Made by a program: the position numbers and the translations under genes. The notes under the pieces were generated by a model. That model was not told the DNA's origin. It did no database searches and worked only from the letters and a program-made list of their open reading frames with translations. A DNA stretch of 64,000 bases from Sediminibacterium soli (lineage in GTDB: Bacteria > Bacteroidota > Bacteroidia > Chitinophagales > Chitinophagaceae). Positions 1 through 64,000 of the stretch are shown piece by piece. Position 1 is the stretch's first letter. The number at the start of each line of letters is the position of its first letter. The stretch is from contig NZ_JAACJR010000003.1 of NCBI RefSeq assembly GCF_009939225.1, forward strand, positions 186,001 through 250,000. Direction: 5' to 3'.

Positions 1-1
1 G

Positions 2-412
<411 letters not shown>

Positions 413-462
413 CACAACTAACGCATGTTTGTAAAAAACCTGCGCGATTTGTGGTACAGTTC

Positions 463-494
463 TTTGTTTTTTTAAAAAGGCGGGAGTATATTCG
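463..494 (+). promoter_or_regulatory. candidate promoter of the ilv operon
   Basis: TTTG at 463-466 is followed after 20 nt by TATATTCG at 487-494, close to the Bacteroidota -33/-7 pattern TTTG-N19/21-TAnnTTTG. Transcription would begin near 500, about 10 nt before the leader-peptide start at 511. That is the compact layout expected for an attenuated operon. The assignment rests on motif and spacing only. Confidence 0.45.
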
Positions 495-510
495 TTCTGA
501 CAAATCTTTT

Positions 511-615
511 ATGTTCAGAAACAGGATACATACGGTAATGGGTATTGCTACGGTAATTATTATTGTGGTAGTCATTATTGTCCCTGTACTGCATGGAGGA
601 GGCGTTCATTGCTGA
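511..615 (+). CDS. ilv operon leader peptide (34 aa), attenuation control
   Basis: This is a 34-codon ORF starting ATG at 511 and ending TGA at 613-615. The central stretch ATVIIIVVVIIVPVL contains uninterrupted runs of Ile and Val codons, directly comparable in composition and position to enterobacterial ilvL leader peptides. It sits between a candidate promoter (463-494) and a perfect terminator hairpin (636-669), immediately upstream of ilvE. Inferred role: the ribosome stalls at the Ile/Val codons when charged tRNA-Ile or tRNA-Val is scarce, which frees 598-604 to pair with 641-647 and prevents terminator formation. The peptide itself probably has no other function. Codons 29-32 and the stop overlap or lie next to the antiterminator 5' arm, as the mechanism requires. 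Confidence 0.85.
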   Translation: MFRNRIHTVMGIATVIIIVVVIIVPVLHGGGVHC

Positions 616-647
616 TTAAAGCGAACCAACATACGAACCCCGCCTCC
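598..647 (+). promoter_or_regulatory. antiterminator pairing of the ilv attenuator
   Basis: GGAGGCG at 598-604, inside the last leader codons, is perfectly complementary to CGCCTCC at 641-647, which is also most of the 5' arm of the terminator. The two structures are mutually exclusive. A ribosome that reaches the leader stop at 613-615 would cover 598-604 and allow termination. A ribosome stalled on the Ile/Val codons (544-588) leaves it free. A further TTC/GAA pairing (605-607 with 635-637) can extend the stem past a bulge. Confidence 0.75.
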
Positions 648-669
648 ACCAGGCGGGGTTTTTTGTTTT
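636..669 (+). terminator. ilv attenuator terminator
   Basis: There is a perfect 10-bp stem: AACCCCGCCT (636-645), loop CCACC (646-650) and AGGCGGGGTT (651-660), followed by TTTTGTTTT. This is a strong Rho-independent terminator placed between the leader-peptide stop (615) and the ilvE start (685), so it can only act as a premature, conditional terminator of the ilv mRNA. Confidence 0.9.
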
Positions 670-684
670 CGCCCGGTAAAAACA

Positions 685-1602
685 ATGTATATGGCAAGTT
701 ATTATGACAACAACACGGTGATCTATCACAACGGCGCTTTTGTAAAAGCCGCCGATGCAAAAATGGACCTCTACAGCCAGTCGCTGCACTATGGCTATTC
801 TGTTTTCGAGGGCATTCGTTCCTACAGGACGGCAGACGGTGAAACAAAGATCTTTAAGGTAAAAGAACACTACGACAGGCTGCAGGCTTCTGCCGCGGCG
901 CTGAACCTGCCTTACACATGGAATACGCAGGAGCTGACTGATATCACTTACGAAGTGCTGAACCGAAACGGACTGGGCGATGCGTATATACGTCCGGTGA
1001 TCTATGCGCCGGCAAATATGTCGTTCAACCCGAACGCCGAATCATTGATCGTAATAGAGGCATGGGAGATGGCGCCGTTCCTGGGAGAGAAACTGCTGCG
1101 TGTGACGGTATCGTCTTTCCAGCGTCCCAATCCCAAAGGATTTAAGATACATGCCAAGGCGGCAGGTCATTATGTGAATTCGATCCTGGCCAGCCAGGAA
1201 GCAAAAGGCAAAGGCTATGATGAAGCCCTGCTGCTCGATATGAACGATAAAATAGCCGAAGCGCCGGGTGCGAATGTGTTTTTCGAAAAAGCAGGCGTGT
1301 TGTATACCCCTGCGCTTGGCAACATACTGCCAGGTATTACAAGGGCCACGGTGCTGGAACTGTGCGATGAGTTGAACATACGCGTTGTGGAAGGGCAGTT
1401 TACCCAGCAGGACCTATACGGCGCGGATGCCGCTTTCTTCTGCGGAACGGCTGCAGAAGTGGTGGGTTTTCAGTCGCTGGATGATGTTGGTTTTGCAATG
1501 CCATGGGAAGAAACGCAAAGCAGGCTGGTACAGATTGCGTACAAAAACCTGGTGGTGGAGAATAAGACGGAATTGGTAAATGAAATAACAGGGATTGAAT
1601 AA
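685..1602 (+). CDS. ilvE: branched-chain amino acid aminotransferase
   Basis: A PLP fold-type IV transaminase that interconverts 2-oxo acids and Leu/Ile/Val with glutamate; cytosolic. The 305-aa length is normal for the family. The catalytic lysine is K158 in HAKAAGHYVNS, matching the KAGGNY motif of E. coli IlvE. The segment GNILPGITRATVLELC and the substrate/PLP loop FFCGTAAEV are also typical. Two in-frame ATGs lie six bases apart (685 and 691), and either could be used. It is the first structural gene after the attenuator and starts 16 nt past its T-tract. A perfect hairpin follows in the gap to ilvD. Confidence 0.95.
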   Translation: MYMASYYDNNTVIYHNGAFVKAADAKMDLYSQSLHYGYSVFEGIRSYRTADGETKIFKVKEHYDRLQASAAALNLPYTWNTQELTDITYEVLNRNGLGDAYIRPVIYAPANMSFNPNAESLIVIEAWEMAPFLGEKLLRVTVSSFQRPNPKGFKIHAKAAGHYVNSILASQEAKGKGYDEALLLDMNDKIAEAPGANVFFEKAGVLYTPALGNILPGITRATVLELCDELNIRVVEGQFTQQDLYGADAAFFCGTAAEVVGFQSLDDVGFAMPWEETQSRLVQIAYKNLVVENKTELVNEITGIE

Positions 1603-1605
1603 AAT

Positions 1606-1622
1606 CTCTGCGTAACGCAGAG
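1606..1622 (+). repeat. intercistronic hairpin between ilvE and ilvD
   Basis: Perfect 7-bp inverted repeat CTCTGCG-TAA-CGCAGAG directly after the ilvE stop and 14 nt before the ilvD start. There is no T-tract, so it is not a terminator. It could be an mRNA-stability or processing hairpin, or simply affect ilvD translation. Confidence 0.6.
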
Positions 1623-1636
1623 GGTAACAGAAAAAG

Positions 1637-3322
1637 ATGGCAGAGTTAAACAAATACAGCAAAACGATCACACAGGATGTGACGCAGCCGGGCGCGCAGG
1701 CGATGCTTTACGCGATCGGTTTTAAAGACGAAGATTTTCAGAAGGCACAGGTAGGCATTGCCAGTATGGGATGGGACGGCAACCCCTGTAACATGCACCT
1801 CAACGACCTGGCCACTACAGCACGCGCCAGCGTGAACGGAGTGGAGGGACTGATCGGTCTTCGTTTTCATACCATTGGTGTAAGCGATGGTATCAGTATG
1901 GGAACGGATGGCATGCGCTACAGCCTGGTGAGCCGCGATGTGATTGCCGACAGTATCGAAACAAATGCTGGTGCACAATATTATGATGCGCTGATCACGA
2001 TCCCCGGCTGTGATAAAAATATGCCCGGATCGATCATGGCCATGGCCAGGCTGAACCGCCCGTCGATCATGTTATACGGCGGAACCATTGCGCCGGGGCA
2101 TTACAAAGGGCAGGACCTGAACCTGGTTTCTGCCTTCGAAGCATTGGGACAGAAAATAGCCGGCACGCTCGATGAAAGCGATTTTAAAGGCATCGTTCGT
2201 CACGCCTGTCCTGGCGCCGGCGCATGCGGCGGTATGTATACGGCCAATACCATGGCAAGTGCGATTGAAGCGCTGGGTATGAGCCTGCCTTATTCCTCTT
2301 CCAATCCTGCGATGAGCGAGGAAAAACAGAAAGAATGCGCGGAGGTTGGCAAAGCGATCAGGTTATTGCTCGAAAAAGATATCAAACCCAAAGACATCAT
2401 GACGCGTAAGGCGTTCGAGAACGCCATTACGGTGATCATGGTACTGGGCGGAAGCACCAATGCCGTACTGCACCTGATCGCCATGGCCAAAGCCGTAGGC
2501 GTACAGCTTACGCAGGATGATTTTCAGGCTGTCAGCGACAAAGTGCCCGTACTGGCCGATTTCAAGCCAAGCGGTAAATACCTGATGGAAGACCTGCACG
2601 CGCATGGCGGCGTACCCGCGGTGATGAGGTATTTACTGAGCAAGGGTATGCTGCACGGCGATTGTCTTACCGTAACGGGAAAAACCGTTGCCGAGAACCT
2701 GGCCAATGCCCCGGTGCTGGATTTTACAAAGCAGGATATCATCTATCCGCTGGAAAAACCATTGAAAGCAACCGGTCACTTGCAGATACTCTACGGCAAT
2801 CTTGCCGAGGGTGGCAGTGTTGCCAAGATCAGCGGTAAAGAAGGCGAGCGTTTTGAAGGAACGGCCCGCGTATTCGACGGGGAGCATGAGCTCATTGCCG
2901 GACTGGCAAGCGGCCGCGTGCATGCCCGTGATGTGGTGGTGATCCGCAATATCGGTCCCAAAGGCGCGCCCGGTATGCCCGAAATGCTGAAACCAACCGG
3001 CGCGATTATTGGGGCCGGACTGGGTAAATCGGTGGCGCTGATCACCGACGGCAGGTTCAGCGGCGGCACACATGGATTCGTGGTGGGACATATCACCCCC
3101 GAAGCATTTGACGGCGGCCTGATAGGTCTGGTAAAAGACGACGATATCATAGAGATAGACGCAGTGAAAAACAGCCTTACGCTGAAAGTGCCCGATGAAG
3201 AGATCGCCAGACGTAAAAAGGAATGGAAACAGCCTTCTCTGAAAGCAACATCAGGTGTTTTATATAAATACGCAAAACTGGTACGTCCCGCATCAGAAGG
3301 ATGCGTGACAGATGAAAACTGA
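1637..3322 (+). CDS. ilvD: dihydroxy-acid dehydratase
   Basis: An iron-sulfur dehydratase that converts 2,3-dihydroxy-isovalerate and 2,3-dihydroxy-3-methylvalerate to the 2-oxo acids used by IlvE. The length of 561 aa is typical. Cluster ligand regions are visible: [17 protein letters not shown], and [19 protein letters not shown] with its CxGxCG-type cysteines. [10 protein letters not shown] and [16 protein letters not shown] are IlvD/Edd family signatures, and [14 protein letters not shown] near the C-terminus is also conserved. It is the second structural gene of the ilv operon, and the downstream gap to ilvB holds a long inverted repeat. Confidence 0.97.
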
Positions 3323-3404
3323 TTTGAAAATTTGAAAATGGTCATATCATCAGCCCGATAAAAAGCAGCCATTTTCAAATTTTCAAATACTCAAATTTTC
3401 AAAT
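3322..3404. repeat. 20-bp inverted repeat built of TTTGAAAAT words
   Basis: The left arm (3322-3341) and right arm (3369-3388) are perfect 20-nt reverse complements, each made of tandem TTTGAAAAT-type words. They are separated by 27 nt, and a further half copy follows at 3391-3404. It fills the ilvD-ilvB gap. There is no T-tract suited to termination. A shorter related hairpin lies at 33507-33541. Confidence 0.85.
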
Positions 3405-3414
3405 TAAAAAAGCT

Positions 3415-5151
3415 ATGAATACAGTTGAAGACATCAAACCCGCTGCAGCCGCTAAAGCAACAACAGAACTGTCGGGTTCGCAGGCTGTGCTGGAAGCATT
3501 GATAGCCGAGAGTGTGGATACCATTTTCGGTTATCCCGGCGGTGCCATCATGCCTATCTATGATGCTTTGTATGACTACCACGAGAAGCTGAAACACATC
3601 CTGGTCCGTCATGAGCAGGGAGGCATTCATGCAGCGCAGGGATATGCCAGGTCGTCGGGTAAGGTAGGCGTTGTGTTTGCCACCAGCGGACCCGGTGCCA
3701 CCAACCTGGTAACGGGACTGGCAGATGCCATGATCGACAGTACGCCATTGGTTGCCATCACCGGTCAGGTGTTTGCACACCTGCTCGGCACGGATGCGTT
3801 CCAGGAGACAGATGTAATCAATATCACCACGCCTGTTACCAAGTGGAATTACCAGGTAACCGATGCAACGGAGATACCTGCCGTGCTGGCCAAAGCATTT
3901 TATATCGCGCGCAGCGGCAGACCGGGGCCGGTGCTGATCGATATCACCAAGAATGCGCAGCTGCAGAAGTTTGCGTACAAGGGATATGAAAAGAGCTGCC
4001 ATGTGCGCAGCTATCGCCCCAAACCGATCGTCCGCAAAGAATATGTGGAAGAAGCGGCCAGGCTGATCAATGCGGCGGAAAAACCGTTCATTGTATTCGG
4101 TCAGGGTGTGATACTGGGTAAGGCGGAAAAAGAATTCCGCGCATTTGTGGAAAAATCAGGTATCCCGGCGGCCTGGACAATACTCGGATTGAGTGCCTTG
4201 CCAACCGATCACCCGCTGAATGTGGGTATGCTTGGTATGCATGGCAACTACGGACCCAATGTGATGACGAATGAATGCGATGTACTGATCGCCATCGGTA
4301 TGCGCTTCGATGACCGTGTTACCGGCAGGCTCGATAAATATGCAAAGCAGGCGAAAGTCATTCATCTTGATATCGATCCCGCAGAAATAGACAAGAATGT
4401 AAAAGCAACCGTTGGCGTTTGGGGCGACTGTAAAGAAACACTGCCTATGCTGACCAAACTGGTTGAGGAAAGGGTGTACCCAAAATGGGTGGAGAAATTC
4501 CGCGCCTACGAGCAGGAAGAGAACAAGGAAGTGGTGTTTGAAGAATTGCATCCGTCTACGGAGAAGATGACCATGGGCGAGGTATTGCGTAACCTGAATG
4601 AACTCACCGGCGGCGATGCGATCATTGTCACCGATGTGGGCCAGCACCAGATGGTGGCCTGCCGGTATGCCAAATTCAACCAGACAAGAAGCAATATCAC
4701 ATCGGGTGGTTTGGGTACGATGGGCTTTGCGCTGCCCGCTGCGATAGGCGCCAAATTCGGGGCCATGGACAGAACGGTGGTAGCCATCATCGGCGATGGG
4801 GGCGTACAGATGACGATACAGGAACTGGGAACCATTATGCAGACGGATCTCGATGTGAAAATATTGATCCTAAACAACGAATTCCTGGGTATGGTGCGGC
4901 AGTGGCAGCAATTGTTCCACGATAAGCGTTATTCTTTCGTGGATATTACCAGCCCGGATTATGTACAGGTTGCCAAAGGATATGGTATTGACGGAAACAA
5001 AGTAACCGATCGGAAAAACCTCAGACAGTCATTGCAGACTATGCTGGAACACAAAGGCTCTTACCTGCTCGAAGTAATGGTGGGAAAAGAGAACAATGTT
5101 TTCCCGATGGTGCCACAGGGATGCAGTGTAAGCGAAATACGTTTAAAATAA
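3415..5151 (+). CDS. ilvB: acetolactate synthase, large (catalytic) subunit
   Basis: A ThDP- and FAD-dependent carboligase that makes 2-acetolactate or 2-aceto-2-hydroxybutyrate from pyruvate (plus 2-oxobutyrate). The domain order is ThDP-binding N-domain (GYPGGAIMPIYDAL, with the catalytic Glu in RHEQGG), central FAD-type domain, and C-terminal ThDP domain with the IIGDGG and LNNEFLGMVRQWQ motifs. The length of 578 aa is standard. It is followed within 5 nt by ilvN, so the subunits are translated together. 2-Oxobutyrate, the isoleucine branch substrate, is supplied by IlvA encoded two genes downstream. Confidence 0.97.
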   Translation: MNTVEDIKPAAAAKATTELSGSQAVLEALIAESVDTIFGYPGGAIMPIYDALYDYHEKLKHILVRHEQGGIHAAQGYARSSGKVGVVFATSGPGATNLVTGLADAMIDSTPLVAITGQVFAHLLGTDAFQETDVINITTPVTKWNYQVTDATEIPAVLAKAFYIARSGRPGPVLIDITKNAQLQKFAYKGYEKSCHVRSYRPKPIVRKEYVEEAARLINAAEKPFIVFGQGVILGKAEKEFRAFVEKSGIPAAWTILGLSALPTDHPLNVGMLGMHGNYGPNVMTNECDVLIAIGMRFDDRVTGRLDKYAKQAKVIHLDIDPAEIDKNVKATVGVWGDCKETLPMLTKLVEERVYPKWVEKFRAYEQEENKEVVFEELHPSTEKMTMGEVLRNLNELTGGDAIIVTDVGQHQMVACRYAKFNQTRSNITSGGLGTMGFALPAAIGAKFGAMDRTVVAIIGDGGVQMTIQELGTIMQTDLDVKILILNNEFLGMVRQWQQLFHDKRYSFVDITSPDYVQVAKGYGIDGNKVTDRKNLRQSLQTMLEHKGSYLLEVMVGKENNVFPMVPQGCSVSEIRLK

Positions 5152-5156
5152 ACAGC

Positions 5157-5744
5157 ATGAAACAGGAATTCACCATAACCGTTTACGCGGAAAACCATAT
5201 CGGCCTGCTGGTTCGTGTGGCCACGATTTTTTCGAGAAGAAAGATCAATATAGAGAGCCTCGGAACATCGCCTTCCGAAATAGAAGGCATACACCGCCTC
5301 ACCATCGTGATCGAAGAGACCGAGGAAGTGGTGCGCAAACTGGCGCGCCAGATAGAAAAACAGGTTGAGGTACTGAAAGTGTACTATAATAACGGCGAGG
5401 AAATCGTATGGCAGGAACTGGCATTGTATAAAGTGCCCACAGACGTGATTGCCGAGAAAGTAAAAGTGGAACGCCTGCTTCGTGAGTACGGCGCCCGGGC
5501 TGTTGTGATCAGAAAAGACTATACCATTTTCGAAACCAGCGGCCACAGGGAAGAAACAGATAAACTCGTGAATGTGCTGGCGCCGTACGGACTGATAGAA
5601 TTTGTGAGAAGCGCACGCGTGGCCATCATCAAAAACAGCAAAGGCTTCCACGAAAAACTCAAGGAATTCGAAGAAACAGAACCCGGCCAGGAAGTGGTGG
5701 AGAATGAATTCCTGAACAAACAGGACGAAGTGTTTACGATGTGA
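5157..5744 (+). CDS. ilvN: acetolactate synthase, small (regulatory) subunit
   Basis: ACT-domain regulatory subunit that stimulates IlvB and confers valine feedback. The N-terminal ACT domain begins FTITVYAENHIGLLVRVATI and contains INIESLGTSPSE. A longer C-terminal domain follows, giving 195 aa, the longer form of the subunit. The frame is open back to 5121, but the ATG at 5157 is preferred because it lies 5 nt after the ilvB stop and begins right at the ACT domain. A block of 15-nt repeats follows in the gap to ilvC. Confidence 0.95.
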   Translation: MKQEFTITVYAENHIGLLVRVATIFSRRKINIESLGTSPSEIEGIHRLTIVIEETEEVVRKLARQIEKQVEVLKVYYNNGEEIVWQELALYKVPTDVIAEKVKVERLLREYGARAVVIRKDYTIFETSGHREETDKLVNVLAPYGLIEFVRSARVAIIKNSKGFHEKLKEFEETEPGQEVVENEFLNKQDEVFTM

Positions 5745-5750
5745 GAAAGG

Positions 5751-5805
5751 TCGGTAACAATCGGCAATCAACAAATTGGCAATCAATAAACAAGTAATCA
5801 ACAAA
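5751..5805. repeat. degenerate 15-nt tandem words between ilvN and ilvC
   Basis: Successive units TCGGTAACAA, TCGGCAATCAACAAA, TTGGCAATCAATAAA and CAAGTAATCAACAAA form a degenerate tandem array. Outside it, GGTC (5749-5752) and GACC (5813-5816) could pair. Similar GGCAATC-type words recur at 34867-34890. No coding potential was seen. Confidence 0.6.
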
Positions 5806-5821
5806 CAAAAAAGACCTAATC

Positions 5822-6880
5822 ATGGCAAAATTAAATTTCGGCGGAGTGGAAGAGAATGTTGTGACTCGCGATGAGTTTCCCCTGGCAAAAGCGCAGGAAG
5901 TTCTGAAGAACGAAGTAGTGGCGGTGATCGGCTACGGCGTACAGGGACCCGGCCAGGCATTGAACCAGAAAGAAAATGGTGTCAACGTAATCGTTGGTCA
6001 GCGTAAAAATTCCAAAAGCTGGGATAAGGCCGTGAAAGATGGTTTTGTACCGGGGCAGACACTCTTTGAAATCGAAGAAGCGCTCGAGAAAGGAACGATC
6101 ATCTGTTACCTGCTCAGCGACGCTGCCCAGATAGCTATGTGGCCCACGGTAAAAAAACACCTTACGCCGGGCAAGGCGCTGTATTTCTCCCACGGCTTTG
6201 GTGTTACGTATAACGACCAGACAGGCATCATACCTCCTGCGGATGTGGATGTGTTTCTGGTGGCACCGAAAGGTTCGGGTACCTCGCTGCGCAGGATGTT
6301 CCTGCAGGGCCGCGGTCTGAACAGCAGCTACGCCATCTTCCAGGATGCCACGGGCCGTGCATATGAAAGAGTGGTGGCACTGGGCATCGCCATCGGCAGC
6401 GGATACCTGTTCGAAACCGATTTCAAAAAAGAAGTGTACAGCGATCTTACCGGCGAACGCGGTACGCTGATGGGAGCGATACAGGGAATTTTTGCGGCTC
6501 AGTACCAGGTGCTGCGCTCCAAAGGGCATTCGCCTTCGGAAGCATTCAATGAAACCGTTGAAGAACTTACGCAGTCACTGATGCCGCTGGTGGCTGAGAA
6601 TGGTATGGACTGGATGTATGCAAACTGTTCCACTACCGCGCAGCGCGGTGCACTTGACTGGTGGAAAAAATTCCGCGACGCCACTTTGCCCGTATTCACC
6701 GAATTGTATGAAAGCGTGGCGGCAGGCAAGGAAGCCGGTAAATCTATCGAAAGCAACAGCAAAACAGATTACCGCGAGAAGCTGGAAGAAGAACTGAAAG
6801 AACTCCGCGAAAGCGAAATGTGGCAGGCAGGCAAAACGGTAAGAGGCCTGCGTCCCGAAAACCAGCAGGCTGCCTCCTGA
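5822..6880 (+). CDS. ilvC: ketol-acid reductoisomerase (NADP+)
   Basis: Isomerises and reduces 2-acetolactate and 2-aceto-2-hydroxybutyrate to dihydroxy acids with NADPH and Mg2+. The N-terminal Rossmann domain carries GYGVQGPGQALN. The cofactor loop GQRKNSKSW has basic and Ser residues fitting NADPH. FSHGFGV and VAPKGSGTSLRR are family motifs, and DLTGERGTLMG in the all-helical domain supplies the Mg2+-binding Asp/Glu. At 352 aa it matches the short (class I) form. A hairpin at 6907-6950 may end the ilvE-ilvC transcript, but ilvA follows in the same direction after 155 nt. Confidence 0.95.
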   Translation: MAKLNFGGVEENVVTRDEFPLAKAQEVLKNEVVAVIGYGVQGPGQALNQKENGVNVIVGQRKNSKSWDKAVKDGFVPGQTLFEIEEALEKGTIICYLLSDAAQIAMWPTVKKHLTPGKALYFSHGFGVTYNDQTGIIPPADVDVFLVAPKGSGTSLRRMFLQGRGLNSSYAIFQDATGRAYERVVALGIAIGSGYLFETDFKKEVYSDLTGERGTLMGAIQGIFAAQYQVLRSKGHSPSEAFNETVEELTQSLMPLVAENGMDWMYANCSTTAQRGALDWWKKFRDATLPVFTELYESVAAGKEAGKSIESNSKTDYREKLEEELKELRESEMWQAGKTVRGLRPENQQAAS

Positions 6881-6906
6881 GCATAAACCCATAAGCAAAT
6901 CCACCG

Positions 6907-6950
6907 GAAAAGAAGGCGATACGGGTGTCAAAACCTATGGCCTTCTTTTC
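6907..6950 (+). terminator. candidate terminator or attenuating hairpin after ilvC
   Basis: Perfect 11-bp inverted repeat: GAAAAGAAGGC at 6907-6917 with GCCTTCTTTTC at 6940-6950, 22-nt loop, pyrimidine-rich 3' side (TCTCTTCC). It sits between ilvC and ilvA and could partly separate expression of ilvA from the upstream operon. The long loop makes strong termination uncertain. Confidence 0.5.
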
Positions 6951-7035
6951 TCTCTTCCTGTCGGCAGGAAGTCTGTGGATGGGCACCATCGCCGGTTACC
7001 CTGCCCGCAGAGTACCTGAAACCGCAGACAACAAA

Positions 7036-8295
7036 ATGCAAAAACAGTACACCCTACCGGTTCCGCAGCTCGATTTTCAATCGGCCGTATTGCGGCTTAA
7101 GAACGTTGCCACGCGTACACCGCTTACGTTCAGTCTCAGCCTCTCACGCAGGTACCAGTGCAATGTTTACCTGAAAAGAGAAGATCTTCAGGTGGTGCGC
7201 TCCTATAAACTGCGCGGGGCCTACAATATGATGAACAGTTTGCCGCAGGCGCAGCTGAAAAAAGGGGTGGTATGCGCCAGCGCCGGTAACCATGCACAGG
7301 GGTTTGCCTATAGCTGTAAAAAACTGGATGTGAAAGGTGTGGTATTCATGCCGATCATTACTCCGAACCAGAAAGTGAACCAGACAAAAATGTTCGGGGA
7401 TGGTAACGTAGAAGTAAAACTGGTAGGCGATACTTTTGACGACTGCGCGGTTGCCGCGAAGCATTTTACCGCGGAACACGGCATGACATTTATCCCGCCA
7501 TTTGAAGATATCAGGATCATTGAAGGACAGGCAACCGTAGGCATAGAGATACTGGAGGATCAGCCGGATATCGACTACCTGTTTGTTCCCGTCGGCGGAG
7601 GCGGACTGTGTTCGGGGGTGGGCACGTATTTCAAGACCTTTTCCCCAAAAACAAAGATCATCGGTCTGGAACCCGAGGGCGCACCTTCCATGAAACGCGC
7701 CATCGAAAACGGCGCCCCCATAACACTCGGACAGATAGAACGTTTTGTGGACGGGGCTGCAGTACAGCGCGTGGGCGATCTTACATTCAGTATCTGTAAG
7801 GAAGTATTGGACGATATGCACCTTGTTCCCGAGGGGAAAGTATGTTCTACGATCCTGAAACTGTATAATGAAAACGCGATCGTGGTGGAACCCGCCGGGG
7901 CCCTGTCGATAGCCGCACTGGACGATTATGCAGAAGAGATCAGGGGAAAGAATGTGGTTTGCATTGTCAGCGGCAGCAACAATGATATCGATCGCATGCA
8001 GGAAATCAAAGAGCGTTCGCTGCAGTATGAGGGACTGAAACATTACTTCCTGGTACGTTTTGCACAGCGCCCGGGGGCATTGAAGGAATTTGTGAACCAT
8101 GTGCTCGGTCCCGACGACGATATCACCCGTTTTGAATACATGCAGAAGCACAACAAGGAAACAGGTCCGGCACTGGTGGGTATTGAACTGAAATCCAAAT
8201 GCGATTATGAAAAGCTGCTGGCGAACATGCAGCGGTACCAGATCAACTTTACGGAATTAAGACAGGATGATAACCTGTTCGGATACCTTGTATAA
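7036..8295 (+). CDS. ilvA: threonine dehydratase (deaminase), biosynthetic
   Basis: A PLP enzyme that converts threonine to 2-oxobutyrate, the committed step to isoleucine. The catalytic lysine is K58 in SYKLRGAYNMM. The PLP loop GNHAQGFAY and the glycine-rich phosphate loop VGGGGLCSG are present. The C-terminal ~85 residues (HYFLVRFAQRPGALKEFVNH...) form a single ACT-like regulatory domain, consistent with isoleucine feedback control. The frame is open to 6925, but the ATG at 7036 begins at the normal N-terminus and gives 419 aa, typical of the short form. It lies between ilvC and thrABC, linking the two pathways. Confidence 0.95.
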   Translation: MQKQYTLPVPQLDFQSAVLRLKNVATRTPLTFSLSLSRRYQCNVYLKREDLQVVRSYKLRGAYNMMNSLPQAQLKKGVVCASAGNHAQGFAYSCKKLDVKGVVFMPIITPNQKVNQTKMFGDGNVEVKLVGDTFDDCAVAAKHFTAEHGMTFIPPFEDIRIIEGQATVGIEILEDQPDIDYLFVPVGGGGLCSGVGTYFKTFSPKTKIIGLEPEGAPSMKRAIENGAPITLGQIERFVDGAAVQRVGDLTFSICKEVLDDMHLVPEGKVCSTILKLYNENAIVVEPAGALSIAALDDYAEEIRGKNVVCIVSGSNNDIDRMQEIKERSLQYEGLKHYFLVRFAQRPGALKEFVNHVLGPDDDITRFEYMQKHNKETGPALVGIELKSKCDYEKLLANMQRYQINFTELRQDDNLFGYLV

Positions 8296-8310
8296 ACAGA
8301 GAAAATATAT

Positions 8311-8340
8311 TTCGTTGTTAGATTTAATTCCCTATCTTCA
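8311..8340 (+). promoter_or_regulatory. weak candidate promoter for thr leader and thrABC
   Basis: TTCG at 8311-8314 is followed after 18 nt by TATCTTCA at 8333-8340, resembling the Bacteroidota -33/-7 pattern. It lies just upstream of the Thr-rich leader ORF at 8350. The match is imperfect and spacing is short by one or two bases. Confidence 0.3.
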
Positions 8341-8349
8341 CGGTAGACA

Positions 8350-8445
8350 ATGATACAGCAGCAGTCATACAACCGTATTTCTACCCAAACAGTCTCCCTG
8401 TTTGCGGCTGCTATTATTACGATTACATCTACAACAACCCTGTAA
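8350..8445 (+). CDS. thr operon leader peptide (31 aa), putative attenuation control
   Basis: This 31-codon ORF runs from ATG at 8350 to TAA at 8443-8445, 88 nt upstream of thrA. Its C-terminal half, AAAIITITSTTTL, is dense in Thr and Ile codons, and the RIST segment near residue 9 recalls the start of E. coli ThrL. Thr plus Ile codons are what a thr operon attenuator senses. The position before a bifunctional aspartokinase/homoserine dehydrogenase strongly supports this reading. Unlike the ilv leader, no strong terminator is obvious downstream. The only compact hairpin is AACCCT-GTAA-AGGGTT at 8436-8451, overlapping the stop. The peptide call is therefore firmer than the exact mechanism. Confidence 0.75.
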   Translation: MIQQQSYNRISTQTVSLFAAAIITITSTTTL

Positions 8446-8451
8446 AGGGTT
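8436..8451 (+). promoter_or_regulatory. hairpin at end of thr leader peptide
   Basis: Perfect 6-bp stem AACCCT-GTAA-AGGGTT overlapping the last leader codons and stop, followed by ATACATTTT. It may be part of an attenuator (pause or weak terminator). The T-tract is not adjacent and the stem is short, so its function is uncertain. Confidence 0.4.
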
Positions 8452-8533
8452 ATACATTTTCATATCATCGTCTGGGCTTCACAGCTGTTTTCCGACAAAG
8501 GGTCTCTCTTTTCTTTATTCACATTAACACAAC

Positions 8534-10975
8534 ATGCAGGTAGTAAAATTCGGCGGCAGTTCCGTTGCGAACGCGGCCAACATACAAAAAGTAGTATCGA
8601 TCGTTAAGGAACTGGTCGATAAAGAACCGGTGATCCTGGTGGTTTCTGCCCTAAGCGGCGTAACCGACCTGTTACTGAAAACCGGCGAGCTGGCATCGCA
8701 TGCCGATGAGTCTTACAAACCATCTCTCAAAGAAATGGAGCTGCGGCATCTTGATACAGTTCGCGAACTGTTACCGATACAGCACCAGAGCGCCACACTC
8801 AGCCTGGTAAAACAACAGTTCAACGAACTGGATAATATCTGCGACGGTGTTTTCCTTCTCGGAGAACTGTCGGCAAGAACAAAAGACAGGATCGTAAGCT
8901 ATGGAGAGCTGCTGTCTTCGCTCATCATATCCGCCACTTTTCAGTCGCTGCAGACCAACCAGCACTGGCTTGATTCGCGAAAGCTGATCGTTACCAACGA
9001 ACGGTATGGCAATGCATCGGTGGATCACCAGGCCACAGAAAAAAGAATCAGTGAATACCTTTCGCAGCACAGGCACCGGCTGTATATAGCGCCCGGGTTT
9101 ATTGCAAGCGATGCACATGGCAATACCACCACGCTGGGTCGCGGTGGCTCAGACTATACAGGCGCCATATATGCCGCGGCGGTACAGGCATCGGCACTGG
9201 AAATATGGACGGATGTAAGCGGGATGATGACGGCAGACCCGCGACTGGTTCAGAATGCAAGACCCATTGCACAGATCTCTTACCAGGAGGCAATGGAGCT
9301 CTCGCATTTTGGTGCAAAGATCATTTATCCGCCCACCATCCAGCCTGTGATGAACAGGAATATACCGGTATGGGTGAAGAATACCTTCGAGCCCGCCGCC
9401 TACGGTACGCTGATAGAAAACAAAACCACCGCATCGGATGGCATCATCCGTGGCATTTCCAGCATCAACGCGGTAAGCCTGCTAAGCCTGGAAGGAAGCG
9501 GCATGATCGGGATACCCGGTTTTTCGAAACGCCTGTTTGAAGCGCTGGCCAATGAAAATGTGAACGTAATCCTGATCACCCAAAGTTCGTCCGAACACTC
9601 TATCTGTGTTGCGATCAACGAAGCAGACACCTATAAAGCCAAACAGGCCGTTGACGGCGCATTTGACTACGAGATAAAGAACGCCCAGCTGGATCCCCTG
9701 AAAGTGGAGCTGGGTTTGTCGATCCTGGCGCTGGTGGGCGAACAGATGAAAAGCCATCCCGGCATCAGCGGTAAAATGTTCGGTGCGCTGGGCCGTAACG
9801 GTATCAATGTACGGGCGATAGCGCAGGGCTCTTCGGAGAAGAATATATCGGCGGTGATCTCTTTCCCCGATGTGCGTAAAGCGATCAACGTATTACACGA
9901 AGTGTTTTTTGAAACAACCTACAAGCAGCTGAACGTATTTATTGCGGGCGCCGGAAATGTAGGCGGCAAATTACTGGCACAGATAGCCAAGCAGGCATCG
10001 TTCCTGCAAAACGAACTGAGGCTGCAGCTGCGTGTGATCGGTATCGCCAACAGCCGCAGGATACTTTGCGAGGAAGAAGGCATCGATCTGGCTAACTGGA
10101 AAGAGCAGTTAAAAACTTCAGGAGAGGGTAATATCCATGATTTTGTACAGCAGATCATCCGTAAAAATCTTCGTAACAGCGTATTTGTAGATGTCACCGC
10201 CAATGCCGAAGTGGCATCGGTATACGGAAAACTGCTGGAGAAAAGCGTTTCCGTGGTGGCATGTAACAAGATAGCCTGCTCCTCGTCGTATGCCTCGTAC
10301 AAACAGCTGAAATCGCTGGCGAGAGAATACAACGCTTCTTTCTTTTTCGAAACCAATGTGGGCGCGGGTCTGCCGGTGATCGGCACCCTGAACGACCTGT
10401 TGCGGAGCGGCGATAAAGTAAACAGGATACAGGCGGTGTTATCGGGCACGCTCAATTTTGTATTCAATCATTACGATGGCAAACGGCCATTTGCCGAAGT
10501 GGTTCGGCAGGCGCAGGATGAAGGCTATACCGAACCGGATCCGCGGCTTGACCTGGGCGGCACCGATGTGATGCGCAAGATCATGATCCTTGCCAGGGAA
10601 GCCGGCCAGCAGCTGGAAATGGAGGATATCCACAACGAATATTTTCTGCCGCAGTCTTGTTTTGCAGGCAGCGTGGAGGACTTCTACGCAGAAATGGGGC
10701 GGCAGGAAAAACATTTCAGGGCCCTGTACGATTCGGCTGCGGCGGAGAACTGCAAACTGAAATTTGTTGCCTCATACGAGAACGGCCATGCATCTGTTGG
10801 GCTGAAGCATATTCCAGGCGACTCAGATTTTTACCACCTGTATGGAAAAGACAACCTGGTTTTGTTCTACACAGACCGCTATCCCGAACAGCCGCTGGTG
10901 ATCAAAGGCGCCGGCGCCGGCGCCGATGTAACGGCATCGGGTGTATTTGCGGATATTATCAGGGTGGCGGGATAG
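8534..10975 (+). CDS. thrA: bifunctional aspartokinase / homoserine dehydrogenase
   Basis: Catalyses the first and third steps from aspartate toward threonine: ATP-dependent phosphorylation of Asp and NAD(P)H reduction of aspartate semialdehyde. The order is an N-terminal amino-acid kinase domain (VVKFGGSSVANA; GRGGSDYTGAI), two ACT regulatory domains (roughly residues 310-465), and a C-terminal homoserine dehydrogenase beginning with FIAGAGNVGGKLL, with GAGLPVIGTLNDLL and SGTLNFVFN. The 813-aa length equals E. coli ThrA/MetL. The start ATG at 8534 gives the canonical N-terminus. It heads thrABC behind the Thr-rich leader. Confidence 0.96.
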   Translation: MQVVKFGGSSVANAANIQKVVSIVKELVDKEPVILVVSALSGVTDLLLKTGELASHADESYKPSLKEMELRHLDTVRELLPIQHQSATLSLVKQQFNELDNICDGVFLLGELSARTKDRIVSYGELLSSLIISATFQSLQTNQHWLDSRKLIVTNERYGNASVDHQATEKRISEYLSQHRHRLYIAPGFIASDAHGNTTTLGRGGSDYTGAIYAAAVQASALEIWTDVSGMMTADPRLVQNARPIAQISYQEAMELSHFGAKIIYPPTIQPVMNRNIPVWVKNTFEPAAYGTLIENKTTASDGIIRGISSINAVSLLSLEGSGMIGIPGFSKRLFEALANENVNVILITQSSSEHSICVAINEADTYKAKQAVDGAFDYEIKNAQLDPLKVELGLSILALVGEQMKSHPGISGKMFGALGRNGINVRAIAQGSSEKNISAVISFPDVRKAINVLHEVFFETTYKQLNVFIAGAGNVGGKLLAQIAKQASFLQNELRLQLRVIGIANSRRILCEEEGIDLANWKEQLKTSGEGNIHDFVQQIIRKNLRNSVFVDVTANAEVASVYGKLLEKSVSVVACNKIACSSSYASYKQLKSLAREYNASFFFETNVGAGLPVIGTLNDLLRSGDKVNRIQAVLSGTLNFVFNHYDGKRPFAEVVRQAQDEGYTEPDPRLDLGGTDVMRKIMILAREAGQQLEMEDIHNEYFLPQSCFAGSVEDFYAEMGRQEKHFRALYDSAAAENCKLKFVASYENGHASVGLKHIPGDSDFYHLYGKDNLVLFYTDRYPEQPLVIKGAGAGADVTASGVFADIIRVAG

Positions 10976-11023
10976 GATGATAAAAATGCGCAGTGTTTGG
11001 GTTTTCTATACGAGCTAAAAACA

Positions 11024-11980
11024 ATGTTAACAAATCAAGCCATGGTATCTCCACATAATAAAACCGTTTCCGTACGCAGTCCGGCTACCGTTGCCAATAT
11101 GGTTTGCGGGTTCGATGTGCTGGGTTTTGCAGTAAGGGAACCTTACGACGAAATGCGGATCTGCTTTTCGGATACGCCGGGTATCAGCATCGTTAACGAA
11201 GATGATTTCGGACTGCCTGCAGACCCTCAGAAAAATGTGGCCGGCGCAGCACTGCTGGCCATGCTGGAAGAAGTGGAAATAGAGGCAGGTCTGACCCTGA
11301 GGATAAGAAAGCACATCAAGCCCGGCAGCGGCGTAGGTTCCAGCGCGGCAAGCGCAGCGGGTGCTGTGGTGGCAGCGAACCATTTGTTCGGAAACCTGTT
11401 CGACAAAAAAGACCTGGTCCGTTTTGCCATGCACGGAGAAAAACTTGCGTCGGGCGTAAAGCATGCCGATAATATAGCACCCTGTATTTATGGCGGCGTT
11501 ACGCTGATACGTTCGATACATCCGCTGGATATCATTCCGATCGCATCACCCGAGCTGTTCGTTACCATTGTTCACCCGCAGATTGAAGTGCGCACCGCCG
11601 ATGCGCGCAGCATACTGAAGCAGCAGGTACAGTTAAAGGATGCGATCAGGCAATGGGGTAATATCGCCGGACTGGTGGCCGGACTGCTGCAAAACGACCA
11701 CGACCTGATCGGCAGATCGCTGGAGGACGTGCTGATCGAACCCGTTCGCAGCATACTGATACCGGGTTTTGACGAAGTGAAAAGAAAATGCAGGGAAGCA
11801 GGTGCGCTCGGCGGTGGTATCTCGGGCTCAGGCCCTTCGATATGCATGCTGAGCAAAGATGCCGTTACGGCAAAACAGGTAGAACAGGAAATGAAATGTG
11901 TATACGACCGTCTGTCTTTGCCGCACCATACCTATGTTACCACCATTCATCCTTCGGGCATTGAGGTCATGAACGACTGA
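11024..11980 (+). CDS. thrB: homoserine kinase
   Basis: A GHMP-family kinase that phosphorylates homoserine. SVRSPATVANMVCGFDVLG is the family N-terminal motif and PGSGVGSSAASAAGAVVAAN is the GHMP ATP-binding loop; GALGGGISGSGPSICML is the C-terminal motif. From the ATG at 11024 the protein has 318 aa; a second in-frame ATG at 11042 is an equally short start, and the frame is open to 10997. It starts 48 nt after thrA and 34 nt before thrC, in one operon. Confidence 0.94.
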   Translation: MLTNQAMVSPHNKTVSVRSPATVANMVCGFDVLGFAVREPYDEMRICFSDTPGISIVNEDDFGLPADPQKNVAGAALLAMLEEVEIEAGLTLRIRKHIKPGSGVGSSAASAAGAVVAANHLFGNLFDKKDLVRFAMHGEKLASGVKHADNIAPCIYGGVTLIRSIHPLDIIPIASPELFVTIVHPQIEVRTADARSILKQQVQLKDAIRQWGNIAGLVAGLLQNDHDLIGRSLEDVLIEPVRSILIPGFDEVKRKCREAGALGGGISGSGPSICMLSKDAVTAKQVEQEMKCVYDRLSLPHHTYVTTIHPSGIEVMND

Positions 11981-12014
11981 CGAATGCCTATTCTCCATTG
12001 TTATTGAATCCAAC

Positions 12015-13310
12015 ATGAATTATTTCAGTTTACACCAACAGTCGCCGGTAGTTGATTTCAGGGATGCCACTTTGCAGGGACAGGCGCCCGACAAAGGTTT
12101 GTATTTCCCGCAATCCATACCGGTGTTCGAAAAAGACTTTATCTTCCATATCGAATCGCTTTCCCCGGCGGAGATCGCATTCCGTGTTATGCGGCCATAT
12201 ACGGGCAATACGATCCCGGAGGAAGACCTGCTGCGTATCGTTTCTGAAACCATCGGCTTTCCTTTTCCGCTGGTGGATATTACGGGCAGCATTGCATCGC
12301 TTGAATTGTTTCATGGGCCCACACTTGCCTTCAAGGATGTGGGCGCCAGGTTTATGAGCCGTTGCCTGGGCTATTTTTCCAGAGACACGGATAAGAAAAC
12401 AACGGTACTGGTGGCCACTTCAGGCGATACAGGCGGCGCCGTGGCAAATGGATTTTTGGGTGTGGACGGCGTGGATGTGGTGATACTGTATCCTTCGGGA
12501 AAAGTAAGTCCCGTACAGGAGCTGCAGCTAACCACCTGCGGTCAGAATATTACCGCGCTTGAAGTGGACGGAAGTTTTGACGACTGCCAGGCGATGGTGA
12601 AAGACGCGTTCATGGATGCATCCCTGATGACGCACCGGAAGCTGACATCGGCCAATTCCATTAACGTGGCGCGCTGGCTGCCACAGCAGTTGTACTATCT
12701 CTTTGCCTGGCGGCAATGGAAGGACAAGGATCACCCGCCCGTGATCTCCGTACCCAGCGGTAATTTCGGAAATCTTTGTGCAGGCTTACTGGCACATTGC
12801 AGCGGTTTGCCGGTAAAGCAGTTCATCGCAGCCTGCAATGCAAACGATGCGGTGGTTGATTACCTGAATACCGGCCGGTATGCGGCAAAAAAAGCGGTAG
12901 CCACCCTCTCCAACGCGATGGATGTAGGAAGCCCCAGTAATTTTGTACGCATACTGCAGCTGTTTCAAAACGATCACCACCTTGTTGCGCAGAAAATAAA
13001 GGGATATTCGGTAAGCGATGCGCAAACAAAAGAAACGATTGCAAAAGTATACCGCGCCACAGGGTATACACTTGACCCGCATGGCGCCGTGGCCTACCAT
13101 GCCCTGCAGGAATACCAGGAAAATAACCCGTTGGAAAAAGGACTGATACTGGAAACGGCCCACCCGGTTAAATTCCCCGAAACAGTGGAAGCCGCAACAG
13201 GCGCCCAAATTCCCGTACCCGATTCAGCACGGGAGTTATTTGGCCGCGAAAAGAAAAGCATACGCATAAACCCCGAGTTCTCCGCACTGAAAGAGTTCCT
13301 GTTTTCCTGA
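12015..13310 (+). CDS. thrC: threonine synthase
   Basis: A PLP enzyme that converts O-phosphohomoserine to threonine. The PLP lysine is K107 in GPTLAFKDVGARFMSR. ATSGDTGGAVANGF and VPSGNFGNLCAG are cofactor/substrate loops of the family. The length of 431 aa is typical of the E. coli-like class. It is the last gene of thrABC. A hairpin with a T7 run lies ~210 nt downstream within a repeat-rich gap. Its product feeds the adjacent ilvA. Confidence 0.95.
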   Translation: MNYFSLHQQSPVVDFRDATLQGQAPDKGLYFPQSIPVFEKDFIFHIESLSPAEIAFRVMRPYTGNTIPEEDLLRIVSETIGFPFPLVDITGSIASLELFHGPTLAFKDVGARFMSRCLGYFSRDTDKKTTVLVATSGDTGGAVANGFLGVDGVDVVILYPSGKVSPVQELQLTTCGQNITALEVDGSFDDCQAMVKDAFMDASLMTHRKLTSANSINVARWLPQQLYYLFAWRQWKDKDHPPVISVPSGNFGNLCAGLLAHCSGLPVKQFIAACNANDAVVDYLNTGRYAAKKAVATLSNAMDVGSPSNFVRILQLFQNDHHLVAQKIKGYSVSDAQTKETIAKVYRATGYTLDPHGAVAYHALQEYQENNPLEKGLILETAHPVKFPETVEAATGAQIPVPDSARELFGREKKSIRINPEFSALKEFLFS

Positions 13311-13450
13311 TCCCCCTTTGTGCATTCTAAGTTCTTTGTTTAACCAAATATCTTTTGTTAAAGGTGCCATTAGGATAGGTTGGTTTATGCAGGCCATCGG
13401 GGTCTTGGCTTCAGCTATGCGCGGTGATAGTAAAACTTGTTTTTCGTATC

Positions 13451-13667
13451 CCTCTGTGTACCTCCGTGCCCCTGTGCCTCTGTTTTGAAACTGTGTCTCA
13501 TTTACCTCCCGGTTTCAATAACCCGATGGTCGGGATTTTTTTCAACACAGAGCCACGGAGATACGGAGTTGCACAGAGATTTTTCTCCGACCTCTGTGTA
13601 AAAAAAATTAGCCGCGCGGCAAACATGCTATCGCTACGGATGACAGGGGCACAGAGGTTGCACGGAG
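13451..13667. repeat. CACAGAG/CACGGAG word array with inverted arms
   Basis: CCTCTGTG/CCTCCGTG words on the + strand at 13451-13486 face reverse-complement words (ACACAGAG, CCACGGAG, GCACAGAG) at 13544-13578. Further copies lie at 13591-13599 and 13646-13667. A small terminator-like hairpin (13522-13542) sits in the centre. The same vocabulary recurs at 29586-29710. Apart from this array, the gap 13311-13667 between thrC and the convergent YdjM gene shows no gene. Confidence 0.75.
13522..13542 (+). terminator. candidate terminator downstream of thrC
   Basis: CCCGA (13522-13526), loop TGG, TCGGG (13530-13534), then A and T7. The stem is short but GC-rich with a clean T-run. It is the only terminator-like element between thrC and the convergent YdjM-type gene. 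Confidence 0.5.
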
Positions 13668-14678
13668 TTAGTTGCCGAAGATGCGGTGCCAGTATTTACG
13701 CAATACCTCGCGGTTCCATCCTTCCAGTCTGCCTTTCTGCATAAACGCGAGATCGCGGGTGGCGGGTTGTAAGAAATAATGAAATACAAAACGGGCTTTG
13801 GGATCGTCCCAGCCGATGATCTGCCCGAAACGGAGATCGTTGAAAACAAGGGTATCGTTCCATTTCTCCACAGTATAGAACTGCTGCGAAAATTTTACGA
13901 GGTGCTGTACATCTTCCCGCAGCATCAGGGGGTTGAGCATGGAATCGTTCCTGGGGAAATAATTGAACCGTATTTCTTTTTTCTGATCCAGTACCGAGCG
14001 AAACCCCACGTAATACCCGCTGTCGTCACCCGCCACAACATACCATAGCCAGTTCTGTAAGGGAGCGGGCGTGGTAAAATACCGCTCGTGCGGAATTTTC
14101 TGCAGGGCGAATATCTCCCTGGCTTCCTGGTCGATCCTGAATTTGTTGTAGCTGCAGAGCAGCAGGTAAGCTGCCGGCAGAAATACCCCGAACCGCCACC
14201 AGAACCTGCGGTGACGATGGAACCGGTTCAGCACAGCCAGCACAACAAAGGCAATACCCGCCCATAGCGAGAAAAATGCATCGGCCACATAAATGGCGTT
14301 GAGCGAGAAGCGTATATCACTGAAAGGCTCAAACCAGCCCACACCGTAATTGTTGTACCCGTCCAGGAAAAGATGCACCAGTATTTCTGTTGCAAAAAAC
14401 AACAGCCATTTTCGGAAAGAGATATCGTGCGGGCGGTGTACATGATCGGCGGTAAAGGCAAATGCCGGTATCATCACCGCGGCAAATAACAGGGAATGCG
14501 TGATACCCCTGTGTGCAAGCAGGTTGGCGGAGGGATCGAGCCAGAACGCCGCCAGGAAATCGATATCGGGAATGCTTTGGGCCAGCGCTCCCCAGATCAT
14601 CGCTTTTTTGCCAAACCCTTTTTCAAAAAAAGCTTCCCCGATACAGGCGCCCAGGGCAATATGGGTAATGGAGTCCAT
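13668..14678 (-). CDS. YdjM-type (DUF457) membrane-bound metal-dependent hydrolase-like protein
   Basis: 336-aa integral membrane protein of the YdjM/DUF457 family. The N-terminal signature MDSITHIALGACIGEAF, followed by IPDIDFLA and HRGITHSLLF, supplies the conserved Asp and His residues that suggest metal binding. Several hydrophobic segments follow (for example AAVMIPAFAFTA, IAFVVLAVL, FLPAAYLLL). The remaining C-terminal half is soluble-looking and lineage-specific. The biochemical activity of this family is not well established. It converges on thrC and is divergent from the AI-2E permease, with about 56 nt between the two start codons. Confidence 0.8.
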   Translation of the reverse strand: MDSITHIALGACIGEAFFEKGFGKKAMIWGALAQSIPDIDFLAAFWLDPSANLLAHRGITHSLLFAAVMIPAFAFTADHVHRPHDISFRKWLLFFATEILVHLFLDGYNNYGVGWFEPFSDIRFSLNAIYVADAFFSLWAGIAFVVLAVLNRFHRHRRFWWRFGVFLPAAYLLLCSYNKFRIDQEAREIFALQKIPHERYFTTPAPLQNWLWYVVAGDDSGYYVGFRSVLDQKKEIRFNYFPRNDSMLNPLMLREDVQHLVKFSQQFYTVEKWNDTLVFNDLRFGQIIGWDDPKARFVFHYFLQPATRDLAFMQKGRLEGWNREVLRKYWHRIFGN

Positions 14679-14734
14679 GGTTATGCGCTAAGGGAGTTTT
14701 GTTTTATTTTCACTCTGTCAAATCCCAAAAAACC

Positions 14735-15787
14735 ATGCCCGTAGAACATGTTTTTAACAACAAGATACGACAGGTAATCCTTTTGCTCATCCTGCTGGGA
14801 CTGGCATTGGTGCTGCTGATCGAGCTGTCGGAGTTTATCCCGGCATTTCTCGGGGCGATCACGCTGTATATCATCAGCCGCGAACGGTATATCTATCTTA
14901 CCACAAAAAGAAAATGGAAGCGGGGCGCCAGCGCCCTGTTGTTTATTTTACTGTTCCTGTTATGCATCGGCCTGCCTGTATGGATAGCGGTCGATATCCT
15001 GTCTCCGCGTGTTCAGTCGCTCTTTAACAACCAGGAAGCGATCATGCAAAGCCTGAAATCCATTTCGGCCCAGATACATAAATGGACAGGCCAGGAGCTG
15101 CTGTCCGATGCCAATATTGTCAATATCCAGAAAAAACTCACGGCATACATCCCTACCTTACTCAACAGCACGCTCACCATTCTGAGTAACCTGGCGCTGA
15201 TGCTGTTCATCGCTTATTTCATGTTCACCAATCACCAGGTAATGGAAAAAAAGCTGGAAGGTTTTATCCCCTTACAAAGCAGGAACGTGCATATACTGGC
15301 CGGTGAAACAAAAAACATGATCCGCGCCAACGCACTGGGTATACCGCTGATCTCGCTGATCCAGGGCGTATTTGCGATGATCGGCTACTGGATCTTCGGT
15401 GTAAAGGATTTTGTGTTGTGGGGATTTATCACCGGTCTGTTTGCCTTCTTTCCCCTGGTGGGAACCATGATCATCTGGGTGCCCCTGGTGGTTTATGTGT
15501 ATTCCACCGGCAGCTCCTTCAACGGCACAGGTTTACTGCTGTACAGCCTTATTGTTACAGGCAATGTAGATTACCTGGCACGCATCACTTTATTAAGAAA
15601 GATAGGCGATGTGCATCCCCTGATCACCGTGCTGGGCGTAATCGTGGGGTTGCAGCTGTTCGGGTTCTGGGGTTTTATTTTCGGCCCTTTGCTGATCAGC
15701 TATTTCATGCTCATGATCCGTATCTACAACAACGAATTCGGCGGATTTGGCGCGCAGACGCATCACCCCACCGGTGATAAGGACTGA
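14735..15787 (+). CDS. AI-2E family transporter (PerM/YdiK-like)
   Basis: 350-aa multi-spanning membrane protein of the AI-2E/PerM family. Hydrophobic stretches occur near the N-terminus (VILLLILLGLALVLLIEL and ALLFILLFLLCIGLPVWIAV), in the middle (ILSNLALMLFIAYFMF), and in a C-terminal cluster including VLWGFITGLFAFFPLVGTMI and LFGFWGFIFGPLLISYFMLM. The PxxGt region and the G-F-GPL motif are family hallmarks. Substrates vary in this family (autoinducer-2, Na+/H+ antiport), so none is assigned. The frame is open to 14699; the ATG at 14735 gives the normal N-terminus. Confidence 0.85.
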   Translation: MPVEHVFNNKIRQVILLLILLGLALVLLIELSEFIPAFLGAITLYIISRERYIYLTTKRKWKRGASALLFILLFLLCIGLPVWIAVDILSPRVQSLFNNQEAIMQSLKSISAQIHKWTGQELLSDANIVNIQKKLTAYIPTLLNSTLTILSNLALMLFIAYFMFTNHQVMEKKLEGFIPLQSRNVHILAGETKNMIRANALGIPLISLIQGVFAMIGYWIFGVKDFVLWGFITGLFAFFPLVGTMIIWVPLVVYVYSTGSSFNGTGLLLYSLIVTGNVDYLARITLLRKIGDVHPLITVLGVIVGLQLFGFWGFIFGPLLISYFMLMIRIYNNEFGGFGAQTHHPTGDKD

Positions 15788-15817
15788 CAGCTATGGATTG
15801 TTTTTAATACCGCCAGT

Positions 15818-16480
15818 TCATAATCCCATCGCGTACAGGATGATGTTAACAGCGAATTTGGTATTGTCTTCGGATAGAAATCGTTTGTTGCGGAAATCGT
15901 AGTCCCATTCGCAACCATAGTCCTTGTTACTGTACAATACACCGATACGGCCGTTGATCTCGATCGCCTTCAGGTAGTCATGGATCAGGTCGTCGCCCCA
16001 GCCATTCAGTTCAAAACCGGTGTTGGGCGGCCCTTTTTCAAACCGGAAAAAGGAATGATAGATATCGTGTGTGTTCGGGATCTTTTTCATAGCGCCGCTG
16101 CCGAACAATGCGTTCATCTGCGCCTCGAAAGATTTTGCAAACAACCCGTCTATATCATGGTTGCAATCGTCCACAAAAACAAAACCGCCGTTCTGCACAT
16201 ATTTTTTAAAATTCGCGGCTTCCTGAAAATCGAACTGTACCAGTTTATGGCCGCTTAAATAGGCAAACGGATAACGGAATACCTCCGCGCTGGAAAGATC
16301 CGCCACTTTCTCCTGCATGGCTACGGGAATGGTGGTGTATTCGATGAGGGAATTGAGCACATTGGAGGGCATACGCTGGTCGGTGTCCCAATCGCCCGAG
16401 CGGTAACGAAGCCGCATAAAGGTAAATTTCGACCGGTCGGGCGCCTTGTTTTTAACTGGTATCATTCTTTCTTCAGCCAT
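15818..16480 (-). CDS. DUF4159 family protein
   Basis: 220-aa protein of the DUF4159 family. Visible features are FTFMRLRYRSGDWDTDQRMP near the N-terminus, an alpha/beta core with GGFVFVDDCNHD, and GRIGVLYSNKDYGCEWDYD near the end. No signal peptide or membrane segment is evident, although other DUF4159 proteins are exported. Family members commonly accompany MoxR/DUF58/BatA genes; here the gene is divergent from that operon. The molecular function is unknown. The start at 16480 reads MAEERMIPVKNK; a later Met is possible. Confidence 0.75.
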   Translation of the reverse strand: MAEERMIPVKNKAPDRSKFTFMRLRYRSGDWDTDQRMPSNVLNSLIEYTTIPVAMQEKVADLSSAEVFRYPFAYLSGHKLVQFDFQEAANFKKYVQNGGFVFVDDCNHDIDGLFAKSFEAQMNALFGSGAMKKIPNTHDIYHSFFRFEKGPPNTGFELNGWGDDLIHDYLKAIEINGRIGVLYSNKDYGCEWDYDFRNKRFLSEDNTKFAVNIILYAMGL

Positions 16481-16629
16481 TTATCCTTTTTATCCGCAAC
16501 GACCGGTTGCCATACCCTCAATTATCGCATTTTTTTTCTAATTTCCAACGGTTCGATGATGGACGGATCAATATCGGTCGCCGCCTGCCTTCAGGGAACA
16601 ATTATTCAATTACTTCAAAAATCGTTGCA

Positions 16630-17631
16630 TTGGACAGTACTGCAAAAACGGTAACGGATCTGTTGGCTAAACTGCCGGAGCTGAAAAAGGAAATTCAAAA
16701 AGTGATCGTAGGACAGGATGAAGTGCTGGATGAGATCATTGTGGCATTACTGGCTGGCGGACATTGTTTGCTCGAAGGCGTACCCGGTCTGGCAAAAACA
16801 CTGATGGTGCGCACGCTTTCGCAGGCGCTGGCACTGCAATTCCGGCGTATACAGTTTACGCCCGATCTGATGCCCACCGATATTGTAGGAACGGAAATAC
16901 TCGAAGAAGACCATACCACCGGCAAACGTTTCTTTAAATTCAACAAGGGGCCTTTGTTTGCCAATATCATCCTGGCGGACGAGATCAACCGCACGCCTCC
17001 CAAAACACAATCGGCCCTGCTGGAGGCGATGCAGGAATTTGAAGTGACTTATGCGGGCCAGACCTACCCGCTCGACAGGCCCTTCTTTATCCTCGCCACA
17101 CAAAACCCCATCGAGCAGGCGGGAACCTATCCCCTGCCGGAAGCGCAGCTCGACAGGTTTCTTTTATATGTAAAGATCGCCTATCCTTCCCGGGAGGAAG
17201 AGATACAGGTGCTGAGCAATACAACCGGTACAAAAAAAGCAACCATCCGGCCCATACTCACCGCCGCAGAGATACAGCAGATGCAGCAACTGGTAAGAGA
17301 GGTAACCATTAACCACGACCTGGTACAGTATGCCGGTGATATTGTTCGCGCCACCAGGCCCGACGATACCCAGGTGACTTTTGTAAAGGAATGGGTTCGC
17401 TGGGGCGCGGGCCCCAGAGCAGGGCAAAGCCTAATTCTCACAGCTAAGGCAAGAGCGCTTTGCAAAGGACGTTATGCAGTGCTGACGGAAGACATCGCCG
17501 CGATGGCATACCCGGTGCTGCGTCACCGCGTACTGATGAATTTCAAGGCAGATGCGGAAAACATCAGCTCCGATCAGGTAACCGAAATGCTCCTGAAAGA
17601 AATAAAACGTCCCGCAACGATCCTGGGATAG
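16630..17631 (+). CDS. MoxR family AAA+ ATPase
   Basis: An AAA+ ATPase of the MoxR class, thought to act as a chaperone for maturation of VWA-domain or membrane complexes. Walker A is GVPGLAKT, Walker B is IILADEINRTPPK, and sensor 1 is FILATQNPIEQAGTYPLPEAQ. No in-frame ATG precedes the conserved region. The TTG at 16630 yields 333 aa, typical for MoxR, while the frame is open to a TTG at 16507. A TAATTTCC element near 16541 could be the -7 box. It is the first gene of a five-gene unit (moxR, DUF58, BatA-like, DUF4175, membrane protein). Confidence 0.88.
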   Translation: MDSTAKTVTDLLAKLPELKKEIQKVIVGQDEVLDEIIVALLAGGHCLLEGVPGLAKTLMVRTLSQALALQFRRIQFTPDLMPTDIVGTEILEEDHTTGKRFFKFNKGPLFANIILADEINRTPPKTQSALLEAMQEFEVTYAGQTYPLDRPFFILATQNPIEQAGTYPLPEAQLDRFLLYVKIAYPSREEEIQVLSNTTGTKKATIRPILTAAEIQQMQQLVREVTINHDLVQYAGDIVRATRPDDTQVTFVKEWVRWGAGPRAGQSLILTAKARALCKGRYAVLTEDIAAMAYPVLRHRVLMNFKADAENISSDQVTEMLLKEIKRPATILG

Positions 17632-17690
17632 GCGGACTTTGTAATTGAAAACTGTTCGGGTTATTTTTTATTAACGATTAATCATTTCCC

Positions 17691-18578
17691 TTGTCTCATC
17701 TGCTTCATCCAAAAAACCTGATCGCCATCCGCAACCTGGCACTGGCCGCGCGGACAACGATCGATGGGTTTATGGCAGGTATCAACAAGAGCAAGGTGAA
17801 GGGGCCGGGCCTCGAGTTCAGCCAGTACCGGAGCTACCAGGCCGGCGACGACCTGCGCTGGATGGACTGGAAAATGTACGCGCGTTCCGACAGGTATTAT
17901 ATCCGCGAATCGGAAATCGAGACAAGTGTTTCCGTTCGTTTTGTGATGGATGCAAGCGCATCGATGCTGCATGAAGACGACGGCATCAGTAAGATCGATT
18001 ATGCGCGGTATATCATTGCATCACTGGCATGGCTGGCGCACCTGCAGGGCGATTCCGTGGGAATGTATGTATGCGGGGAAAACGGGTTGTATGCACTTCC
18101 TTCCCGCAATGACCACCAGCATATGTGGCGGTTATACCACCAGCTGGAACAGGTTGCGCCCGGCGGAAAAATGACCAACCCGGTTCATTTCAAGGAAATA
18201 CTGGCAGGCAGTAACCGCAGGGAACTGGTGATGGTGGTAACCGATCTGTACCAGGAATCGGATGAGATATATCGTTTGCTCGATACTTTTTCAACACTCA
18301 AACATGAGGTCATGGTGCTGCATATCATGGGTGCCAACGAAATGCAGCTCCGCTACGAAGGATATGCCACGCTGGAAGACCTCGAAACAGGCGCGGTGAT
18401 GGATATCAATGCAAACCAGTTGCGGAAAGAATATGATGCCAGGCTGCAGGAATGGCTGTCTGCAGCACGCATGGCCATGCTCGACAGAAATATTGCTTAC
18501 CGCCTGGTGGTGATGGACGAACCTGTTGACCAGTTGCTGCGTGATTTCCTCAAACAAAGAAACAGGACCAAAGCCTGA
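17691..18578 (+). CDS. DUF58 domain-containing protein
   Basis: 295-aa DUF58 protein, usually encoded next to MoxR. It has the signature GLEFSQYRSYQAGDDLRWMD and a von Willebrand A-like fold with RFVMDASASM (a degenerate MIDAS DxSxS) and LVMVVTDLY. No transmembrane segment is seen, so it is probably a cytosolic or peripheral partner of the ATPase. The start is a TTG at 17691, 59 nt after moxR; no ATG is available upstream. It is followed after 10 nt by the BatA-like gene. Its biochemical role is unknown. Confidence 0.85.
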   Translation: MSHLLHPKNLIAIRNLALAARTTIDGFMAGINKSKVKGPGLEFSQYRSYQAGDDLRWMDWKMYARSDRYYIRESEIETSVSVRFVMDASASMLHEDDGISKIDYARYIIASLAWLAHLQGDSVGMYVCGENGLYALPSRNDHQHMWRLYHQLEQVAPGGKMTNPVHFKEILAGSNRRELVMVVTDLYQESDEIYRLLDTFSTLKHEVMVLHIMGANEMQLRYEGYATLEDLETGAVMDINANQLRKEYDARLQEWLSAARMAMLDRNIAYRLVVMDEPVDQLLRDFLKQRNRTKA

Positions 18579-18588
18579 GACCGACAAC

Positions 18589-19863
18589 ATGCTGCAATTA
18601 CTGCAACCGATATGGATGTATACGGCAACCGCGATGGCGATACCATTGGCGATACACCTGTGGAACATCCGCAAAGGCAAACGCCTGAAAGTGGGCAGTC
18701 TTTCGCTGATCACCGAGTCGGTTCAGAAAAAAGCAAGACAGATCAGGATCACCGAATGGCTGCTGCTGTTGCTGCGCTGCCTTCTGGTATTACTGCTGGC
18801 CCTGTTTCTTTCGCAGCCGGTATGGCGGCGGTCACCGGCGCAGATAGGAAAAGGTTGGGTGTTGGTACCGCGCGAATCCGTAGCGACCGTATATCCCTCT
18901 TTCCGGCACGAAATAGATTCCCTGCTGAACGAAGGCTATACATTTCATCATTTCAATTTCCCTTTCGATGAGGCTTCGGTATCACAGCAGGTGCAGGATG
19001 CCTCGGGCAGCGATGTTTCTTACTGGCAAAGGATAGCACAGCTGAACGGGGTGCTGCCCGCGGGCTGGCCGGTATATGTGTATACGCCAGGCGGTATAGC
19101 CGGTTTTACAGGTGAAAAACCGGCGCTGGATATCGCGGTAACCTGGAAAACAGATCCGGCACCGGACCTGTATACAAGGGCGCGTTCCGATTCCTTACCC
19201 CTGCACATCAGTTTGTATTACGATAACCGGCACCGCGAAGATGCCAGGTACCTGGGTGCTGCGCTGGAGACCATCCGCTCTGTGCTGAAGCAAAACCTGG
19301 TGGTGCACCAGACTACCGAACCGGTGACCAGCGGTGGGCAGGACCTGGTGATCTGGCTGTCGGAGGAAGAGCCGGCCTACCGGGATACCGGGGCGCTCTA
19401 TATCAGGTATGCAGCAGGAAAGACGGTTTCGGAAAACAGTCCGCTGGTCATTAACCGGGTTTCGGGTATGACCAACCCCCTGCTGATCTACCGGCGTGTT
19501 CTGTCGCAAAATAATCCGCATAAACCCCTATGGACCGACGCCTACGGAAACACAATCCTTGATTTTGATGCAATGAACAGGCAACTGCTGCTGTATACCC
19601 GCTTTGATCCGGGCTGGAACGGACTGGTCTGGGATGCTTCTTTTCCCGAACTGATCAGCCGTTTGCTGCAGCCGGAACACACAAACGCCACCCCACAGCA
19701 GGTAGATGCCAGCCAGCTGGTGTTTGCACCGCTCGCTAATCATACCAAAACGATCGCGGGAAAAGAAATGCCGGTAAGCGGTTTCGCCTGGTGGTTACTG
19801 GTTGCCTGTTTTGCAGCCGAGCGCTGGCTCTCATCATATAAACGGAAAAAGGATGCAGCCTGA
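18589..19863 (+). CDS. BatA-type membrane protein
   Basis: 424-aa protein beginning with the N-terminal membrane domain typical of Bacteroidota BatA/aerotolerance proteins: a first hydrophobic helix with the motif PLAIHLWNIRKGKRLKVGSL, then LLLLLRCLLVLLLALFLSQP. A large periplasmic region follows, and there is a C-terminal helix (FAWWLLVACFAAERWL). The frame is open to 18526, but the ATG at 18589 starts exactly at the BatA N-domain and lies 10 nt after the DUF58 stop. The 3' end overlaps the DUF4175 gene by 11 nt, implying translational coupling. Confidence 0.8.
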   Translation: MLQLLQPIWMYTATAMAIPLAIHLWNIRKGKRLKVGSLSLITESVQKKARQIRITEWLLLLLRCLLVLLLALFLSQPVWRRSPAQIGKGWVLVPRESVATVYPSFRHEIDSLLNEGYTFHHFNFPFDEASVSQQVQDASGSDVSYWQRIAQLNGVLPAGWPVYVYTPGGIAGFTGEKPALDIAVTWKTDPAPDLYTRARSDSLPLHISLYYDNRHREDARYLGAALETIRSVLKQNLVVHQTTEPVTSGGQDLVIWLSEEEPAYRDTGALYIRYAAGKTVSENSPLVINRVSGMTNPLLIYRRVLSQNNPHKPLWTDAYGNTILDFDAMNRQLLLYTRFDPGWNGLVWDASFPELISRLLQPEHTNATPQQVDASQLVFAPLANHTKTIAGKEMPVSGFAWWLLVACFAAERWLSSYKRKKDAA

Positions 19864-21976
19864 TCATCCCGCCTATATGCTCCATCGCATCGGCATCCGA
19901 TGGAAACGCAGGATACTGCTGGCGGGAAGCCTATGGGCCATCGGCATCTCCATGCCTTTGGGTGTGCTGTTGTGGCGGTTATGGCAGGTATCACTTTTCT
20001 GGCTGGTCGTTTTCATTCCCCTTGTGTACATCGTTTTTCTTTTTCTAAACCGCTCCTGGCGTATCGGTGCAAACGATGTGGCGCGTTACCTTGATAAAAC
20101 AGAACCTGCACTGGAAGAAAGCTGCATCCTGCTGCTGAATCCACCAACCGGCGTATTGCCTGGCCTGCAGTTGCAGAGAATTACCGCCGTTCTGCAGACG
20201 ATCGATATGCCGAAGCCATGGTTATCGCCGTTGAAAAAATCACTCGCGGCATTAGGTGTTTCGGTGCTGCTGGTTCTGCTGGTTTGTTTTACGCCGCTGA
20301 AAAACAATATAGGCGGAAACAGCAAAGACACGGCTTCCTTACCTGAAAAGCATCCGCAGGGCGTATCTTCTGTGCGGGTGCGCATTCTTCCGCCCGTGTA
20401 TACAGGAAACGCCGCCAGGGAACAGAAACAGTTTGGCCTGACGGTGGAAGAAAACAGCGGGGTTTACTGGACGGTGCAAACCAATTACCGGGCAGCAAAC
20501 CTGTATTTTGTATTCAACGACTCGGTAAAACTGCCACTTCAGCCCGATACGGCACACAGGTATTGGAAACTGGAAAAACAGATTACCCGAACAGGTTTTT
20601 ACCAGCTGGCAGCGGATTCGCTGTTGTCGGAACTGTATCGCATCGATATGGTGCCCGATGAATCGCCTTCCATCACCGTACACCAGCCCAGGGCCGGCAC
20701 GGTAATCGATTTTGGCATGCCATTGCGCACCGGTTTGCGTGCAACGGTAACGGATGATTATGGCGTACAGGAAGCCTGGATTATGGCAACCATTGCCAGC
20801 GGCAGCGGGGAAGGAGTGAAATTCCGTGAAGAGCAGCTGCGTTTTCCCGTATCGTTTGCCGCTCATGCCAGACAGTACGCACTGGAAAGAACGATCGATC
20901 TTGCGGCGTTGAAAATGATACCCGGTGACGAACTTTATTTTTATATCCTCGCCAGAGACAATGCCGGGCACGAAAAGCGTTCAGATATATCATTGATCAC
21001 GCTGGCGGATACCGCGCAGCTGATGAGCCTGAGCGGTCTGCAGATCGGCATGAGCGTAAAACCCGATTTCTTCCGCAGCCAGCGGCAGATCATCATTGAA
21101 ACCGAACAGCTGCTTCGCGACAGGGATACGATCAGTACGGAACGTTTCCGGGAGCGAAGCAATAACCTCGGTATCGACCAGAAACTGCTGCGGATGCGGT
21201 ATGGTAAATTCCTGGGCGAAGAAAATAACCTGGACGGGGCAGCTGCCGATGACCACGACCACGAAGGCGGCGGCAACGAGGCGGCGGATTTTGGCAATGC
21301 AGAAAAGATACTCGACGCCTTCTCGCACAAACACGATATTGCCGAAGACGCCACATTTTTCTCCGCCGAAACAAAGGCGCAGCTGAAAGCCACGCTGGCA
21401 GAAATGTGGAATGCAGAGCTGAACCTTCGTTTGTACAAACCGCGGGAAGCACTGCCTTATGAATACAAGGCATTGCGTTTGCTGAAAGAGCTGCAGCAGA
21501 AAGACCGGGTATATGTTGCCAAGACAAGCACCCGAACCACTCCGCTGAAACCGGAAAAACGGCTCACCGCCGATCTCAGTAAGATACAGGAACCGCTCTG
21601 GCAGAAAACGCTGACCCTGCCCGCGGAAGATACCCGGCAGTTAAGACTCGCCATGGCCGAACTGGAAAAGATGCGGTTGTCGGGACAGGCGCTTTTTCCG
21701 CCATCGATGAATATGGCCTACCGATACATCAGCAATGCGGCGGCTTCGGCGCCCTCCACCTACCTGACCGCGCTCGCATCGGTCAGGCGGATACAGGATG
21801 CCGCGGCAAAAAAACAGCCGGCCGCAAAAACGGATGTTCTGCAAACGCAAAAAGCATTGCAGCAACTGACCGGTGCAGGATTGCCCGCACCCTATCACCC
21901 CGGAACATCGATGCAGCAGGCAGGGCGGGATTATTTTCAACATTTACAACAGCAACGATCCTATGAACGGCCATGA
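19853..21976 (+). CDS. DUF4175-type membrane protein
   Basis: 707-aa protein. Two N-terminal transmembrane helices (IGISMPLGVLLW and FWLVVFIPLVYIVFLFL) and a third near residue 140 (LAALGVSVLLVLLVCF) precede a large extracytoplasmic region. A His/Asp-rich patch (DDHDHEGGGN) lies in its C-terminal half and the tail is rich in Ala/Gln coils. The layout fits the DUF4175 proteins that accompany MoxR/DUF58/DUF4159 genes. The start ATG at 19853 lies inside the end of the BatA-like gene; the stop overlaps the next gene by 14 nt. No catalytic residues are recognised. Confidence 0.7.
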   Translation: MQPDHPAYMLHRIGIRWKRRILLAGSLWAIGISMPLGVLLWRLWQVSLFWLVVFIPLVYIVFLFLNRSWRIGANDVARYLDKTEPALEESCILLLNPPTGVLPGLQLQRITAVLQTIDMPKPWLSPLKKSLAALGVSVLLVLLVCFTPLKNNIGGNSKDTASLPEKHPQGVSSVRVRILPPVYTGNAAREQKQFGLTVEENSGVYWTVQTNYRAANLYFVFNDSVKLPLQPDTAHRYWKLEKQITRTGFYQLAADSLLSELYRIDMVPDESPSITVHQPRAGTVIDFGMPLRTGLRATVTDDYGVQEAWIMATIASGSGEGVKFREEQLRFPVSFAAHARQYALERTIDLAALKMIPGDELYFYILARDNAGHEKRSDISLITLADTAQLMSLSGLQIGMSVKPDFFRSQRQIIIETEQLLRDRDTISTERFRERSNNLGIDQKLLRMRYGKFLGEENNLDGAAADDHDHEGGGNEAADFGNAEKILDAFSHKHDIAEDATFFSAETKAQLKATLAEMWNAELNLRLYKPREALPYEYKALRLLKELQQKDRVYVAKTSTRTTPLKPEKRLTADLSKIQEPLWQKTLTLPAEDTRQLRLAMAELEKMRLSGQALFPPSMNMAYRYISNAAASAPSTYLTALASVRRIQDAAAKKQPAAKTDVLQTQKALQQLTGAGLPAPYHPGTSMQQAGRDYFQHLQQQRSYERP

Positions 21977-23684
21977 AACAGCGGTAATAGCAGCAATGAC
22001 AACGGTCTGGCTGTTGTTTGCCTGGCTGGAATGGCGCAGGCCAAACAGGAGTTATGTAGGGATGCGCATCTTCGCGATCACAATGGCATCGGTCTCTCTT
22101 GCCTTGCTGGGCATGGGCCTGCCCCGGAAAACGGTAACAGGCGTTGTGGGTCTTATGGTAACAGAAGGTGCCAAAGACACAAGCAGTTCAGCAACCAGGC
22201 AATACACCTACGAAACCTACCTGGCTTCGGGCGATACCTCGGTGAGGAAATGGCTGGTAACAGGCTACGGACTCTCGGAAGCACAGTTGCAATACCTGAA
22301 GCCCGAGATCACCGGTCATATTTACGAAGAACCCAAAGCCGGTATCCGTTCGGCGGGCTGGCAGCAGCAGCTGGCGCCGGGCGGGTCTTTGCAGGTGCAG
22401 GGTCATTGCTTTAACCGAACGGGGAAAGAGATGCAGCTGGCACTCGAAGGCTATGCAGCCCTACAGGACAGCATCCGTATTCCCGCAGGAAAAGAGATCG
22501 ATTTCCGGTTGCGATCGGCGGTGAAGCATGCAGGTCGCGCTGTATTTCACCTGCAGTTAAAAAACGGGAAGGAGCTTATCGAAAACAACCCCGTTCCCTT
22601 CCTGGTAACGGAACCCGGCAGGATACGGGTACTCGTACTGGCGTCTTCGCCCGATTTCGAATACCGCTTTCTGCAGCGCTGGCTTGGCGAAAACGGTTTT
22701 ACCGCCGTGGTGCGTACCGCCACCAGCAAAAACAAATACCAGCAGTCCTTTATCAACAGGAACGCATTCCCGCTCTCTAAACTCTCTGTCTCCCTGCTGG
22801 ATAGTTTTGACGTATTGCTTGCCGACGAAGCGGCACTGAATAATATTGCCTCCGATGAAAAAGCCGCCGTCAGACAACAGGTCGGCGACAAAGGGCTCGG
22901 GTTACTGCTACGCACGGACACGGCGTTTACGGAAAAAGCGTTTTATTCAAAGGGGTTCCGTTTCCGGTCTGTGGTACCCAGGCAGCAACAGCTGGTTGCT
23001 GTACTTACCCAGACATCAGACTCGCTGCCCGCAGTTTCCCTTAACCAGTTTCTCTCCATCCAGCCCCAAGACCAGCTGCAGCAGCTGATCGGCGATAAGG
23101 AAGGCCATTTGCTCGCTGCATCCGCTTTATATGGAACGGGTCGTATAACGGTCAGTACCCTTGCAAACACTTTTAACTGGCAGCTCGCGGGTCAGCCGGC
23201 TGCCTATGCCGCTTACTGGACCTATCTGCTCGAACAGCTTGCAAGAAAGCAAACGCCATCGGGTCTTATAACGATACCGCAGGGTTTTTACCGCCTGGGC
23301 GGGTCTGTGCCGGTTACCGTTGTCGCTGCCGGCAATGCCGATACCGGTTTATTGGTGACGGATGAGGGCATTCGCGTACATACCGCCAGGGATACCCGTG
23401 TGCCCTATCTGCTGCATGGCGATTTCTGGCCCCTGCACGAGGGATGGCAGCGTATCGGCAGCGGACAGGCGGCAGCTGAGGTATATGTCTTCGGTAAGAG
23501 CGACTGGCCCATGGTGCGGGCATACCGGCATATTACCGCTACAAAGGAATGGATCAGCCGGCAGACCCGGTGGGGTAAGGAAGCGTTGCCGTATACGCCC
23601 CGGCCGTTTAACCCGTGTTGGCTAATCGGTCTGTTCCTGCTGGCGGCAGGCTTTTTATGGGCGGAGCGTAAATTCCTTTCCTGA
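21963..23684 (+). CDS. membrane protein with glutamine-amidotransferase-like core (end of MoxR operon)
   Basis: 573-aa protein with two N-terminal helices (AAMTTVWLLFAWL and IFAITMASVSLALLGMGL) and a C-terminal helix (CWLIGLFLLAAGFLWAERKFL). The middle contains an alpha/beta segment, IRVLVLASSPDFEYRFLQRW then FDVLLADEAALN and GLGLLLRTD, resembling the class I glutamine-amidotransferase-like domain found in BatA-associated membrane proteins. The nucleophile Cys is not evident, so this is probably a structural rather than enzymatic domain. The frame is open upstream to 21873, but the ATG at 21963 fits the operon overlap pattern. It ends the five-gene unit. Confidence 0.65.
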   Translation: MNGHETAVIAAMTTVWLLFAWLEWRRPNRSYVGMRIFAITMASVSLALLGMGLPRKTVTGVVGLMVTEGAKDTSSSATRQYTYETYLASGDTSVRKWLVTGYGLSEAQLQYLKPEITGHIYEEPKAGIRSAGWQQQLAPGGSLQVQGHCFNRTGKEMQLALEGYAALQDSIRIPAGKEIDFRLRSAVKHAGRAVFHLQLKNGKELIENNPVPFLVTEPGRIRVLVLASSPDFEYRFLQRWLGENGFTAVVRTATSKNKYQQSFINRNAFPLSKLSVSLLDSFDVLLADEAALNNIASDEKAAVRQQVGDKGLGLLLRTDTAFTEKAFYSKGFRFRSVVPRQQQLVAVLTQTSDSLPAVSLNQFLSIQPQDQLQQLIGDKEGHLLAASALYGTGRITVSTLANTFNWQLAGQPAAYAAYWTYLLEQLARKQTPSGLITIPQGFYRLGGSVPVTVVAAGNADTGLLVTDEGIRVHTARDTRVPYLLHGDFWPLHEGWQRIGSGQAAAEVYVFGKSDWPMVRAYRHITATKEWISRQTRWGKEALPYTPRPFNPCWLIGLFLLAAGFLWAERKFLS

Positions 23685-23703
23685 AGCACCCGTCGGAAAC
23701 AAT

Positions 23704-23751
23704 ATACCTACTAGTGGGTATTTGCCACCCTCTGCGTATGGTGTAAGTTCG
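23704..23751 (+). promoter_or_regulatory. palindrome fused to a consensus-like promoter
   Basis: The palindrome ATACCTACTAGTGGGTAT (23704-23721) has a 7-2-7 layout (TACCTAC-TA-GTGGGTA) and runs directly into TTTG (23721-23724). After exactly 19 nt comes TAAGTTCG (23744-23751), a good Bacteroidota -7 box. A near-identical palindrome with the same placement occurs at 59344-59394. The promoter points at the 23778 gene stump. Confidence 0.6.
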
Positions 23752-23777
23752 CGTTCTGTATTTTAACCGAATTTATT

Positions 23778-23903
23778 GTGAAAAAGAAGGAAAGTATGTG
23801 GGGTATGCGGCTGCGCCGGAATATGCAGCCCAGGAAGGTATTTTCTATTATTATCCTGTCATACCTGCTTTATATGCCCTCGCTTACCGGGGGAAGGCCG
23901 CAG
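23778..23903 (+). pseudogene. probable 5' stump of a SusC/TonB-receptor gene
   Basis: From the GTG at 23778 the frame encodes a Lys/Arg-rich start (MKKKESMWGMRLRRN) followed by a hydrophobic segment (VFSIIILSYLLYMPSL). This style resembles the N-termini of Bacteroidota SusC-type receptors. The promoter in front is well formed. The reading frame then runs antisense into the 3' end of the LuxR-type gene, whose stop is at 23904-23906, so nothing recognisable follows. I interpret it as a truncated receptor gene that kept its promoter. It could also be a chance ORF. Confidence 0.35.
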
Positions 23904-24794
23904 TTACAGGTCGAAAAACACCTTGTACCCTACCAGTTCCGCCATATTCCTGCAGTCAAGCTTGCGGAGAATATTGCGCCGGTGCGTAAGCACGGTGTGC
24001 TGGGAGAGAAATAATTCATCCGCGATCTGTTTACTGCTGTAACCGCCGGTGATCTTAACCAGTATCTCCCGCTCGCGGAGGGTCAGCTGCATAAACCGCC
24101 GGTAGCTTTCATGCGAAAGATTTTTGGGATGCAGCAGGTTCCGCAGCCGTTTTAAATAAAAAGGCAGCTGTTCAAGATCCACTTCCAGTCTGATCGTGGC
24201 AGATTCATCCCCCAGCTTATGATCGATCAGTAAATTGATTTCCTTGCTGAAAGGCAGCGTATTCGTTTCTTCTTTGGCTGTTATCCATTCCATCGCCTTA
24301 TGGGCGCTGCCAAAATAGCGGGGATAAAAAGCAAACTTTCCTTCCTCAAATACATCCATCGTTGACAGCTGCGCCATTACATCACTGCCGAGTACGAATG
24401 CCAGTTTGTGCATGCCTGCCCGGTTACCCGGTTCGTTTACCTGCTCGTCTATCCAGCCATGCAGCGCAGGAGGTATGTTGAAATGAAAATCCGTATGATC
24501 CCATAAAGCGCGTTTTGGGTTGGCTTTTCCCAGTAAGTGAATATACTGCTTCATTTCACCAATGAATGTCTCTGCCGTCATTTCCTTACCTGTCCACCTG
24601 GGCATGATCAGCTTCTGCGATTCTATATAATCTATCGAAATCAGATCAGAAGCGTATTGGATCATAAACCGGGTTTCCTGTAATGATAATATAAAATCGG
24701 TACCGCGCCAAACGCCGGATGGTGAGCTCCCGGCGATGCCTGTTTTCCATTCACCCATTCGTCCATAAAACCGGGTAAAAATTTCTTTAAACAA
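23904..24794 (-). CDS. LuxR/NarL-type transcriptional regulator
   Basis: 296-aa regulator with a C-terminal GerE helix-turn-helix: LTLREREILVKITGGYSSKQIADELFLSQHTVLTHRRNIL is the canonical LuxR_C pattern. The N-terminal ~220 residues lack a recognisable phospho-acceptor receiver. They contain an alpha/beta segment (HKLAFVLGSDVMAQLSTMDVFEEGKFAFYPRYF) resembling STAS-like sensor regions of Bacteroidota regulators. It is divergent from tldD with 44 nt between, and its 3' end abuts the gene stump at 23778. GerE-type proteins bind 7-2-7 palindromes like the one at 23704, so that site is a candidate target (inference). Confidence 0.8.
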   Translation of the reverse strand: MFKEIFTRFYGRMGEWKTGIAGSSPSGVWRGTDFILSLQETRFMIQYASDLISIDYIESQKLIMPRWTGKEMTAETFIGEMKQYIHLLGKANPKRALWDHTDFHFNIPPALHGWIDEQVNEPGNRAGMHKLAFVLGSDVMAQLSTMDVFEEGKFAFYPRYFGSAHKAMEWITAKEETNTLPFSKEINLLIDHKLGDESATIRLEVDLEQLPFYLKRLRNLLHPKNLSHESYRRFMQLTLREREILVKITGGYSSKQIADELFLSQHTVLTHRRNILRKLDCRNMAELVGYKVFFDL

Positions 24795-24838
24795 AGCGGG
24801 TTCAATATATTACGAACCCAACCAAAACAGGAGGTAAT

Positions 24839-26476
24839 TTGAAACGGAAAGACTTTTTACAAATGACTGCCATGGGAGCGGGCGCTATGTTCCTGCCCGA
24901 TTTCTCCCTTTTTGGCCGTTCGGTGGATGCCGCCGAATTGCTGAACCCCGGTCCGGATGCGGCCTTTAAAAAACAGCTTGCCGATGTGGCTCTAACCGCC
25001 GCCAAAGCCAAAGGCGCCAGTTATGCCGACGTACGTATTGGCCGTTACCTGAACCAGTTCATCATTACCCGCGAGAACCGCGTTCAGAATATCGCCAATG
25101 GTGAATCCTATGGAGTAGGCATACGCGTGATCGCCAATGGCAGCTGGGGTTTTGCCGCTTCCAACGAAGTGACAAAAGAAGCCATTGCCAAAACCGCGGA
25201 AAGAGCGGTGGCGGTTGCCAAGGCCAATGCCAGGATCATGACCCAGCCCGTACAGCTGGCGCCGCAGAAAGGTTACGGCGAAGTGAGCTGGAAAACACCG
25301 ATCGTTACCAACGCGTTTGAAGTGCCGATCAAGGAAAAAGTAGACCTGCTGCTGGCGGCAAACGCGCTTGCTATGGCAGGCGGCGCCAATTTTGTGAACT
25401 CGCAGATACTGGCCATCAACGAGCAGAAATATTTTGCCTCCACAGATGGTTCCTATATCGACCAGGATATCCACCGCCTGTTCCCGAGCTTTAATGTAAC
25501 CAAAGTGGACCGCAACAGCGGTAAATTCGAAACACGTAAGGCGCTGAGCTCGCCCGTAGGCATGGGTTATGAATACCTGTCTGCCACCGATGCCGATAAA
25601 GTGGGCGGCGTGGTAACACGTTACAAGAACCGTTACGACCTGATGGAGGATATGAAAAACGCCACCGCGGAAGTAACGCAGAAGATCAGCGCAAAATCCG
25701 TAGAACCGGGTAAATACGACCTGATCCTCGATCCATCGCATCTCTGGCTCACCATACACGAGTCTGTGGCACACCCCACAGAGCTCGACCGCGTACTCGG
25801 TTACGAAGCCAACTACGCGGGCACCAGCTTCCTCACACTCGACAAGCTGCACAGCAAGAACTTCCAGTTCGGCAGCAAGCTGGTGAACATTGTGGCAGAC
25901 AAAAAGCAGACCGGCTCACTTGGTGCGGTGGGATATGATGATGAGGGCGTGGCAACCAAAACATGGGATATTATCAAAGATGGCGTACTTGTTAACTTCC
26001 AGGCCATCCGCGACCAGGCGCATATCCTGGGCATGAAGGAGTCGCATGGCTGCTGCTATGCACAGAGCTGGAACGATGTACAGTTTCAGCGTATGCCTAA
26101 TATCTCTTTGCAGGCGGGCAAAACACCGCTCAGCGTGGATGATATGATCAAAAACACGGAAAAAGGCATTTATATCATCGGCGACGGTTCTTTCTCCATC
26201 GACCAGCAGCGGTATAATTTCCAGTTTGGCGGACAAACCTTCTACGAGATCAAAAACGGCAGGATCGCGGGTATGCTGAAAGACGTGGCCTACCAGGCAA
26301 ATACACGCGAGTTCTGGAATTCCTGCACTGCCATCGCCGATGAAAAAGATTACCGCCTGGGCGGTGCATTCAACGATGGCAAGGGACAGCCCGGCCAGTC
26401 GAATGCGGTATCACACGGCAGTTCCACCACCCGTTTCGACGGCGTGAACGTGATCAATACAGCGAGGAAAATTTAA
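24839..26476 (+). CDS. TldD-type metallopeptidase with Tat-like N-terminus (copy 1)
   Basis: 545-aa TldD/PmbA-family protein. The zinc motif HExxxH is present as TIHESVAHPTELDRV near residue 305, so this is the catalytic (TldD-like) member. The N-terminus MKRKDFLQMTAMGAGAMFLP resembles a twin-arginine signal with RK in place of RR, suggesting export, unlike the cytosolic E. coli protein. The start is a TTG at 24839 preceded by a strong Shine-Dalgarno AGGAGGT (24830-24836), unusual in this phylum. It is followed by a TldE-like gene and a second TldD, and all three probably form one unit. Confidence 0.88.
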   Translation: MKRKDFLQMTAMGAGAMFLPDFSLFGRSVDAAELLNPGPDAAFKKQLADVALTAAKAKGASYADVRIGRYLNQFIITRENRVQNIANGESYGVGIRVIANGSWGFAASNEVTKEAIAKTAERAVAVAKANARIMTQPVQLAPQKGYGEVSWKTPIVTNAFEVPIKEKVDLLLAANALAMAGGANFVNSQILAINEQKYFASTDGSYIDQDIHRLFPSFNVTKVDRNSGKFETRKALSSPVGMGYEYLSATDADKVGGVVTRYKNRYDLMEDMKNATAEVTQKISAKSVEPGKYDLILDPSHLWLTIHESVAHPTELDRVLGYEANYAGTSFLTLDKLHSKNFQFGSKLVNIVADKKQTGSLGAVGYDDEGVATKTWDIIKDGVLVNFQAIRDQAHILGMKESHGCCYAQSWNDVQFQRMPNISLQAGKTPLSVDDMIKNTEKGIYIIGDGSFSIDQQRYNFQFGGQTFYEIKNGRIAGMLKDVAYQANTREFWNSCTAIADEKDYRLGGAFNDGKGQPGQSNAVSHGSSTTRFDGVNVINTARKI

Positions 26477-26531
26477 TAAACGGCAGAAGCCGGACAGGAA
26501 CAAAACATTTCAAAACACCTAATCAAATACA

Positions 26532-27869
26532 ATGGCAATACTCACGAAAGAAGAAGCCAAGGCGCTGCTTGCGAAAGTGATGGCGTTCTCCAAAGCCGAA
26601 GAATGCGAGGCAAGACTCAGCGGCTCCGAGCAGGGCAATATCCGTTATGCATTGAATGCCGTATCCACCGCAGGCGATGTAAGCACACTCAGCCTGTTTG
26701 TAAGCTCCACATACGGTAAAAAAACAGCCAGCGCATCCATCAACGAATTTGATGATGCCTCGCTGGAAAAAGTGGTACGCCGCGCCGAAGAGCTGGCCAG
26801 ACTGGCACCCGACAACCCCGAGCGCATGCCGGCACTGGGCCCGCAGGATATCAAAGACAATCCGGCACAGTTCATCAACAGCACCGCCGCTCTTACGCCC
26901 GAAAAACGCGCCGAGATGGTAGGACAAAGCATCAAAGCCGCAAAAGAGGCCAAACTGGAAGCAGCAGGCTTTTTGGTCAACACATCGGGGTTCTCGGCCA
27001 TGATGAACTCGAAAGGACTGTATGCCTATGATAAAAGCACGAACGTAAACTTCTCCGTTACCACGCGCAACGCAGACGGAACAGGTTCGGGCTATGCGGC
27101 AAAAGGATTTAATGATGTAAACAAAATGGATACGCTGGCTGCCACCAAAGTGGCTGCATCCAAAGCAAATGGTTCTGTTGGCGCCAAAGCGATAGAACCC
27201 GGCAAATACACCGTGATCCTGGAGCCATTGGCCGCAGCTTATATCATGGAAAACATGTTCGGCGGTTTTGATGCGCGCAGCGCGGATGAAGGCCGTAACT
27301 ATATGAGCAAACCCGGCGGCGCCAACCGTTTGGGCGAGCAGCTGTTCGATGAAAAAGTAAACATCTATTCCGATCCGTTCCATCCGGATCTGCCGGGATC
27401 TACCTGGACAGGCGAGGGACAGCCCGTAAACAAAATGCATTGGGTGGAAAAAGGCGTGGTGAAGAACCTGGGCTATTCCCGTTACTGGGCGCAGCGCAAA
27501 AATGTGGCTGCAGTGCCGGGCCCTTCGAACATCATCATGGACGGAACCAATGCCTCGCTCGAAGACCTGATCAAAGGAACCGAAAAAGGTATCCTCGTAT
27601 CGCGTTTCTGGTATATACGCCTGGTGGATGCACAGAGCATGCTGCTCACAGGACTGACACGCGACGGAACGTATTACATCGAGAACGGCCAGATCAAATA
27701 CCCGATCAAGAACATGCGTTTCAACGAAAGCCCGGTGATCATGCTCAACAATGTGGATGCACTCGGCAGACAGGAACGTACGATCGGAACAGAATCGGGA
27801 CGAAGCCTGCTGATACCAGCCATGCGTATCCGCGACTTTACCTTCACTTCTCTGTCGGACGCCGTTTAA
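26532..27869 (+). CDS. TldE/PmbA-type subunit
   Basis: 445-aa TldD/PmbA-family protein without the HExxxH motif: the equivalent stretch reads PLAAAYIMENMFGGFDARS, so it is the non-catalytic TldE/PmbA partner. The C-terminal NTGxEGILVSRFWYIR-like block (KGTEKGILVSRFWYIRLVDA) is characteristic. In E. coli TldD and TldE form a heterodimeric protease. No export signal is visible here, in contrast to its two TldD neighbours, which is a puzzle if the proteins are to meet. A clear terminator at 27888-27919 separates it from the second tldD. Confidence 0.88.
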   Translation: MAILTKEEAKALLAKVMAFSKAEECEARLSGSEQGNIRYALNAVSTAGDVSTLSLFVSSTYGKKTASASINEFDDASLEKVVRRAEELARLAPDNPERMPALGPQDIKDNPAQFINSTAALTPEKRAEMVGQSIKAAKEAKLEAAGFLVNTSGFSAMMNSKGLYAYDKSTNVNFSVTTRNADGTGSGYAAKGFNDVNKMDTLAATKVAASKANGSVGAKAIEPGKYTVILEPLAAAYIMENMFGGFDARSADEGRNYMSKPGGANRLGEQLFDEKVNIYSDPFHPDLPGSTWTGEGQPVNKMHWVEKGVVKNLGYSRYWAQRKNVAAVPGPSNIIMDGTNASLEDLIKGTEKGILVSRFWYIRLVDAQSMLLTGLTRDGTYYIENGQIKYPIKNMRFNESPVIMLNNVDALGRQERTIGTESGRSLLIPAMRIRDFTFTSLSDAV

Positions 27870-27887
27870 ATTTTTTTACCGATTGCC

Positions 27888-27919
27888 AAAGCCGTTGGGT
27901 TCCAGCCCGACGGCTTTTT
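27888..27919 (+). terminator. terminator after tldE
   Basis: AAAGCCGT (27888-27895) pairs with ACGGCTTT (27910-27917), extended inward by a T-G wobble and GGG/CCC around the loop TTCCAG, followed by a T-run. A strong Rho-independent terminator between tldE and the second tldD. Confidence 0.85.
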
Positions 27920-27958
27920 AATTTCGCAACTGCATTTTCTCTGTCATAAATTGATAAC

Positions 27959-29584
27959 ATGAAAAGAAGAGATTTTATTCATCTTACCGGTATGGGCCTG
28001 GGCGCCGCGGCGATGCCCGCCTTTGGCCGTTCCGTCAGTATAGAAGAAGCACTCATACCTGTGGATACGGTCCTCAAAAAACGCATGGCCGATACCGCTT
28101 TGAATTCGGCAAAATCAAAAGGCGCCACGTATGTGGATGTGCGAATCGGCCGCTATCTTAACCAGGTAGTGGCTGCCCGGGAAAAACAGGTGCAGAACAT
28201 CAGCAACACCGAATCCTACGGAATGGGCGTGCGCGTGATCGTGAATGGCTGCTGGGGATTTGCAGCTACCAACAACCTCACCACAGACAGCATTGCCAAA
28301 ACCGCAGAGCTGGCCGTGCGCGTTGCCAGGGCCAACGCCAAACTGATGAGCGAACCGGTGCAACTGGCCCCGCAAAAAGGGTATGGAGAAGTAAACTGGA
28401 AAACGCCGATCATCAAAAATGCATTCGAAGTATCGATCCAGGAGAAAATAGACCTGCTGCTGGGTGTAAACAACCTGGCGCTTACCAACGGCGCCAATTT
28501 CATCAACTCGCAGTTGTTCCTGGTGAACGAACAGAAATATTTTGCGTCCACCGAAGGATCGTATATCGACCAGGATATCCACCGCCTCTGGCCAACTTTC
28601 ACCGTTACCAAAATTGATCGTACAACCGGCCGTTTTGAAACGCGCAATGCATTGAGCGCCCCGCGCGGTATGGGATACGAATACCTGTTGCCCGATAAAA
28701 GCGAAGAAGTGCAGGCGCATTTTCCCCTGTATCGAAACAGGTATCATATCCTCGAAGACGTACGGCTGGCAACGGAACAGGCCGCGGAAAAACTTAAGGC
28801 GCGGCCCGTGGAACCGGGTAAATACGACCTGGTGATTGATCCCAGCCAGTTATTCCTTACCATACACGAATCCGTGGGTCATCCCACCGAACTCGACCGT
28901 GTGCTCGGTTACGAAGCCAACTATGCGGGAACCAGTTTTGCCACCCTCGATAAATGGAAGACAGGGCAGTTCAATTTCGGTAACAAACTCGTGAACTTTG
29001 TGGCAGACAAAACAGAACCCGGTTCCCTGGGCGCAACGGGCTACGACGACGAAGGCGTGAAAACCGGCGAATGGGATATCATCCGTAACGGCGTTCTGGT
29101 GAACTACCAGGCCACGCGCGACCAGGCACATATACTCGCCCTGAAACAATCACAGGGTTGTTCTTATGCCGATAACTGGGACAGCATCCAGTTTCAGCGC
29201 ATGCCGAATGTTTCGCTGCAGGCCGGCAGGGAAAAAATGAGCGCGATGGATATGATCAAAGGCGTGGAAAAAGGTATTTATATGCTGGGCCGAAGCTCGT
29301 ATTCGATAGACCAGCAGCGCTATAACTTCCAGTTTGGCGCACAGCTTTGTTACGAAATAAAGAACGGGCAGATAACCGGTATGCTGAAAGATGTGGCTTA
29401 CCAGTCCAATACCCAGGAATTCTGGAACTCCGTGGGCGCTATCTGCGATAAAAGCGATTACCGTCTCGGTGGTTCTTTCTCAGATGGCAAGGGACAGCCC
29501 TCACAGGTAAGCGCCGTATCGCATGGATGTCCGACAACAAGGTTCAATGGTGTGAATGTAATTAATACGGGGAGGAAGATATAG
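27959..29584 (+). CDS. TldD-type metallopeptidase with twin-arginine signal (copy 2)
   Basis: 541-aa paralogue of the product of 24839-26476, alignable along its whole length (shared blocks include DVRIGRYLNQ, VQLAPQKGYGEV, YIDQDIHRL and HPTELDRVLGYEANYAGTSF). HExxxH is intact (HESVGH). The N-terminus MKRRDFIHLTGMGLGAAAMP is a clear twin-arginine (RRDF) signal. It lies 39 nt after a terminator, so it may have its own promoter. The tandem arrangement indicates an old duplication, since identity is far from complete. Confidence 0.88.
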   Translation: MKRRDFIHLTGMGLGAAAMPAFGRSVSIEEALIPVDTVLKKRMADTALNSAKSKGATYVDVRIGRYLNQVVAAREKQVQNISNTESYGMGVRVIVNGCWGFAATNNLTTDSIAKTAELAVRVARANAKLMSEPVQLAPQKGYGEVNWKTPIIKNAFEVSIQEKIDLLLGVNNLALTNGANFINSQLFLVNEQKYFASTEGSYIDQDIHRLWPTFTVTKIDRTTGRFETRNALSAPRGMGYEYLLPDKSEEVQAHFPLYRNRYHILEDVRLATEQAAEKLKARPVEPGKYDLVIDPSQLFLTIHESVGHPTELDRVLGYEANYAGTSFATLDKWKTGQFNFGNKLVNFVADKTEPGSLGATGYDDEGVKTGEWDIIRNGVLVNYQATRDQAHILALKQSQGCSYADNWDSIQFQRMPNVSLQAGREKMSAMDMIKGVEKGIYMLGRSSYSIDQQRYNFQFGAQLCYEIKNGQITGMLKDVAYQSNTQEFWNSVGAICDKSDYRLGGSFSDGKGQPSQVSAVSHGCPTTRFNGVNVINTGRKI

Positions 29585-29585
29585 G

Positions 29586-29710
29586 GGCACAGAGTTGAAT
29601 GGAGATGGACACAGAGGTGAACGGAGACACGGGTTCAACACAGAGACACGGAGGCACAGGGTTGCACAGAGTCCCCTCCGTGTTCCTCTGTATCTCGGTG
29701 TCTCTGTGTT
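29586..29710. repeat. CACAGAG/CACGGAG word array with 18-bp inverted arms
   Basis: Tandem words (GCACAGAG, ACACAGAG, ACGGAGACACGGG, CACGGAGG) run from 29586. AACACAGAGACACGGAGG (29637-29654) faces TCTCGGTGTCTCTGTGTT (29693-29710), reverse complements apart from two positions. Same vocabulary as 13451-13667. It fills the gap between convergent tldD and the GlxA-type regulator. Confidence 0.75.
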
Positions 29711-29747
29711 AAAAAAACTCCACACCCCAGTGCATTCCGCTATACAT

Positions 29748-30725
29748 TCACGCAATGGCATCCTTGTGATACCGGTTCCGGTATTCGATAGGAGAGAGCC
29801 CTGTCACTTTCCGGAAAATGGTGCGGAAGGCTTTGACATCCGAATATCCCACATCATACATCACTTCATTCACATTCTTCCTGCTGGTTTCAAAATTCTT
29901 TTTCGCCGCTTCGATCTTTACACGCTGCATGTATTCCACCACCGTGTTGGACGTGGCTTTCTTGAACCGACGCTCGAAATTCCTTCTGCCGATCGATACC
30001 ATGGCGGCCAGCTGCGCCACCGTGATCTTTTCCTCGAAATTCTTTTCGATGAATTCCTGCGCGATGCGCACCGGTTCATCGTTGTGTTTGATCTGCGTGT
30101 TGAAGATCATAAAAGGCGATTGCGATACGCGGTCCGGCTCAATGGCAAAGATCTTGGCCACATGAATGGCCGTAGGTCTGTCAACATATTTTTCAACCAG
30201 GTACAGCAACAGGTTCCAGTAAGAAGTGGCGCCGCCGCTCGAGTACAGGCCTTCTTCTTCTGTAATGATCCTGTCGTCTACGAGGTTCACCTGTGGAAAC
30301 ATGGCGCGGAAGGTATTGGCATGCTTCCAGTGGGTAGAGCATTTCTTGCCGTCGAGCAATCCTGTTGAAGCCAGCAGGAAAGCACCCACGCAAAGGCTTA
30401 CGATCTCGGTTCCCTGCTCGTATTGTCTGACAAGCCATGGCATCAGCGCACTGTTTTTTTCCAGCGCTTTTTCCATATTACCCGCCAGCGCCGGCACAAA
30501 AATGATATCGGTCTGCCGGATGTCTTTGACCAGTATGTCTGTATGCACCGTATAGCGTTCGTCGTGCAGTTTTACTTCACGCGTCATTCCCGCCATCTGC
30601 ACTTTGAACAGCGGTTCTTTGCCCGCTTCTTTCAGCAGACCGTTTACCACGGCAAACAAATGCCTCGGATCATCCACGCTGGCCAGTACGGCCGATTCAG
30701 GTACCAGGATCGTTACTTGTTTCAT
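29748..30725 (-). CDS. GlxA-type AraC family transcriptional regulator
   Basis: 325-aa regulator with an N-terminal DJ-1/PfpI (glutamine-amidotransferase-like) domain and a C-terminal AraC helix-turn-helix pair. VSLCVGAFLLASTGLLDGKK contains the nucleophile-elbow Cys region, and CSTHWKHANTFRAMFPQV is typical of GlxA proteins. The AraC part includes ITVAQLAAMVSIGRRNFERRFK and VNEVMYDVGYSDVKAFRTIFRKVTG. Targets and ligand are unknown. A word-type inverted repeat lies just upstream of its start (30749-30769). Confidence 0.9.
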   Translation of the reverse strand: MKQVTILVPESAVLASVDDPRHLFAVVNGLLKEAGKEPLFKVQMAGMTREVKLHDERYTVHTDILVKDIRQTDIIFVPALAGNMEKALEKNSALMPWLVRQYEQGTEIVSLCVGAFLLASTGLLDGKKCSTHWKHANTFRAMFPQVNLVDDRIITEEEGLYSSGGATSYWNLLLYLVEKYVDRPTAIHVAKIFAIEPDRVSQSPFMIFNTQIKHNDEPVRIAQEFIEKNFEEKITVAQLAAMVSIGRRNFERRFKKATSNTVVEYMQRVKIEAAKKNFETSRKNVNEVMYDVGYSDVKAFRTIFRKVTGLSPIEYRNRYHKDAIA

Positions 30726-30748
30726 AAAATCAGGTTAGAGAGGTTGAT

Positions 30749-30902
30749 GGATTAGCGGATTATTGGATTTTTTTTGACGCCGGCCTGGTGCATGCAAGAG
30801 TCGAATCAGTTGCTGACCGGGTATGCTCTGCGAAACTCCCCGTTTTCCTCCCGATCTTATCTCCCCAATCCGCCAACCCATAATCCGATAATCCGCTAAT
30901 CC
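30749..30902. repeat. GGATTAGC-type inverted word repeat
   Basis: GGATTAGCGGATTATTGGAT (30749-30768) is made of 8-nt GGATTA words. It reappears inverted, with one mismatch, as ATCCGATAATCCGCTAATCC at 30883-30902. In between, TTATCTCCCCAATCC (30857-30871) is repeated identically at 50033-50047. The gap between the GlxA gene and the VOC gene at 31011 holds no ORF of note. Confidence 0.7.
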
Positions 30903-31010
30903 TCCACAAATGTAATCACCCCGCCTGTCGCAATCAACCCCTTTAATTGCCGGTTTTGCACCCGTTGGAACAGGCAGGGTGCGGGTAGTTTTACAGTCTA
31001 AATGTTCTGT

Positions 31011-31439
31011 ATGACCTATATCAGCGCCTACCTGAATTTTAACGGCAGATGCCGGGAAGCCATGGAGTTTTACAGGGAATGCCTCGGCGCGGAGCTTACC
31101 CTGCAAACCGTTGAAGGCTCGGCCATGGAAAGCCAGTGCCCCTCTGCCATGGGACATTATATATTGCACGGCACTTTGCAGAAGAACTGCCTGCTGCTGA
31201 TGGGGTCGGATATGACGGGGCCCGATGGCTTTTACCAGGGAAACAATATGGCGCTGAGTCTTAGCTGCAGCAGCGAAAAAGAGATCAGCGATTTTTACAC
31301 AAAACTATCCGATGGCGGACAGGTGATCCACCAGTTGCGCACAGAATGCTGGGGCGCCATCTTTGGTGTATTCAACGACAGGTTCGGTATCCGCTGGATG
31401 CTGAACTACGACAGGGCCAGCAGCCCCAAAAATGAATAA
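31011..31439 (+). CDS. VOC family (PhnB/glyoxalase-like) protein
   Basis: 142-aa VOC-fold protein of the PhnB-like type: TYISAYLNFNGRCREAMEFY at the N-terminus and GAIFGVFNDRFGIRWMLNY at the C-terminus are the usual signatures. Function is unknown for most of these; they are metal-binding or ligand-binding single-domain proteins. An ATG at 31002 is also in frame, but a TAGTTTTA element near 30986 suggests transcription starts close to 31000, favouring the ATG at 31011. The following intergenic gap contains tandem words. Confidence 0.82.
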   Translation: MTYISAYLNFNGRCREAMEFYRECLGAELTLQTVEGSAMESQCPSAMGHYILHGTLQKNCLLLMGSDMTGPDGFYQGNNMALSLSCSSEKEISDFYTKLSDGGQVIHQLRTECWGAIFGVFNDRFGIRWMLNYDRASSPKNE

Positions 31440-31492
31440 CAGAACAAGGCGCAGCCCAAACAAAACCGCCTGATTCCTCCCCGATCTCCATT

Positions 31493-31521
31493 CCTTGTTC
31501 ATCTGCTCCTTGTTCCCTGCT
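31493..31521. repeat. CCTTGTTC 15-nt tandem words
   Basis: CCTTGTTCATCTGCT (31493-31507) is followed directly by CCTTGTTCCCTGCT (31508-31521), then CATCTGTTCACCCG. A reverse-complement half word AGAACAAGG lies at 31441-31449. It fits the general pattern of intergenic word arrays in this window. Confidence 0.55.
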
Positions 31522-31547
31522 CATCTGTTCACCCGTTCCCACTCCCC

Positions 31548-31760
31548 ATGATCGAAGTATTCAAAACCGATATCAGCTCCTCCGCCCAGGCAAGCCATAT
31601 AGCCGGTTTGCTGGTGCGGCATTTTCCGGGCGGGCGTATCAGTGTGGATCTGCAGGATTGCGACAGGGTGCTGCGGGTGGAAGCGGAAGCCGTTTGTGCG
31701 GAAACGGTGATACGGCTGCTGGCCGACCAGGGGTTTGCCTGCTGTGTGCTGGACTGGTAA
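31548..31760 (+). CDS. small conserved-type hypothetical protein (70 aa)
   Basis: 70-aa protein with no signal peptide. The alternating beta/alpha pattern (MIEVFKTDISSSAQASHIAG... RISVDLQDCDRVLRVEAE... VIRLLADQGFACCVLDW) resembles a ferredoxin-like heavy-metal-associated fold, but it lacks the CxxC metal motif. It lies just upstream of the ArsR operator and is preceded by tandem words. The compact fold, plausible codon use and ATG make it likely to be real. Its function is unknown. Confidence 0.6.
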   Translation: MIEVFKTDISSSAQASHIAGLLVRHFPGGRISVDLQDCDRVLRVEAEAVCAETVIRLLADQGFACCVLDW

Positions 31761-31783
31761 AAAAAAGTTTACCGGAATTTTTG

Positions 31784-31827
31784 TGAAACCAAAAGGTTTC
31801 CTAAATTCGTGAAACCTTTTGGTTTCA
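31784..31827 (+). promoter_or_regulatory. double-palindrome operator upstream of arsR
   Basis: TGAAACC-AAAA-GGTTTCC (31784-31801) and TGAAACC-TTTT-GGTTTCA (31810-31827) are each palindromic and are also near-perfect reverse complements of one another. They end 4 nt before the ArsR-type start codon. This is a strong candidate autoregulatory operator; the pair can also fold into one long hairpin. Confidence 0.75.
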
Positions 31828-31831
31828 TTTT

Positions 31832-32209
31832 ATGCGAAGAGACGTTTTCCAGGCCATAGCAGACCCCACCCGCCGGGAGATACTGGGCATGATCGCCCGG
31901 CAGCCGCTGAATGTGAACACCGTATCTGAACGGTTTGACGTAACCCGTGCGGCGGTGTACAAACACATGAAGATTTTGACGGAATGCGGTCTGGTGGTCA
32001 TCAAACAGCAGGGAAGGGAGCGGTATTGCGAGGCCAAACTGTCCCAACTCAGCGAAGTGTCCGACTGGGTAGGGCAATACCGCGCTTTCTGGAACAAACG
32101 CCTCGATGCACTCGAAGCCTATCTTGACGAATTACAGTCTGAAAACCTGTCGGCCACCGGCAAAAAAAAGAAAAAACATGGCAAACCAGGATCCAAACGC
32201 AGACCGTGA
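31832..32209 (+). CDS. ArsR family transcriptional regulator
   Basis: 125-aa winged-helix regulator of the ArsR/SmtB-like type: VFQAIADPTRREILGMIA followed by the recognition region VTRAAVYKHMKILTECGLV and the wing QQGRERYCEAK. The metal-binding cysteines of true metal sensors are not evident, in line with the subgroup paired with AHSA1 proteins. The C-terminal tail is very basic (KKKKKHGKPGSKRRP). It overlaps the AHSA1 gene by 32 nt and starts right after a double palindrome, so autoregulation is likely. Confidence 0.9.
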   Translation: MRRDVFQAIADPTRREILGMIARQPLNVNTVSERFDVTRAAVYKHMKILTECGLVVIKQQGRERYCEAKLSQLSEVSDWVGQYRAFWNKRLDALEAYLDELQSENLSATGKKKKKHGKPGSKRRP

Positions 32210-32645
32210 GCTGCGGTTTTCACGCCTGCTGAACGCCCCGCGCGAACTGGTATTTAAAGTATGGACCAGTCCGGAGCATGTGGCCAAATGGTGGGGCCCC
32301 GAGGGGTTTACCAATACCATCCACGAAATGCAGGTTGCACCCGGCGGTAAATGGCTGCTGACGATGCACGGGCCCGACGGCAGGGACTATCCCAACACCA
32401 TCCTTTACCGCGAGGTGATTGCACCTGAGAAACTCAGCTGGTGGCATGGCTCCGACGAACCCGGCGACCCGAACGGTTTTGAGGTAACGGTTGAATTTGA
32501 AGACAGGGGAGCGCAGACCCTGCTTACCATGCGTATGCTGTTTGCAACAGCCGCCGCCAGGGATTTTGTAGTGAGGGAATACGGCGCCATCGAAGGCAAC
32601 AAACAGACCATGGACAGGCTTGAAGCCTATCTTGCAACTGTTTGA
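32178..32645 (+). CDS. AHSA1/SRPBCC domain protein
   Basis: 155-aa SRPBCC (START-like) protein of the AHSA1 family. RLLNAPRELVFKVWTSPEHV, KWWGPEGFTN and the terminal GNKQTMDRLEAYLAT are hallmark segments. These proteins form a hydrophobic cavity and are typically paired with ArsR regulators, as here; the ligand is unknown. The ATG at 32178 is chosen; the frame is open to 32106 within arsR. The overlap with arsR implies translational coupling. Confidence 0.88.
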   Translation: MANQDPNADRELRFSRLLNAPRELVFKVWTSPEHVAKWWGPEGFTNTIHEMQVAPGGKWLLTMHGPDGRDYPNTILYREVIAPEKLSWWHGSDEPGDPNGFEVTVEFEDRGAQTLLTMRMLFATAAARDFVVREYGAIEGNKQTMDRLEAYLATV

Positions 32646-32702
32646 CCGCAGTAACCGGTTTGCTGGTATGAAATTGGTGTACATCAAATACAAATCCTGA
32701 GA

Positions 32703-33074
32703 ATGCATTCCGACAAACATCCCACCCTGGGTAACGGCAAGATCTGTTACCTTGAGCTGCCTGCGGAAAACATACAGGCATCAGCCGAATTTTACCATGC
32801 GGTATTCGGGTGGGAAACACGCGAACGCGGCGATGGTGCGCTGGCTTTTGATGACGGCGTGGGAGAGGTAAGCGGTATCTGGACACAGCGTTTTACGGCC
32901 AATGCCGGTCCGGGTATCCTGGTGTACATTATGGTGGACGATATGGACACAACGCTGGAACGGATCGTTGCCAATGGCGGGCAGATCGTACAGCCGGTGG
33001 GGATGGATGCGCCGGAGATTACCGCAAGGTTCAGCGATCCGGCAGGGAATATTCTCGGTGTATTTCAACAATAA
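32703..33074 (+). CDS. VOC family (glyoxalase/bleomycin-resistance-like) protein
   Basis: 123-aa VOC protein with the typical beta-alpha-beta-beta-beta pattern: KICYLELPAENIQASAEFYH and FSDPAGNILGVFQ at the C-terminus (cf. DPxGN). It lies 57 nt downstream of the AHSA1 gene and 13 nt upstream of the DoxX gene. It belongs to a small stress or xenobiotic-type operon of ArsR, AHSA1, VOC and DoxX proteins. Substrate unknown. Confidence 0.85.
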   Translation: MHSDKHPTLGNGKICYLELPAENIQASAEFYHAVFGWETRERGDGALAFDDGVGEVSGIWTQRFTANAGPGILVYIMVDDMDTTLERIVANGGQIVQPVGMDAPEITARFSDPAGNILGVFQQ

Positions 33075-33087
33075 ACCCAAGCATAGT

Positions 33088-33492
33088 ATGAAAAAAATCC
33101 TCAGCTCCTATTCCTGGGGCAACGACGGCGCTATCCTGCTGATCAGGTTAATACTGGGTGGTATGATGATGTACCATGGTTACGGCAAGATCGTTAACTA
33201 CCATACGATTCTTCCGCAGTTCACAGACATTATCGGTATCGGCGCCAGACTGTCTTTTCACCTGGTGATCTTCGCGGAGTTCTTCTGCTCTTTCCTGGTA
33301 CTGATCGGTTTCCTCACAAGGTTTGCCGCGGTGCCCATCCTGATTACCATGTTTGTTGCCTATTTCGTGGCGCTTAAGGACGCCGAATTTTCTGTGAAGG
33401 AACTGCCCTTTGTCTTTCTTTTGCTGAGCCTGGTGGTGATCGTCACCGGCGGCGGCAGGTATTCTGTTGACAGGCTGGTATTCAAGAATTAA
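33088..33492 (+). CDS. DoxX family membrane protein
   Basis: 134-aa protein of the DoxX family with four hydrophobic helices. The first includes ILLIRLILGGMMMYHGYGKI, the second LSFHLVIFAEFFCSFLVLIG, and the third FAAVPILITMFVAYFVAL; the last is FVFLLLSLVVIVTGG with the final GRYSVDRL motif. The frame is open upstream into the VOC gene; the ATG at 33088 is chosen. It is the last gene of the ArsR operon, followed by a 14-bp hairpin. Confidence 0.88.
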   Translation: MKKILSSYSWGNDGAILLIRLILGGMMMYHGYGKIVNYHTILPQFTDIIGIGARLSFHLVIFAEFFCSFLVLIGFLTRFAAVPILITMFVAYFVALKDAEFSVKELPFVFLLLSLVVIVTGGGRYSVDRLVFKN

Positions 33493-33506
33493 TTGGCATC
33501 GGAAAT

Positions 33507-33541
33507 GAAAATGTGCTAATTTGAAGCATTAGCACATTTTC
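33507..33541 (+). terminator. 14-bp hairpin after DoxX, terminator-like
   Basis: GAAAATGTGCTAAT (33507-33520), loop TTGAAGC, ATTAGCACATTTTC (33528-33541): perfect 14-bp stem with T4 in the 3' arm. It may end the ArsR operon. Its words (GAAAATG, TTGAA) resemble the repeat at 3322-3404, so it may equally belong to that family. Confidence 0.55.
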
Positions 33542-33555
33542 AATCCGATTGCACC

Positions 33556-34860
33556 ATGCAAAAAAAACAGTTGCCCCTCAACACCCGCCGGCAATTTATG
33601 AAACAGGGCCTGCGGGCTGCTGTGGCATTTACCATTATTCCCAGGTTTGTAATGGGTCGCGGTTATACCGCGCCCAGCGATATGCTTACGCTGGGTTTTA
33701 TCGGCACCGGTAAACAGGGTAATATCCTGCTGGATTATTTCCATAAGAATACGCAGACCGTTGTACTGGCTGCATCGGATGTTGACAGTAAAAAACTGCA
33801 GGCGTTTCATAAGCATGCCGAAAAACTGGCTGCACAGAAAGAAAACAAACTGCAGTACAAACCATTCTCACCCTATCCCGATTTCAGGGAACTGATACAG
33901 CGCAAAGACATCGACGCCGTGGTGATTGCCACACCCGATCACTGGCATGCCGTAATGGCTGTTATGGCGGCCAATGCCGGCAAACACGTGTATTGTGAAA
34001 AACCGATGGCGCACAGTGTGGGCGAGGGTCGCGCAATGGTCAATGCCATGAAGCGGAACAAAGTGATCCTGCAGACGGGAAGCATGCAGCGTTCCTGGGA
34101 TAAATTCCGCACGGCCGTGGAACTGGTACGCAATGGCTATATCGGCGAAGTAAAGGAAGTGCTGGTTACCGTGGGCGATCCCGCGGTTCCCTTCGATCTT
34201 CCGGGTATGCCCGTTCCCGATTACCTTAACTGGAACGGATGGTGCGGTCCTTCCGTACACGGCCCTTACCATACCGAACTGTCGCCACCCATTGAACAGG
34301 ATATCTACCCGCACTGGCGCAACTACAAAGAATACGGCGGCGGTATTCTGAGCGACTGGGGTGCACATATGTTCGATATCGTGCAGTGGGCGCTGGATAT
34401 GGACAGCAGCGGCCCTATAAAATTCGATGCGCCCAAAGACAATGCGGTAAAAGGTCTTACCATGACCTATGCGAACGGCATTGTGATGAAGCATGTTGAT
34501 TTCGGCAGGAAATATGCTGTCCGTTTTATCGGCGAAAAAGGCACCATCGATGTAAGCCGCGAATTCCTCGACAGTAACCCGGCCAATATTGCCACAGCCA
34601 CACTGGCGCCCGATGCAAAACGGGTGTACAACAGTGCCAATCATTACCAGGACTGGCTGGATGCGATCAAAACCGGCAAACAGCCCATAGCCGATGTGGA
34701 AACAGGTCACCGTACCAGCAGCGTATGCGCGCTGGCCAATATCGCTTACTGGCTCAGGCGCCCGCTGGAATGGGATCCGCAGAAGGAAAAATTCAAAAAC
34801 GACACCGAAGCCAACCTGCTCCTTACACCGAAAATGCATAGTGGCTGGAAGCTGCGGTAG
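33556..34860 (+). CDS. Gfo/Idh/MocA family oxidoreductase with Tat signal
   Basis: 434-aa NAD(P)-dependent oxidoreductase. An N-terminal twin-arginine signal (NTRRQFMKQGLRAAVAF) precedes the Rossmann domain (TLGFIGTGKQGNILLDYF), with the motif VVIATPDHWHAVMAVMAANA and the catalytic-region EKPMAHSVGEG. The C-terminal alpha/beta domain contains GGGILSDWGAHMFDIVQWAL. Exported Gfo/Idh/MocA enzymes of Bacteroidota usually act on sugars or glycosides. No neighbouring sugar gene specifies the substrate. Start ATG at 33556. Confidence 0.9.
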   Translation: MQKKQLPLNTRRQFMKQGLRAAVAFTIIPRFVMGRGYTAPSDMLTLGFIGTGKQGNILLDYFHKNTQTVVLAASDVDSKKLQAFHKHAEKLAAQKENKLQYKPFSPYPDFRELIQRKDIDAVVIATPDHWHAVMAVMAANAGKHVYCEKPMAHSVGEGRAMVNAMKRNKVILQTGSMQRSWDKFRTAVELVRNGYIGEVKEVLVTVGDPAVPFDLPGMPVPDYLNWNGWCGPSVHGPYHTELSPPIEQDIYPHWRNYKEYGGGILSDWGAHMFDIVQWALDMDSSGPIKFDAPKDNAVKGLTMTYANGIVMKHVDFGRKYAVRFIGEKGTIDVSREFLDSNPANIATATLAPDAKRVYNSANHYQDWLDAIKTGKQPIADVETGHRTSSVCALANIAYWLRRPLEWDPQKEKFKNDTEANLLLTPKMHSGWKLR

Positions 34861-34911
34861 AAGAATGATGGTCGATTTGCGATTGCCAATTGCCGACTCA
34901 CAACTCACGCT

Positions 34912-36078
34912 TCACGCTTCCTTCCTGAAATAGAAGGTGAACAAAAACAGCACGACCCTGATAAACTGGTACGAGAACCAGCGGTAGAGCTGTTTGAACA
35001 GGTTCCCGGTTTTTTTGTGGTATTCGGCGGTTACTTCCACACAGTCTTCGCGGATGATCGTCTCGAGGATTTCTCTTGTGTTACGGGTAAAATCGTCGTT
35101 GCGTATGTCCAGGTTCAATTCTATACTGGCATAGGCGCTGATATCGTTCACATTGTAGGAGCCGATCGTCATCCACCTGTCGTCGCATACTGCAAGTTTG
35201 CCATGCAGTACGGTTTTCTGGTATTCGTACAACTGCACACCGTTGCGCAGCATCCAATCATACAGCCATCTCTCCGCTTCCTTGGCCAGCACCACATCCG
35301 ACACACCGGCGGCGATCACACGAATGCGTACACCCCGCATCAGCGCCTTGCGTATCTGCCGCCTGATCAGTTTACCCGGCAAAAAATAACTGCAGAGGAT
35401 CACCACATCGTGCCGGGACTGTTTCAGCAGTTCTATATAGCTGGAGGAGACCTGCAGTTTGTTGCGCACCCAGTCGTTGCGGCGCATGCGGATAGCTGTG
35501 CGTTCGGGTTCGGGTATTTCGGGCGGGGGTTGGTTAAGGTACAGTCCCTTATCTTTTTTGGCGAGAAAGCCGTTCCAGGTCTTCCAGCAGAGCATATGCA
35601 GTTCTTTTGCAATGGTGCCCTGCACATCGACCGCAAAATCAAGCCAGGCGGGAATACCCTGTACATCGTTGTACCTGTCGGCGATATTAATACCGCCTAC
35701 CAGTGCGCGCCGCGCATCGGCCACCACTACCTTATGGTGCATCCTTCTTCCGAAATAAAAATGTTTGCTCCTGAACAGCGGTTCAAAAAAACGGAACGAA
35801 ATACCCGCCTGCTCAAGATCGTGGATAAATGTTTTCGACAGATGCTGTGAGGCATACCCATCCACCAGCAGGTACACGATCACTTTGCGCTGCACCGCTT
35901 CTTTCAAAGCATGCGCGATTCTGTGCCCTGTTTCGTCATCGCCAAAAATATATACCTGCACATGAATGATCCACCTTGCTTCGCTGATCAGTTGCAGCAA
36001 GGCATCGAAATAAGGTTTGCCTCCTTTTATCAGCGATACTTTGTTTCCCGAAGTATATGTTGTGACCGGTTGCCTCAT
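34912..36078 (-). CDS. phospholipase D / cardiolipin synthase family protein
   Basis: 388-aa protein with two HxKx4D catalytic motifs, HHKVVVAD followed by GGIN, and HGKLAVCD followed by GSYN, the pattern of bacterial cardiolipin synthases and PLD-type phosphatidyltransferases. The N-terminal membrane helices of ClsA are absent; instead a hydrophobic C-terminal segment (FIRVVLFLFTFYF) is present, so membrane attachment would be at the other end, as in ClsB-like proteins. The small 51-nt gap to the upstream convergent gene contains GATTGCCAATTGCC and CACGCTTCACGCTTC word repeats. Confidence 0.85.
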   Translation of the reverse strand: MRQPVTTYTSGNKVSLIKGGKPYFDALLQLISEARWIIHVQVYIFGDDETGHRIAHALKEAVQRKVIVYLLVDGYASQHLSKTFIHDLEQAGISFRFFEPLFRSKHFYFGRRMHHKVVVADARRALVGGINIADRYNDVQGIPAWLDFAVDVQGTIAKELHMLCWKTWNGFLAKKDKGLYLNQPPPEIPEPERTAIRMRRNDWVRNKLQVSSSYIELLKQSRHDVVILCSYFLPGKLIRRQIRKALMRGVRIRVIAAGVSDVVLAKEAERWLYDWMLRNGVQLYEYQKTVLHGKLAVCDDRWMTIGSYNVNDISAYASIELNLDIRNDDFTRNTREILETIIREDCVEVTAEYHKKTGNLFKQLYRWFSYQFIRVVLFLFTFYFRKEA

Positions 36079-36199
36079 GCGGGGAATGATTGGATTTTGG
36101 GAGCTTTTCCGTCAGGGGTATTATTGTATCGCTTCATCCGCCGGTTGTTTCAGCGCGGTATAACCTTGGCCCTGCCTTCAGTAGTGATGTCATCAACCT

Positions 36200-36232
36200 T
36201 AAAGTTAGGCGCAAATATTTTTCGAAAACAAA
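36200..36232 (-). promoter_or_regulatory. candidate promoter for the phospholipase D gene
   Basis: On the minus strand TTTG (36232-36229) is followed after 21 nt by TAACTTTA (36207-36200), matching the Bacteroidota pattern. It lies ~120 nt upstream of the phospholipase D start. The 237-nt gap 36079-36315 holds no other recognisable element. Confidence 0.4.
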
Positions 36233-36315
36233 AGAACCTGCCCGGCAAACGTGTTTTACAGGTATGCAACCGGCTGACTGTCTCAACCGGGGACTGGCAT
36301 CCTGATGTAATGGCA

Positions 36316-37761
36316 TTATATTGGCGCCGTGCATTTTAAGGTGAGCCGCAGGTAAGGGTAACTCCTGATCATATCCCCGTGATCCGTGTAAAAACCCCTT
36401 AGTTTAAAGAAGCCCGATTCGGCGCTGATACCCCAGTATTTGCCAAACTGCCAGCCGAGTTCATTGGTGAAGGCGCTCAGGTAATAATCCGATCTGCCGC
36501 CGTTGATGGTATAACTCCACCCGCCGCGGTAACGCAGGTTGTAATAAAAGCGGTTGTTGAAATTGAGAATGCCCCCCACATGAAAAGCCAGACCCGTGCC
36601 GTAATCGTAATTGCGCCCATAATAATCTTTGTGCGGATTGGGAATGGCCGATAACAGGATTGGCCCGAGACCGAAATAGGTGTTCAGTTTTTTCCGCCGG
36701 CCGAGATTGTATTCCGTAAGCAGGTTCATCTTTACCGCTTCGGCGCTGTAGAAGAATGCCTCGTTCCTGATATAATCGTAGTTGGCGGTTACCATGGCAA
36801 AATGCGCATTGTTCAGCATGTTCAGCTTCCAGCCGGTTACGGATGCCTGTACGCTTACCACGTTCAGCAGCGAGGAATCATCCTGCCCGAATTCTGTTAC
36901 GATCGAAAAATTGCTGAAAGGTGTTTTATAGTCCACACCCGGCGAGCCATAGTTCAGCGTAAGCCTGCCGAACACGCCGAACTTGCCTTTTTCCAGGATC
37001 TTGTTATCGTTTACATTGAATTTCCGCAGACCCAGCTCCATGGCCATGGTAAGCGGCGGCAGCTCCTGTTTCTGCTCGGCCGTAGGCGAACTGCCCCATT
37101 TACCGTCGAGTACGCGGTTCAGCCCGTCCATCGGGTTAATCAGCGTGGCAAACACCTCACCCGCTTTTTTGGCAAACCCGCGTCGCCGGCTGTTGTGTAT
37201 TTTTTCAGCGAGGCGATGCGTCACTTCGCCCAGTATGATCCCGCCGAAACTGGTATTGATAAAATCGTTGGGCGCAGGTGGCTGGGTTTCGGAAAAGGTT
37301 TCCCACAGATAGCTTCCTGCAAAAGCGGCCGGCATGGATTGCCAGAAATTATAGCCGTTTGAACGGAAACTGTTGTAAAAGATGCTGCCATGAAAGGGGT
37401 GCCCGATCTGGTTGGTGGGAAAAGGATCATTGTCCCATTCCCAGCTTTTGGGCGACAGGTGGGAGGCCATCGTCTGGAAATTGATATAGGCCCAGTCGGC
37501 TTTTTTCAGGTAGCGGTCGTAACCCCATACCAGCGATTCGGACAGTCCCAGCTCGATCATGGACCTGCCAAAACGTTTCTGCGGTGTCATAACACGCCGG
37601 TTCCTGATCTTGATGCTGTCCGGGCTGAAGGGCTGGTTATGATCCGGCACCTGGGCATGGATGCTGTCTGCTGCCAGAAGCAGTAACAATACCACCAGGT
37701 ATTTTCCGGTAAAGCCCCTATGTAAGTGTTGGCGTAAAAACGCGATCATGCTGCAAGACAT
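36316..37761 (-). CDS. DUF3943 domain outer-membrane-type protein
   Basis: 481-aa exported protein. The signal peptide ends near LLLLLAADSIHAQ. The DUF3943 core includes WAYINFQTMASHLSPKSWEWDNDPF, HPFHGSIFYNSFRSNGYNFW and the PNDFINTSFGGIILGE region. The C-terminal half has alternating aromatic strands (NRFYYNLRYRGGWSYTINGG, YPYLRLTLK) typical of an outer-membrane barrel. The frame is open to 37860, but the Met at 37761 (or 37749) begins a sensible signal peptide. Function unknown. Confidence 0.8.
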   Translation of the reverse strand: MSCSMIAFLRQHLHRGFTGKYLVVLLLLLAADSIHAQVPDHNQPFSPDSIKIRNRRVMTPQKRFGRSMIELGLSESLVWGYDRYLKKADWAYINFQTMASHLSPKSWEWDNDPFPTNQIGHPFHGSIFYNSFRSNGYNFWQSMPAAFAGSYLWETFSETQPPAPNDFINTSFGGIILGEVTHRLAEKIHNSRRRGFAKKAGEVFATLINPMDGLNRVLDGKWGSSPTAEQKQELPPLTMAMELGLRKFNVNDNKILEKGKFGVFGRLTLNYGSPGVDYKTPFSNFSIVTEFGQDDSSLLNVVSVQASVTGWKLNMLNNAHFAMVTANYDYIRNEAFFYSAEAVKMNLLTEYNLGRRKKLNTYFGLGPILLSAIPNPHKDYYGRNYDYGTGLAFHVGGILNFNNRFYYNLRYRGGWSYTINGGRSDYYLSAFTNELGWQFGKYWGISAESGFFKLRGFYTDHGDMIRSYPYLRLTLKCTAPI

Positions 37762-37912
37762 AAAAAATTCATGCCTGCATCCACGCCCGCAAGGCGGGTA
37801 TACCCCTCTCGTATCGGCAATAACCCGTTTCGTATAATTTTCTGTACCAGGCCCCGGCACCGGTCTAAGTTTGACCTATCAAATGATCAAAAACACCTTA
37901 AATATCCGATTT

Positions 37913-40369
37913 ATGCCAAAACTTCTGACCATCCTGTTACTCCAGACACTGTTTATACCGGGCGTTTTTGCCCAGTCGGCCTCCGGCCTGGTAAAAGACG
38001 ATGCCGGCAAGCCTGTTGCAGGCGCTACCATCTCGCTGCTCCGTGCAAAAGATTCCGCTGTAGTGAAATTTGCGGTCAGCTCCGAGAAGGGTGAATACCA
38101 GTTCAACAGTATTACTGCCGGCAATTACCGTGTCAGTGCAGCTTATACCGGTTTACAGACAGGTTTTTCAGCGCCATTTGCGGCAAATGGAGCAGACAGC
38201 CGGCTGCCCGAGATGCAGCTCGCCAGGCTGACCAGCAACCTGGGTAATGTAACGGTTACCGCGCGTAAGCCGCTGGTGGAAGTGAAAGCAGACAAGATGG
38301 TGGTCAATGTGGAGTCTACCATCAACGCCATTGGCTCGGATGCCATGGAGCTGCTGCGCAAATCGCCCGGCGTTACGGTGGATAAAGACGATAACCTGGG
38401 CCTGGCCGGTAAATCGGGCGTTCAGGTATATATCGACGGCAGACCGTCGCCGCTGGCCGGACAGGATCTTGCCAATTATCTGAAAACACTGCAATCGAGC
38501 CAGATCGAATCCATCGAGCTGATCACCAGCCCATCGGCCCGTTACGAAGCGGCGGGTAATGCGGGCATCATCAATATCAAACTGAAAAAAAACAAATCAC
38601 TGGGTACCAATGGCACCGTAAATGCGGGCTGGAGCATAGCCACCTATGCCAAATACAACGCGGGTCTTTCACTCAACTACCGCGATGCCAGGCTGAACAT
38701 CTTTGGCAACTACAGCTACAACTCGGGTATCAACGAACAGAATATGTCTTTGCGCAGAACGGTGGTGGATTCACTGTTTGACCAGAAGAACCATATTCTG
38801 ATGAACATGAAAACACATAACGTAAAAGCGGGTATGGACTATACCCTTAGCAAGAAAAGCATACTGGGCGTGATGGTCAACGGTTCGTTCACCGATCCTA
38901 CTTTTGAAAGCCGGAGCACCACGCCTATTTCCTATATCCCCACCGGGGTGGTGAACCGCATACTGGTTGCCGAAAACAGGAGCACCGGTGTACGCAACAA
39001 CCTGAACGAAAACCTGAACTACACCTATACCAATACAAACGGCAACGTGTTTGCACTGAATGCGGATCATGGCAATTATCGTATCGATGGCAACCAGTTT
39101 CAGCCCAACTATTACCTGAACCCTTCCACCAATGCCCTGCTCAACAGCGTGATTTACCAGATGATGACACCTTCCGATGTGGAGATCAACTCGCTGAAGG
39201 CCGACTGGGATAAGAACCTGAAGAAAGGCAAACTGAGTTTTGGCGGTAAAACGTCTTTTGTTCATACCGATAACGATTTTCAGCGTTACGATGTCATCAA
39301 CAGCAGCAAACAGCTGGATAGAGACCGGAGCAACCGTTTCCGCTACAAGGAAAACATCAACGCCGCTTACCTGAGCTATGCACATCCGTTTAAAACCGTG
39401 ATGGTACAGGTGGGTGTTCGTGTGGAGAATACCAATACAGATGGCCGTTCAACCGGTTTGAAGAATGCGGGCGGCACTTATCTGAATTACGATTCAAGCT
39501 TCAGCAGGCATTATACCGACCTGTTCCCGAGTGCGTCGGTCAGCTTTATCAAGAACCCGATGAACCAGTGGACTTTGGCATACAGCCGTCGTATAGACCG
39601 GCCGGCCTACCAGGACCTGAATCCTTTTGAGAACAAACTGGATGAATACACTTCGCAGAAAGGCAATATCAACCTGCGCCCGCAGTATACGGATGCGTTC
39701 AGCGTAACCAATGTGTTCAAAGGCAAACTGGTATCCACGCTCAGCTACAGCCATGTAAAAGATCTGTTCACCATGCTGTTTGATACGGCCAATAAATCGC
39801 AGGCTTTTGTAACCAAGCAGAACCTGGCCACGCAGGATATCATCAGCCTGGGCATCAGCTATCCTTTTCAGAAGGGTAACTACAGCCTGTTCAGCAGTGT
39901 AAACAGCAACTATTCGTTCTATAAGGCAGATTACGGCAAGGGTCGTGTGGTTGACCTGAATGCCTTTGGCCTGAATGCGGTGTTGCAGAACAGCCTGCGC
40001 TTTGGCAAAACATGGATGGCGGAACTCACAGCCTTCTATAATGCACCAACCGTGTATATGGGAAGCTTCGAAGGTAAATCGCTGTACAGCATCAGCACGG
40101 GTCTTTCCAAACAGGTGCTGGGCGGCAAAGGTTCTGTGAAGATCGCCGTAAGCGATGTGTTCAATACATTGAAATTCCGCGGGGGAATCAATTTCTCCGG
40201 ACAGCATACCGACCTGGTACAGCAGGGCGAAACACGCCAGTTCCGTATCAACTTCAGCTATCGTTTTGGTAACAACGGTGTAAAAGCCGCACGCCAGCGC
40301 AACAGCGGTTCTGAAGACGAGAACAAACGTGTATCATCCGGCGGCGGAGGTATCAGCGTAGGACAGTAA
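37913..40369 (+). CDS. outer-membrane receptor with carboxypeptidase-regulatory and plug-like domains
   Basis: Exported ~818-aa outer-membrane protein. The signal peptide is MPKLLTILLLQTLFIPGVFA; then comes a carboxypeptidase regulatory-like domain (SGLVKDDAGKPVAGATISLL), a plug-like region (LLRKSPGVTVDKDDNLGLAG, QVYIDGRPSPLAG, IELITSPSARYEAAGNAGII) and a large beta-barrel. It fits the TonB-receptor-like barrel family without a SusD partner. An exact -7 box TAAGTTTG lies at 37866-37873. ATG 37883 is an alternative start. A strong terminator follows (40393-40438), then a LytS/LytT pair that may be functionally linked. Confidence 0.88.
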   Translation: MPKLLTILLLQTLFIPGVFAQSASGLVKDDAGKPVAGATISLLRAKDSAVVKFAVSSEKGEYQFNSITAGNYRVSAAYTGLQTGFSAPFAANGADSRLPEMQLARLTSNLGNVTVTARKPLVEVKADKMVVNVESTINAIGSDAMELLRKSPGVTVDKDDNLGLAGKSGVQVYIDGRPSPLAGQDLANYLKTLQSSQIESIELITSPSARYEAAGNAGIINIKLKKNKSLGTNGTVNAGWSIATYAKYNAGLSLNYRDARLNIFGNYSYNSGINEQNMSLRRTVVDSLFDQKNHILMNMKTHNVKAGMDYTLSKKSILGVMVNGSFTDPTFESRSTTPISYIPTGVVNRILVAENRSTGVRNNLNENLNYTYTNTNGNVFALNADHGNYRIDGNQFQPNYYLNPSTNALLNSVIYQMMTPSDVEINSLKADWDKNLKKGKLSFGGKTSFVHTDNDFQRYDVINSSKQLDRDRSNRFRYKENINAAYLSYAHPFKTVMVQVGVRVENTNTDGRSTGLKNAGGTYLNYDSSFSRHYTDLFPSASVSFIKNPMNQWTLAYSRRIDRPAYQDLNPFENKLDEYTSQKGNINLRPQYTDAFSVTNVFKGKLVSTLSYSHVKDLFTMLFDTANKSQAFVTKQNLATQDIISLGISYPFQKGNYSLFSSVNSNYSFYKADYGKGRVVDLNAFGLNAVLQNSLRFGKTWMAELTAFYNAPTVYMGSFEGKSLYSISTGLSKQVLGGKGSVKIAVSDVFNTLKFRGGINFSGQHTDLVQQGETRQFRINFSYRFGNNGVKAARQRNSGSEDENKRVSSGGGGISVGQ

Positions 40370-40392
40370 TTACCCGTTTCCGGTAACGATCG

Positions 40393-40438
40393 ATCCGTGT
40401 AGCCTGATGCAGTATGCGCATGGTTACACGGATTTTTT
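40393..40438 (+). terminator. terminator after the outer-membrane receptor gene
   Basis: ATCCGTGTAGCC (40393-40404) pairs with GGTTACACGGAT (40422-40433) over 12 bp with one G-U, followed by a T6 run. A strong Rho-independent terminator 24 nt after the stop. Confidence 0.88.
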
Positions 40439-40446
40439 AGTCGGTT

Positions 40447-41553
40447 ATGGCGGGTCATATTCCTTATTTTTATAAAAACATCCCGGTGGCACTTGAGAAA
40501 AGATATTCATTCAGGCAGGTAATGACGGTAACGGCGATAGCCTGCGTTTTCCTCATCATACTGCAGTTCCTGGCATTGCTGCTGGTGCCCAATGAAGCGG
40601 GGGGTATCAAAAAATACATCAGCTGGTACTCGCTGTTCTCGCATCTTGGGGTTTTCGGTTTTATGTCGGTGTTCTATTACATTACCGTCAACAGGTTCTA
40701 TACGCTGGTGAGCGGCAGAAAACCGTTTACCAAATACATACCGGTAACGGTGCTGGCCCTGCTGGCCTATGCAGGATACAATATCGCCACATTCATGGTA
40801 AGCCGGAAGATGGATAAAATGCCGCAGCTGACGGTGGGTCTTATGACATTCTCGATCATCGTTACCAGCACGCTGATGACGGGTATTTCGATGCTGATCG
40901 CCTACCTTACCAGTTTGCGTGACGAAGCCAAACAGCGTAAAGTGCTGGAGAAGCAGAAAATGGAACTGGAAATGCAGAACACCCAGGCGAACTTTAATTT
41001 TCTCAAGGCCCAGATCAACCCGCATTTCCTGCACAATACACTGAATTTTTTTTATGCCAAGGCATTGCCGCTGAGCGAGGAACTTTCCGAAGGCATCCTC
41101 TGCCTGTCCGATATCATGCGTTATGCACTCAACGAGGGCGGTAAGGACGAGAAAGCGCTGCTGCGCGATGAGATAGAACACCTGGGCAATGTGATACGCA
41201 TTAACCAGCTCCGTTTCAGCAATAACCTGAACGTACAGTTCCAGGTGGAAGGCGAGGTGGGCGGCGCCATGATCGTTCCTTTTGTGCTGATCACCATCGT
41301 TGAAAATGCATTCAAACACGGCGACCTCAGGAGCAGGGAACACCCGATCATCATCCGTATTAAAACAGAGGGAAAGCATTTGTATTTTTACTGCCGTAAT
41401 AAAAAGAACCCGGGCTTCAAGGAGATTTCAACCGGTATCGGTTTACAGAATATACTGCGGAGACTGGATATTGTGTACGGAAAGAATTTCCTGTATAAGG
41501 TGCATGATGAAGCCGAGTTCTATACCACAGAATTAACCATTGACCCGCTATGA
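40447..41553 (+). CDS. LytS-type sensor histidine kinase
   Basis: 368-aa kinase of the LytS/YpdA class. Four hydrophobic helices occupy roughly residues 25-155 (for example IACVFLIILQFLALLLV and SIIVTSTLMTGISMLIAYL). A short coiled coil (KQRKVLEKQKMELEMQN) leads into the His_kinase domain, with the phospho-accepting His in LKAQINPHFLHNTLNFFYA. An HATPase domain follows with VPFVLITIVENAFKHG and TGIGLQNILRRL. The stop overlaps the regulator gene by ATGA. The stimulus is unknown; proximity to the outer-membrane receptor is suggestive only. Confidence 0.93.
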   Translation: MAGHIPYFYKNIPVALEKRYSFRQVMTVTAIACVFLIILQFLALLLVPNEAGGIKKYISWYSLFSHLGVFGFMSVFYYITVNRFYTLVSGRKPFTKYIPVTVLALLAYAGYNIATFMVSRKMDKMPQLTVGLMTFSIIVTSTLMTGISMLIAYLTSLRDEAKQRKVLEKQKMELEMQNTQANFNFLKAQINPHFLHNTLNFFYAKALPLSEELSEGILCLSDIMRYALNEGGKDEKALLRDEIEHLGNVIRINQLRFSNNLNVQFQVEGEVGGAMIVPFVLITIVENAFKHGDLRSREHPIIIRIKTEGKHLYFYCRNKKNPGFKEISTGIGLQNILRRLDIVYGKNFLYKVHDEAEFYTTELTIDPL

Positions 41554-42266
41554 TCCGGTGTATCATTGTCGACGATGAACAACCCGCTATCGATGTACTG
41601 GTTACCTATGTAAGCCAGTCGCCGCTGCTGCAGCTGGCCGGCACATTCACAAACCCCCTCGGAGCCCTGAAGATGGTTTCGGAAGACGATATACAGCTGG
41701 TGTTCCTGGACGTGCAGATGCCGGAGCTGTCGGGGATGGATTTTATCCACGCCATCAACGGCAAATCACAGGTGATCCTTACCACGGCGTACAGTGAGTT
41801 TGCGCTGAAAGGATACGACCTGGATGTGGTGGACTATCTCGTAAAACCCATTCGCCTCCCGCGTTTTTTGCAGGCCGTACAAAAGGCAGCAGCCCGTATC
41901 GGTGACAAAAAGGAAGCGGCGGAGGTTATCCCGGCACCGGACCATATTTTTGTTAAGACAGGCACCAGGGGTAAACTGCAGCGGATCAGTTTTGCCGAGA
42001 TCGGCTATATCGAAGGCATGAAGAATTATGTGGCATTTGCCTGCGGCAAACAGAAAATACTGGTGTACGCCAGTATGAAAGAGATCGAGGAGCACCTGCC
42101 CGCCGACAGGTTTATGCGTGTGCACAAATCCTTTATCATTCCCATTAACAATATCACCGGCATCGAGGGCAATACCATTCATCTGAAGGATGTAGACACG
42201 GAAATACTGATCGGCGAAAACTATAAGGCCGAGCTGATGCGTGTGATAGGTGGTAATATAATTTAA
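41550..42266 (+). CDS. LytTR family response regulator
   Basis: 238-aa regulator: receiver domain with acidic pocket DDE (residues 8-10) and phospho-acceptor D54 in VFLDVQMPELSG, then a LytTR DNA-binding domain starting IFVKTGTRGKLQRISFAEIGYIEG and ending with HKSFIIPINNITGIEGNTIHL. It overlaps the kinase gene by 4 nt and is certainly co-translated. Targets are unknown. Confidence 0.94.
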   Translation: MIRCIIVDDEQPAIDVLVTYVSQSPLLQLAGTFTNPLGALKMVSEDDIQLVFLDVQMPELSGMDFIHAINGKSQVILTTAYSEFALKGYDLDVVDYLVKPIRLPRFLQAVQKAAARIGDKKEAAEVIPAPDHIFVKTGTRGKLQRISFAEIGYIEGMKNYVAFACGKQKILVYASMKEIEEHLPADRFMRVHKSFIIPINNITGIEGNTIHLKDVDTEILIGENYKAELMRVIGGNII

Positions 42267-42313
42267 GCAATTGCAATGGGCGTTTTGAAAAAATGCAGGC
42301 AATCATTTATTTC

Positions 42314-42352
42314 CTACTAATTTGGTAGACTAATAAAATTATCCTTACTTCG
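42314..42352 (+). promoter_or_regulatory. near-perfect palindrome overlapping a candidate -33 box
   Basis: CTACTAATTTGGTAG (42314-42328) is palindromic apart from one T/G pair. It contains TTTG (42321-42324), which is followed after 20 nt by TTACTTCG (42345-42352), a degenerate -7 box, just before the DUF1684 start at 42357. A regulator bound here would block the promoter. Confidence 0.4.
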
Positions 42353-42356
42353 CACT

Positions 42357-43256
42357 ATGAAAGGGATACGGATCATTTTGCTGGCGATGGTTTTGGTGGT
42401 GTCTGCGGGCACCTATGCGCAGGAGGCCGCCGGGTATGCCGGCAGTATTGAACAGTGGCACAGCGAAAGAGTGGAAGGCCTGAAAAAAGAGAACGGCTGG
42501 CTGAACCTGGTGGGTTTGTACTGGCTGAAACCGGGTAAGAATTATTTTGGCACGGATGCTTCCAATGATATTGTTTTTCCGAAGGGGTCCCCGATTGCCG
42601 CAAAAGCGGGGTATGTTGAATGGGAAGACCATATGGTTGTGCTGGTGCCGGCAGAGAACAGCGGTATTACCCTGAACAAACGCAGCGCGGACAGAATGGC
42701 CTCTATTGTTTACCACCCCGATTCGGCACGGGTACCGGTGGCGGCTGCGGGGTCTTTGCGTTGGAGCATCATCAAACGGGATGAGAAGTTAGGTATCCGT
42801 CTCCGCGACCTAAACGCCGCAGCGCTGGCCTCTTTTAAAGGAATAGAACGCTATCCCGCAGACACCCGGTGGAAACTGGAAGCTACGCTGCAGACCAGCG
42901 GGTTCCCCGACCGCATCAGCATCACCAATGTGCTGGGGCAAACCAACCTGCAGAAATCGGCCGGTAAACTGGCGTTCACCATCGATGGTAGAACCTACCG
43001 GCTGGATGCGCTCGACGAGGGCGACCAGTTGTTCGTGATCTTTGCCGATCAGACAAACAGCACGGAGACCTATCCCTCGGGCAGGTTCCTGTACGTTACA
43101 AAACCGGATGCATCCGGTAAGACCATCATCGATTTCAACAAAGCTTATAACCCTCCCTGCGCGTTTACCGAGTATGCAACCTGTCCTTTGCCACCCAAAG
43201 AGAACAGCTTGCCCATAAGCATCACGGCAGGTGAAAAAAAATACGATACCCATTGA
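42357..43256 (+). CDS. DUF1684 domain-containing exported protein
   Basis: 299-aa protein with signal peptide (IRIILLAMVLVVSAGTYAQ). DUF1684 signatures: KKENGWLNLVGLYWLKPGKN near the N-terminus and, at the C-terminus, RFLYVTKPDASGKTIIDFNK, AYNPPCAFTEYATCPLPPKE and the closing AGEK. The conserved Cys pair and Asp/Asn residues suggest an enzyme, but no activity is established for the family. It is a single gene behind an operator-like palindrome. Confidence 0.88.
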   Translation: MKGIRIILLAMVLVVSAGTYAQEAAGYAGSIEQWHSERVEGLKKENGWLNLVGLYWLKPGKNYFGTDASNDIVFPKGSPIAAKAGYVEWEDHMVVLVPAENSGITLNKRSADRMASIVYHPDSARVPVAAAGSLRWSIIKRDEKLGIRLRDLNAAALASFKGIERYPADTRWKLEATLQTSGFPDRISITNVLGQTNLQKSAGKLAFTIDGRTYRLDALDEGDQLFVIFADQTNSTETYPSGRFLYVTKPDASGKTIIDFNKAYNPPCAFTEYATCPLPPKENSLPISITAGEKKYDTH

Positions 43257-43388
43257 TGCGGAACACCGAAACGATACCGGGGTCGATCCATGCAACCGGC
43301 TCGGCGCATGTTTTCTGTTACGGCGATTTTGCGCCGCTTATCTACGGTTGTTGACCGTACTGATCATACGATAACAGGTACAAACTAT

Positions 43389-43459
43389 AGCCGCGTGGCC
43401 GAGCGGAAAGGCAGGGGTCTGCAAAACCTTTTACGATGGTTCGAATCCATCCGTGGCGT
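43389..43459 (+). tRNA. tRNA-Cys (GCA)
   Basis: A cloverleaf can be drawn by hand: acceptor arms AGCCGCG / CGTGGCG (6 of 7 pairs, with an A1-G72 mismatch and one G-U), D stem GCC/GGC, anticodon stem GGGGT/ACCTT with loop CTGCAAA (anticodon GCA), and T arm GATGG-TTCGAAT-CCATC. The discriminator base is T (U73), an identity element for CysRS. The 3' CCA is not encoded. A terminator follows at 43483-43509. Length 71 nt. Confidence 0.9.
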
Positions 43460-43482
43460 CTTTTATATGGCAAGCAATCGAC

Positions 43483-43509
43483 GGCCGGTATGTCTATACT
43501 GGCCTTTTT
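43483..43509 (+). terminator. terminator after tRNA-Cys
   Basis: GGCCGGTA (43483-43490), loop TGTCTA, TACTGGCC (43497-43504) with one G-U pair, followed by T5. Confidence 0.75.
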
Positions 43510-43607
43510 GTTTCTGCCTCGGGGACCGGCACAGTCCACAGATTTTTTTCTGCATGCGGTATTTTTTCTTCCATACATTTTAAATGTCAAAACAACAAGT
43601 AATCTTT

Positions 43608-43862
43608 TCAAACGGTAGGAATAATTTCGGTTTGTTTTTTTACAATTTCATAATATTCACAATCCTGTAACGATGATAGTTTTACACCCGAATTACGCAG
43701 CTTGTCATCGTTATTTGCGTTATCCATTGAGAATGAAAAACAGGATTTTCCTTCGGGATTGATCGTCCGGTAATCCCATATAAACATTCCAATAATAACA
43801 TACTGTTCAATGTATCGCTTTATGCGACCGGCATTGTATTGCCACAAACCAAAGAAAAACAA
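43608..43862 (-). CDS. possible small hypothetical protein
   Basis: An 84-codon minus-strand ORF in the AT-rich space between tRNA-Cys and susC. It could start at 43862 or at an internal Met at 43787. The C-terminal part (FSMDNANNDDKLRNSG, SLQDCEYYEIVKKQTE) reads like soluble protein, but I recognise no family. It overlaps the region where the susC promoter must lie. It may be a gene remnant or chance. Apart from it and the elements listed, 43510-43867 shows nothing. Confidence 0.25.
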   Translation of the reverse strand: MFFFGLWQYNAGRIKRYIEQYVIIGMFIWDYRTINPEGKSCFSFSMDNANNDDKLRNSGVKLSSLQDCEYYEIVKKQTEIIPTV

Positions 43863-43867
43863 CTGTT

Positions 43868-46800
43868 ATGATAAACAAGATCCGGTTTCTTTTTTTCTTC
43901 CTTGTTTCAATGTGGTACCTCCCCCAACTGCATGCGCAGACCGGCAGGAGTGTAACGGGTACGATACAGGACGAAAAAGGCGAACCCATCCGCGGCGCAA
44001 ACATCATCGCCAAAAACACCAGAACCAATGCAGGCTCAGGTACGCAGACAGATACCCTGGGTAATTTCAGTTTTGTTAAACTGCCTGCAGGCGGTCCGTA
44101 TACATTTACGGTCACCTCACTTGGTTTCCAGACGCAGGTACTTACCGGATACGAACTGAAAGACGGTCATACCGTTACCATCTCCCTGAAACTGAAAACC
44201 GCGGCCAATAATCTCGGCGATGTGGTGGTGGTGGGTTATGGCACACAAAAGAAACTGAACCTTACGGGCGCGGTGGCGCAGGCAGGGGGCGAGGTGCTCG
44301 AGAACCGCTCCATCTCCAATATCGCCCAGGGTCTGCAGGGTGTGATCCCCAACCTGAACCTTACCATGGGCGATGGTAAACCGATCCAGTCGCCCACCTT
44401 CAATATCCGTGGCACCACCTCCATTGGCCAGGGCGGTAATGCGCTGGTGCTGATAGACGGCGTACAGGGAGACCCGGCCTTGCTGAACCCGATGGACGTG
44501 GCTTCCGTATCGGTATTGAAAGATGCGGCTTCTGCCTCTATCTATGGTGCAAGGGCCGCCTATGGTGTGGTGTTGATCACCACCAAGAACCCCGCACGTG
44601 ACCGTCTGAATATCACGTATTCTTCCAACTATTCGCTGAAAACACCCACCACGGTTCCGGATATCGTTTCAAACGGTTACCAGTACACGCTGATGTTTGA
44701 TTCCGGCTGGAGGGCCTGGAACGATTATTCACAGGTTCCGCAGAACATCAACAAAACACAGCCTTACTCGGCCGCCTACCTGGCTGAGTACAAAAAAAGA
44801 GATGCCGATCCAAGCCTGCCGAAAGTGGAAGTGGGCAGCAACGGTAACTACGTGTACTACGGCAATACCGATTGGTACGACCTGCTCTACAAAAAACACA
44901 CAGGCGCCATCGACCAGAACCTGGCGGTATCCGGCAGCAACGGCAAAACCAGTTTTTATATCACCGGCCGCTACTATGGTCAGGACGGTATTTTCCGTTA
45001 CAATACCGACGACTATAAAATGTATAACCTTACTGCCAAAGGTTCCGCACAGGTATATCCCTGGTTAACGATCACCAACACCACGCAATACAATAACCGC
45101 TCTTACCATAACCCGCTCAACGTGGGTGAGGGTGGTGGTATCTGGCGTAACCTTGCCGACGAAGGCCACCCTTCTTCCATGCTGTTCAATCCCGATGGCA
45201 GTCTAACATTTTCTGCAGCTTATACCGTGGGTGATTTTGTATACGGAAAGAACGGCATCGATCTCAACGACCAGGTGCTGCGGAACACTTCCGGCTTTAC
45301 CGCCAAAATACTGGGTAACGAACTGCGTCTGAAAGGCGATTTCACCTTCCAGAACACCACCGTTTCGAACAAACAGGTGCGTGTGCAGGTGCCTTACAGC
45401 ATAGCGCCCGGTGTGGTTAACTATGTAGGCACTTCCTACAACGATCTTACCATGATCAGCAACAAAACCAATTACCTTGCGGCTAACCTGTATGCAGAGT
45501 ATGAGAAAACGCTGAACCGCGATCATTATTTCAAAGTGCTGGCCGGCTATAATTATGAGCAATCTGTTTACAACGGGTTCTCTGCCACGCGCAACGGCCT
45601 GATCTATGCCAACGCCACCGATATCAACCTGGCGCTGGGACAAAGCATTACCACCAACGGCGGTTATGAGAAATGGGCGATACTGGGCGGATTTGCACGT
45701 ATCAACTATTCTTTTAAAGACCGTTACCTGGTAGAGCTGAACGGACGGTACGACGGATCTTCCAAATTTCCTTCTAACCAGCGGTATGCATTCTTCCCCT
45801 CTGCCTCTGCAGGATGGCGTGTTTCGAAAGAAGCCTTCTGGAATATTTCACCAAGGGCGATATCGGACCTCAAGATCCGCGCTTCCTACGGTTCGCTGGG
45901 TAATGGTAATATCAGTTCTTATGCCTACCAGGAGCAGTTTGGCATTACACAGTCAGGACGTGTGATCGGCGGTGTATTACCGCAGTATGCCAGTGCACCG
46001 GGTGTGTTGCCGAGCGGCCTTACCTGGGAAACAGCGATCTCCAAAGACCTGGGTCTGGATGCCTCCTTCTTTAACAACAAGCTCACGTTCACCGGCGATA
46101 TCTACGAGCGTCGTACAAAGAACATGTTCACGGTGGGTATGACATTGCCCGCGGTATTCGGCGCTTCGGTGCCAAAAGGCAACTATGCCGATCTGAAAAC
46201 AACCGGCTGGGAACTTTCGATCAACTGGAAAGACCAGCTTAAATTGGGATCCAAACCCCTGCATTACAGTATAGGGTTCAACCTGGCCGACTACACGGCG
46301 GTTATCGAGAAATACAACAACGCAACCAATACCCTTACCGACTACTATCCCGGTATGAAACTGGGTGAGATATGGGGTTATACCAACGATGGTTACTGGA
46401 CAAAAGACAATGTATCCCAGGCAAAAGCCATGCAGCCCCTGTTCAGGGCATCCAATTCGGGTACCTGGCTGCCGGGTGATATCAAATTCAAAGACATGAA
46501 CGGCGACGGGGTGATCAACAACGGCGATAACACGCTGGCGAATCCCGGCGACAGGCGTGTGATCGGTAATTCGCTGCCGCGTTATACCTATGGCATTACG
46601 CTGGCGGCCGATTACAGCAATTTCTTTTTCAGTGCGTTCTTCCAGGGTGTGGGCAAACAGGACTGGTGGCCCGGTTCGGAGTCTGATGTGTTCTGGGGAC
46701 AATACAACCGCCCGTACAACTACCTGATGCAGTACCAGGTAAACAGGATCTGGTCTGAGTCCAACCCGGATGCCTACTTCCCGAGGTACCGCGGTTATGT

Positions 46801-47122
46801 GGCACAGAACGGTTCGGGAGAACTGTTTAATGCGCAGACCAGGTACCTGCAGCAGGTGCGTTATATCCGTCTGAAAAATATACAGCTGGGTTATAACCTG
46901 CCCGCAGGTTTGCTGGCGAAAGTAAAGATCACGGGTGCCAGGATTTATGTGTCCGGCGAAAACCTCTGGTCTGCATCACCATTGTATAAACTGACAAAAG
47001 ACCTCGACGTGGAGAGCATCGGTAAATCGGATGTGGTACTCACGGGCTCTTCCAACTCGGGCAACGGTAACAACTACCCGATCATGAAAAGCTTCACTGT
47101 TGGTTTATCGGTTACTTTTTAA
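43868..47122 (+). CDS. SusC/RagA family TonB-linked outer-membrane receptor
   Basis: 1084-aa SusC-type receptor for import of glycans or other large nutrients across the outer membrane. Order: signal peptide ending LPQLHA, carboxypeptidase-regulatory domain (GTIQDEKGEPIRGANIIAKN), TonB box region and plug (NLGDVVVVGYGTQKKLNLTG, then FNIRGTTSIGQGGNALVLID), and a 22-strand-type barrel ending in KSFTVGLSVTF. There is no N-terminal STN domain, so direct anti-sigma signalling is unlikely. Its stop overlaps the susD ATG by one base (TAATG). The substrate cannot be inferred; no glycoside hydrolase is adjacent. Confidence 0.96.
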   Translation: MINKIRFLFFFLVSMWYLPQLHAQTGRSVTGTIQDEKGEPIRGANIIAKNTRTNAGSGTQTDTLGNFSFVKLPAGGPYTFTVTSLGFQTQVLTGYELKDGHTVTISLKLKTAANNLGDVVVVGYGTQKKLNLTGAVAQAGGEVLENRSISNIAQGLQGVIPNLNLTMGDGKPIQSPTFNIRGTTSIGQGGNALVLIDGVQGDPALLNPMDVASVSVLKDAASASIYGARAAYGVVLITTKNPARDRLNITYSSNYSLKTPTTVPDIVSNGYQYTLMFDSGWRAWNDYSQVPQNINKTQPYSAAYLAEYKKRDADPSLPKVEVGSNGNYVYYGNTDWYDLLYKKHTGAIDQNLAVSGSNGKTSFYITGRYYGQDGIFRYNTDDYKMYNLTAKGSAQVYPWLTITNTTQYNNRSYHNPLNVGEGGGIWRNLADEGHPSSMLFNPDGSLTFSAAYTVGDFVYGKNGIDLNDQVLRNTSGFTAKILGNELRLKGDFTFQNTTVSNKQVRVQVPYSIAPGVVNYVGTSYNDLTMISNKTNYLAANLYAEYEKTLNRDHYFKVLAGYNYEQSVYNGFSATRNGLIYANATDINLALGQSITTNGGYEKWAILGGFARINYSFKDRYLVELNGRYDGSSKFPSNQRYAFFPSASAGWRVSKEAFWNISPRAISDLKIRASYGSLGNGNISSYAYQEQFGITQSGRVIGGVLPQYASAPGVLPSGLTWETAISKDLGLDASFFNNKLTFTGDIYERRTKNMFTVGMTLPAVFGASVPKGNYADLKTTGWELSINWKDQLKLGSKPLHYSIGFNLADYTAVIEKYNNATNTLTDYYPGMKLGEIWGYTNDGYWTKDNVSQAKAMQPLFRASNSGTWLPGDIKFKDMNGDGVINNGDNTLANPGDRRVIGNSLPRYTYGITLAADYSNFFFSAFFQGVGKQDWWPGSESDVFWGQYNRPYNYLMQYQVNRIWSESNPDAYFPRYRGYVAQNGSGELFNAQTRYLQQVRYIRLKNIQLGYNLPAGLLAKVKITGARIYVSGENLWSASPLYKLTKDLDVESIGKSDVVLTGSSNSGNGNNYPIMKSFTVGLSVTF

Positions 47123-48918
47123 TGATAACGAATAAAATTACGATCATGCGTATAGCTTATAATAAACTGATCCTTATGTCGGGTCTTGTGTTGCTGCTCG
47201 CTTCCTGCGGAAAGAACCTGGACCAGACACCCAAAAGCACGGCCAGCAAGAGTGCTGTATTCGGAAGCGAAGACGGGTTGAAACTGTACACCACTTCCTT
47301 CTACAACATGCTGCCCGATCTGAACACCGCTTTCCGCACGGACTGCAATCTTTCAGATTTCGGTGCCACCACCACTGTTCCTGATTTTCTGCGTACGGGT
47401 GCATTCACTTCGCGCCAGAGTTCGGGATGGTCATGGGGTAATCTCAGGAATGTGAATTATTTTATCAATAACTGTAATGACCCTGCCCTGCCGCTGGCTG
47501 TCAGGGAAAACTACATCGGCATCGCCCGTTTCTTCCGCGCCTATTTCTATTTTGAAATGGTAAAGCGTTTCGGCGATGTGCCCTGGTATAACAGGCCGCT
47601 GGAGGTAACCGATTCTGCTCTGTATAAACCGCGCGACCCCCGCACCATGATCATGGATTCGGTGGTGGCCGATCTCGACTATGCAGCGTCTAAAATCATT
47701 GCCACCGATGACCAGACAAGAAGCACCATCACCAAATGGGTGGTATACGGATTCAAATCGCGTGTATGCCTGTTCGAAGGGACCTTCCGGAAATACCAGA
47801 CCTCATTCGGCCTCACGGGCAGTGCTGATAAATTTCTGCAGATGGCGGCAGAAGCGGCAAAAGCGGTGATCGACAGTAAGAAATACAGCCTGAACACGGC
47901 CGGCGGCAACCTTGCCTATCGCAACCTGTTCATCAGCGCAGCGCCCGTGGCCAGCGAAGTGATGCTGGCGAACATAACCAGCAGCGCACTGGGTAAAAAC
48001 AACGATGCCAACTGGTATTATACGAGTGCAACCTATGGCTCCCGTTTCAGCTTTACACGCATGTTTGTGAACACTTACCTGAATACCGACGGCACGCCGT
48101 TCACCGATAAAACGGGTTACCAAACCACGGTGTTCTCCGATGAAGTGCAGAACCGCGATCTCCGGCTGCAGCAGACCATACGCATGGGCGGCTACAAACG
48201 CGTCAGCGGCGGATCGCTGATACCCGGCCCGCCGGTGTTCTCCTATACCTATACGGGCTACCAGCCCATTAAATGGTGTCTGGATGATATGTACTACGAT
48301 GCGGGCACACTGAACACCAACGCTGTTTGCCTGATGCGTTATGCAGAAGTGTTGCTGAACTATGCCGAAGCGCAGGCGGAACTGGGTGCGATCACAGCTG
48401 CCGACTGGTCGGCAACCATCGGCGCCCTGCGTGCAAGAGCGGGCATCACGGGCGGTCTGACCACCTTACCGGTTGTGGCCGATCCCTATCTCACCACAAA
48501 TTATTTTCCCGACATCACCAGTGCTGCCATACTCGAGGTAAGACGGGAAAGAGGCATCGAACTTGCACTGGAAGGCTTCCGTTTTCATGACCTGGTAAGA
48601 TGGAAACGCGGCGACCTGTTGCTGAAACAGTGGAATGGTTTCTATGTTCCGTCTCTGAATACACCGATGGATCTGAACAACGACGGTATCATGGATGTGG
48701 CATTCTATCGCAATACCCTGCCTTCGCCAACCGTACCGGGTGTTACGTATGTGAATGTAACCAACGATCCGCAGAAATTGTCGAACGGCACTTCGGGAGA
48801 ACTGCATTGGCTGGATAATATCGGCAGGGACTGGCAGGATTACAAATACCTGTACCCGATTCCTTATGCGGATCTCCAGATCAATCCCAAACTGAAACAG
48901 AACGCGGGATGGCAATAA
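47122..48918 (+). CDS. SusD/RagB family nutrient-binding lipoprotein
   Basis: 598-aa SusD-type surface lipoprotein. The lipobox is LVLLLASCGKN, with Cys for lipidation. TPR-like segments typical of SusD include ENYIGIARFFRAYFYFEMVKR near residue 135 and CLMRYAEVLLNYAEAQAELG near residue 410; the C-terminus contains EVRRERGIELALEGFRFHDL and DLQINPKLKQNAGW. ATG 47122 overlaps the susC stop; a second ATG at 47146 would also give a complete signal peptide. It caps the SusC channel to deliver ligand. Confidence 0.96.
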   Translation: MITNKITIMRIAYNKLILMSGLVLLLASCGKNLDQTPKSTASKSAVFGSEDGLKLYTTSFYNMLPDLNTAFRTDCNLSDFGATTTVPDFLRTGAFTSRQSSGWSWGNLRNVNYFINNCNDPALPLAVRENYIGIARFFRAYFYFEMVKRFGDVPWYNRPLEVTDSALYKPRDPRTMIMDSVVADLDYAASKIIATDDQTRSTITKWVVYGFKSRVCLFEGTFRKYQTSFGLTGSADKFLQMAAEAAKAVIDSKKYSLNTAGGNLAYRNLFISAAPVASEVMLANITSSALGKNNDANWYYTSATYGSRFSFTRMFVNTYLNTDGTPFTDKTGYQTTVFSDEVQNRDLRLQQTIRMGGYKRVSGGSLIPGPPVFSYTYTGYQPIKWCLDDMYYDAGTLNTNAVCLMRYAEVLLNYAEAQAELGAITAADWSATIGALRARAGITGGLTTLPVVADPYLTTNYFPDITSAAILEVRRERGIELALEGFRFHDLVRWKRGDLLLKQWNGFYVPSLNTPMDLNNDGIMDVAFYRNTLPSPTVPGVTYVNVTNDPQKLSNGTSGELHWLDNIGRDWQDYKYLYPIPYADLQINPKLKQNAGWQ

Positions 48919-48922
48919 ATTA

Positions 48923-48973
48923 TATCACCGCGGGTTTGCAGCAGATAAAAATACCTGCAAACCTGCGGTGATA
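48923..48973 (+). terminator. long stem-loop after susD
   Basis: TATCACCGC (48923-48931) pairs with GCGGTGATA (48965-48973). After one G-U, GGTTTGCAG (48933-48941) pairs with CTGCAAACC (48955-48963). This gives a 19-bp stem with a 13-nt loop just after the susD stop. Only a weak T-run (CTTTTG) follows, so it may stabilise mRNA as much as terminate. TAACTTTT (48972-48979) could be the -7 box for the next gene. Confidence 0.65.
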
Positions 48974-49020
48974 ACTTTTGTGAACAGTAATTTGCTCCCC
49001 AACACCACAAAAATTCATTC

Positions 49021-49917
49021 ATGAAAGCAAACTGGTTTCTTTTTCTGTTTTGTTTTTGCATCGGCCACCGGCTTTCGGCGCAATCCTTCAACGCAGGCAC
49101 CTACAATATCCGTTACGCCAACCATGGCGATTCTGCGAAGAACAATGGCTGGGGTCAGCGTTATCCTGTTATCGTGAGCATGATCCGTTTTCATGCAATG
49201 GATATTTTCGGCACACAGGAAGGTCTGTACCAGCAGCTGGAAGACCTCAGAAACAACCTGCCCGGTTATACCTATATCGGTGTTGGCCGCGACGATGGCC
49301 GGCATGCGGGCGAGCATTCCGCGATATTCTATCGTACCGATAAGTTTGACCTGCTGGAGAGCGGTGATTTCTGGCTCTCAACCCAGACCGATCATCCCAA
49401 CAAAGGATGGGATGCAGCATTGCCCAGAATCTGTTCCTGGGGAAAATTCAGGGAGAAAGGAACCCGGTTTGTGTTTTATATGTTCAACCTGCACATGGAC
49501 CATGTGGGTGTGAAGGCAAGGGCCGAAAGCGCCAAACTCATCCTGCAGAAGATCAGCGGGTTCCCGAAAAACATACCGGTCATACTCACAGGCGATTTCA
49601 ACGTGGATCAGCATAATGAAAGCTATGCACTGATCAACCATTCAGGCATACTGAAAGATGTGTATGACCTGGCCCCTGTGAAACTGGCCACCAATGGCAC
49701 CTTCAATTCATTTGATCCCGATGCAGGAACGGAGAGCCGCATCGATCATATTTTTGTCAGCAAGGCATTTACGGCAAAAAGATACGGGATCCTTACAGAT
49801 ACCTATCGCGCCAGGCGTACAGACAGTCTGCCGGCCAATACACGCAATGTATTCATAGCAAGGATGCCCTCCGATCATTTTCCCGTGATGGCTGAACTGG
49901 CTCACGGCAAAAAATAG
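49021..49917 (+). CDS. exported endonuclease/exonuclease/phosphatase family protein
   Basis: 298-aa EEP-fold hydrolase with signal peptide (LFLFCFCIGHRLSAQ). Catalytic landmarks are AGTYNIRYAN (metal-binding Asn), GTQEGL (metal-binding Glu), FNLHMDHVGVKAR (His), ILTGDFNVD (Asp/Asn) and SDHFPVMAEL (the terminal Asp-His pair). The fold covers DNases, phosphodiesterases, sphingomyelinases and inositol phosphatases. An exported form beside SusC/SusD suggests a scavenging phosphodiesterase, but this is inference. A TAACTTTT box ~45 nt upstream suggests its own promoter. Confidence 0.9.
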   Translation: MKANWFLFLFCFCIGHRLSAQSFNAGTYNIRYANHGDSAKNNGWGQRYPVIVSMIRFHAMDIFGTQEGLYQQLEDLRNNLPGYTYIGVGRDDGRHAGEHSAIFYRTDKFDLLESGDFWLSTQTDHPNKGWDAALPRICSWGKFREKGTRFVFYMFNLHMDHVGVKARAESAKLILQKISGFPKNIPVILTGDFNVDQHNESYALINHSGILKDVYDLAPVKLATNGTFNSFDPDAGTESRIDHIFVSKAFTAKRYGILTDTYRARRTDSLPANTRNVFIARMPSDHFPVMAELAHGKK

Positions 49918-49966
49918 CAGGAACGGCAATACCCGCCACTATTAAGTTTACACCAATACCAAGTCT

Positions 49967-49995
49967 TCCGGCGGATTTGCTCAAGATCCGCCGGA
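49967..49995. repeat. 10-bp perfect inverted repeat upstream of the riboswitch
   Basis: TCCGGCGGAT (49967-49976) and ATCCGCCGGA (49986-49995) are exact reverse complements with a 9-nt loop. There is no T-run on the plus strand. Possibly an end signal of the upstream gene. The rest of 49918-50128 shows only a TTATCTCCCCAATCC word (50033-50047) shared with 30857-30871. Confidence 0.5.
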
Positions 49996-50128
49996 CAGCA
50001 CAATCGGCGGCGGCGCGGAAAGATTGACCGGTTTATCTCCCCAATCCCTTATCCCTGCTGCGTTTTCCCCATTTGTCAACATAGCGTGTATAACCAAATC
50101 CTGAAGTTTGAACGGCAGCGGTTTATTT

Positions 50129-50336
50129 TACAGGAGATTTTGGTTGATGCCGCAGTATCGCAGCATCATGAAAAGGGAACCGGGTGCAAATCCCGGACTA
50201 TCCCCGTAGCTGTAAGCTCATCAGTGCAAAAGAGTCGGTTATCGTTATTTTTTGCACTTCCCCGGATACCCCAGCCACTGTAGTGCCGACTGCACTATGG
50301 GAAGGCCCCGCGGAGAGTAAGTCAGAAGACCTGCCA
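50129..50336 (+). ncRNA. cobalamin (B12) riboswitch upstream of nrdBA
   Basis: The conserved aptamer blocks appear in the right order: AAAAGGGAACCGGGTGCAAA (50171-50190) with TCCCGG, CCCCGTAGCTGTAAG (50202-50216), CCACTGT...TGGGAAGG (50275-50304) and the B12-box AAGTCAGAAGACCTGCC (50319-50335). Flanking ACAGG and CCTG can close P1. About 110 nt of expression platform separate it from nrdB at 50449. Binding of cobalamin would be expected to repress the O2-dependent class I ribonucleotide reductase when a B12-dependent class II enzyme can serve; this last step is inference. Confidence 0.93.
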
Positions 50337-50448
50337 GGATCCATTATGTAACACGCTTTCGGAGGAAAAGCAGGTGTACTGGCAGCACTGTCGATTTACG
50401 TCAGGCTTCAGCACCCCGGCTTCCAACAGCACAGACCAGCGTTTAATT

Positions 50449-51420
50449 ATGCAACACACTGAAGAGATTCTCCTGAAGGAGAACAAGGACCGTTTTGTCA
50501 TTCTGCCCATCAACTATCCCGTTATATGGGAACATTATAAACGCCATGAAGCCAGTTTCTGGACTGCCGAAGAGATTGACCTGGGCAGCGATATGAAAGA
50601 CTGGGAGAGCCTGAACGACGGCGAGCGCCATTTTATCTCGCATGTGCTGGCTTTTTTTGCCGCGAGCGATGGCATCGTCAATGAAAACCTCGCCGTGAAC
50701 TTTATGAGCGAAGTGCAGCTGCCGGAAGCCAGGTGTTTTTATGGTTTCCAGATCATGATGGAGAATATCCACAGCGAAACCTATGCGTTGCTGATAGATA
50801 CCTATGTGAAGGATCCGCAGGAGAAGAACAAACTTTTTCATGCGATAGATACTGTACCTGCCGTGGCAAAAAAAGCCGAATGGGCATTGCGCTGGATACA
50901 GAACGGCACATTTGCCGAGCGGCTGGTGGCTTTTGCGGCGGTGGAAGGTATTTTTTTCAGCGGAAGTTTCTGCTCGATCTTCTGGCTGAAAAAAAGAGGG
51001 CTCATGCCCGGGCTTACATTCAGCAACGAACTGATCAGCCGCGATGAAGGTCTGCACTGCGAGTTTGCCTGCCTGCTGTACGGCATGCTGAAAAATAAAT
51101 TATCGCAGGAAGAAGTGTACGCAATCATTTCCGATGCGGTTACGATCGAGAAACAATTCATCACCGAGGCCCTGCCTGTTGACCTGATAGGCATGAATGC
51201 CCGGCTGATGCAGCAGTACATAGAATTCGTTGCCGACCGCTGGCTGTCGGAACTGGGGTACGACAAGATATACAACGCAGCCAACCCGTTTGATTTTATG
51301 GAGATGATATCGCTGCAGGGCAAGACCAATTTCTTCGAGAAAAGAGTGGGTGATTATCAGAAAGCAGGCGTAATGGCGTCAAAAGACACGCAGGTATTCT
51401 CTACCGATGAAGATTTTTAA
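50449..51420 (+). CDS. nrdB: class I ribonucleotide reductase, small (R2) subunit
   Basis: 323-aa diiron protein that generates the radical used by NrdA. Metal ligands are visible at D74 ([10 protein letters not shown]), E105 and H108 ([10 protein letters not shown]), E166 ([10 protein letters not shown]), and E200 and H203 ([10 protein letters not shown]). The radical Tyr is Y112 in [13 protein letters not shown], which matches the eukaryotic-type R2 motif. The C-terminal peptide ending FSTDEDF is the docking tail for the large subunit. The frame is open to 50374; the ATG at 50449 gives the standard start. It is first in the nrdBA operon, behind a cobalamin riboswitch. Confidence 0.95.
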
Positions 51421-51465
51421 ATACAACCGAATAACCATTACAGCTAACCATACAATTCTATCCCG

Positions 51466-53856
51466 ATGTTTGTAATTAAAAGAAACGGAAAACGCGAGTC
51501 CGTTAAATTCGATAAAGTCACGGCCCGTATCGAGAAACTCTCCTACAGCCTCAGTCCGATGGTGAATGTGATCGATGTGGCAAAGAAGACGATTGAAGGC
51601 ATATACGAAGGTGTTCCCACCACGGAGCTTGATAACCTGGCCGCAGAAACAGCCGCCTCGCTGACCATCACGCATCCCGATTACGCCATACTGGCTTCGC
51701 GCATTGCAGTGAGTAACCTGCATAAGAACACTGTGAAGTCTTTTTCAGAAACAATGCGGAAACTGTATAATTATGTAGATGAGGTAAGCGGTAAGAAGCT
51801 GCCGTTGATTGCAGATGATGTCATGCAGCTGATCGAGGAAAATGCCGATCTGCTGGACAGCACGATCATCTACGACCGCGATTATGCGTTTGATTATTTC
51901 GGTTTTAAAACACTGGAAAAATCCTACCTGCTCCGGATCAACGGAAAGATTGCCGAACGTCCGCAGCACATGTATATGCGGGTGGCGGTGGGTATTCACA
52001 AACAGGATATTGAATCGGCCATCAAGACCTATCACCTGATGAGTGAACGCTGGTTCACGCATGCCACGCCCACTTTGTTCAACGCAGGAACCCCCAAACC
52101 GCAGATGAGCAGCTGCTTTTTGCTGGCGATGAAGGACGACAGCATCGATGGGATCTACGATACGCTCAAACAAACCGCAAAAATATCACAGAGCGCAGGT
52201 GGTATCGGCTTATCGATACACAATATCCGCGCAACCGGCAGTTATATCGGCGGCACCAACGGAACCAGCAATGGTATCATACCCATGCTGCGCGTGTTTA
52301 ACGACACCGCACGTTATGTTGACCAGGGCGGCGGAAAACGAAAAGGTGCTTTTGCCATTTACCTGGAGCCCTGGCATGCAGACGTATTCGAGTTCCTGGA
52401 TCTGCGGAAAAACCATGGTAAGGAAGAGCTGCGTGCGCGCGATCTTTTTTATGCATTGTGGATCTCGGATCTTTTTATGAAGCGGGTGGAAGCCGATGCA
52501 GAATGGAGCCTGTTCTGTCCCAACGAAGCGCCCGGATTAAGTGATTGCTGGGGTGCTGCATTCGATACGCTGTACACCCGCTACGAATCGGAAGGAAGGG
52601 CGCGCAAAACGGTAAAAGCCCAGGATCTCTGGTTTAAGATCGTAGAGTCGCAGATAGAAACGGGCACACCTTACCTGTTGTACAAAGATGCCGCCAACAG
52701 CAAAAGCAACCAGCAGAACCTGGGCACCATCAAAAGCAGCAACCTTTGCACGGAGATACTGGAATATACCTCTCCTGACGAGGTGGCGGTATGCAACCTG
52801 GCATCACTGGCCTTGCCGAGATTTGTGATTGACGGCAAGTTCGATCACCAGCGATTGTATGAAGTGACCTACCAGGTAACAAAGAACCTGAACGCGGTGA
52901 TCGACAACAATTATTATCCCGTGGAGGAAGCGCGTAATTCCAACCTGAAACACCGGCCCGTGGGACTGGGCGTACAAGGGCTGGCGGATGTGTTTATCAT
53001 GCTGCGTCTTCCCTTTGAGAGCGATCTGGCCAAACTGCTGAACAGGAATATTTTCGAAACCATCTATTTTGCCGCCATGACTGCCAGCAAGGATCTTGCC
53101 AGGGAGCAGGGTGCCTACCAGACATTCGCCGGATCGCCGCTGTCGAAAGGTGTTTTCCAGTTCGATATGTGGGATACAACGCCATCGGACCGCTGGGACT
53201 GGGAAACACTGCGTTCGGAAGTGGTGCAGTATGGTGTACGGAATTCGCTGCTGGTGGCGCCGATGCCTACCGCATCCACCTCGCAGATATTTGGTAACAA
53301 CGAGTGTTTTGAACCCTATACCTCGAACATCTATACGCGCCGCGTGCTGAGCGGGGAGTTCATTATCGTGAACAAGCACCTTTTGAAAGATCTGGTGAGT
53401 CTTGGCTTATGGACCAATGCCATGAAAAACAAGATCATCGCCGCCAATGGGTCGATACAGCAGATCGAAGAGATACCGGCCGATATAAAAGAGCTTTATA
53501 AAACCGTGTGGGAGATCAAACAGCGTAACATCATTGATATGGCTGCCGACCGCGGTGCCTATATCTGCCAGTCGCAATCGCTGAACCTCTTCGTGGACAG
53601 TCCAACCACCTCCAAACTTACTTCCATGCATTTTTATGCCTGGAGAAAGGGACTGAAAACAGGTATGTATTACCTCCGCACCCAGGCTGCCTCGCAGGCG
53701 GTGCAGTTCACGGTTGAAAAACAGGGCAGCCATGAAGCCAACCCGGTGATTCCGCAGACAGCAGCAAAACCCGGCAGCGCCCACGATATCGAACCCACGC
53801 AGACAGACGGGCCGGTATGTACCATGCAGGATGGGTGTGTAAGTTGCGGGTCGTAG
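51466..53856 (+). CDS. nrdA: class I ribonucleotide reductase, large (R1) subunit
   Basis: 796-aa catalytic subunit reducing ribonucleoside diphosphates. The N-terminal ATP-cone ([20 protein letters not shown]) indicates dATP feedback control. Active-site residues lie in [11 protein letters not shown] (Asn, Cys, Glu). Other family segments are [39 protein letters not shown] and [20 protein letters not shown]. The C-terminal redox pair is the CxxC in DGCVSCGS. It starts 45 nt after nrdB in the same transcription unit. Confidence 0.96.
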
Positions 53857-53881
53857 TGCGGGCGATATTAGTAAATAATTG

Positions 53882-53967
53882 AATGGCTAAATGGTTAAAC
53901 GGCTGTATTGTTGTCTTATATTATTTTGGTAATACCTTCCAGGCAACAATTTGACCATTTAGCCATT
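53882..53967. repeat. AATGGCTAAATGGT inverted word repeat
   Basis: AATGGCTAAATGGT (53882-53895) and its exact reverse complement ACCATTTAGCCATT (53954-53967) flank a 58-nt spacer. TTGTTG (53909-53914) and CAACAA (53944-53949) add a second pairing. The words AAATGGCT/AAATGGTT recall the 8-nt word arrays elsewhere in the window. Located between nrdA and panD. Confidence 0.7.
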
Positions 53968-53997
53968 TAACAGTTCCCCCCATACCCCCTACCTTTG
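53966..53997 (+). promoter_or_regulatory. promoter of panD
   Basis: TACCTTTG at 53990-53997 is an exact TAnnTTTG -7 box. TTTA at 53966-53969, 20 nt upstream, is a near-match for the -33 TTTG. Transcription would start about 10 nt before the panD ATG at 54014. Confidence 0.6.
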
Positions 53998-54013
53998 CGA
54001 AAATTTTGGAATC

Positions 54014-54358
54014 ATGCAGATACAGGTATTGAAATCTAAAGTGCACCGGGCGGTTATTACCGAAGCCAACCTGAATTATGTAGGGAGTCTTACGCTCGAC
54101 CAGGACCTGATCGATGCCGCTGGTATGTTTGTCAACGAGAAAATACAGGTGGTGAACGTGAACAACGGGGAAAGGATAGAGACCTACCTGATCTCGGGCG
54201 GCCGCGGAAGCGGCGTATGCTGCCTGAATGGCCCCGCGGCGCGTAAAGGCATGGAAGGCGATGTGGTGATCATCATCAGCTATGGGCTGATCGATGTCAA
54301 AGAGGCAAAGGACTGGCAGCCGGTTGTTGTTTTTCCAAAAGAGGGGAACAGGTTGTAA
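54014..54358 (+). CDS. panD: aspartate 1-decarboxylase precursor
   Basis: 114-aa pyruvoyl enzyme that makes beta-alanine for pantothenate/CoA. The self-cleavage site G24-S25 is visible in LNYVGSLTLDQ, and the family motifs NGERIETYLI, CCLNGPAARKG and GDVVIIISYG are intact. The length is typical for the proenzyme. Single gene with a consensus promoter; no panB/panC nearby. It converges on the hypothetical gene at 54437. Confidence 0.95.
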   Translation: MQIQVLKSKVHRAVITEANLNYVGSLTLDQDLIDAAGMFVNEKIQVVNVNNGERIETYLISGGRGSGVCCLNGPAARKGMEGDVVIIISYGLIDVKEAKDWQPVVVFPKEGNRL

Positions 54359-54436
54359 TGAGAATTCGGTGCCGGATGGTTAAATCTGGATTCTTCAGGG
54401 CAATATGGTATTTACCAAAAAGTGGGATCGATTCCG

Positions 54437-55294
54437 TCACTTCAATTTTATCTCCACCATCTTTCCCTGTTCTTTCCATAATATGAACAATCTGCCACGG
54501 TAAATACGCAGTTTGCCGTGTATCACATTGGTGACAATATCGAAATCGTCATCATCAAGTGAGGCATAATGTAGAATGCCTTTGGTAGTGCTAATGTATA
54601 CCGACCCATCGGAGTCCGTTGCGATGCCATCGATTTCCTGGTCTATTTTCAGTAATGTTTTTGGCGGTTGGTTAAAAGACACTGCAAGAACATTGTTATC
54701 TTCTATCATCAACACATTGTTCTCATCCAGAAGATCTATTTCCTTGATGTTTTTGGCAGAATTGTATAGCATTCTCAGTTTGATATTATCGTATACATAC
54801 AGTTTTGAGCCGGCTGGTTCCGCGCCCCATATATAGTAACGGTTACTGGCGGCTACACGCAGGTCATAGAATCCGAATGGCATCTTGGCAAGCGATCCGG
54901 AAGAGTCGTTTAGATGGAGGGCGTAGTTCTTTTGCAGAAGTATACGGCTGTTTTTGGGGTCCACCTTGATCAATGCAAGCGCTGAATCTTTTTTGTCGAT
55001 TACCTGGTCGGCAGAAACAATACCTGGCAGACCGGGGAGCATAAGCCACTTTTTGATGGCGGGCATAAACAGACCACCATCCGAAGGAACTACCGCAACA
55101 CCAGGCTCCAGTACAAAAAAGCCGGCGGCTGGTATTTTACTTTGCGGAAGATCGTATACCCTGAATCCCTTTTTCAGGCTGATCAGTTTTGCCAGTTCAT
55201 TGTTGGTTTGCGAAAATGAATTTTGGAAGGGGTATACACATAACAGAATAAGAAATCCTGACAGTGATCTTTTATTGATTTTGAAATAGCACAT
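54437..55294 (-). CDS. exported propeller-like hypothetical protein
   Basis: 285-aa protein with signal peptide (LSGFLILLCVYPFQNSFSQ). The body has repeated short beta segments (GFFVLEPGVAVVPSDGGLFM, KLYVYDNIKLRML, DGIATDSDGSVYISTTKGIL, HGKLRIYRGRLFILWKE), consistent with an NHL-like beta-propeller; no catalytic motif is seen. It is the third and last gene of a minus-strand unit, starting 10 nt after the coiled-coil gene. I do not recognise the family. The DNA looks visibly AT-richer than the nrd/ilv genes. Confidence 0.65.
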   Translation of the reverse strand: MCYFKINKRSLSGFLILLCVYPFQNSFSQTNNELAKLISLKKGFRVYDLPQSKIPAAGFFVLEPGVAVVPSDGGLFMPAIKKWLMLPGLPGIVSADQVIDKKDSALALIKVDPKNSRILLQKNYALHLNDSSGSLAKMPFGFYDLRVAASNRYYIWGAEPAGSKLYVYDNIKLRMLYNSAKNIKEIDLLDENNVLMIEDNNVLAVSFNQPPKTLLKIDQEIDGIATDSDGSVYISTTKGILHYASLDDDDFDIVTNVIHGKLRIYRGRLFILWKEQGKMVEIKLK

Positions 55295-55304
55295 AGCCTT
55301 TGTT

Positions 55305-56600
55305 TTAAAGATTGGGAAGTGTGACCTGCGGGTTTTCTTTAATGAAATCTTTCAGCTTTTTCCCTTCATTATAAATCAGGTAGATGGCCCCGCCCACTGC
55401 GATAGCCGGTGCTGCGGTAATAGCGCCCGCTGTTACAATCGTGGTAGCTCCCCAAATGCCTGCACCGACGATACCCATGCCGATAAAATTTCCGATACCC
55501 GTTCCACCTACTTTGGTAACATAATCTGCATCAATCGGTTCTTCTCCATTACTGGCTTTTCGCAACTGATCGAGCGAGGACCTGTAAATGGTAGTTACCA
55601 TGCCCGGGGGCAGCGTGGGTTTAAGCCAGGATGCCTTTTCTTTTATTGAAGAGAAAATACTGCTGATCCGGCTGGTTTTGGAAGCGCTTTCATCAGCGGT
55701 GTTATAGCCGTAATCAGGGATGTCTTCCACCCTGGTATCCTGCTTAGGTTTAAAGATGCCCAGTATTTTGGAAGCAATCTTTTTTCCATAACTGTAATTT
55801 TCGCCTCCTGAACGTTCGTAATCGTTATACGATGCACCCATATTATCCATCGAATTGTTATCCTCTTCGCTGAATTTATTTTTTAATGCGCCTAACGCAT
55901 CTCCAAAAACTTCTCCTGCCGTAACTTTTGCGTTATTTAATATGTCTTTCGCCTTGTTAATAGCTCCCTGGTTGCTGGTATTCAGGGTATTTTTTTCCCG
56001 TGCGCGGTCCAGTTCATCTTCCGTCTCGCGGTTATTGGCGGCAATATCGTTCTGTAAACCGCGTAAGGCGTTATCCAGGCGCTCCTGCCTTGCTCTTTCT
56101 TCTGCAAGTATCCTTTCATTTTCCGCTTTAACGCGTTCATTTTCCGCCTGCACATACGCCTGTCGTTCCTTCTCCTGCTTGGTTCTTACAGAAGTGTTAC
56201 AATTTTCCAGTATCCTTCTTAATTCTATTTCTCGATTGACGCGTACCGCGTTTTGCTCTGCAGTCCATCGTTGCATGGAACTGCCATCTTTTACCCAGTG
56301 ATTTACCGGACAGATAGGCGGCGGCCCACCTGCATTGCAGGTGCCGGGATTTATTTCAACCCAGCCATTCATGTGGCTTTGCAGCTGGTTGGTCAGCAGC
56401 TTGCTGTTTTGTTGATCCTGTGCCTTATATTCAGAATATTTTTTGTCCACGGCCTGTTTGCAGCTATTGTCGGCAACGCTGTAAGGAAATTGGGGTAACC
56501 GCGCATTGAGCACTTCGGTCATAGAAGCCTGCGAAAAAACCACTTGGCAGCAGAACAGTATTGCGGAAAGAGCGATAGGTTTGCGTAAGTTTTTTTTCAT
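55305..56600 (-). CDS. exported coiled-coil protein with glycine-zipper membrane segment
   Basis: 431-aa protein of unknown family. Signal peptide MKKNLRKPIALSAILFCCQV up to VFSQ. Then a Cys-containing N-domain (TCNAGGPPPICPVNHWV), a long charged coiled coil (residues ~125-200; QAENERVKAENERILAEERA) and an Asn/Ser-rich linker. The C-terminal part ends in a long Gly/Ala-rich hydrophobic stretch (GNFIGMGIVGAGIWGATTIV, AGAITAAPAIAVGGAIYLIY) that could insert in a membrane. This architecture recalls pore-forming or membrane-anchoring proteins, but that is inference. It lies 6 nt downstream of the LRR gene and 10 nt upstream of the propeller gene. Confidence 0.65.
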   Translation of the reverse strand: MKKNLRKPIALSAILFCCQVVFSQASMTEVLNARLPQFPYSVADNSCKQAVDKKYSEYKAQDQQNSKLLTNQLQSHMNGWVEINPGTCNAGGPPPICPVNHWVKDGSSMQRWTAEQNAVRVNREIELRRILENCNTSVRTKQEKERQAYVQAENERVKAENERILAEERARQERLDNALRGLQNDIAANNRETEDELDRAREKNTLNTSNQGAINKAKDILNNAKVTAGEVFGDALGALKNKFSEEDNNSMDNMGASYNDYERSGGENYSYGKKIASKILGIFKPKQDTRVEDIPDYGYNTADESASKTSRISSIFSSIKEKASWLKPTLPPGMVTTIYRSSLDQLRKASNGEEPIDADYVTKVGGTGIGNFIGMGIVGAGIWGATTIVTAGAITAAPAIAVGGAIYLIYNEGKKLKDFIKENPQVTLPNL

Positions 56601-56606
56601 AGTAAC

Positions 56607-59282
56607 TTAATTTGCTTTGTTCAGGTAATATTTGGCGGTATTATTCAGGTCTTCTATTTTTCTTTTCAGGTTATTGTTTTCATTCTGAATTCTGTCGGCC
56701 TTTGTCTCTTTTGCGTCGGCGGCAACTTTGCCAAACAAAGAAAGCCCCGCACCCAGCAGCGTGGTTGTATTGGACTGTGCCGCATTGGCCAGTTGCGTTC
56801 CTGCAGATGAGATATTGTTCATGGTGCCTGAACCACCGATCAGCCGCTGGATCTCGCGTCCGTTGTCTTCAAACAACTTTTTCAGGTTGCTCACGGTTTC
56901 GTTGTAAATAAGCGATGCATTAGCGCAGGCGCGTTTGATAACCGGCTTTCCTTTTACTCCCGAGGCTGCATTATCGCATAGCTTACAGTAAATATTCAGT
57001 GCCGTGTTGTTGCTGATATTCTGGGTGTAGTCGCTGTAGGAAGAATAATTTCTTGCTTTGTAAATGGAGTTATATGCACGTTTGTTGCTCCTGTCATTAT
57101 ACATGTCGGCGATCTTACTGTATGCAATAGCCGACTCTTCTGTGCCTTCCTTCGTCAATTTGGTGGCGAGAAGATAGTACAGTTTAAAAGCATATCCATA
57201 GTCATTTCTTTTTTCAAAGAATTCCCCCAGCTCATAACAGGCGTCACCGGTGCCGCCCAGGCATTTGTTCATCAGGGCCTGGAATCGCGGTTCTTCGTCT
57301 TGTGTAAGCGGCTTGCTTTCAAAGTTGAGCCCGAGCTCCGTGCTGAAATATTTAACGTAGGCAAACGGAATCGATTTGCGTAAAGTCATCAATGCTTCGC
57401 CCGTCAATGGAGAATTTTCCATATTCAGCAATTCCAATTGTGCAAGATCGCCAAGATTTTTTGGAAACGTGGTGATATTGTTCCCATTCAGGTGGATCTG
57501 TTTCAATCTCGGCAGCTGGAATAAGCTTTCCGGTACTGTGGTGATACCGCAATTAGAAAGATATAATGTTTTCAGTCGCTTTAAATTACCGATGCCCGCG
57601 GGGATGGTTTTAACCGGTGTATTACTCAGACTGAGTAGCTCAAGTTTGCTTAGGCTGAGCACCTGGTCGGGAAAGCTGGTAGTATAGGGATTGGCATAGA
57701 GATAGAGTTCCCTGAGGTTCTCGTTGCGGACGATGCTTTTGGGAAGTCCCAGCAATGAACTGGGGAGCGACAGCACCCGAAGCTCCGTGAGCTTACCAAT
57801 GGAATCCAGCTGTTCGATTTTTGTATCGTGCAGCAGTAGGGTTTGCAGGCTGTTCAACTGAAAGAACTCATCCTTTATTCTCGTGATGGGGTTGCTGTTA
57901 AGGTTCAGGTATTCAAGCTCACCGAACATAGAGCTGTCGATCTCTATATTTCTGATCAGATTATTCGCCAGGTGCAATCGTTTCAGATTATGAATCGTAT
58001 ACAACTCTTCCGGAATATCTTTCAGCCGGTTGTTATTAAGATTGATTCCATCGATATGGATATTGATATCCTCCTTTGCTGCCCTCAATCCATAAAAACC
58101 GGTGATCTGGTTGTTGTTTAAGTCCAGCGTCTTCAGTGCGGGAAGCGTTAGTATTTTGGAATCCACCGACTTTATCGTATTGAATGAGGCTGAGACATAC
58201 GCGATTTTAGAACCGGCAACGTCCGATTTCACAGTCAGGTCTTTGATATAATTGCTGTCAATCCGCAATAGCTCCAACTTGGGAAGCGACAACACTTCTT
58301 CCGGCATCTCCTTCAGTACATTGTTACTGAGATCCAATACCGAAAGCTGGTTATAAGAGGCGAGACCATCAGGCACCTTTTTTAGAATGGGCTTATTAAG
58401 GTAAGCCGCCCGAACGGTGAGCGTATTGGCGCCGAGCGTTTTAAATACAGGTATAGCCAATAACTCCTTGAGATCCGTAGATTCTATCCTTTCTTTCGGC
58501 GTTTTTACTTCATCTGTTCTTCTTTTTCTCGATTTTTTGGCAACCACTTTTTTGGCCTCCTCTGCCTTATCTTCTGCAGTGATGACCGATTCTATTTTTG
58601 CTTCACTGTCTGTGACCACCGTTTTTCTGGGAACATTGAAATTTTCTATATAGCCATTGGCGTATACAATTTTGGCAACGTTGTTTTTGTTCATCTCCAT
58701 TACCGGAACCCTGGCCTCCGGTATGACCAGCTTAACCGAGTTGTCGGTTATTTCCGATACAAAGCCGTTGTACTCAAGTCCCTCAACCGTTATCAGCAAG
58801 TCTTTTTTCTGATCAGGTGCTATTTTTACGCTTGCGCCTGAAACGGTCTGAACGGCCAACGCATTGTATTTTTCCTTAAAGCCGTTTGCATAAGCAATAT
58901 TGGCAACGGAGTCCATCAGGATATTTTTCACCTGGCCAGCAGCATCGCCTGTTTTTACTGCTATAACTGAATCGCCCACTTCCACGATACTGCCGGTGAT
59001 AACCTGGTAATTGACAAGCTGGATGGTATCGGCCTTTATAATATCCGCCTCATGGTATTTTTCCAGAAACCCGTTTTTGTACCGTACATACTGTATGCCT
59101 TCGGTGCCGATTTTTTGTGGTTTTTTGGTTTCCCCGCTTCCCGTCAGTATAACGATAAAGTCCTCGTCAACATCAACGGTCTCCCCGATTACGTACGAAT
59201 GATTGCGCATACGAACGGTATCCTGGCCTGCGGTATATTGCACCAACAGGATCCAAAGCATTGCAGTTAACAGAAATCTCAC
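56607..59282 (-). CDS. exported leucine-rich-repeat protein with N-terminal beta repeats
   Basis: 891-aa protein. The GTG at 59282 gives a signal peptide (MRFLLTAMLWILLVQYTAGQ). Residues ~20-215 hold three beta-rich repeats, each ending in a Y-x-N-G-[FY]-x-E-x-[YF] motif (YVRYKNGFLEKY, NIAYANGFKEKY, KIVYANGYIENF). A basic linker (VAKKSRKRR) leads to about 14 leucine-rich repeats (~285-640; for example LSVLDLSNNVLKEMPEEVLS). A Cys-containing Sel1/TPR-like part follows (GGTGDACYELGEFFEKRNDY), then a Gly/Ala segment and a coiled coil. It is first of three tightly spaced genes. The beta repeat is shared with the divergent SUMF1-like protein. Confidence 0.8.
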   Translation of the reverse strand: MRFLLTAMLWILLVQYTAGQDTVRMRNHSYVIGETVDVDEDFIVILTGSGETKKPQKIGTEGIQYVRYKNGFLEKYHEADIIKADTIQLVNYQVITGSIVEVGDSVIAVKTGDAAGQVKNILMDSVANIAYANGFKEKYNALAVQTVSGASVKIAPDQKKDLLITVEGLEYNGFVSEITDNSVKLVIPEARVPVMEMNKNNVAKIVYANGYIENFNVPRKTVVTDSEAKIESVITAEDKAEEAKKVVAKKSRKRRTDEVKTPKERIESTDLKELLAIPVFKTLGANTLTVRAAYLNKPILKKVPDGLASYNQLSVLDLSNNVLKEMPEEVLSLPKLELLRIDSNYIKDLTVKSDVAGSKIAYVSASFNTIKSVDSKILTLPALKTLDLNNNQITGFYGLRAAKEDINIHIDGINLNNNRLKDIPEELYTIHNLKRLHLANNLIRNIEIDSSMFGELEYLNLNSNPITRIKDEFFQLNSLQTLLLHDTKIEQLDSIGKLTELRVLSLPSSLLGLPKSIVRNENLRELYLYANPYTTSFPDQVLSLSKLELLSLSNTPVKTIPAGIGNLKRLKTLYLSNCGITTVPESLFQLPRLKQIHLNGNNITTFPKNLGDLAQLELLNMENSPLTGEALMTLRKSIPFAYVKYFSTELGLNFESKPLTQDEEPRFQALMNKCLGGTGDACYELGEFFEKRNDYGYAFKLYYLLATKLTKEGTEESAIAYSKIADMYNDRSNKRAYNSIYKARNYSSYSDYTQNISNNTALNIYCKLCDNAASGVKGKPVIKRACANASLIYNETVSNLKKLFEDNGREIQRLIGGSGTMNNISSAGTQLANAAQSNTTTLLGAGLSLFGKVAADAKETKADRIQNENNNLKRKIEDLNNTAKYYLNKAN

Positions 59283-59343
59283 GGTTCTATAGAACGTCTT
59301 GGTGATAAAAGGAATTCAATATACCGAATCCAGGGCATTGTAA

Positions 59344-59394
59344 AAATACCTGCTAGCTGGTATTTCTCCAATCAAATTATCGCTTAATTCTTTG
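59344..59394 (+). promoter_or_regulatory. 7-2-7 palindrome and candidate promoter between LRR and SUMF1-like genes
   Basis: AAATACCTGCTAGCTGGTATTT (59344-59365) is palindromic except for one T/T. Its TACCTGC-TA-GCTGGTA core matches the site at 23705-23720. TTTC (59363-59366) and ATTCTTTG (59387-59394) with 20-nt spacing resemble a promoter for the SUMF1-like gene. In both places the palindrome overlaps the -33 element in the same way. Confidence 0.55.
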
Positions 59395-59470
59395 AATATA
59401 ACGCAATGCCATATTGCTTTTTGCCCTATTTTAGCCTGTTGCCAGCTCCACCGAAACTAACATTGACAAG

Positions 59471-61993
59471 ATGCGCATGACCCCTCAATTCCTGCCGGTA
59501 GTAGCGGTACTGTTATGTATCAGCACCCGGGCGCAGGACCGGATTTACCTCGATAAAGAGCAAAAGGACGGGAAAGTCATCGAAGTAACCGATGATAAAG
59601 TGCGATATAAAAACCCGCTGAACCCCGGACCGGTATATTCCGTCAGCCGTAACAAGGTATTATTTGTATTCAGTGAAACAGGCAATTTCCTGGTACTTGA
59701 CAAAGTAGAGCCGGCCGGTTCGCTCGCTTCCGCCGCTATCGGAAATTTTCTGGCTCCCCCGGCTGGCAACAGGCAGGACAGGATATTTACTTCTCAGAAA
59801 AAGGAACTTGTTTGTGATATCGTGAAGGAGGAGGACGCCTCGGTATCGGTAAACGTCAACGGCATCGATATGAAGTTGGAAAAGACCGTAATTGCCCTGA
59901 TCGTTTATAAAGATGGTAAGCATAAGCTGTTTTGTGATCCTGCGGTGGCGTCCGAGATATTGCTGGAGGCCCAGACTAAAACACTGGCAACATTGTCTAG
60001 GCCTGCCGCCAATACTGAAACGCCAGTTACAAGCGTCAATCCGCCCAAAAAGGATGCGGAAGGCCCCAGTGTTCAAATGCCCGCAGTCAAAACAGAAACT
60101 TTGTTGTCCGGGGCGGCAGGCAGCAGAGAGCCAACCGCTGGTCTGATCGGCAGTTCTGAGACGAAATCCACCGAAACCAAAATAATACGGACAGCGCCAT
60201 TGTATGCTGCGGTAATTATTAAGGCAAACAAACAATCGGCTATTGTCTATAATATTAACGATACATTAAGCGGTGAGGTAAAGCCGACAATGGGTAAGCG
60301 ATTGTTATTGAAGCCCGGTCAATACAATTACAAGCTTGATGATAAACAGGGAAATATTACGGAAAGCACTATTTCTATCGGCGAAAACGATCTGGGCAGG
60401 GAAATAGCGATCAGTTTTCCCGAGATCAATTACGCTGCCATCAAACTGGAGGAAGCAAGAAAGAAAAAGGCTTCAGCAGACAGCCTGAGTGCTATCCGGG
60501 CTCAGGCTGCAGAAGTCATGCGAATGGCACATGAAAATAACCTGCAGGTCTTAAAAGACGGCCTCACGGGCACAGCAGATGAAATACTCATGTTACAGGC
60601 GAGCATCGAGAAGTCGATATTACAGATCAGGAACGGCGGCGAAGAGTTTGATGCCGGATTTATCGGTAAGGGGAAAGAGCTGGAAAAACTGCGCACACGC
60701 TTTGCCGATATAAGGAAGCTATACCTTGATTCTGCGTCCTTACCGGCTGACAAAGAGAAGAAAGAGACATTTCTGCGACAGCTGAAAACGAAGGAAGATA
60801 AATTCAATACAAGAAGTGACAAGTTTATCGAGAATGTGCAGGCAGGAAGGGAGGCAATGAGCCAGGATCTGATGACCGCGCTAAAAAAGGCACGGACAAA
60901 CGATCTCGGTTATTTTATTCAGGCCGACAGTGTGAATGAAAAAAAGATAGAAGGCGAATACCTGGTGATGTATGCGATAAAAAAACAGTTGCATTATTCA
61001 ATATTGAAGCACCTGGTTGACAAAGGGGCAGAAGTAAACTATTTCGGAAAACGTTTCGCAGATAACAGAGAGATATATGAAACACCGATGGCCGTTGCCT
61101 GTATTAATGGCGATGAGAACACGGTAAAAGTGCTCGCGGATGCCAAAGCTGCTTTTGTTCCAACACTTAGTTCGCCAAAGGAGAAAAGACATAACCTGAA
61201 GTATGTACTTACCAGGATATCCAATCCCAGAGTGAAGGAGATACTGAAGTCATCCGGTTACGATCTAAACGATGGTACAGACGATATGCTGAACGCGCTG
61301 AAATCCGTCGAAGCAGGTATGGTAAAAGTGGAAGGGGGATATTTTACCATGGGTTGCACCGAAGATCAGAAAAACGATTGCGTAGCAGCAGAAACACCCG
61401 CGATACAGGTATCGGTGAAAAATTTTTCCATCAGTAAATTTGAGGTTACGCGCAGGCAATGGATAGCCATCATGGATGGCGATAACCATGGCGAATTCAA
61501 GGATTGTATGGACTGCCCGGTTGAAGGCATTACCTATGATACGGCCATCGCTTTTCTGAGCAGACTGAATTCCATCTCTGAAAAAAAATACCGGCTGCCC
61601 ACCGAAGCGGAATGGGAGTACGCAGCCCGTGGCGGTAAATCAGCTTCCAAAACATTCCGATTTGCGGGAAGTGATGATTTTAACGAAGTTTCACTAAGCA
61701 AGGATAACGGCACTGGCAAACCCAAGCCGGTTGGACAAAAGAAACCGAATGATCTCGGGTTATACGATATGAGCGGCAATGTGGCCGAATGGTGTTCAGA
61801 CTGGTATATAGAGCGATATTATCTCAACAGCACGAAAAACAATCCTCTTGGCCCTGAAGAAGGCAGCCAGAAGGTATTACGCGGTGGCTCCTGGAACCTT
61901 AGCTCCTGGAGTGCACGTGTTTCAGGGAGAAGGGGAGTGGAAAAAAATATGGTGAACAGCGGCATCGGATTCCGGCTTGCATCCGATGAATAA
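59471..61993 (+). CDS. exported protein with beta repeats, ankyrin-like region and SUMF1/FGE-like domain
   Basis: 840-aa protein. Signal peptide ending TRAQ. Two N-terminal beta repeats related to those of the divergent LRR protein (DGKVIEVTDDKVRYKNPLNP ending FSETGNFLVL; VYKDGKHKLF). Then a Pro/Thr/Ser linker, a coiled-coil stretch, and two ankyrin-like repeats (HYSILKHLVDKGAEVNYFG; ETPMAVACINGDENTVKVLA). The C-terminal SUMF1/FGE-sulfatase domain includes KVEGGYFTMGC, RLPTEAEWEYAARGG, GLYDMSGNVAEWCSDWY and the closing RGGSWN...GIGFRLA. The catalytic Cys pair of true formylglycine-generating enzymes near the C-terminus is absent, so it is probably a binding domain rather than an FGE. Confidence 0.82.
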   Translation: MRMTPQFLPVVAVLLCISTRAQDRIYLDKEQKDGKVIEVTDDKVRYKNPLNPGPVYSVSRNKVLFVFSETGNFLVLDKVEPAGSLASAAIGNFLAPPAGNRQDRIFTSQKKELVCDIVKEEDASVSVNVNGIDMKLEKTVIALIVYKDGKHKLFCDPAVASEILLEAQTKTLATLSRPAANTETPVTSVNPPKKDAEGPSVQMPAVKTETLLSGAAGSREPTAGLIGSSETKSTETKIIRTAPLYAAVIIKANKQSAIVYNINDTLSGEVKPTMGKRLLLKPGQYNYKLDDKQGNITESTISIGENDLGREIAISFPEINYAAIKLEEARKKKASADSLSAIRAQAAEVMRMAHENNLQVLKDGLTGTADEILMLQASIEKSILQIRNGGEEFDAGFIGKGKELEKLRTRFADIRKLYLDSASLPADKEKKETFLRQLKTKEDKFNTRSDKFIENVQAGREAMSQDLMTALKKARTNDLGYFIQADSVNEKKIEGEYLVMYAIKKQLHYSILKHLVDKGAEVNYFGKRFADNREIYETPMAVACINGDENTVKVLADAKAAFVPTLSSPKEKRHNLKYVLTRISNPRVKEILKSSGYDLNDGTDDMLNALKSVEAGMVKVEGGYFTMGCTEDQKNDCVAAETPAIQVSVKNFSISKFEVTRRQWIAIMDGDNHGEFKDCMDCPVEGITYDTAIAFLSRLNSISEKKYRLPTEAEWEYAARGGKSASKTFRFAGSDDFNEVSLSKDNGTGKPKPVGQKKPNDLGLYDMSGNVAEWCSDWYIERYYLNSTKNNPLGPEEGSQKVLRGGSWNLSSWSARVSGRRGVEKNMVNSGIGFRLASDE

Positions 61994-62045
61994 CGATGCA
62001 GTTTTTTCAGCATCTTATCCGAACTTTCGGTACAAATGCACGCAT

Positions 62046-62786
62046 ATGAAACACATCCGCTGGTACCGCTGGGTATTGATTGGCATGCTTTCTATGGCTG
62101 CCGGCCCGGCTTTCCCCCAGGCCATACAGCCTTTGCGATACATCTACCTCAGTTTTGACGACGGCCCTCTGGAGGGAAGCGAGAACATAGACAGCGTGGT
62201 ACTTGCCGAGAAACTGAACATCAGTGTTTTTCTTGTTGGCGAACATGCCGTCAGAAGCAGGCAACTGGGACTGTACTATAAAATGTACGAGCAGAACCCC
62301 TTTGTGGAATCATATAACCACAGCTTTACACACGCACACGACAGGTACAGGGCTTTTTACAGCAATCCCCGGCAGGTGGTAGCCGATATAGAGATGAACG
62401 AACAGGTGCTGAAACTCAGGTACCGCATTGTTCGCCTGCCCGGACGCAATATGTGGCGCGTAGGCAATCGCAAACGGGATGATCTTGCCAGCGGATCAGT
62501 GGCCGCGGATATGCTGGCGCAAAAAGGATTCCGGTTATATGGCTGGGATATTGAATGGGCTCATCATCCCAAAGACGGGTCGCCGGTTCAGTCGGCAGAC
62601 GAAATGGCCAGGGAAATCGAAACCAGACTGGAACAGGGAAAGACATTCACAAGGGATCATATCGTTGTGCTTATCCACGACGAAATGTTCCGGAAAAAAT
62701 GGGAACAAAGCGCGCTGAAGCAACTTATTGATAAACTCCGGTCAAAACCCAATTACCGTTTTGCCCATATCCGTAATTACCCCTGA
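62046..62786 (+). CDS. polysaccharide deacetylase (NodB-type), exported
   Basis: 246-aa protein with signal peptide (VLIGMLSMAAGPAFPQA). NodB motif 1 is YLSFDDGP (D38/D39) and motif 2 resembles NHSFTHAH; RLPGRNMWR and GYDIEW-like GWDIEWAHH follow, and VVLIHDEMF is the terminal His motif. It would remove N- or O-acetyl groups from a cell-wall or capsular polymer. The ATG at 62046 is chosen over the open frame to 61977, which overlaps the upstream gene. It is followed by a weak terminator. Confidence 0.88.
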   Translation: MKHIRWYRWVLIGMLSMAAGPAFPQAIQPLRYIYLSFDDGPLEGSENIDSVVLAEKLNISVFLVGEHAVRSRQLGLYYKMYEQNPFVESYNHSFTHAHDRYRAFYSNPRQVVADIEMNEQVLKLRYRIVRLPGRNMWRVGNRKRDDLASGSVAADMLAQKGFRLYGWDIEWAHHPKDGSPVQSADEMAREIETRLEQGKTFTRDHIVVLIHDEMFRKKWEQSALKQLIDKLRSKPNYRFAHIRNYP

Positions 62787-62805
62787 TGCCTTGCGGATAG
62801 CTTGC

Positions 62806-62833
62806 AAGGTTTGCAAAACCTTCCTTTTCTTTT
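62806..62833 (+). terminator. candidate terminator after the deacetylase gene
   Basis: AAGGTTT (62806-62812), loop GCA, AAACCTT (62816-62822), followed by the pyrimidine-rich CCTTTTCTTTT. Weak AT-rich stem but well placed 20 nt past the stop. Confidence 0.45.
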
Positions 62834-62934
62834 CTCTGCAAACGCCTTTTTGGCTGTTATGGGGCAAATTTTTACCAATCCTCAGACCGGCGGGTGTTGG
62901 TACGATTATTTAACCGTATCCGGAAACAGATGTT

Positions 62935-63183
62935 ATGAAATTCACATTGGGTCTTTTATTGGGCGCAGCAGTGGGAGGTATCATAGTGCATTACCTCGAT
63001 TCTGTAGAAGGGTACGCACTGCGGCGCCGGATCAGCAAAGACGTAAACGATTTGTCAGACAGCTTTTCCGAAATGGCCGATACCGTCACCGAAAAAGCGA
63101 AATCGCTCATCGGTAAGAAAGAAGCCATGCCGGAAGAGGAAAGGATCATGATCGTTGGAATAACGGAAGAACCGCTTCCCTAG
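62935..63183 (+). CDS. small YtxH-like membrane protein (82 aa)
   Basis: 82-aa protein with one N-terminal glycine-rich helix (TLGLLLGAAVGGIIVHYL), an LRRRISKDVNDLSDS segment and an acidic tail. This matches the pattern of YtxH-type stress-associated single-span proteins, whose function is poorly defined. A 56-aa relative follows 28 nt downstream, so they are probably co-transcribed and end at the strong terminator at 63407-63438. Confidence 0.75.
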   Translation: MKFTLGLLLGAAVGGIIVHYLDSVEGYALRRRISKDVNDLSDSFSEMADTVTEKAKSLIGKKEAMPEEERIMIVGITEEPLP

Positions 63184-63210
63184 AATTGTCAACAACGTAA
63201 AATACATCAT

Positions 63211-63381
63211 ATGAAATGGTTATTAGGAATTGCGGCCGGTGTTACAGTCGTATACCTGCTCAGAACAGATAAAGGCAAGAAAATGTTAACCGATCTCAAA
63301 ACCCAGGTCAATGACCTGAGCGATACGATCTGCAATGCCACGGGCGATCTGTTTAAAAAGGCAAAATCAGCGGTTTCCTGA
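63211..63381 (+). CDS. very small YtxH-like membrane protein (56 aa)
   Basis: 56-codon ORF from ATG 63211 to TGA 63379-63381. It reads MKWLLGIAAGVTVVYLLRTD, then KGKKMLTDLKTQVNDLSDT and a short amphipathic tail ending KAKSAVS. It is a shortened paralogue of the 82-aa upstream protein: both have an N-terminal glycine-rich helix and the VNDLSD[ST] segment. A strong terminator 26 nt downstream supports a real gene. Confidence 0.75.
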   Translation: MKWLLGIAAGVTVVYLLRTDKGKKMLTDLKTQVNDLSDTICNATGDLFKKAKSAVS

Positions 63382-63406
63382 ATCAATACCCCCGGTTATA
63401 TACACG

Positions 63407-63438
63407 CGCAACAGCATCGCTGTTGCGTTTTTTTTTTT
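63407..63438 (+). terminator. strong terminator after YtxH-like genes
   Basis: CGCAACAGC (63407-63415), loop ATC, GCTGTTGCG (63419-63427), then an uninterrupted T11 run. A perfect 9-bp stem; textbook Rho-independent terminator. Confidence 0.95.
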
Positions 63439-63518
63439 GGATAACTTGCCCACCTTATCCGCAAAACGGCAGACCATTATCGCGTAATAACGTAATTTGA
63501 CAACCTGAATTACCTGCC

Positions 63519-64000
63519 ATGAAATACCTGTCCGGCCTGCTGTTGTCTGCTGTTGCCCTCACTGTCTCTGTTTTTGCCGGCGCACAGCGGAGCCGTCCCA
63601 ATCTCATTTTTATCCTGGCCGATGACCTGGGCTATTCGGATATCGGCTGTTATGGTCAGCAAAAGATCAAAACACCGAATATCGATGCCCTGGCCAGACA
63701 GGGAACACGCTTTACCCAATATTATTCCGGGAGCACGGTATGCGCTCCGGCACGTTCTGCGTTCCTGACCGGATTACATACCGGGCATACACCCATAAGA
63801 GGCAACAGGGAATTGCCGCCCGAAGGGCAATACCCGCTGCCTGATTCAAGCATCAGTTTCCCGATGCTGTTACAGCAGAGCGGTTACTATACCGCGGCAT
63901 TCGGCAAATGGTCGATGGGTTTTATCGGGTCAAGCGGCGATCCGCAGAAAAAAGGGTTTGATGATTTCTTCGGATACAATTGCCAGCGGCTGGCACACAA
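63519..64000 (+). CDS. arylsulfatase family protein, N-terminal part (cut by window edge)
   Basis: First ~160 residues of a sulfatase; the gene runs off the right edge. Signal peptide (SAVALTVSVFAGAQ), then the metal-binding NLIFILADDLGYSDIGCYG (D35, D36) and the sulfatase signature CAPARSAFLTG, with C75 as the residue converted to formylglycine. HTGHTPIRGN and FGKWSMGF (substrate-side Lys) follow. It needs a formylglycine-generating enzyme; the SUMF1-like protein at 59471 appears to lack the catalytic cysteines, so a true FGE or anSME must lie elsewhere. Confidence 0.93.
   Translation, partial: MKYLSGLLLSAVALTVSVFAGAQRSRPNLIFILADDLGYSDIGCYGQQKIKTPNIDALARQGTRFTQYYSGSTVCAPARSAFLTGLHTGHTPIRGNRELPPEGQYPLPDSSISFPMLLQQSGYYTAAFGKWSMGFIGSSGDPQKKGFDDFFGYNCQRLAH

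Follow-up and report, generated by a model that had tools for sequence, protein, structure and literature searches.

The leader of the Escherichia coli ilvGMEDA operon (ilvL) is a classical amino-acid attenuator. A leader ORF rich in codons for the operon's products stands before a terminator that precedes the first gene, an antiterminator excludes this terminator, and a ribosome at the leader stop codon covers the antiterminator arm. In Corynebacterium, the uORF of ilvB (ilvB-II motif), described as reported only in that genus (PMC11109978; PMC10272879), likewise combines a reading frame enriched in Ile, Leu and Val codons with a terminator stem and a complementary antiterminator before an ilv operon. 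According to a 2010 paper (PMC2965389), leader-peptide attenuation was not known outside Proteobacteria and Actinobacteria, with Firmicutes then added; PMC4833913 cites a comparative study by Lopatovskaya et al. (2010). A Flavobacterium psychrophilum transcriptome study speaks of "strong clues" for attenuation by leader peptides upstream of amino-acid operons (PMC9723704), sORFs that resemble leader peptides are mentioned for Bacteroides thetaiotaomicron (PMC7366714), and Bacteroid-trp (Rfam RF01692), a cis-regulatory RNA of Bacteroidetes linked to trp by its name, is listed in PMC2864571.

Here we describe an element in Sediminibacterium soli (Bacteroidota; Chitinophagaceae), located in a 64,000-nucleotide stretch of contig NZ_JAACJR010000003.1 (the window, to which all coordinates refer unless a locus is named). 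Positions 463–684 very probably constitute a leader-peptide attenuator that controls ilvE–ilvD–ilvB–ilvN–ilvC–ilvA by ribosome-mediated transcription attenuation. The element resembles ilvL in the features listed above, but no sequence relation between the two was found, the window type lacks a conserved protector hairpin, its arm lies inside the last leader codons as Gly-Gly-Gly, and the phylum is different. The Corynebacterium ilvB uORF differs from it in belonging to Actinobacteria and in preceding ilvBNC. The F. psychrophilum leaders share its phylum and its position before amino-acid operons, but the passage on them mentions no ilv leader and analyzes neither arms nor codons (PMC9723704). 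Bacteroid-trp matched neither the window nor, at E 0.1, the S. soli trp leader described below. The original prediction held ribosome-mediated ilv attenuation to be best documented in Gammaproteobacteria, which is too narrow, as leader-peptide control of ilv or other branched-chain amino-acid genes is also reported for Corynebacterium, Staphylococcus and Listeria.

The ilv locus of S. soli and its leader

The window opens within leuB, whose stop codon occupies 410–412. The genes that follow 3′ of leuB on the same strand are ilvE, ilvD, ilvB, ilvN, ilvC, ilvA, thrA and thrB, and a promoter-like pair, a 34-codon ORF and a strong terminator lie between leuB and ilvE. The features are:

463–466 and 487–494, forward strand: promoter-like pair, TTTG and TATATTCG, 20-nt spacer (sequence)
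511–615, forward strand: leader ORF, 34 codons and TGA (sequence; 45 of 49 family loci have one)
553–582, forward strand: ten consecutive Ile/Val codons (codons 15–24), predicted stall site (sequence)
594–607, forward strand: antiterminator 5′ arm in the last leader codons, Gly-Gly-Gly region (sequence, folding)
635–651, forward strand: region common to the antiterminator 3′ arm and the terminator 5′ arm (sequence, folding)
636–669, forward strand: intrinsic terminator, stem 636–645/651–660 and T-rich tract (fold z −5.05 for 605–670; covariation)
685–1602, forward strand: ilvE, start at 685 or 691, first gene of the putatively controlled operon (TIGR01122 above cut-off)
1637–3322, forward strand: ilvD (TIGR00110 above cut-off)
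3415–5151, forward strand: ilvB (TIGR00118 above cut-off)
5157–5744, forward strand: ilvN, start set by eye, ORF open from 5121 (TIGR00119 above cut-off, scanned from 5163)
5822–6880, forward strand: ilvC (TIGR00465 above cut-off)
6925–8295, forward strand: ilvA, ORF from 6925 (TIGR02079 above cut-off, scanned from 7027)

The true ilvA start is probably further inside the ORF than 6925. Profile matches identified leuA, leuC, leuD and a leuB fragment in the S. soli genome, the fragment falling below the cut-off because it is incomplete. Between leuD and leuB lies an ABC ATPase gene (L110, 7834–9279; best NCBIfam match ModF, below cut-off). Elsewhere in the window, a tRNA (43389–43459) and a cobalamin riboswitch (50124–50352) are the sole two Rfam matches at the gathering threshold.

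The promoter-like pair resembles the Bacteroidota promoter consensus, TTTG/TAnnTTTG, with seven of eight positions matching in the second box, and a transcription start would be expected near 500. In 31 of 43 relatives, a −7-type box occurs no more than 45 nt 5′ of the leader start codon, compared with 15% of mononucleotide shuffles. The flank of the box (~460–494) is alike in many relatives, reading AGTTCTTT ... GGCGGGTGTATATT, and this likeness exceeds the needs of a bare promoter.

The leader ORF translates to MFRNRIHTVMGIATVIIIVVVIIVPVLHGGGVHC; the same frame is also listed from an upstream GTG. The Gly-Gly-Gly codons of its tail are at the same time the antiterminator 5′ arm. The terminator stem consists of ten perfect pairs closed by a CCACC loop and is followed by T659–664, G and TTTT; the fold of 605–670 (−26.1 kcal/mol) was not equaled by any of 200 shuffles. 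The antiterminator can form in two registers, 594–604/641–651 (10 of 11 pairs) and 594–607/635–648 (12 of 14 pairs), because GGAGG is repeated, and since both registers use the 5′ arm of the terminator, each excludes it. Folds of 590–650 and 590–655 reach −19.7 and −23.0, the latter clearly better than shuffles, and the window energies of the antiterminator and terminator hairpins are almost equal (−19.6 and −20.0). The original prediction had named a promoter-like element, a 34-codon leader with an Ile/Val core, a perfect terminator at 636–669, and an antiterminator that excludes this terminator and has its 5′ arm inside the last leader codons. All of these parts were found where it placed them, though the antiterminator, given there as 7 bp (598–604 with 641–647), proved longer. 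When both strands of the window were scanned with strict settings in 566 tiles of 450 bases, only two tiles matched, both holding this element. The combination of leader, terminator and antiterminator is thus real and far beyond chance.

Folding also predicts a protector (1:2) hairpin in the window. It was not conserved in the relatives examined, so an untranslated leader may read through instead of terminating. The Ile/Val codons of the core can themselves form a hairpin, which in the family is stronger than in synonymous recodings (mean −18.8 vs −13.1 kcal/mol; p ≤ 0.05 at 20 of 43 loci). The window's own core hairpin was not better than its recodings (p 0.23), and we therefore set the core hairpin aside as support for the switch.

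Conservation in Chitinophagaceae

IlvE was found in 54 of 147 family genomes. We analyzed 50 of the 54 loci, one of which had no upstream sequence, leaving 49 testable. An Ile/Val/Leu-rich leader followed by a terminator precedes ilvE at 45 of these, and the strict scan, which also requires arm–terminator pairing, accepts 44 of 49, with no match among 196 dinucleotide shuffles or 49 reverse strands. Three alignments were drawn from the 45 loci: A1 with 44 (L007 being omitted as almost identical to L006), A3 with 39 and the peptide alignment A2 with 37. Among 30 named IlvE loci the unit is present in 23, and its named carriers include Sediminibacterium, Terrimonas, Flavobacterium beibuense, Aequorivita capsosiphonis and Chryseobacterium mucoviscidosis.

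In codons 16–24, the second base is T in 40–44 of 44 aligned sequences while the remaining positions are more variable, a mark of selection for Ile, Val or Leu. Moreover, all 81 gap runs between the ATG and the arm in A3 are multiples of three. The operon is thus preceded by a short ORF under coding selection, as an attenuator demands, and the codons of its core correspond to the products of the ilv genes that follow (45 of 49 loci). The conservation of the Ile/Val codons among Chitinophagaceae had been proposed in advance as a check, together with covariation in both stems. The codons and the terminator came out as anticipated: in the terminator, 8 of 12 aligned pairs show two-sided changes, a number reached by none of 500 shuffles. 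Within the family, the antiterminator did not follow, with only two such pairs, as many as in 102 of 500 shuffles; its arms hardly vary, which accounts for the small number. Pairing itself is nonetheless well kept, with 90.6% of cells paired between the 594–607 arm and the 641–648 region in 44 sequences vs 48–60% when the arm is slid. Leaders of the family pair hardly better with their own terminators than with foreign ones (19.7 vs 18.4), a comparison of little informative value within the family. Neither of the two refuting conditions checked in the family, loss of the Ile/Val codons and loss of the paired stems, was borne out. L040 has changed its arm and both terminator strands, and in L030 the leader stops earlier and the Gly codons are lost, with the arm kept as untranslated RNA along with a matching terminator.

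A terminator located 3′ of leuB could simply end the upstream leu operon, with the leader ORF being incidental. In line with this, leuB lies upstream in the window and at most family loci, and no strong terminator other than hairpin 636–660 was found between the leuB stop codon at 412 and ilvE. On the other hand, the unit and leuB do not always go together. At L026, L050 and L052 the unit is present although no leuB match was found upstream, and L022, L028 and L045, where leuB ends 1–5 nt before ilvE, have no attenuator; the terminator is therefore not merely that of leuB. Nor would such a role explain the Ile/Val codons, the reading frame or the matching arm. Based on the distribution of the unit relative to leuB, we rejected this explanation, which is extremely improbable. 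The arrangement at L022, L028 and L045 represents natural loss or a fused leu–ilv operon. In all, four of the 49 loci lack the unit. Genome G004 has no unit at its ilvE (L047) but has one in front of an ACT-domain protein (L111), and a genome of another family (G257) has a unit before a similar protein (L112). These lone ACT-domain proteins resemble the acetolactate synthase small subunit, at scores below the NCBIfam cut-offs.

Spread across the class and matching of arms with terminators

A class-wide search with another IlvE gave matches in 44 of 395 genomes. The scan returned 34 raw matches at these loci, and the unit was accepted at 31 of 44. L187, L222 and L223 were left out, their ORFs resembling by eye the end of an ATP synthase subunit, and the weak Leu-rich units of L208–L210 were counted as accepted. 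Outside Chitinophagaceae, this amounts to 27 of 39 loci in 13 other family groups, with 12 of 39 not accepted; with strict thresholds the count is 21 of 39, with no match among 156 shuffles or 39 reverse strands. In family group f16, 26 of 29 ilvD loci have the unit, and at two of the other three little upstream sequence is available. By comparison, the leader peptide model A2 is of narrow reach: below E 1e-4 it matches five of 395 class genomes, all of Chitinophagaceae, and it is weak outside the family. Among five weaker A2 matches inspected, one (L112) corresponded to a unit.

Arms and terminators differ widely between families. In other family groups, some leaders have GMV or RMV as their last residues and are followed by terminators such as GCCATTCCT or GCCATTCT; others end in PPG, with the arm running across the stop codon TGA. 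For the analysis of pairing and spacing, ten peptide prefixes judged to belong to other genes or frames were removed beforehand, and four similar ones with scores below 11 remained. The 75 non-redundant units from outside the family scored 19.0 on average when paired with their own terminators, compared with 13.4 (sd 0.37) for permuted combinations, and none of 2000 permutations reached the observed value. The comparison supports an antiterminator that excludes the terminator; its covariation, weak within Chitinophagaceae, is clear between families.

The same comparison bears on whether the peptide itself might be the sensor. The family leader peptides share IIIPA..GGG, Pro after Ile is frequent, and so the conserved tail PAxHGGG might be regarded as a nascent-peptide arrest sequence, with the peptide as sensor in place of tRNA charging. 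Yet the Gly codons occupy the same nucleotides as the antiterminator arm, some family leaders have no Pro, and in other family groups, whose leaders end in GMV, RMV or PPG, each arm fits the terminator of its own unit. The retention of the arm past the earlier stop codon of L030, as untranslated RNA, together with the different tails elsewhere, led us to reject an arrest peptide, for which we see next to no chance.

Arm spacing and the proposed mechanism

Measured from the first base of the last core Ile/Val/Leu codon, the arm begins at a median distance of 14 nt, and 103 of 131 units fall within 11–19 nt (53 of 56 in the family, median 15; 50 of 75 outside it). The distance from the arm to the stop codon is more spread, with an interquartile range of −18.5 to −7 compared with 13 to 16 from the last core codon. 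In the window, the last core codon is at 580, the arm starts at 594 (14 nt) and the stop codon is at 613. As established by toeprinting, a ribosome with a codon in its A site reaches ~12–13 nt further, so that an arm ~14 nt past the last core codon would just be exposed during a wait at the core. Judged by the spacing, and given a footprint of this size, the arm would be free with the ribosome at the core and covered with it at the stop codon.

The ribosome-mediated attenuation proposed for this locus would then proceed as follows. Transcription would start near 500, and a ribosome would trail the polymerase through the leader. With charged tRNA-Ile or tRNA-Val scarce, the ribosome would pause at the core, its leading edge reaching ~593 at most; the free arm (594–607) would pair with 635–651, block the terminator and allow the operon to be transcribed. 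With both charged tRNAs plentiful, the ribosome would arrive at the stop codon (613–615) and cover the arm, the terminator (636–660) would form, and the RNA would end in the T run near 664–669. Attenuation of this logic had been suspected for the locus from the outset, and the conserved codons, the stems and the matching arm argue for it.

A terminator could also be switched by a riboswitch, a T-box or a protein-binding leader, or the leader might act on ilvE translation rather than on transcription. The leader RNA does fold better than shuffles (499–675, z −4.67; 0 of 200 as good), and family leader codons beat synonymous recodings on average, at the values given above for the core. Against these possibilities, it is in its codons, arm and terminator that the leader is conserved, and no consensus structure was found in the 5′ part of the leader among relatives. 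No Rfam family reached the gathering threshold on the window's leader or on those of eight relatives, and no riboswitch or T-box appeared even among 15 weak matches with E up to 10, for which reason a riboswitch or T-box was rejected. Taken together, this group of alternatives is very unlikely. The Rfam amino-acid leader families (Leu, Thr, Trp and Phe leaders) score 20–24 bits on the window vs cut-offs of 41–55. With matches so far below the cut-offs, the relation of the ribosome-mediated attenuator proposed here to proteobacterial ones may be distant homology or convergence.

Tandem units in relatives

In 14 genomes, two units stand in series before ilvE or ilvD (L145, L146, L196, L199, L203, L211, L215, L218, L220, L170, L172, L177, L178 and L179), and one of these genomes (Aequorivita, L146) has three. 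In the class sample, tandem units occur at 7 of 39 loci. None were seen at Chitinophagaceae loci, and the window has one unit. At 12 of 15 junctions, the next start codon lies 13–30 nt past the preceding hairpin; of the others, two span greater distances, 96 and 175 nt, and that of L203 depends on the ATG chosen. The pairing is weak in the first unit of L220, the first of L178 and the second of L179, where the arm is 3′ of the stop codon. We checked eight tandem loci for a TAnnTT(T/C/A)G box. None had one between a terminator and the next start codon; 5′ of the first leader, four had the box and the other four had none in the stretch. The absence of a box between units suggests a single transcript, and hence that tandem units are terminators in series on it.

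Our literature search on tandem attenuators found no case of repeated amino-acid leaders. The tandem attenuators of Salmonella mgtCBR, which sense different signals, ATP and proline (PMC3641672), are similar in having two leader ORFs in series. Unlike them, the units of the tandem relatives all carry Ile/Val/Leu codons and have a terminator each, and the window has a single unit.

On balance, we favor the view that the window element is one module of a stackable, class-wide system, in which one, two or three leader-peptide/terminator units, arranged serially on a single transcript, would gate an ilv operon. Read-through would require a ribosome stall in every unit, making the response to Ile, Val or Leu shortage multiplicative and steep. 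The modules would vary in arm and terminator, keep cognate codons, a matching arm and one-ribosome spacing, function although no protector hairpin is conserved, and shift from one branched-chain amino-acid gene to another.

Other amino-acid leaders in the same genome and family

Two further S. soli genes, both on the minus strand (loci L151/L152), are preceded by a leader ORF and a terminator. The leader of trpE (best NCBIfam match anthranilate synthase component I, below cut-off) is the Trp-Trp-Trp peptide MTNVFQQNWWWHTNSVRGL, and that of hisG (over its cut-off) contains HTHHHHI. In both, the leader codons fit the product of the pathway, which counts in favor of attenuation at ilv as well. 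Together with the ilv leaders, they suggest that attenuation may be a general control of amino-acid synthesis in the class. The original prediction had envisaged a distant or convergent example; with units in 13 other family groups and Trp and His leaders in the same genome, the case is not isolated.

Within the window, a second leader ORF, MIQQQSYNRISTQTVSLFAAAIITITSTTTL, lies directly before thrA, between ilvA and thrA (8350–8534, forward strand). Such a Thr/Ile-rich leader precedes thrA at 28 of 30 family loci (relatives L232–L261), and 26 of the 28 have a stem of 5–8 pairs with the stop codon in or beside the loop (CAACCC-GTTAA-GGGTTG, or variants such as CAATCCGC-TAA-GCGGATTG), followed by a conserved CATAT motif. 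No strong T-run terminator was found after the window thrA leader, which had no Rfam match at E 1; it is possibly a thr leader with another mechanism. Before leuA of S. soli (L110, ~4300–4548), just 3′ of a TATATTCG box, there is a long-looped hairpin of 10 bp, GGCAGGCTAT...ATAGCCTGCC, with a T run. Its 5′ arm overlaps the ATG of a very short ORF, and the terminator scan missed it because of the long loop. This hairpin is possibly another leader-type control.

Implications

Judged by its sequence and that of its relatives, the ilv leader of S. soli is a well-supported example of a known attenuator kind in bacteria where little of it has been described, and not a new kind. The comparative study of Lopatovskaya et al. 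may already predict part of these attenuators. Leaders of this type would escape annotation, since no Rfam family reached threshold on that of the window or on those of eight relatives. The collected loci offer a broad comparative basis for leader-peptide attenuation of branched-chain amino-acid genes in the class, for which the literature we found holds hints only. Translation initiation in these bacteria is mostly independent of Shine-Dalgarno sequences, and attenuation as a general control would presuppose that transcription and translation are coupled in them. The more novel part is the tandem units of the relatives; nature here provides leaders with one, two and three units, in which the dose response of stacked attenuators could be studied.
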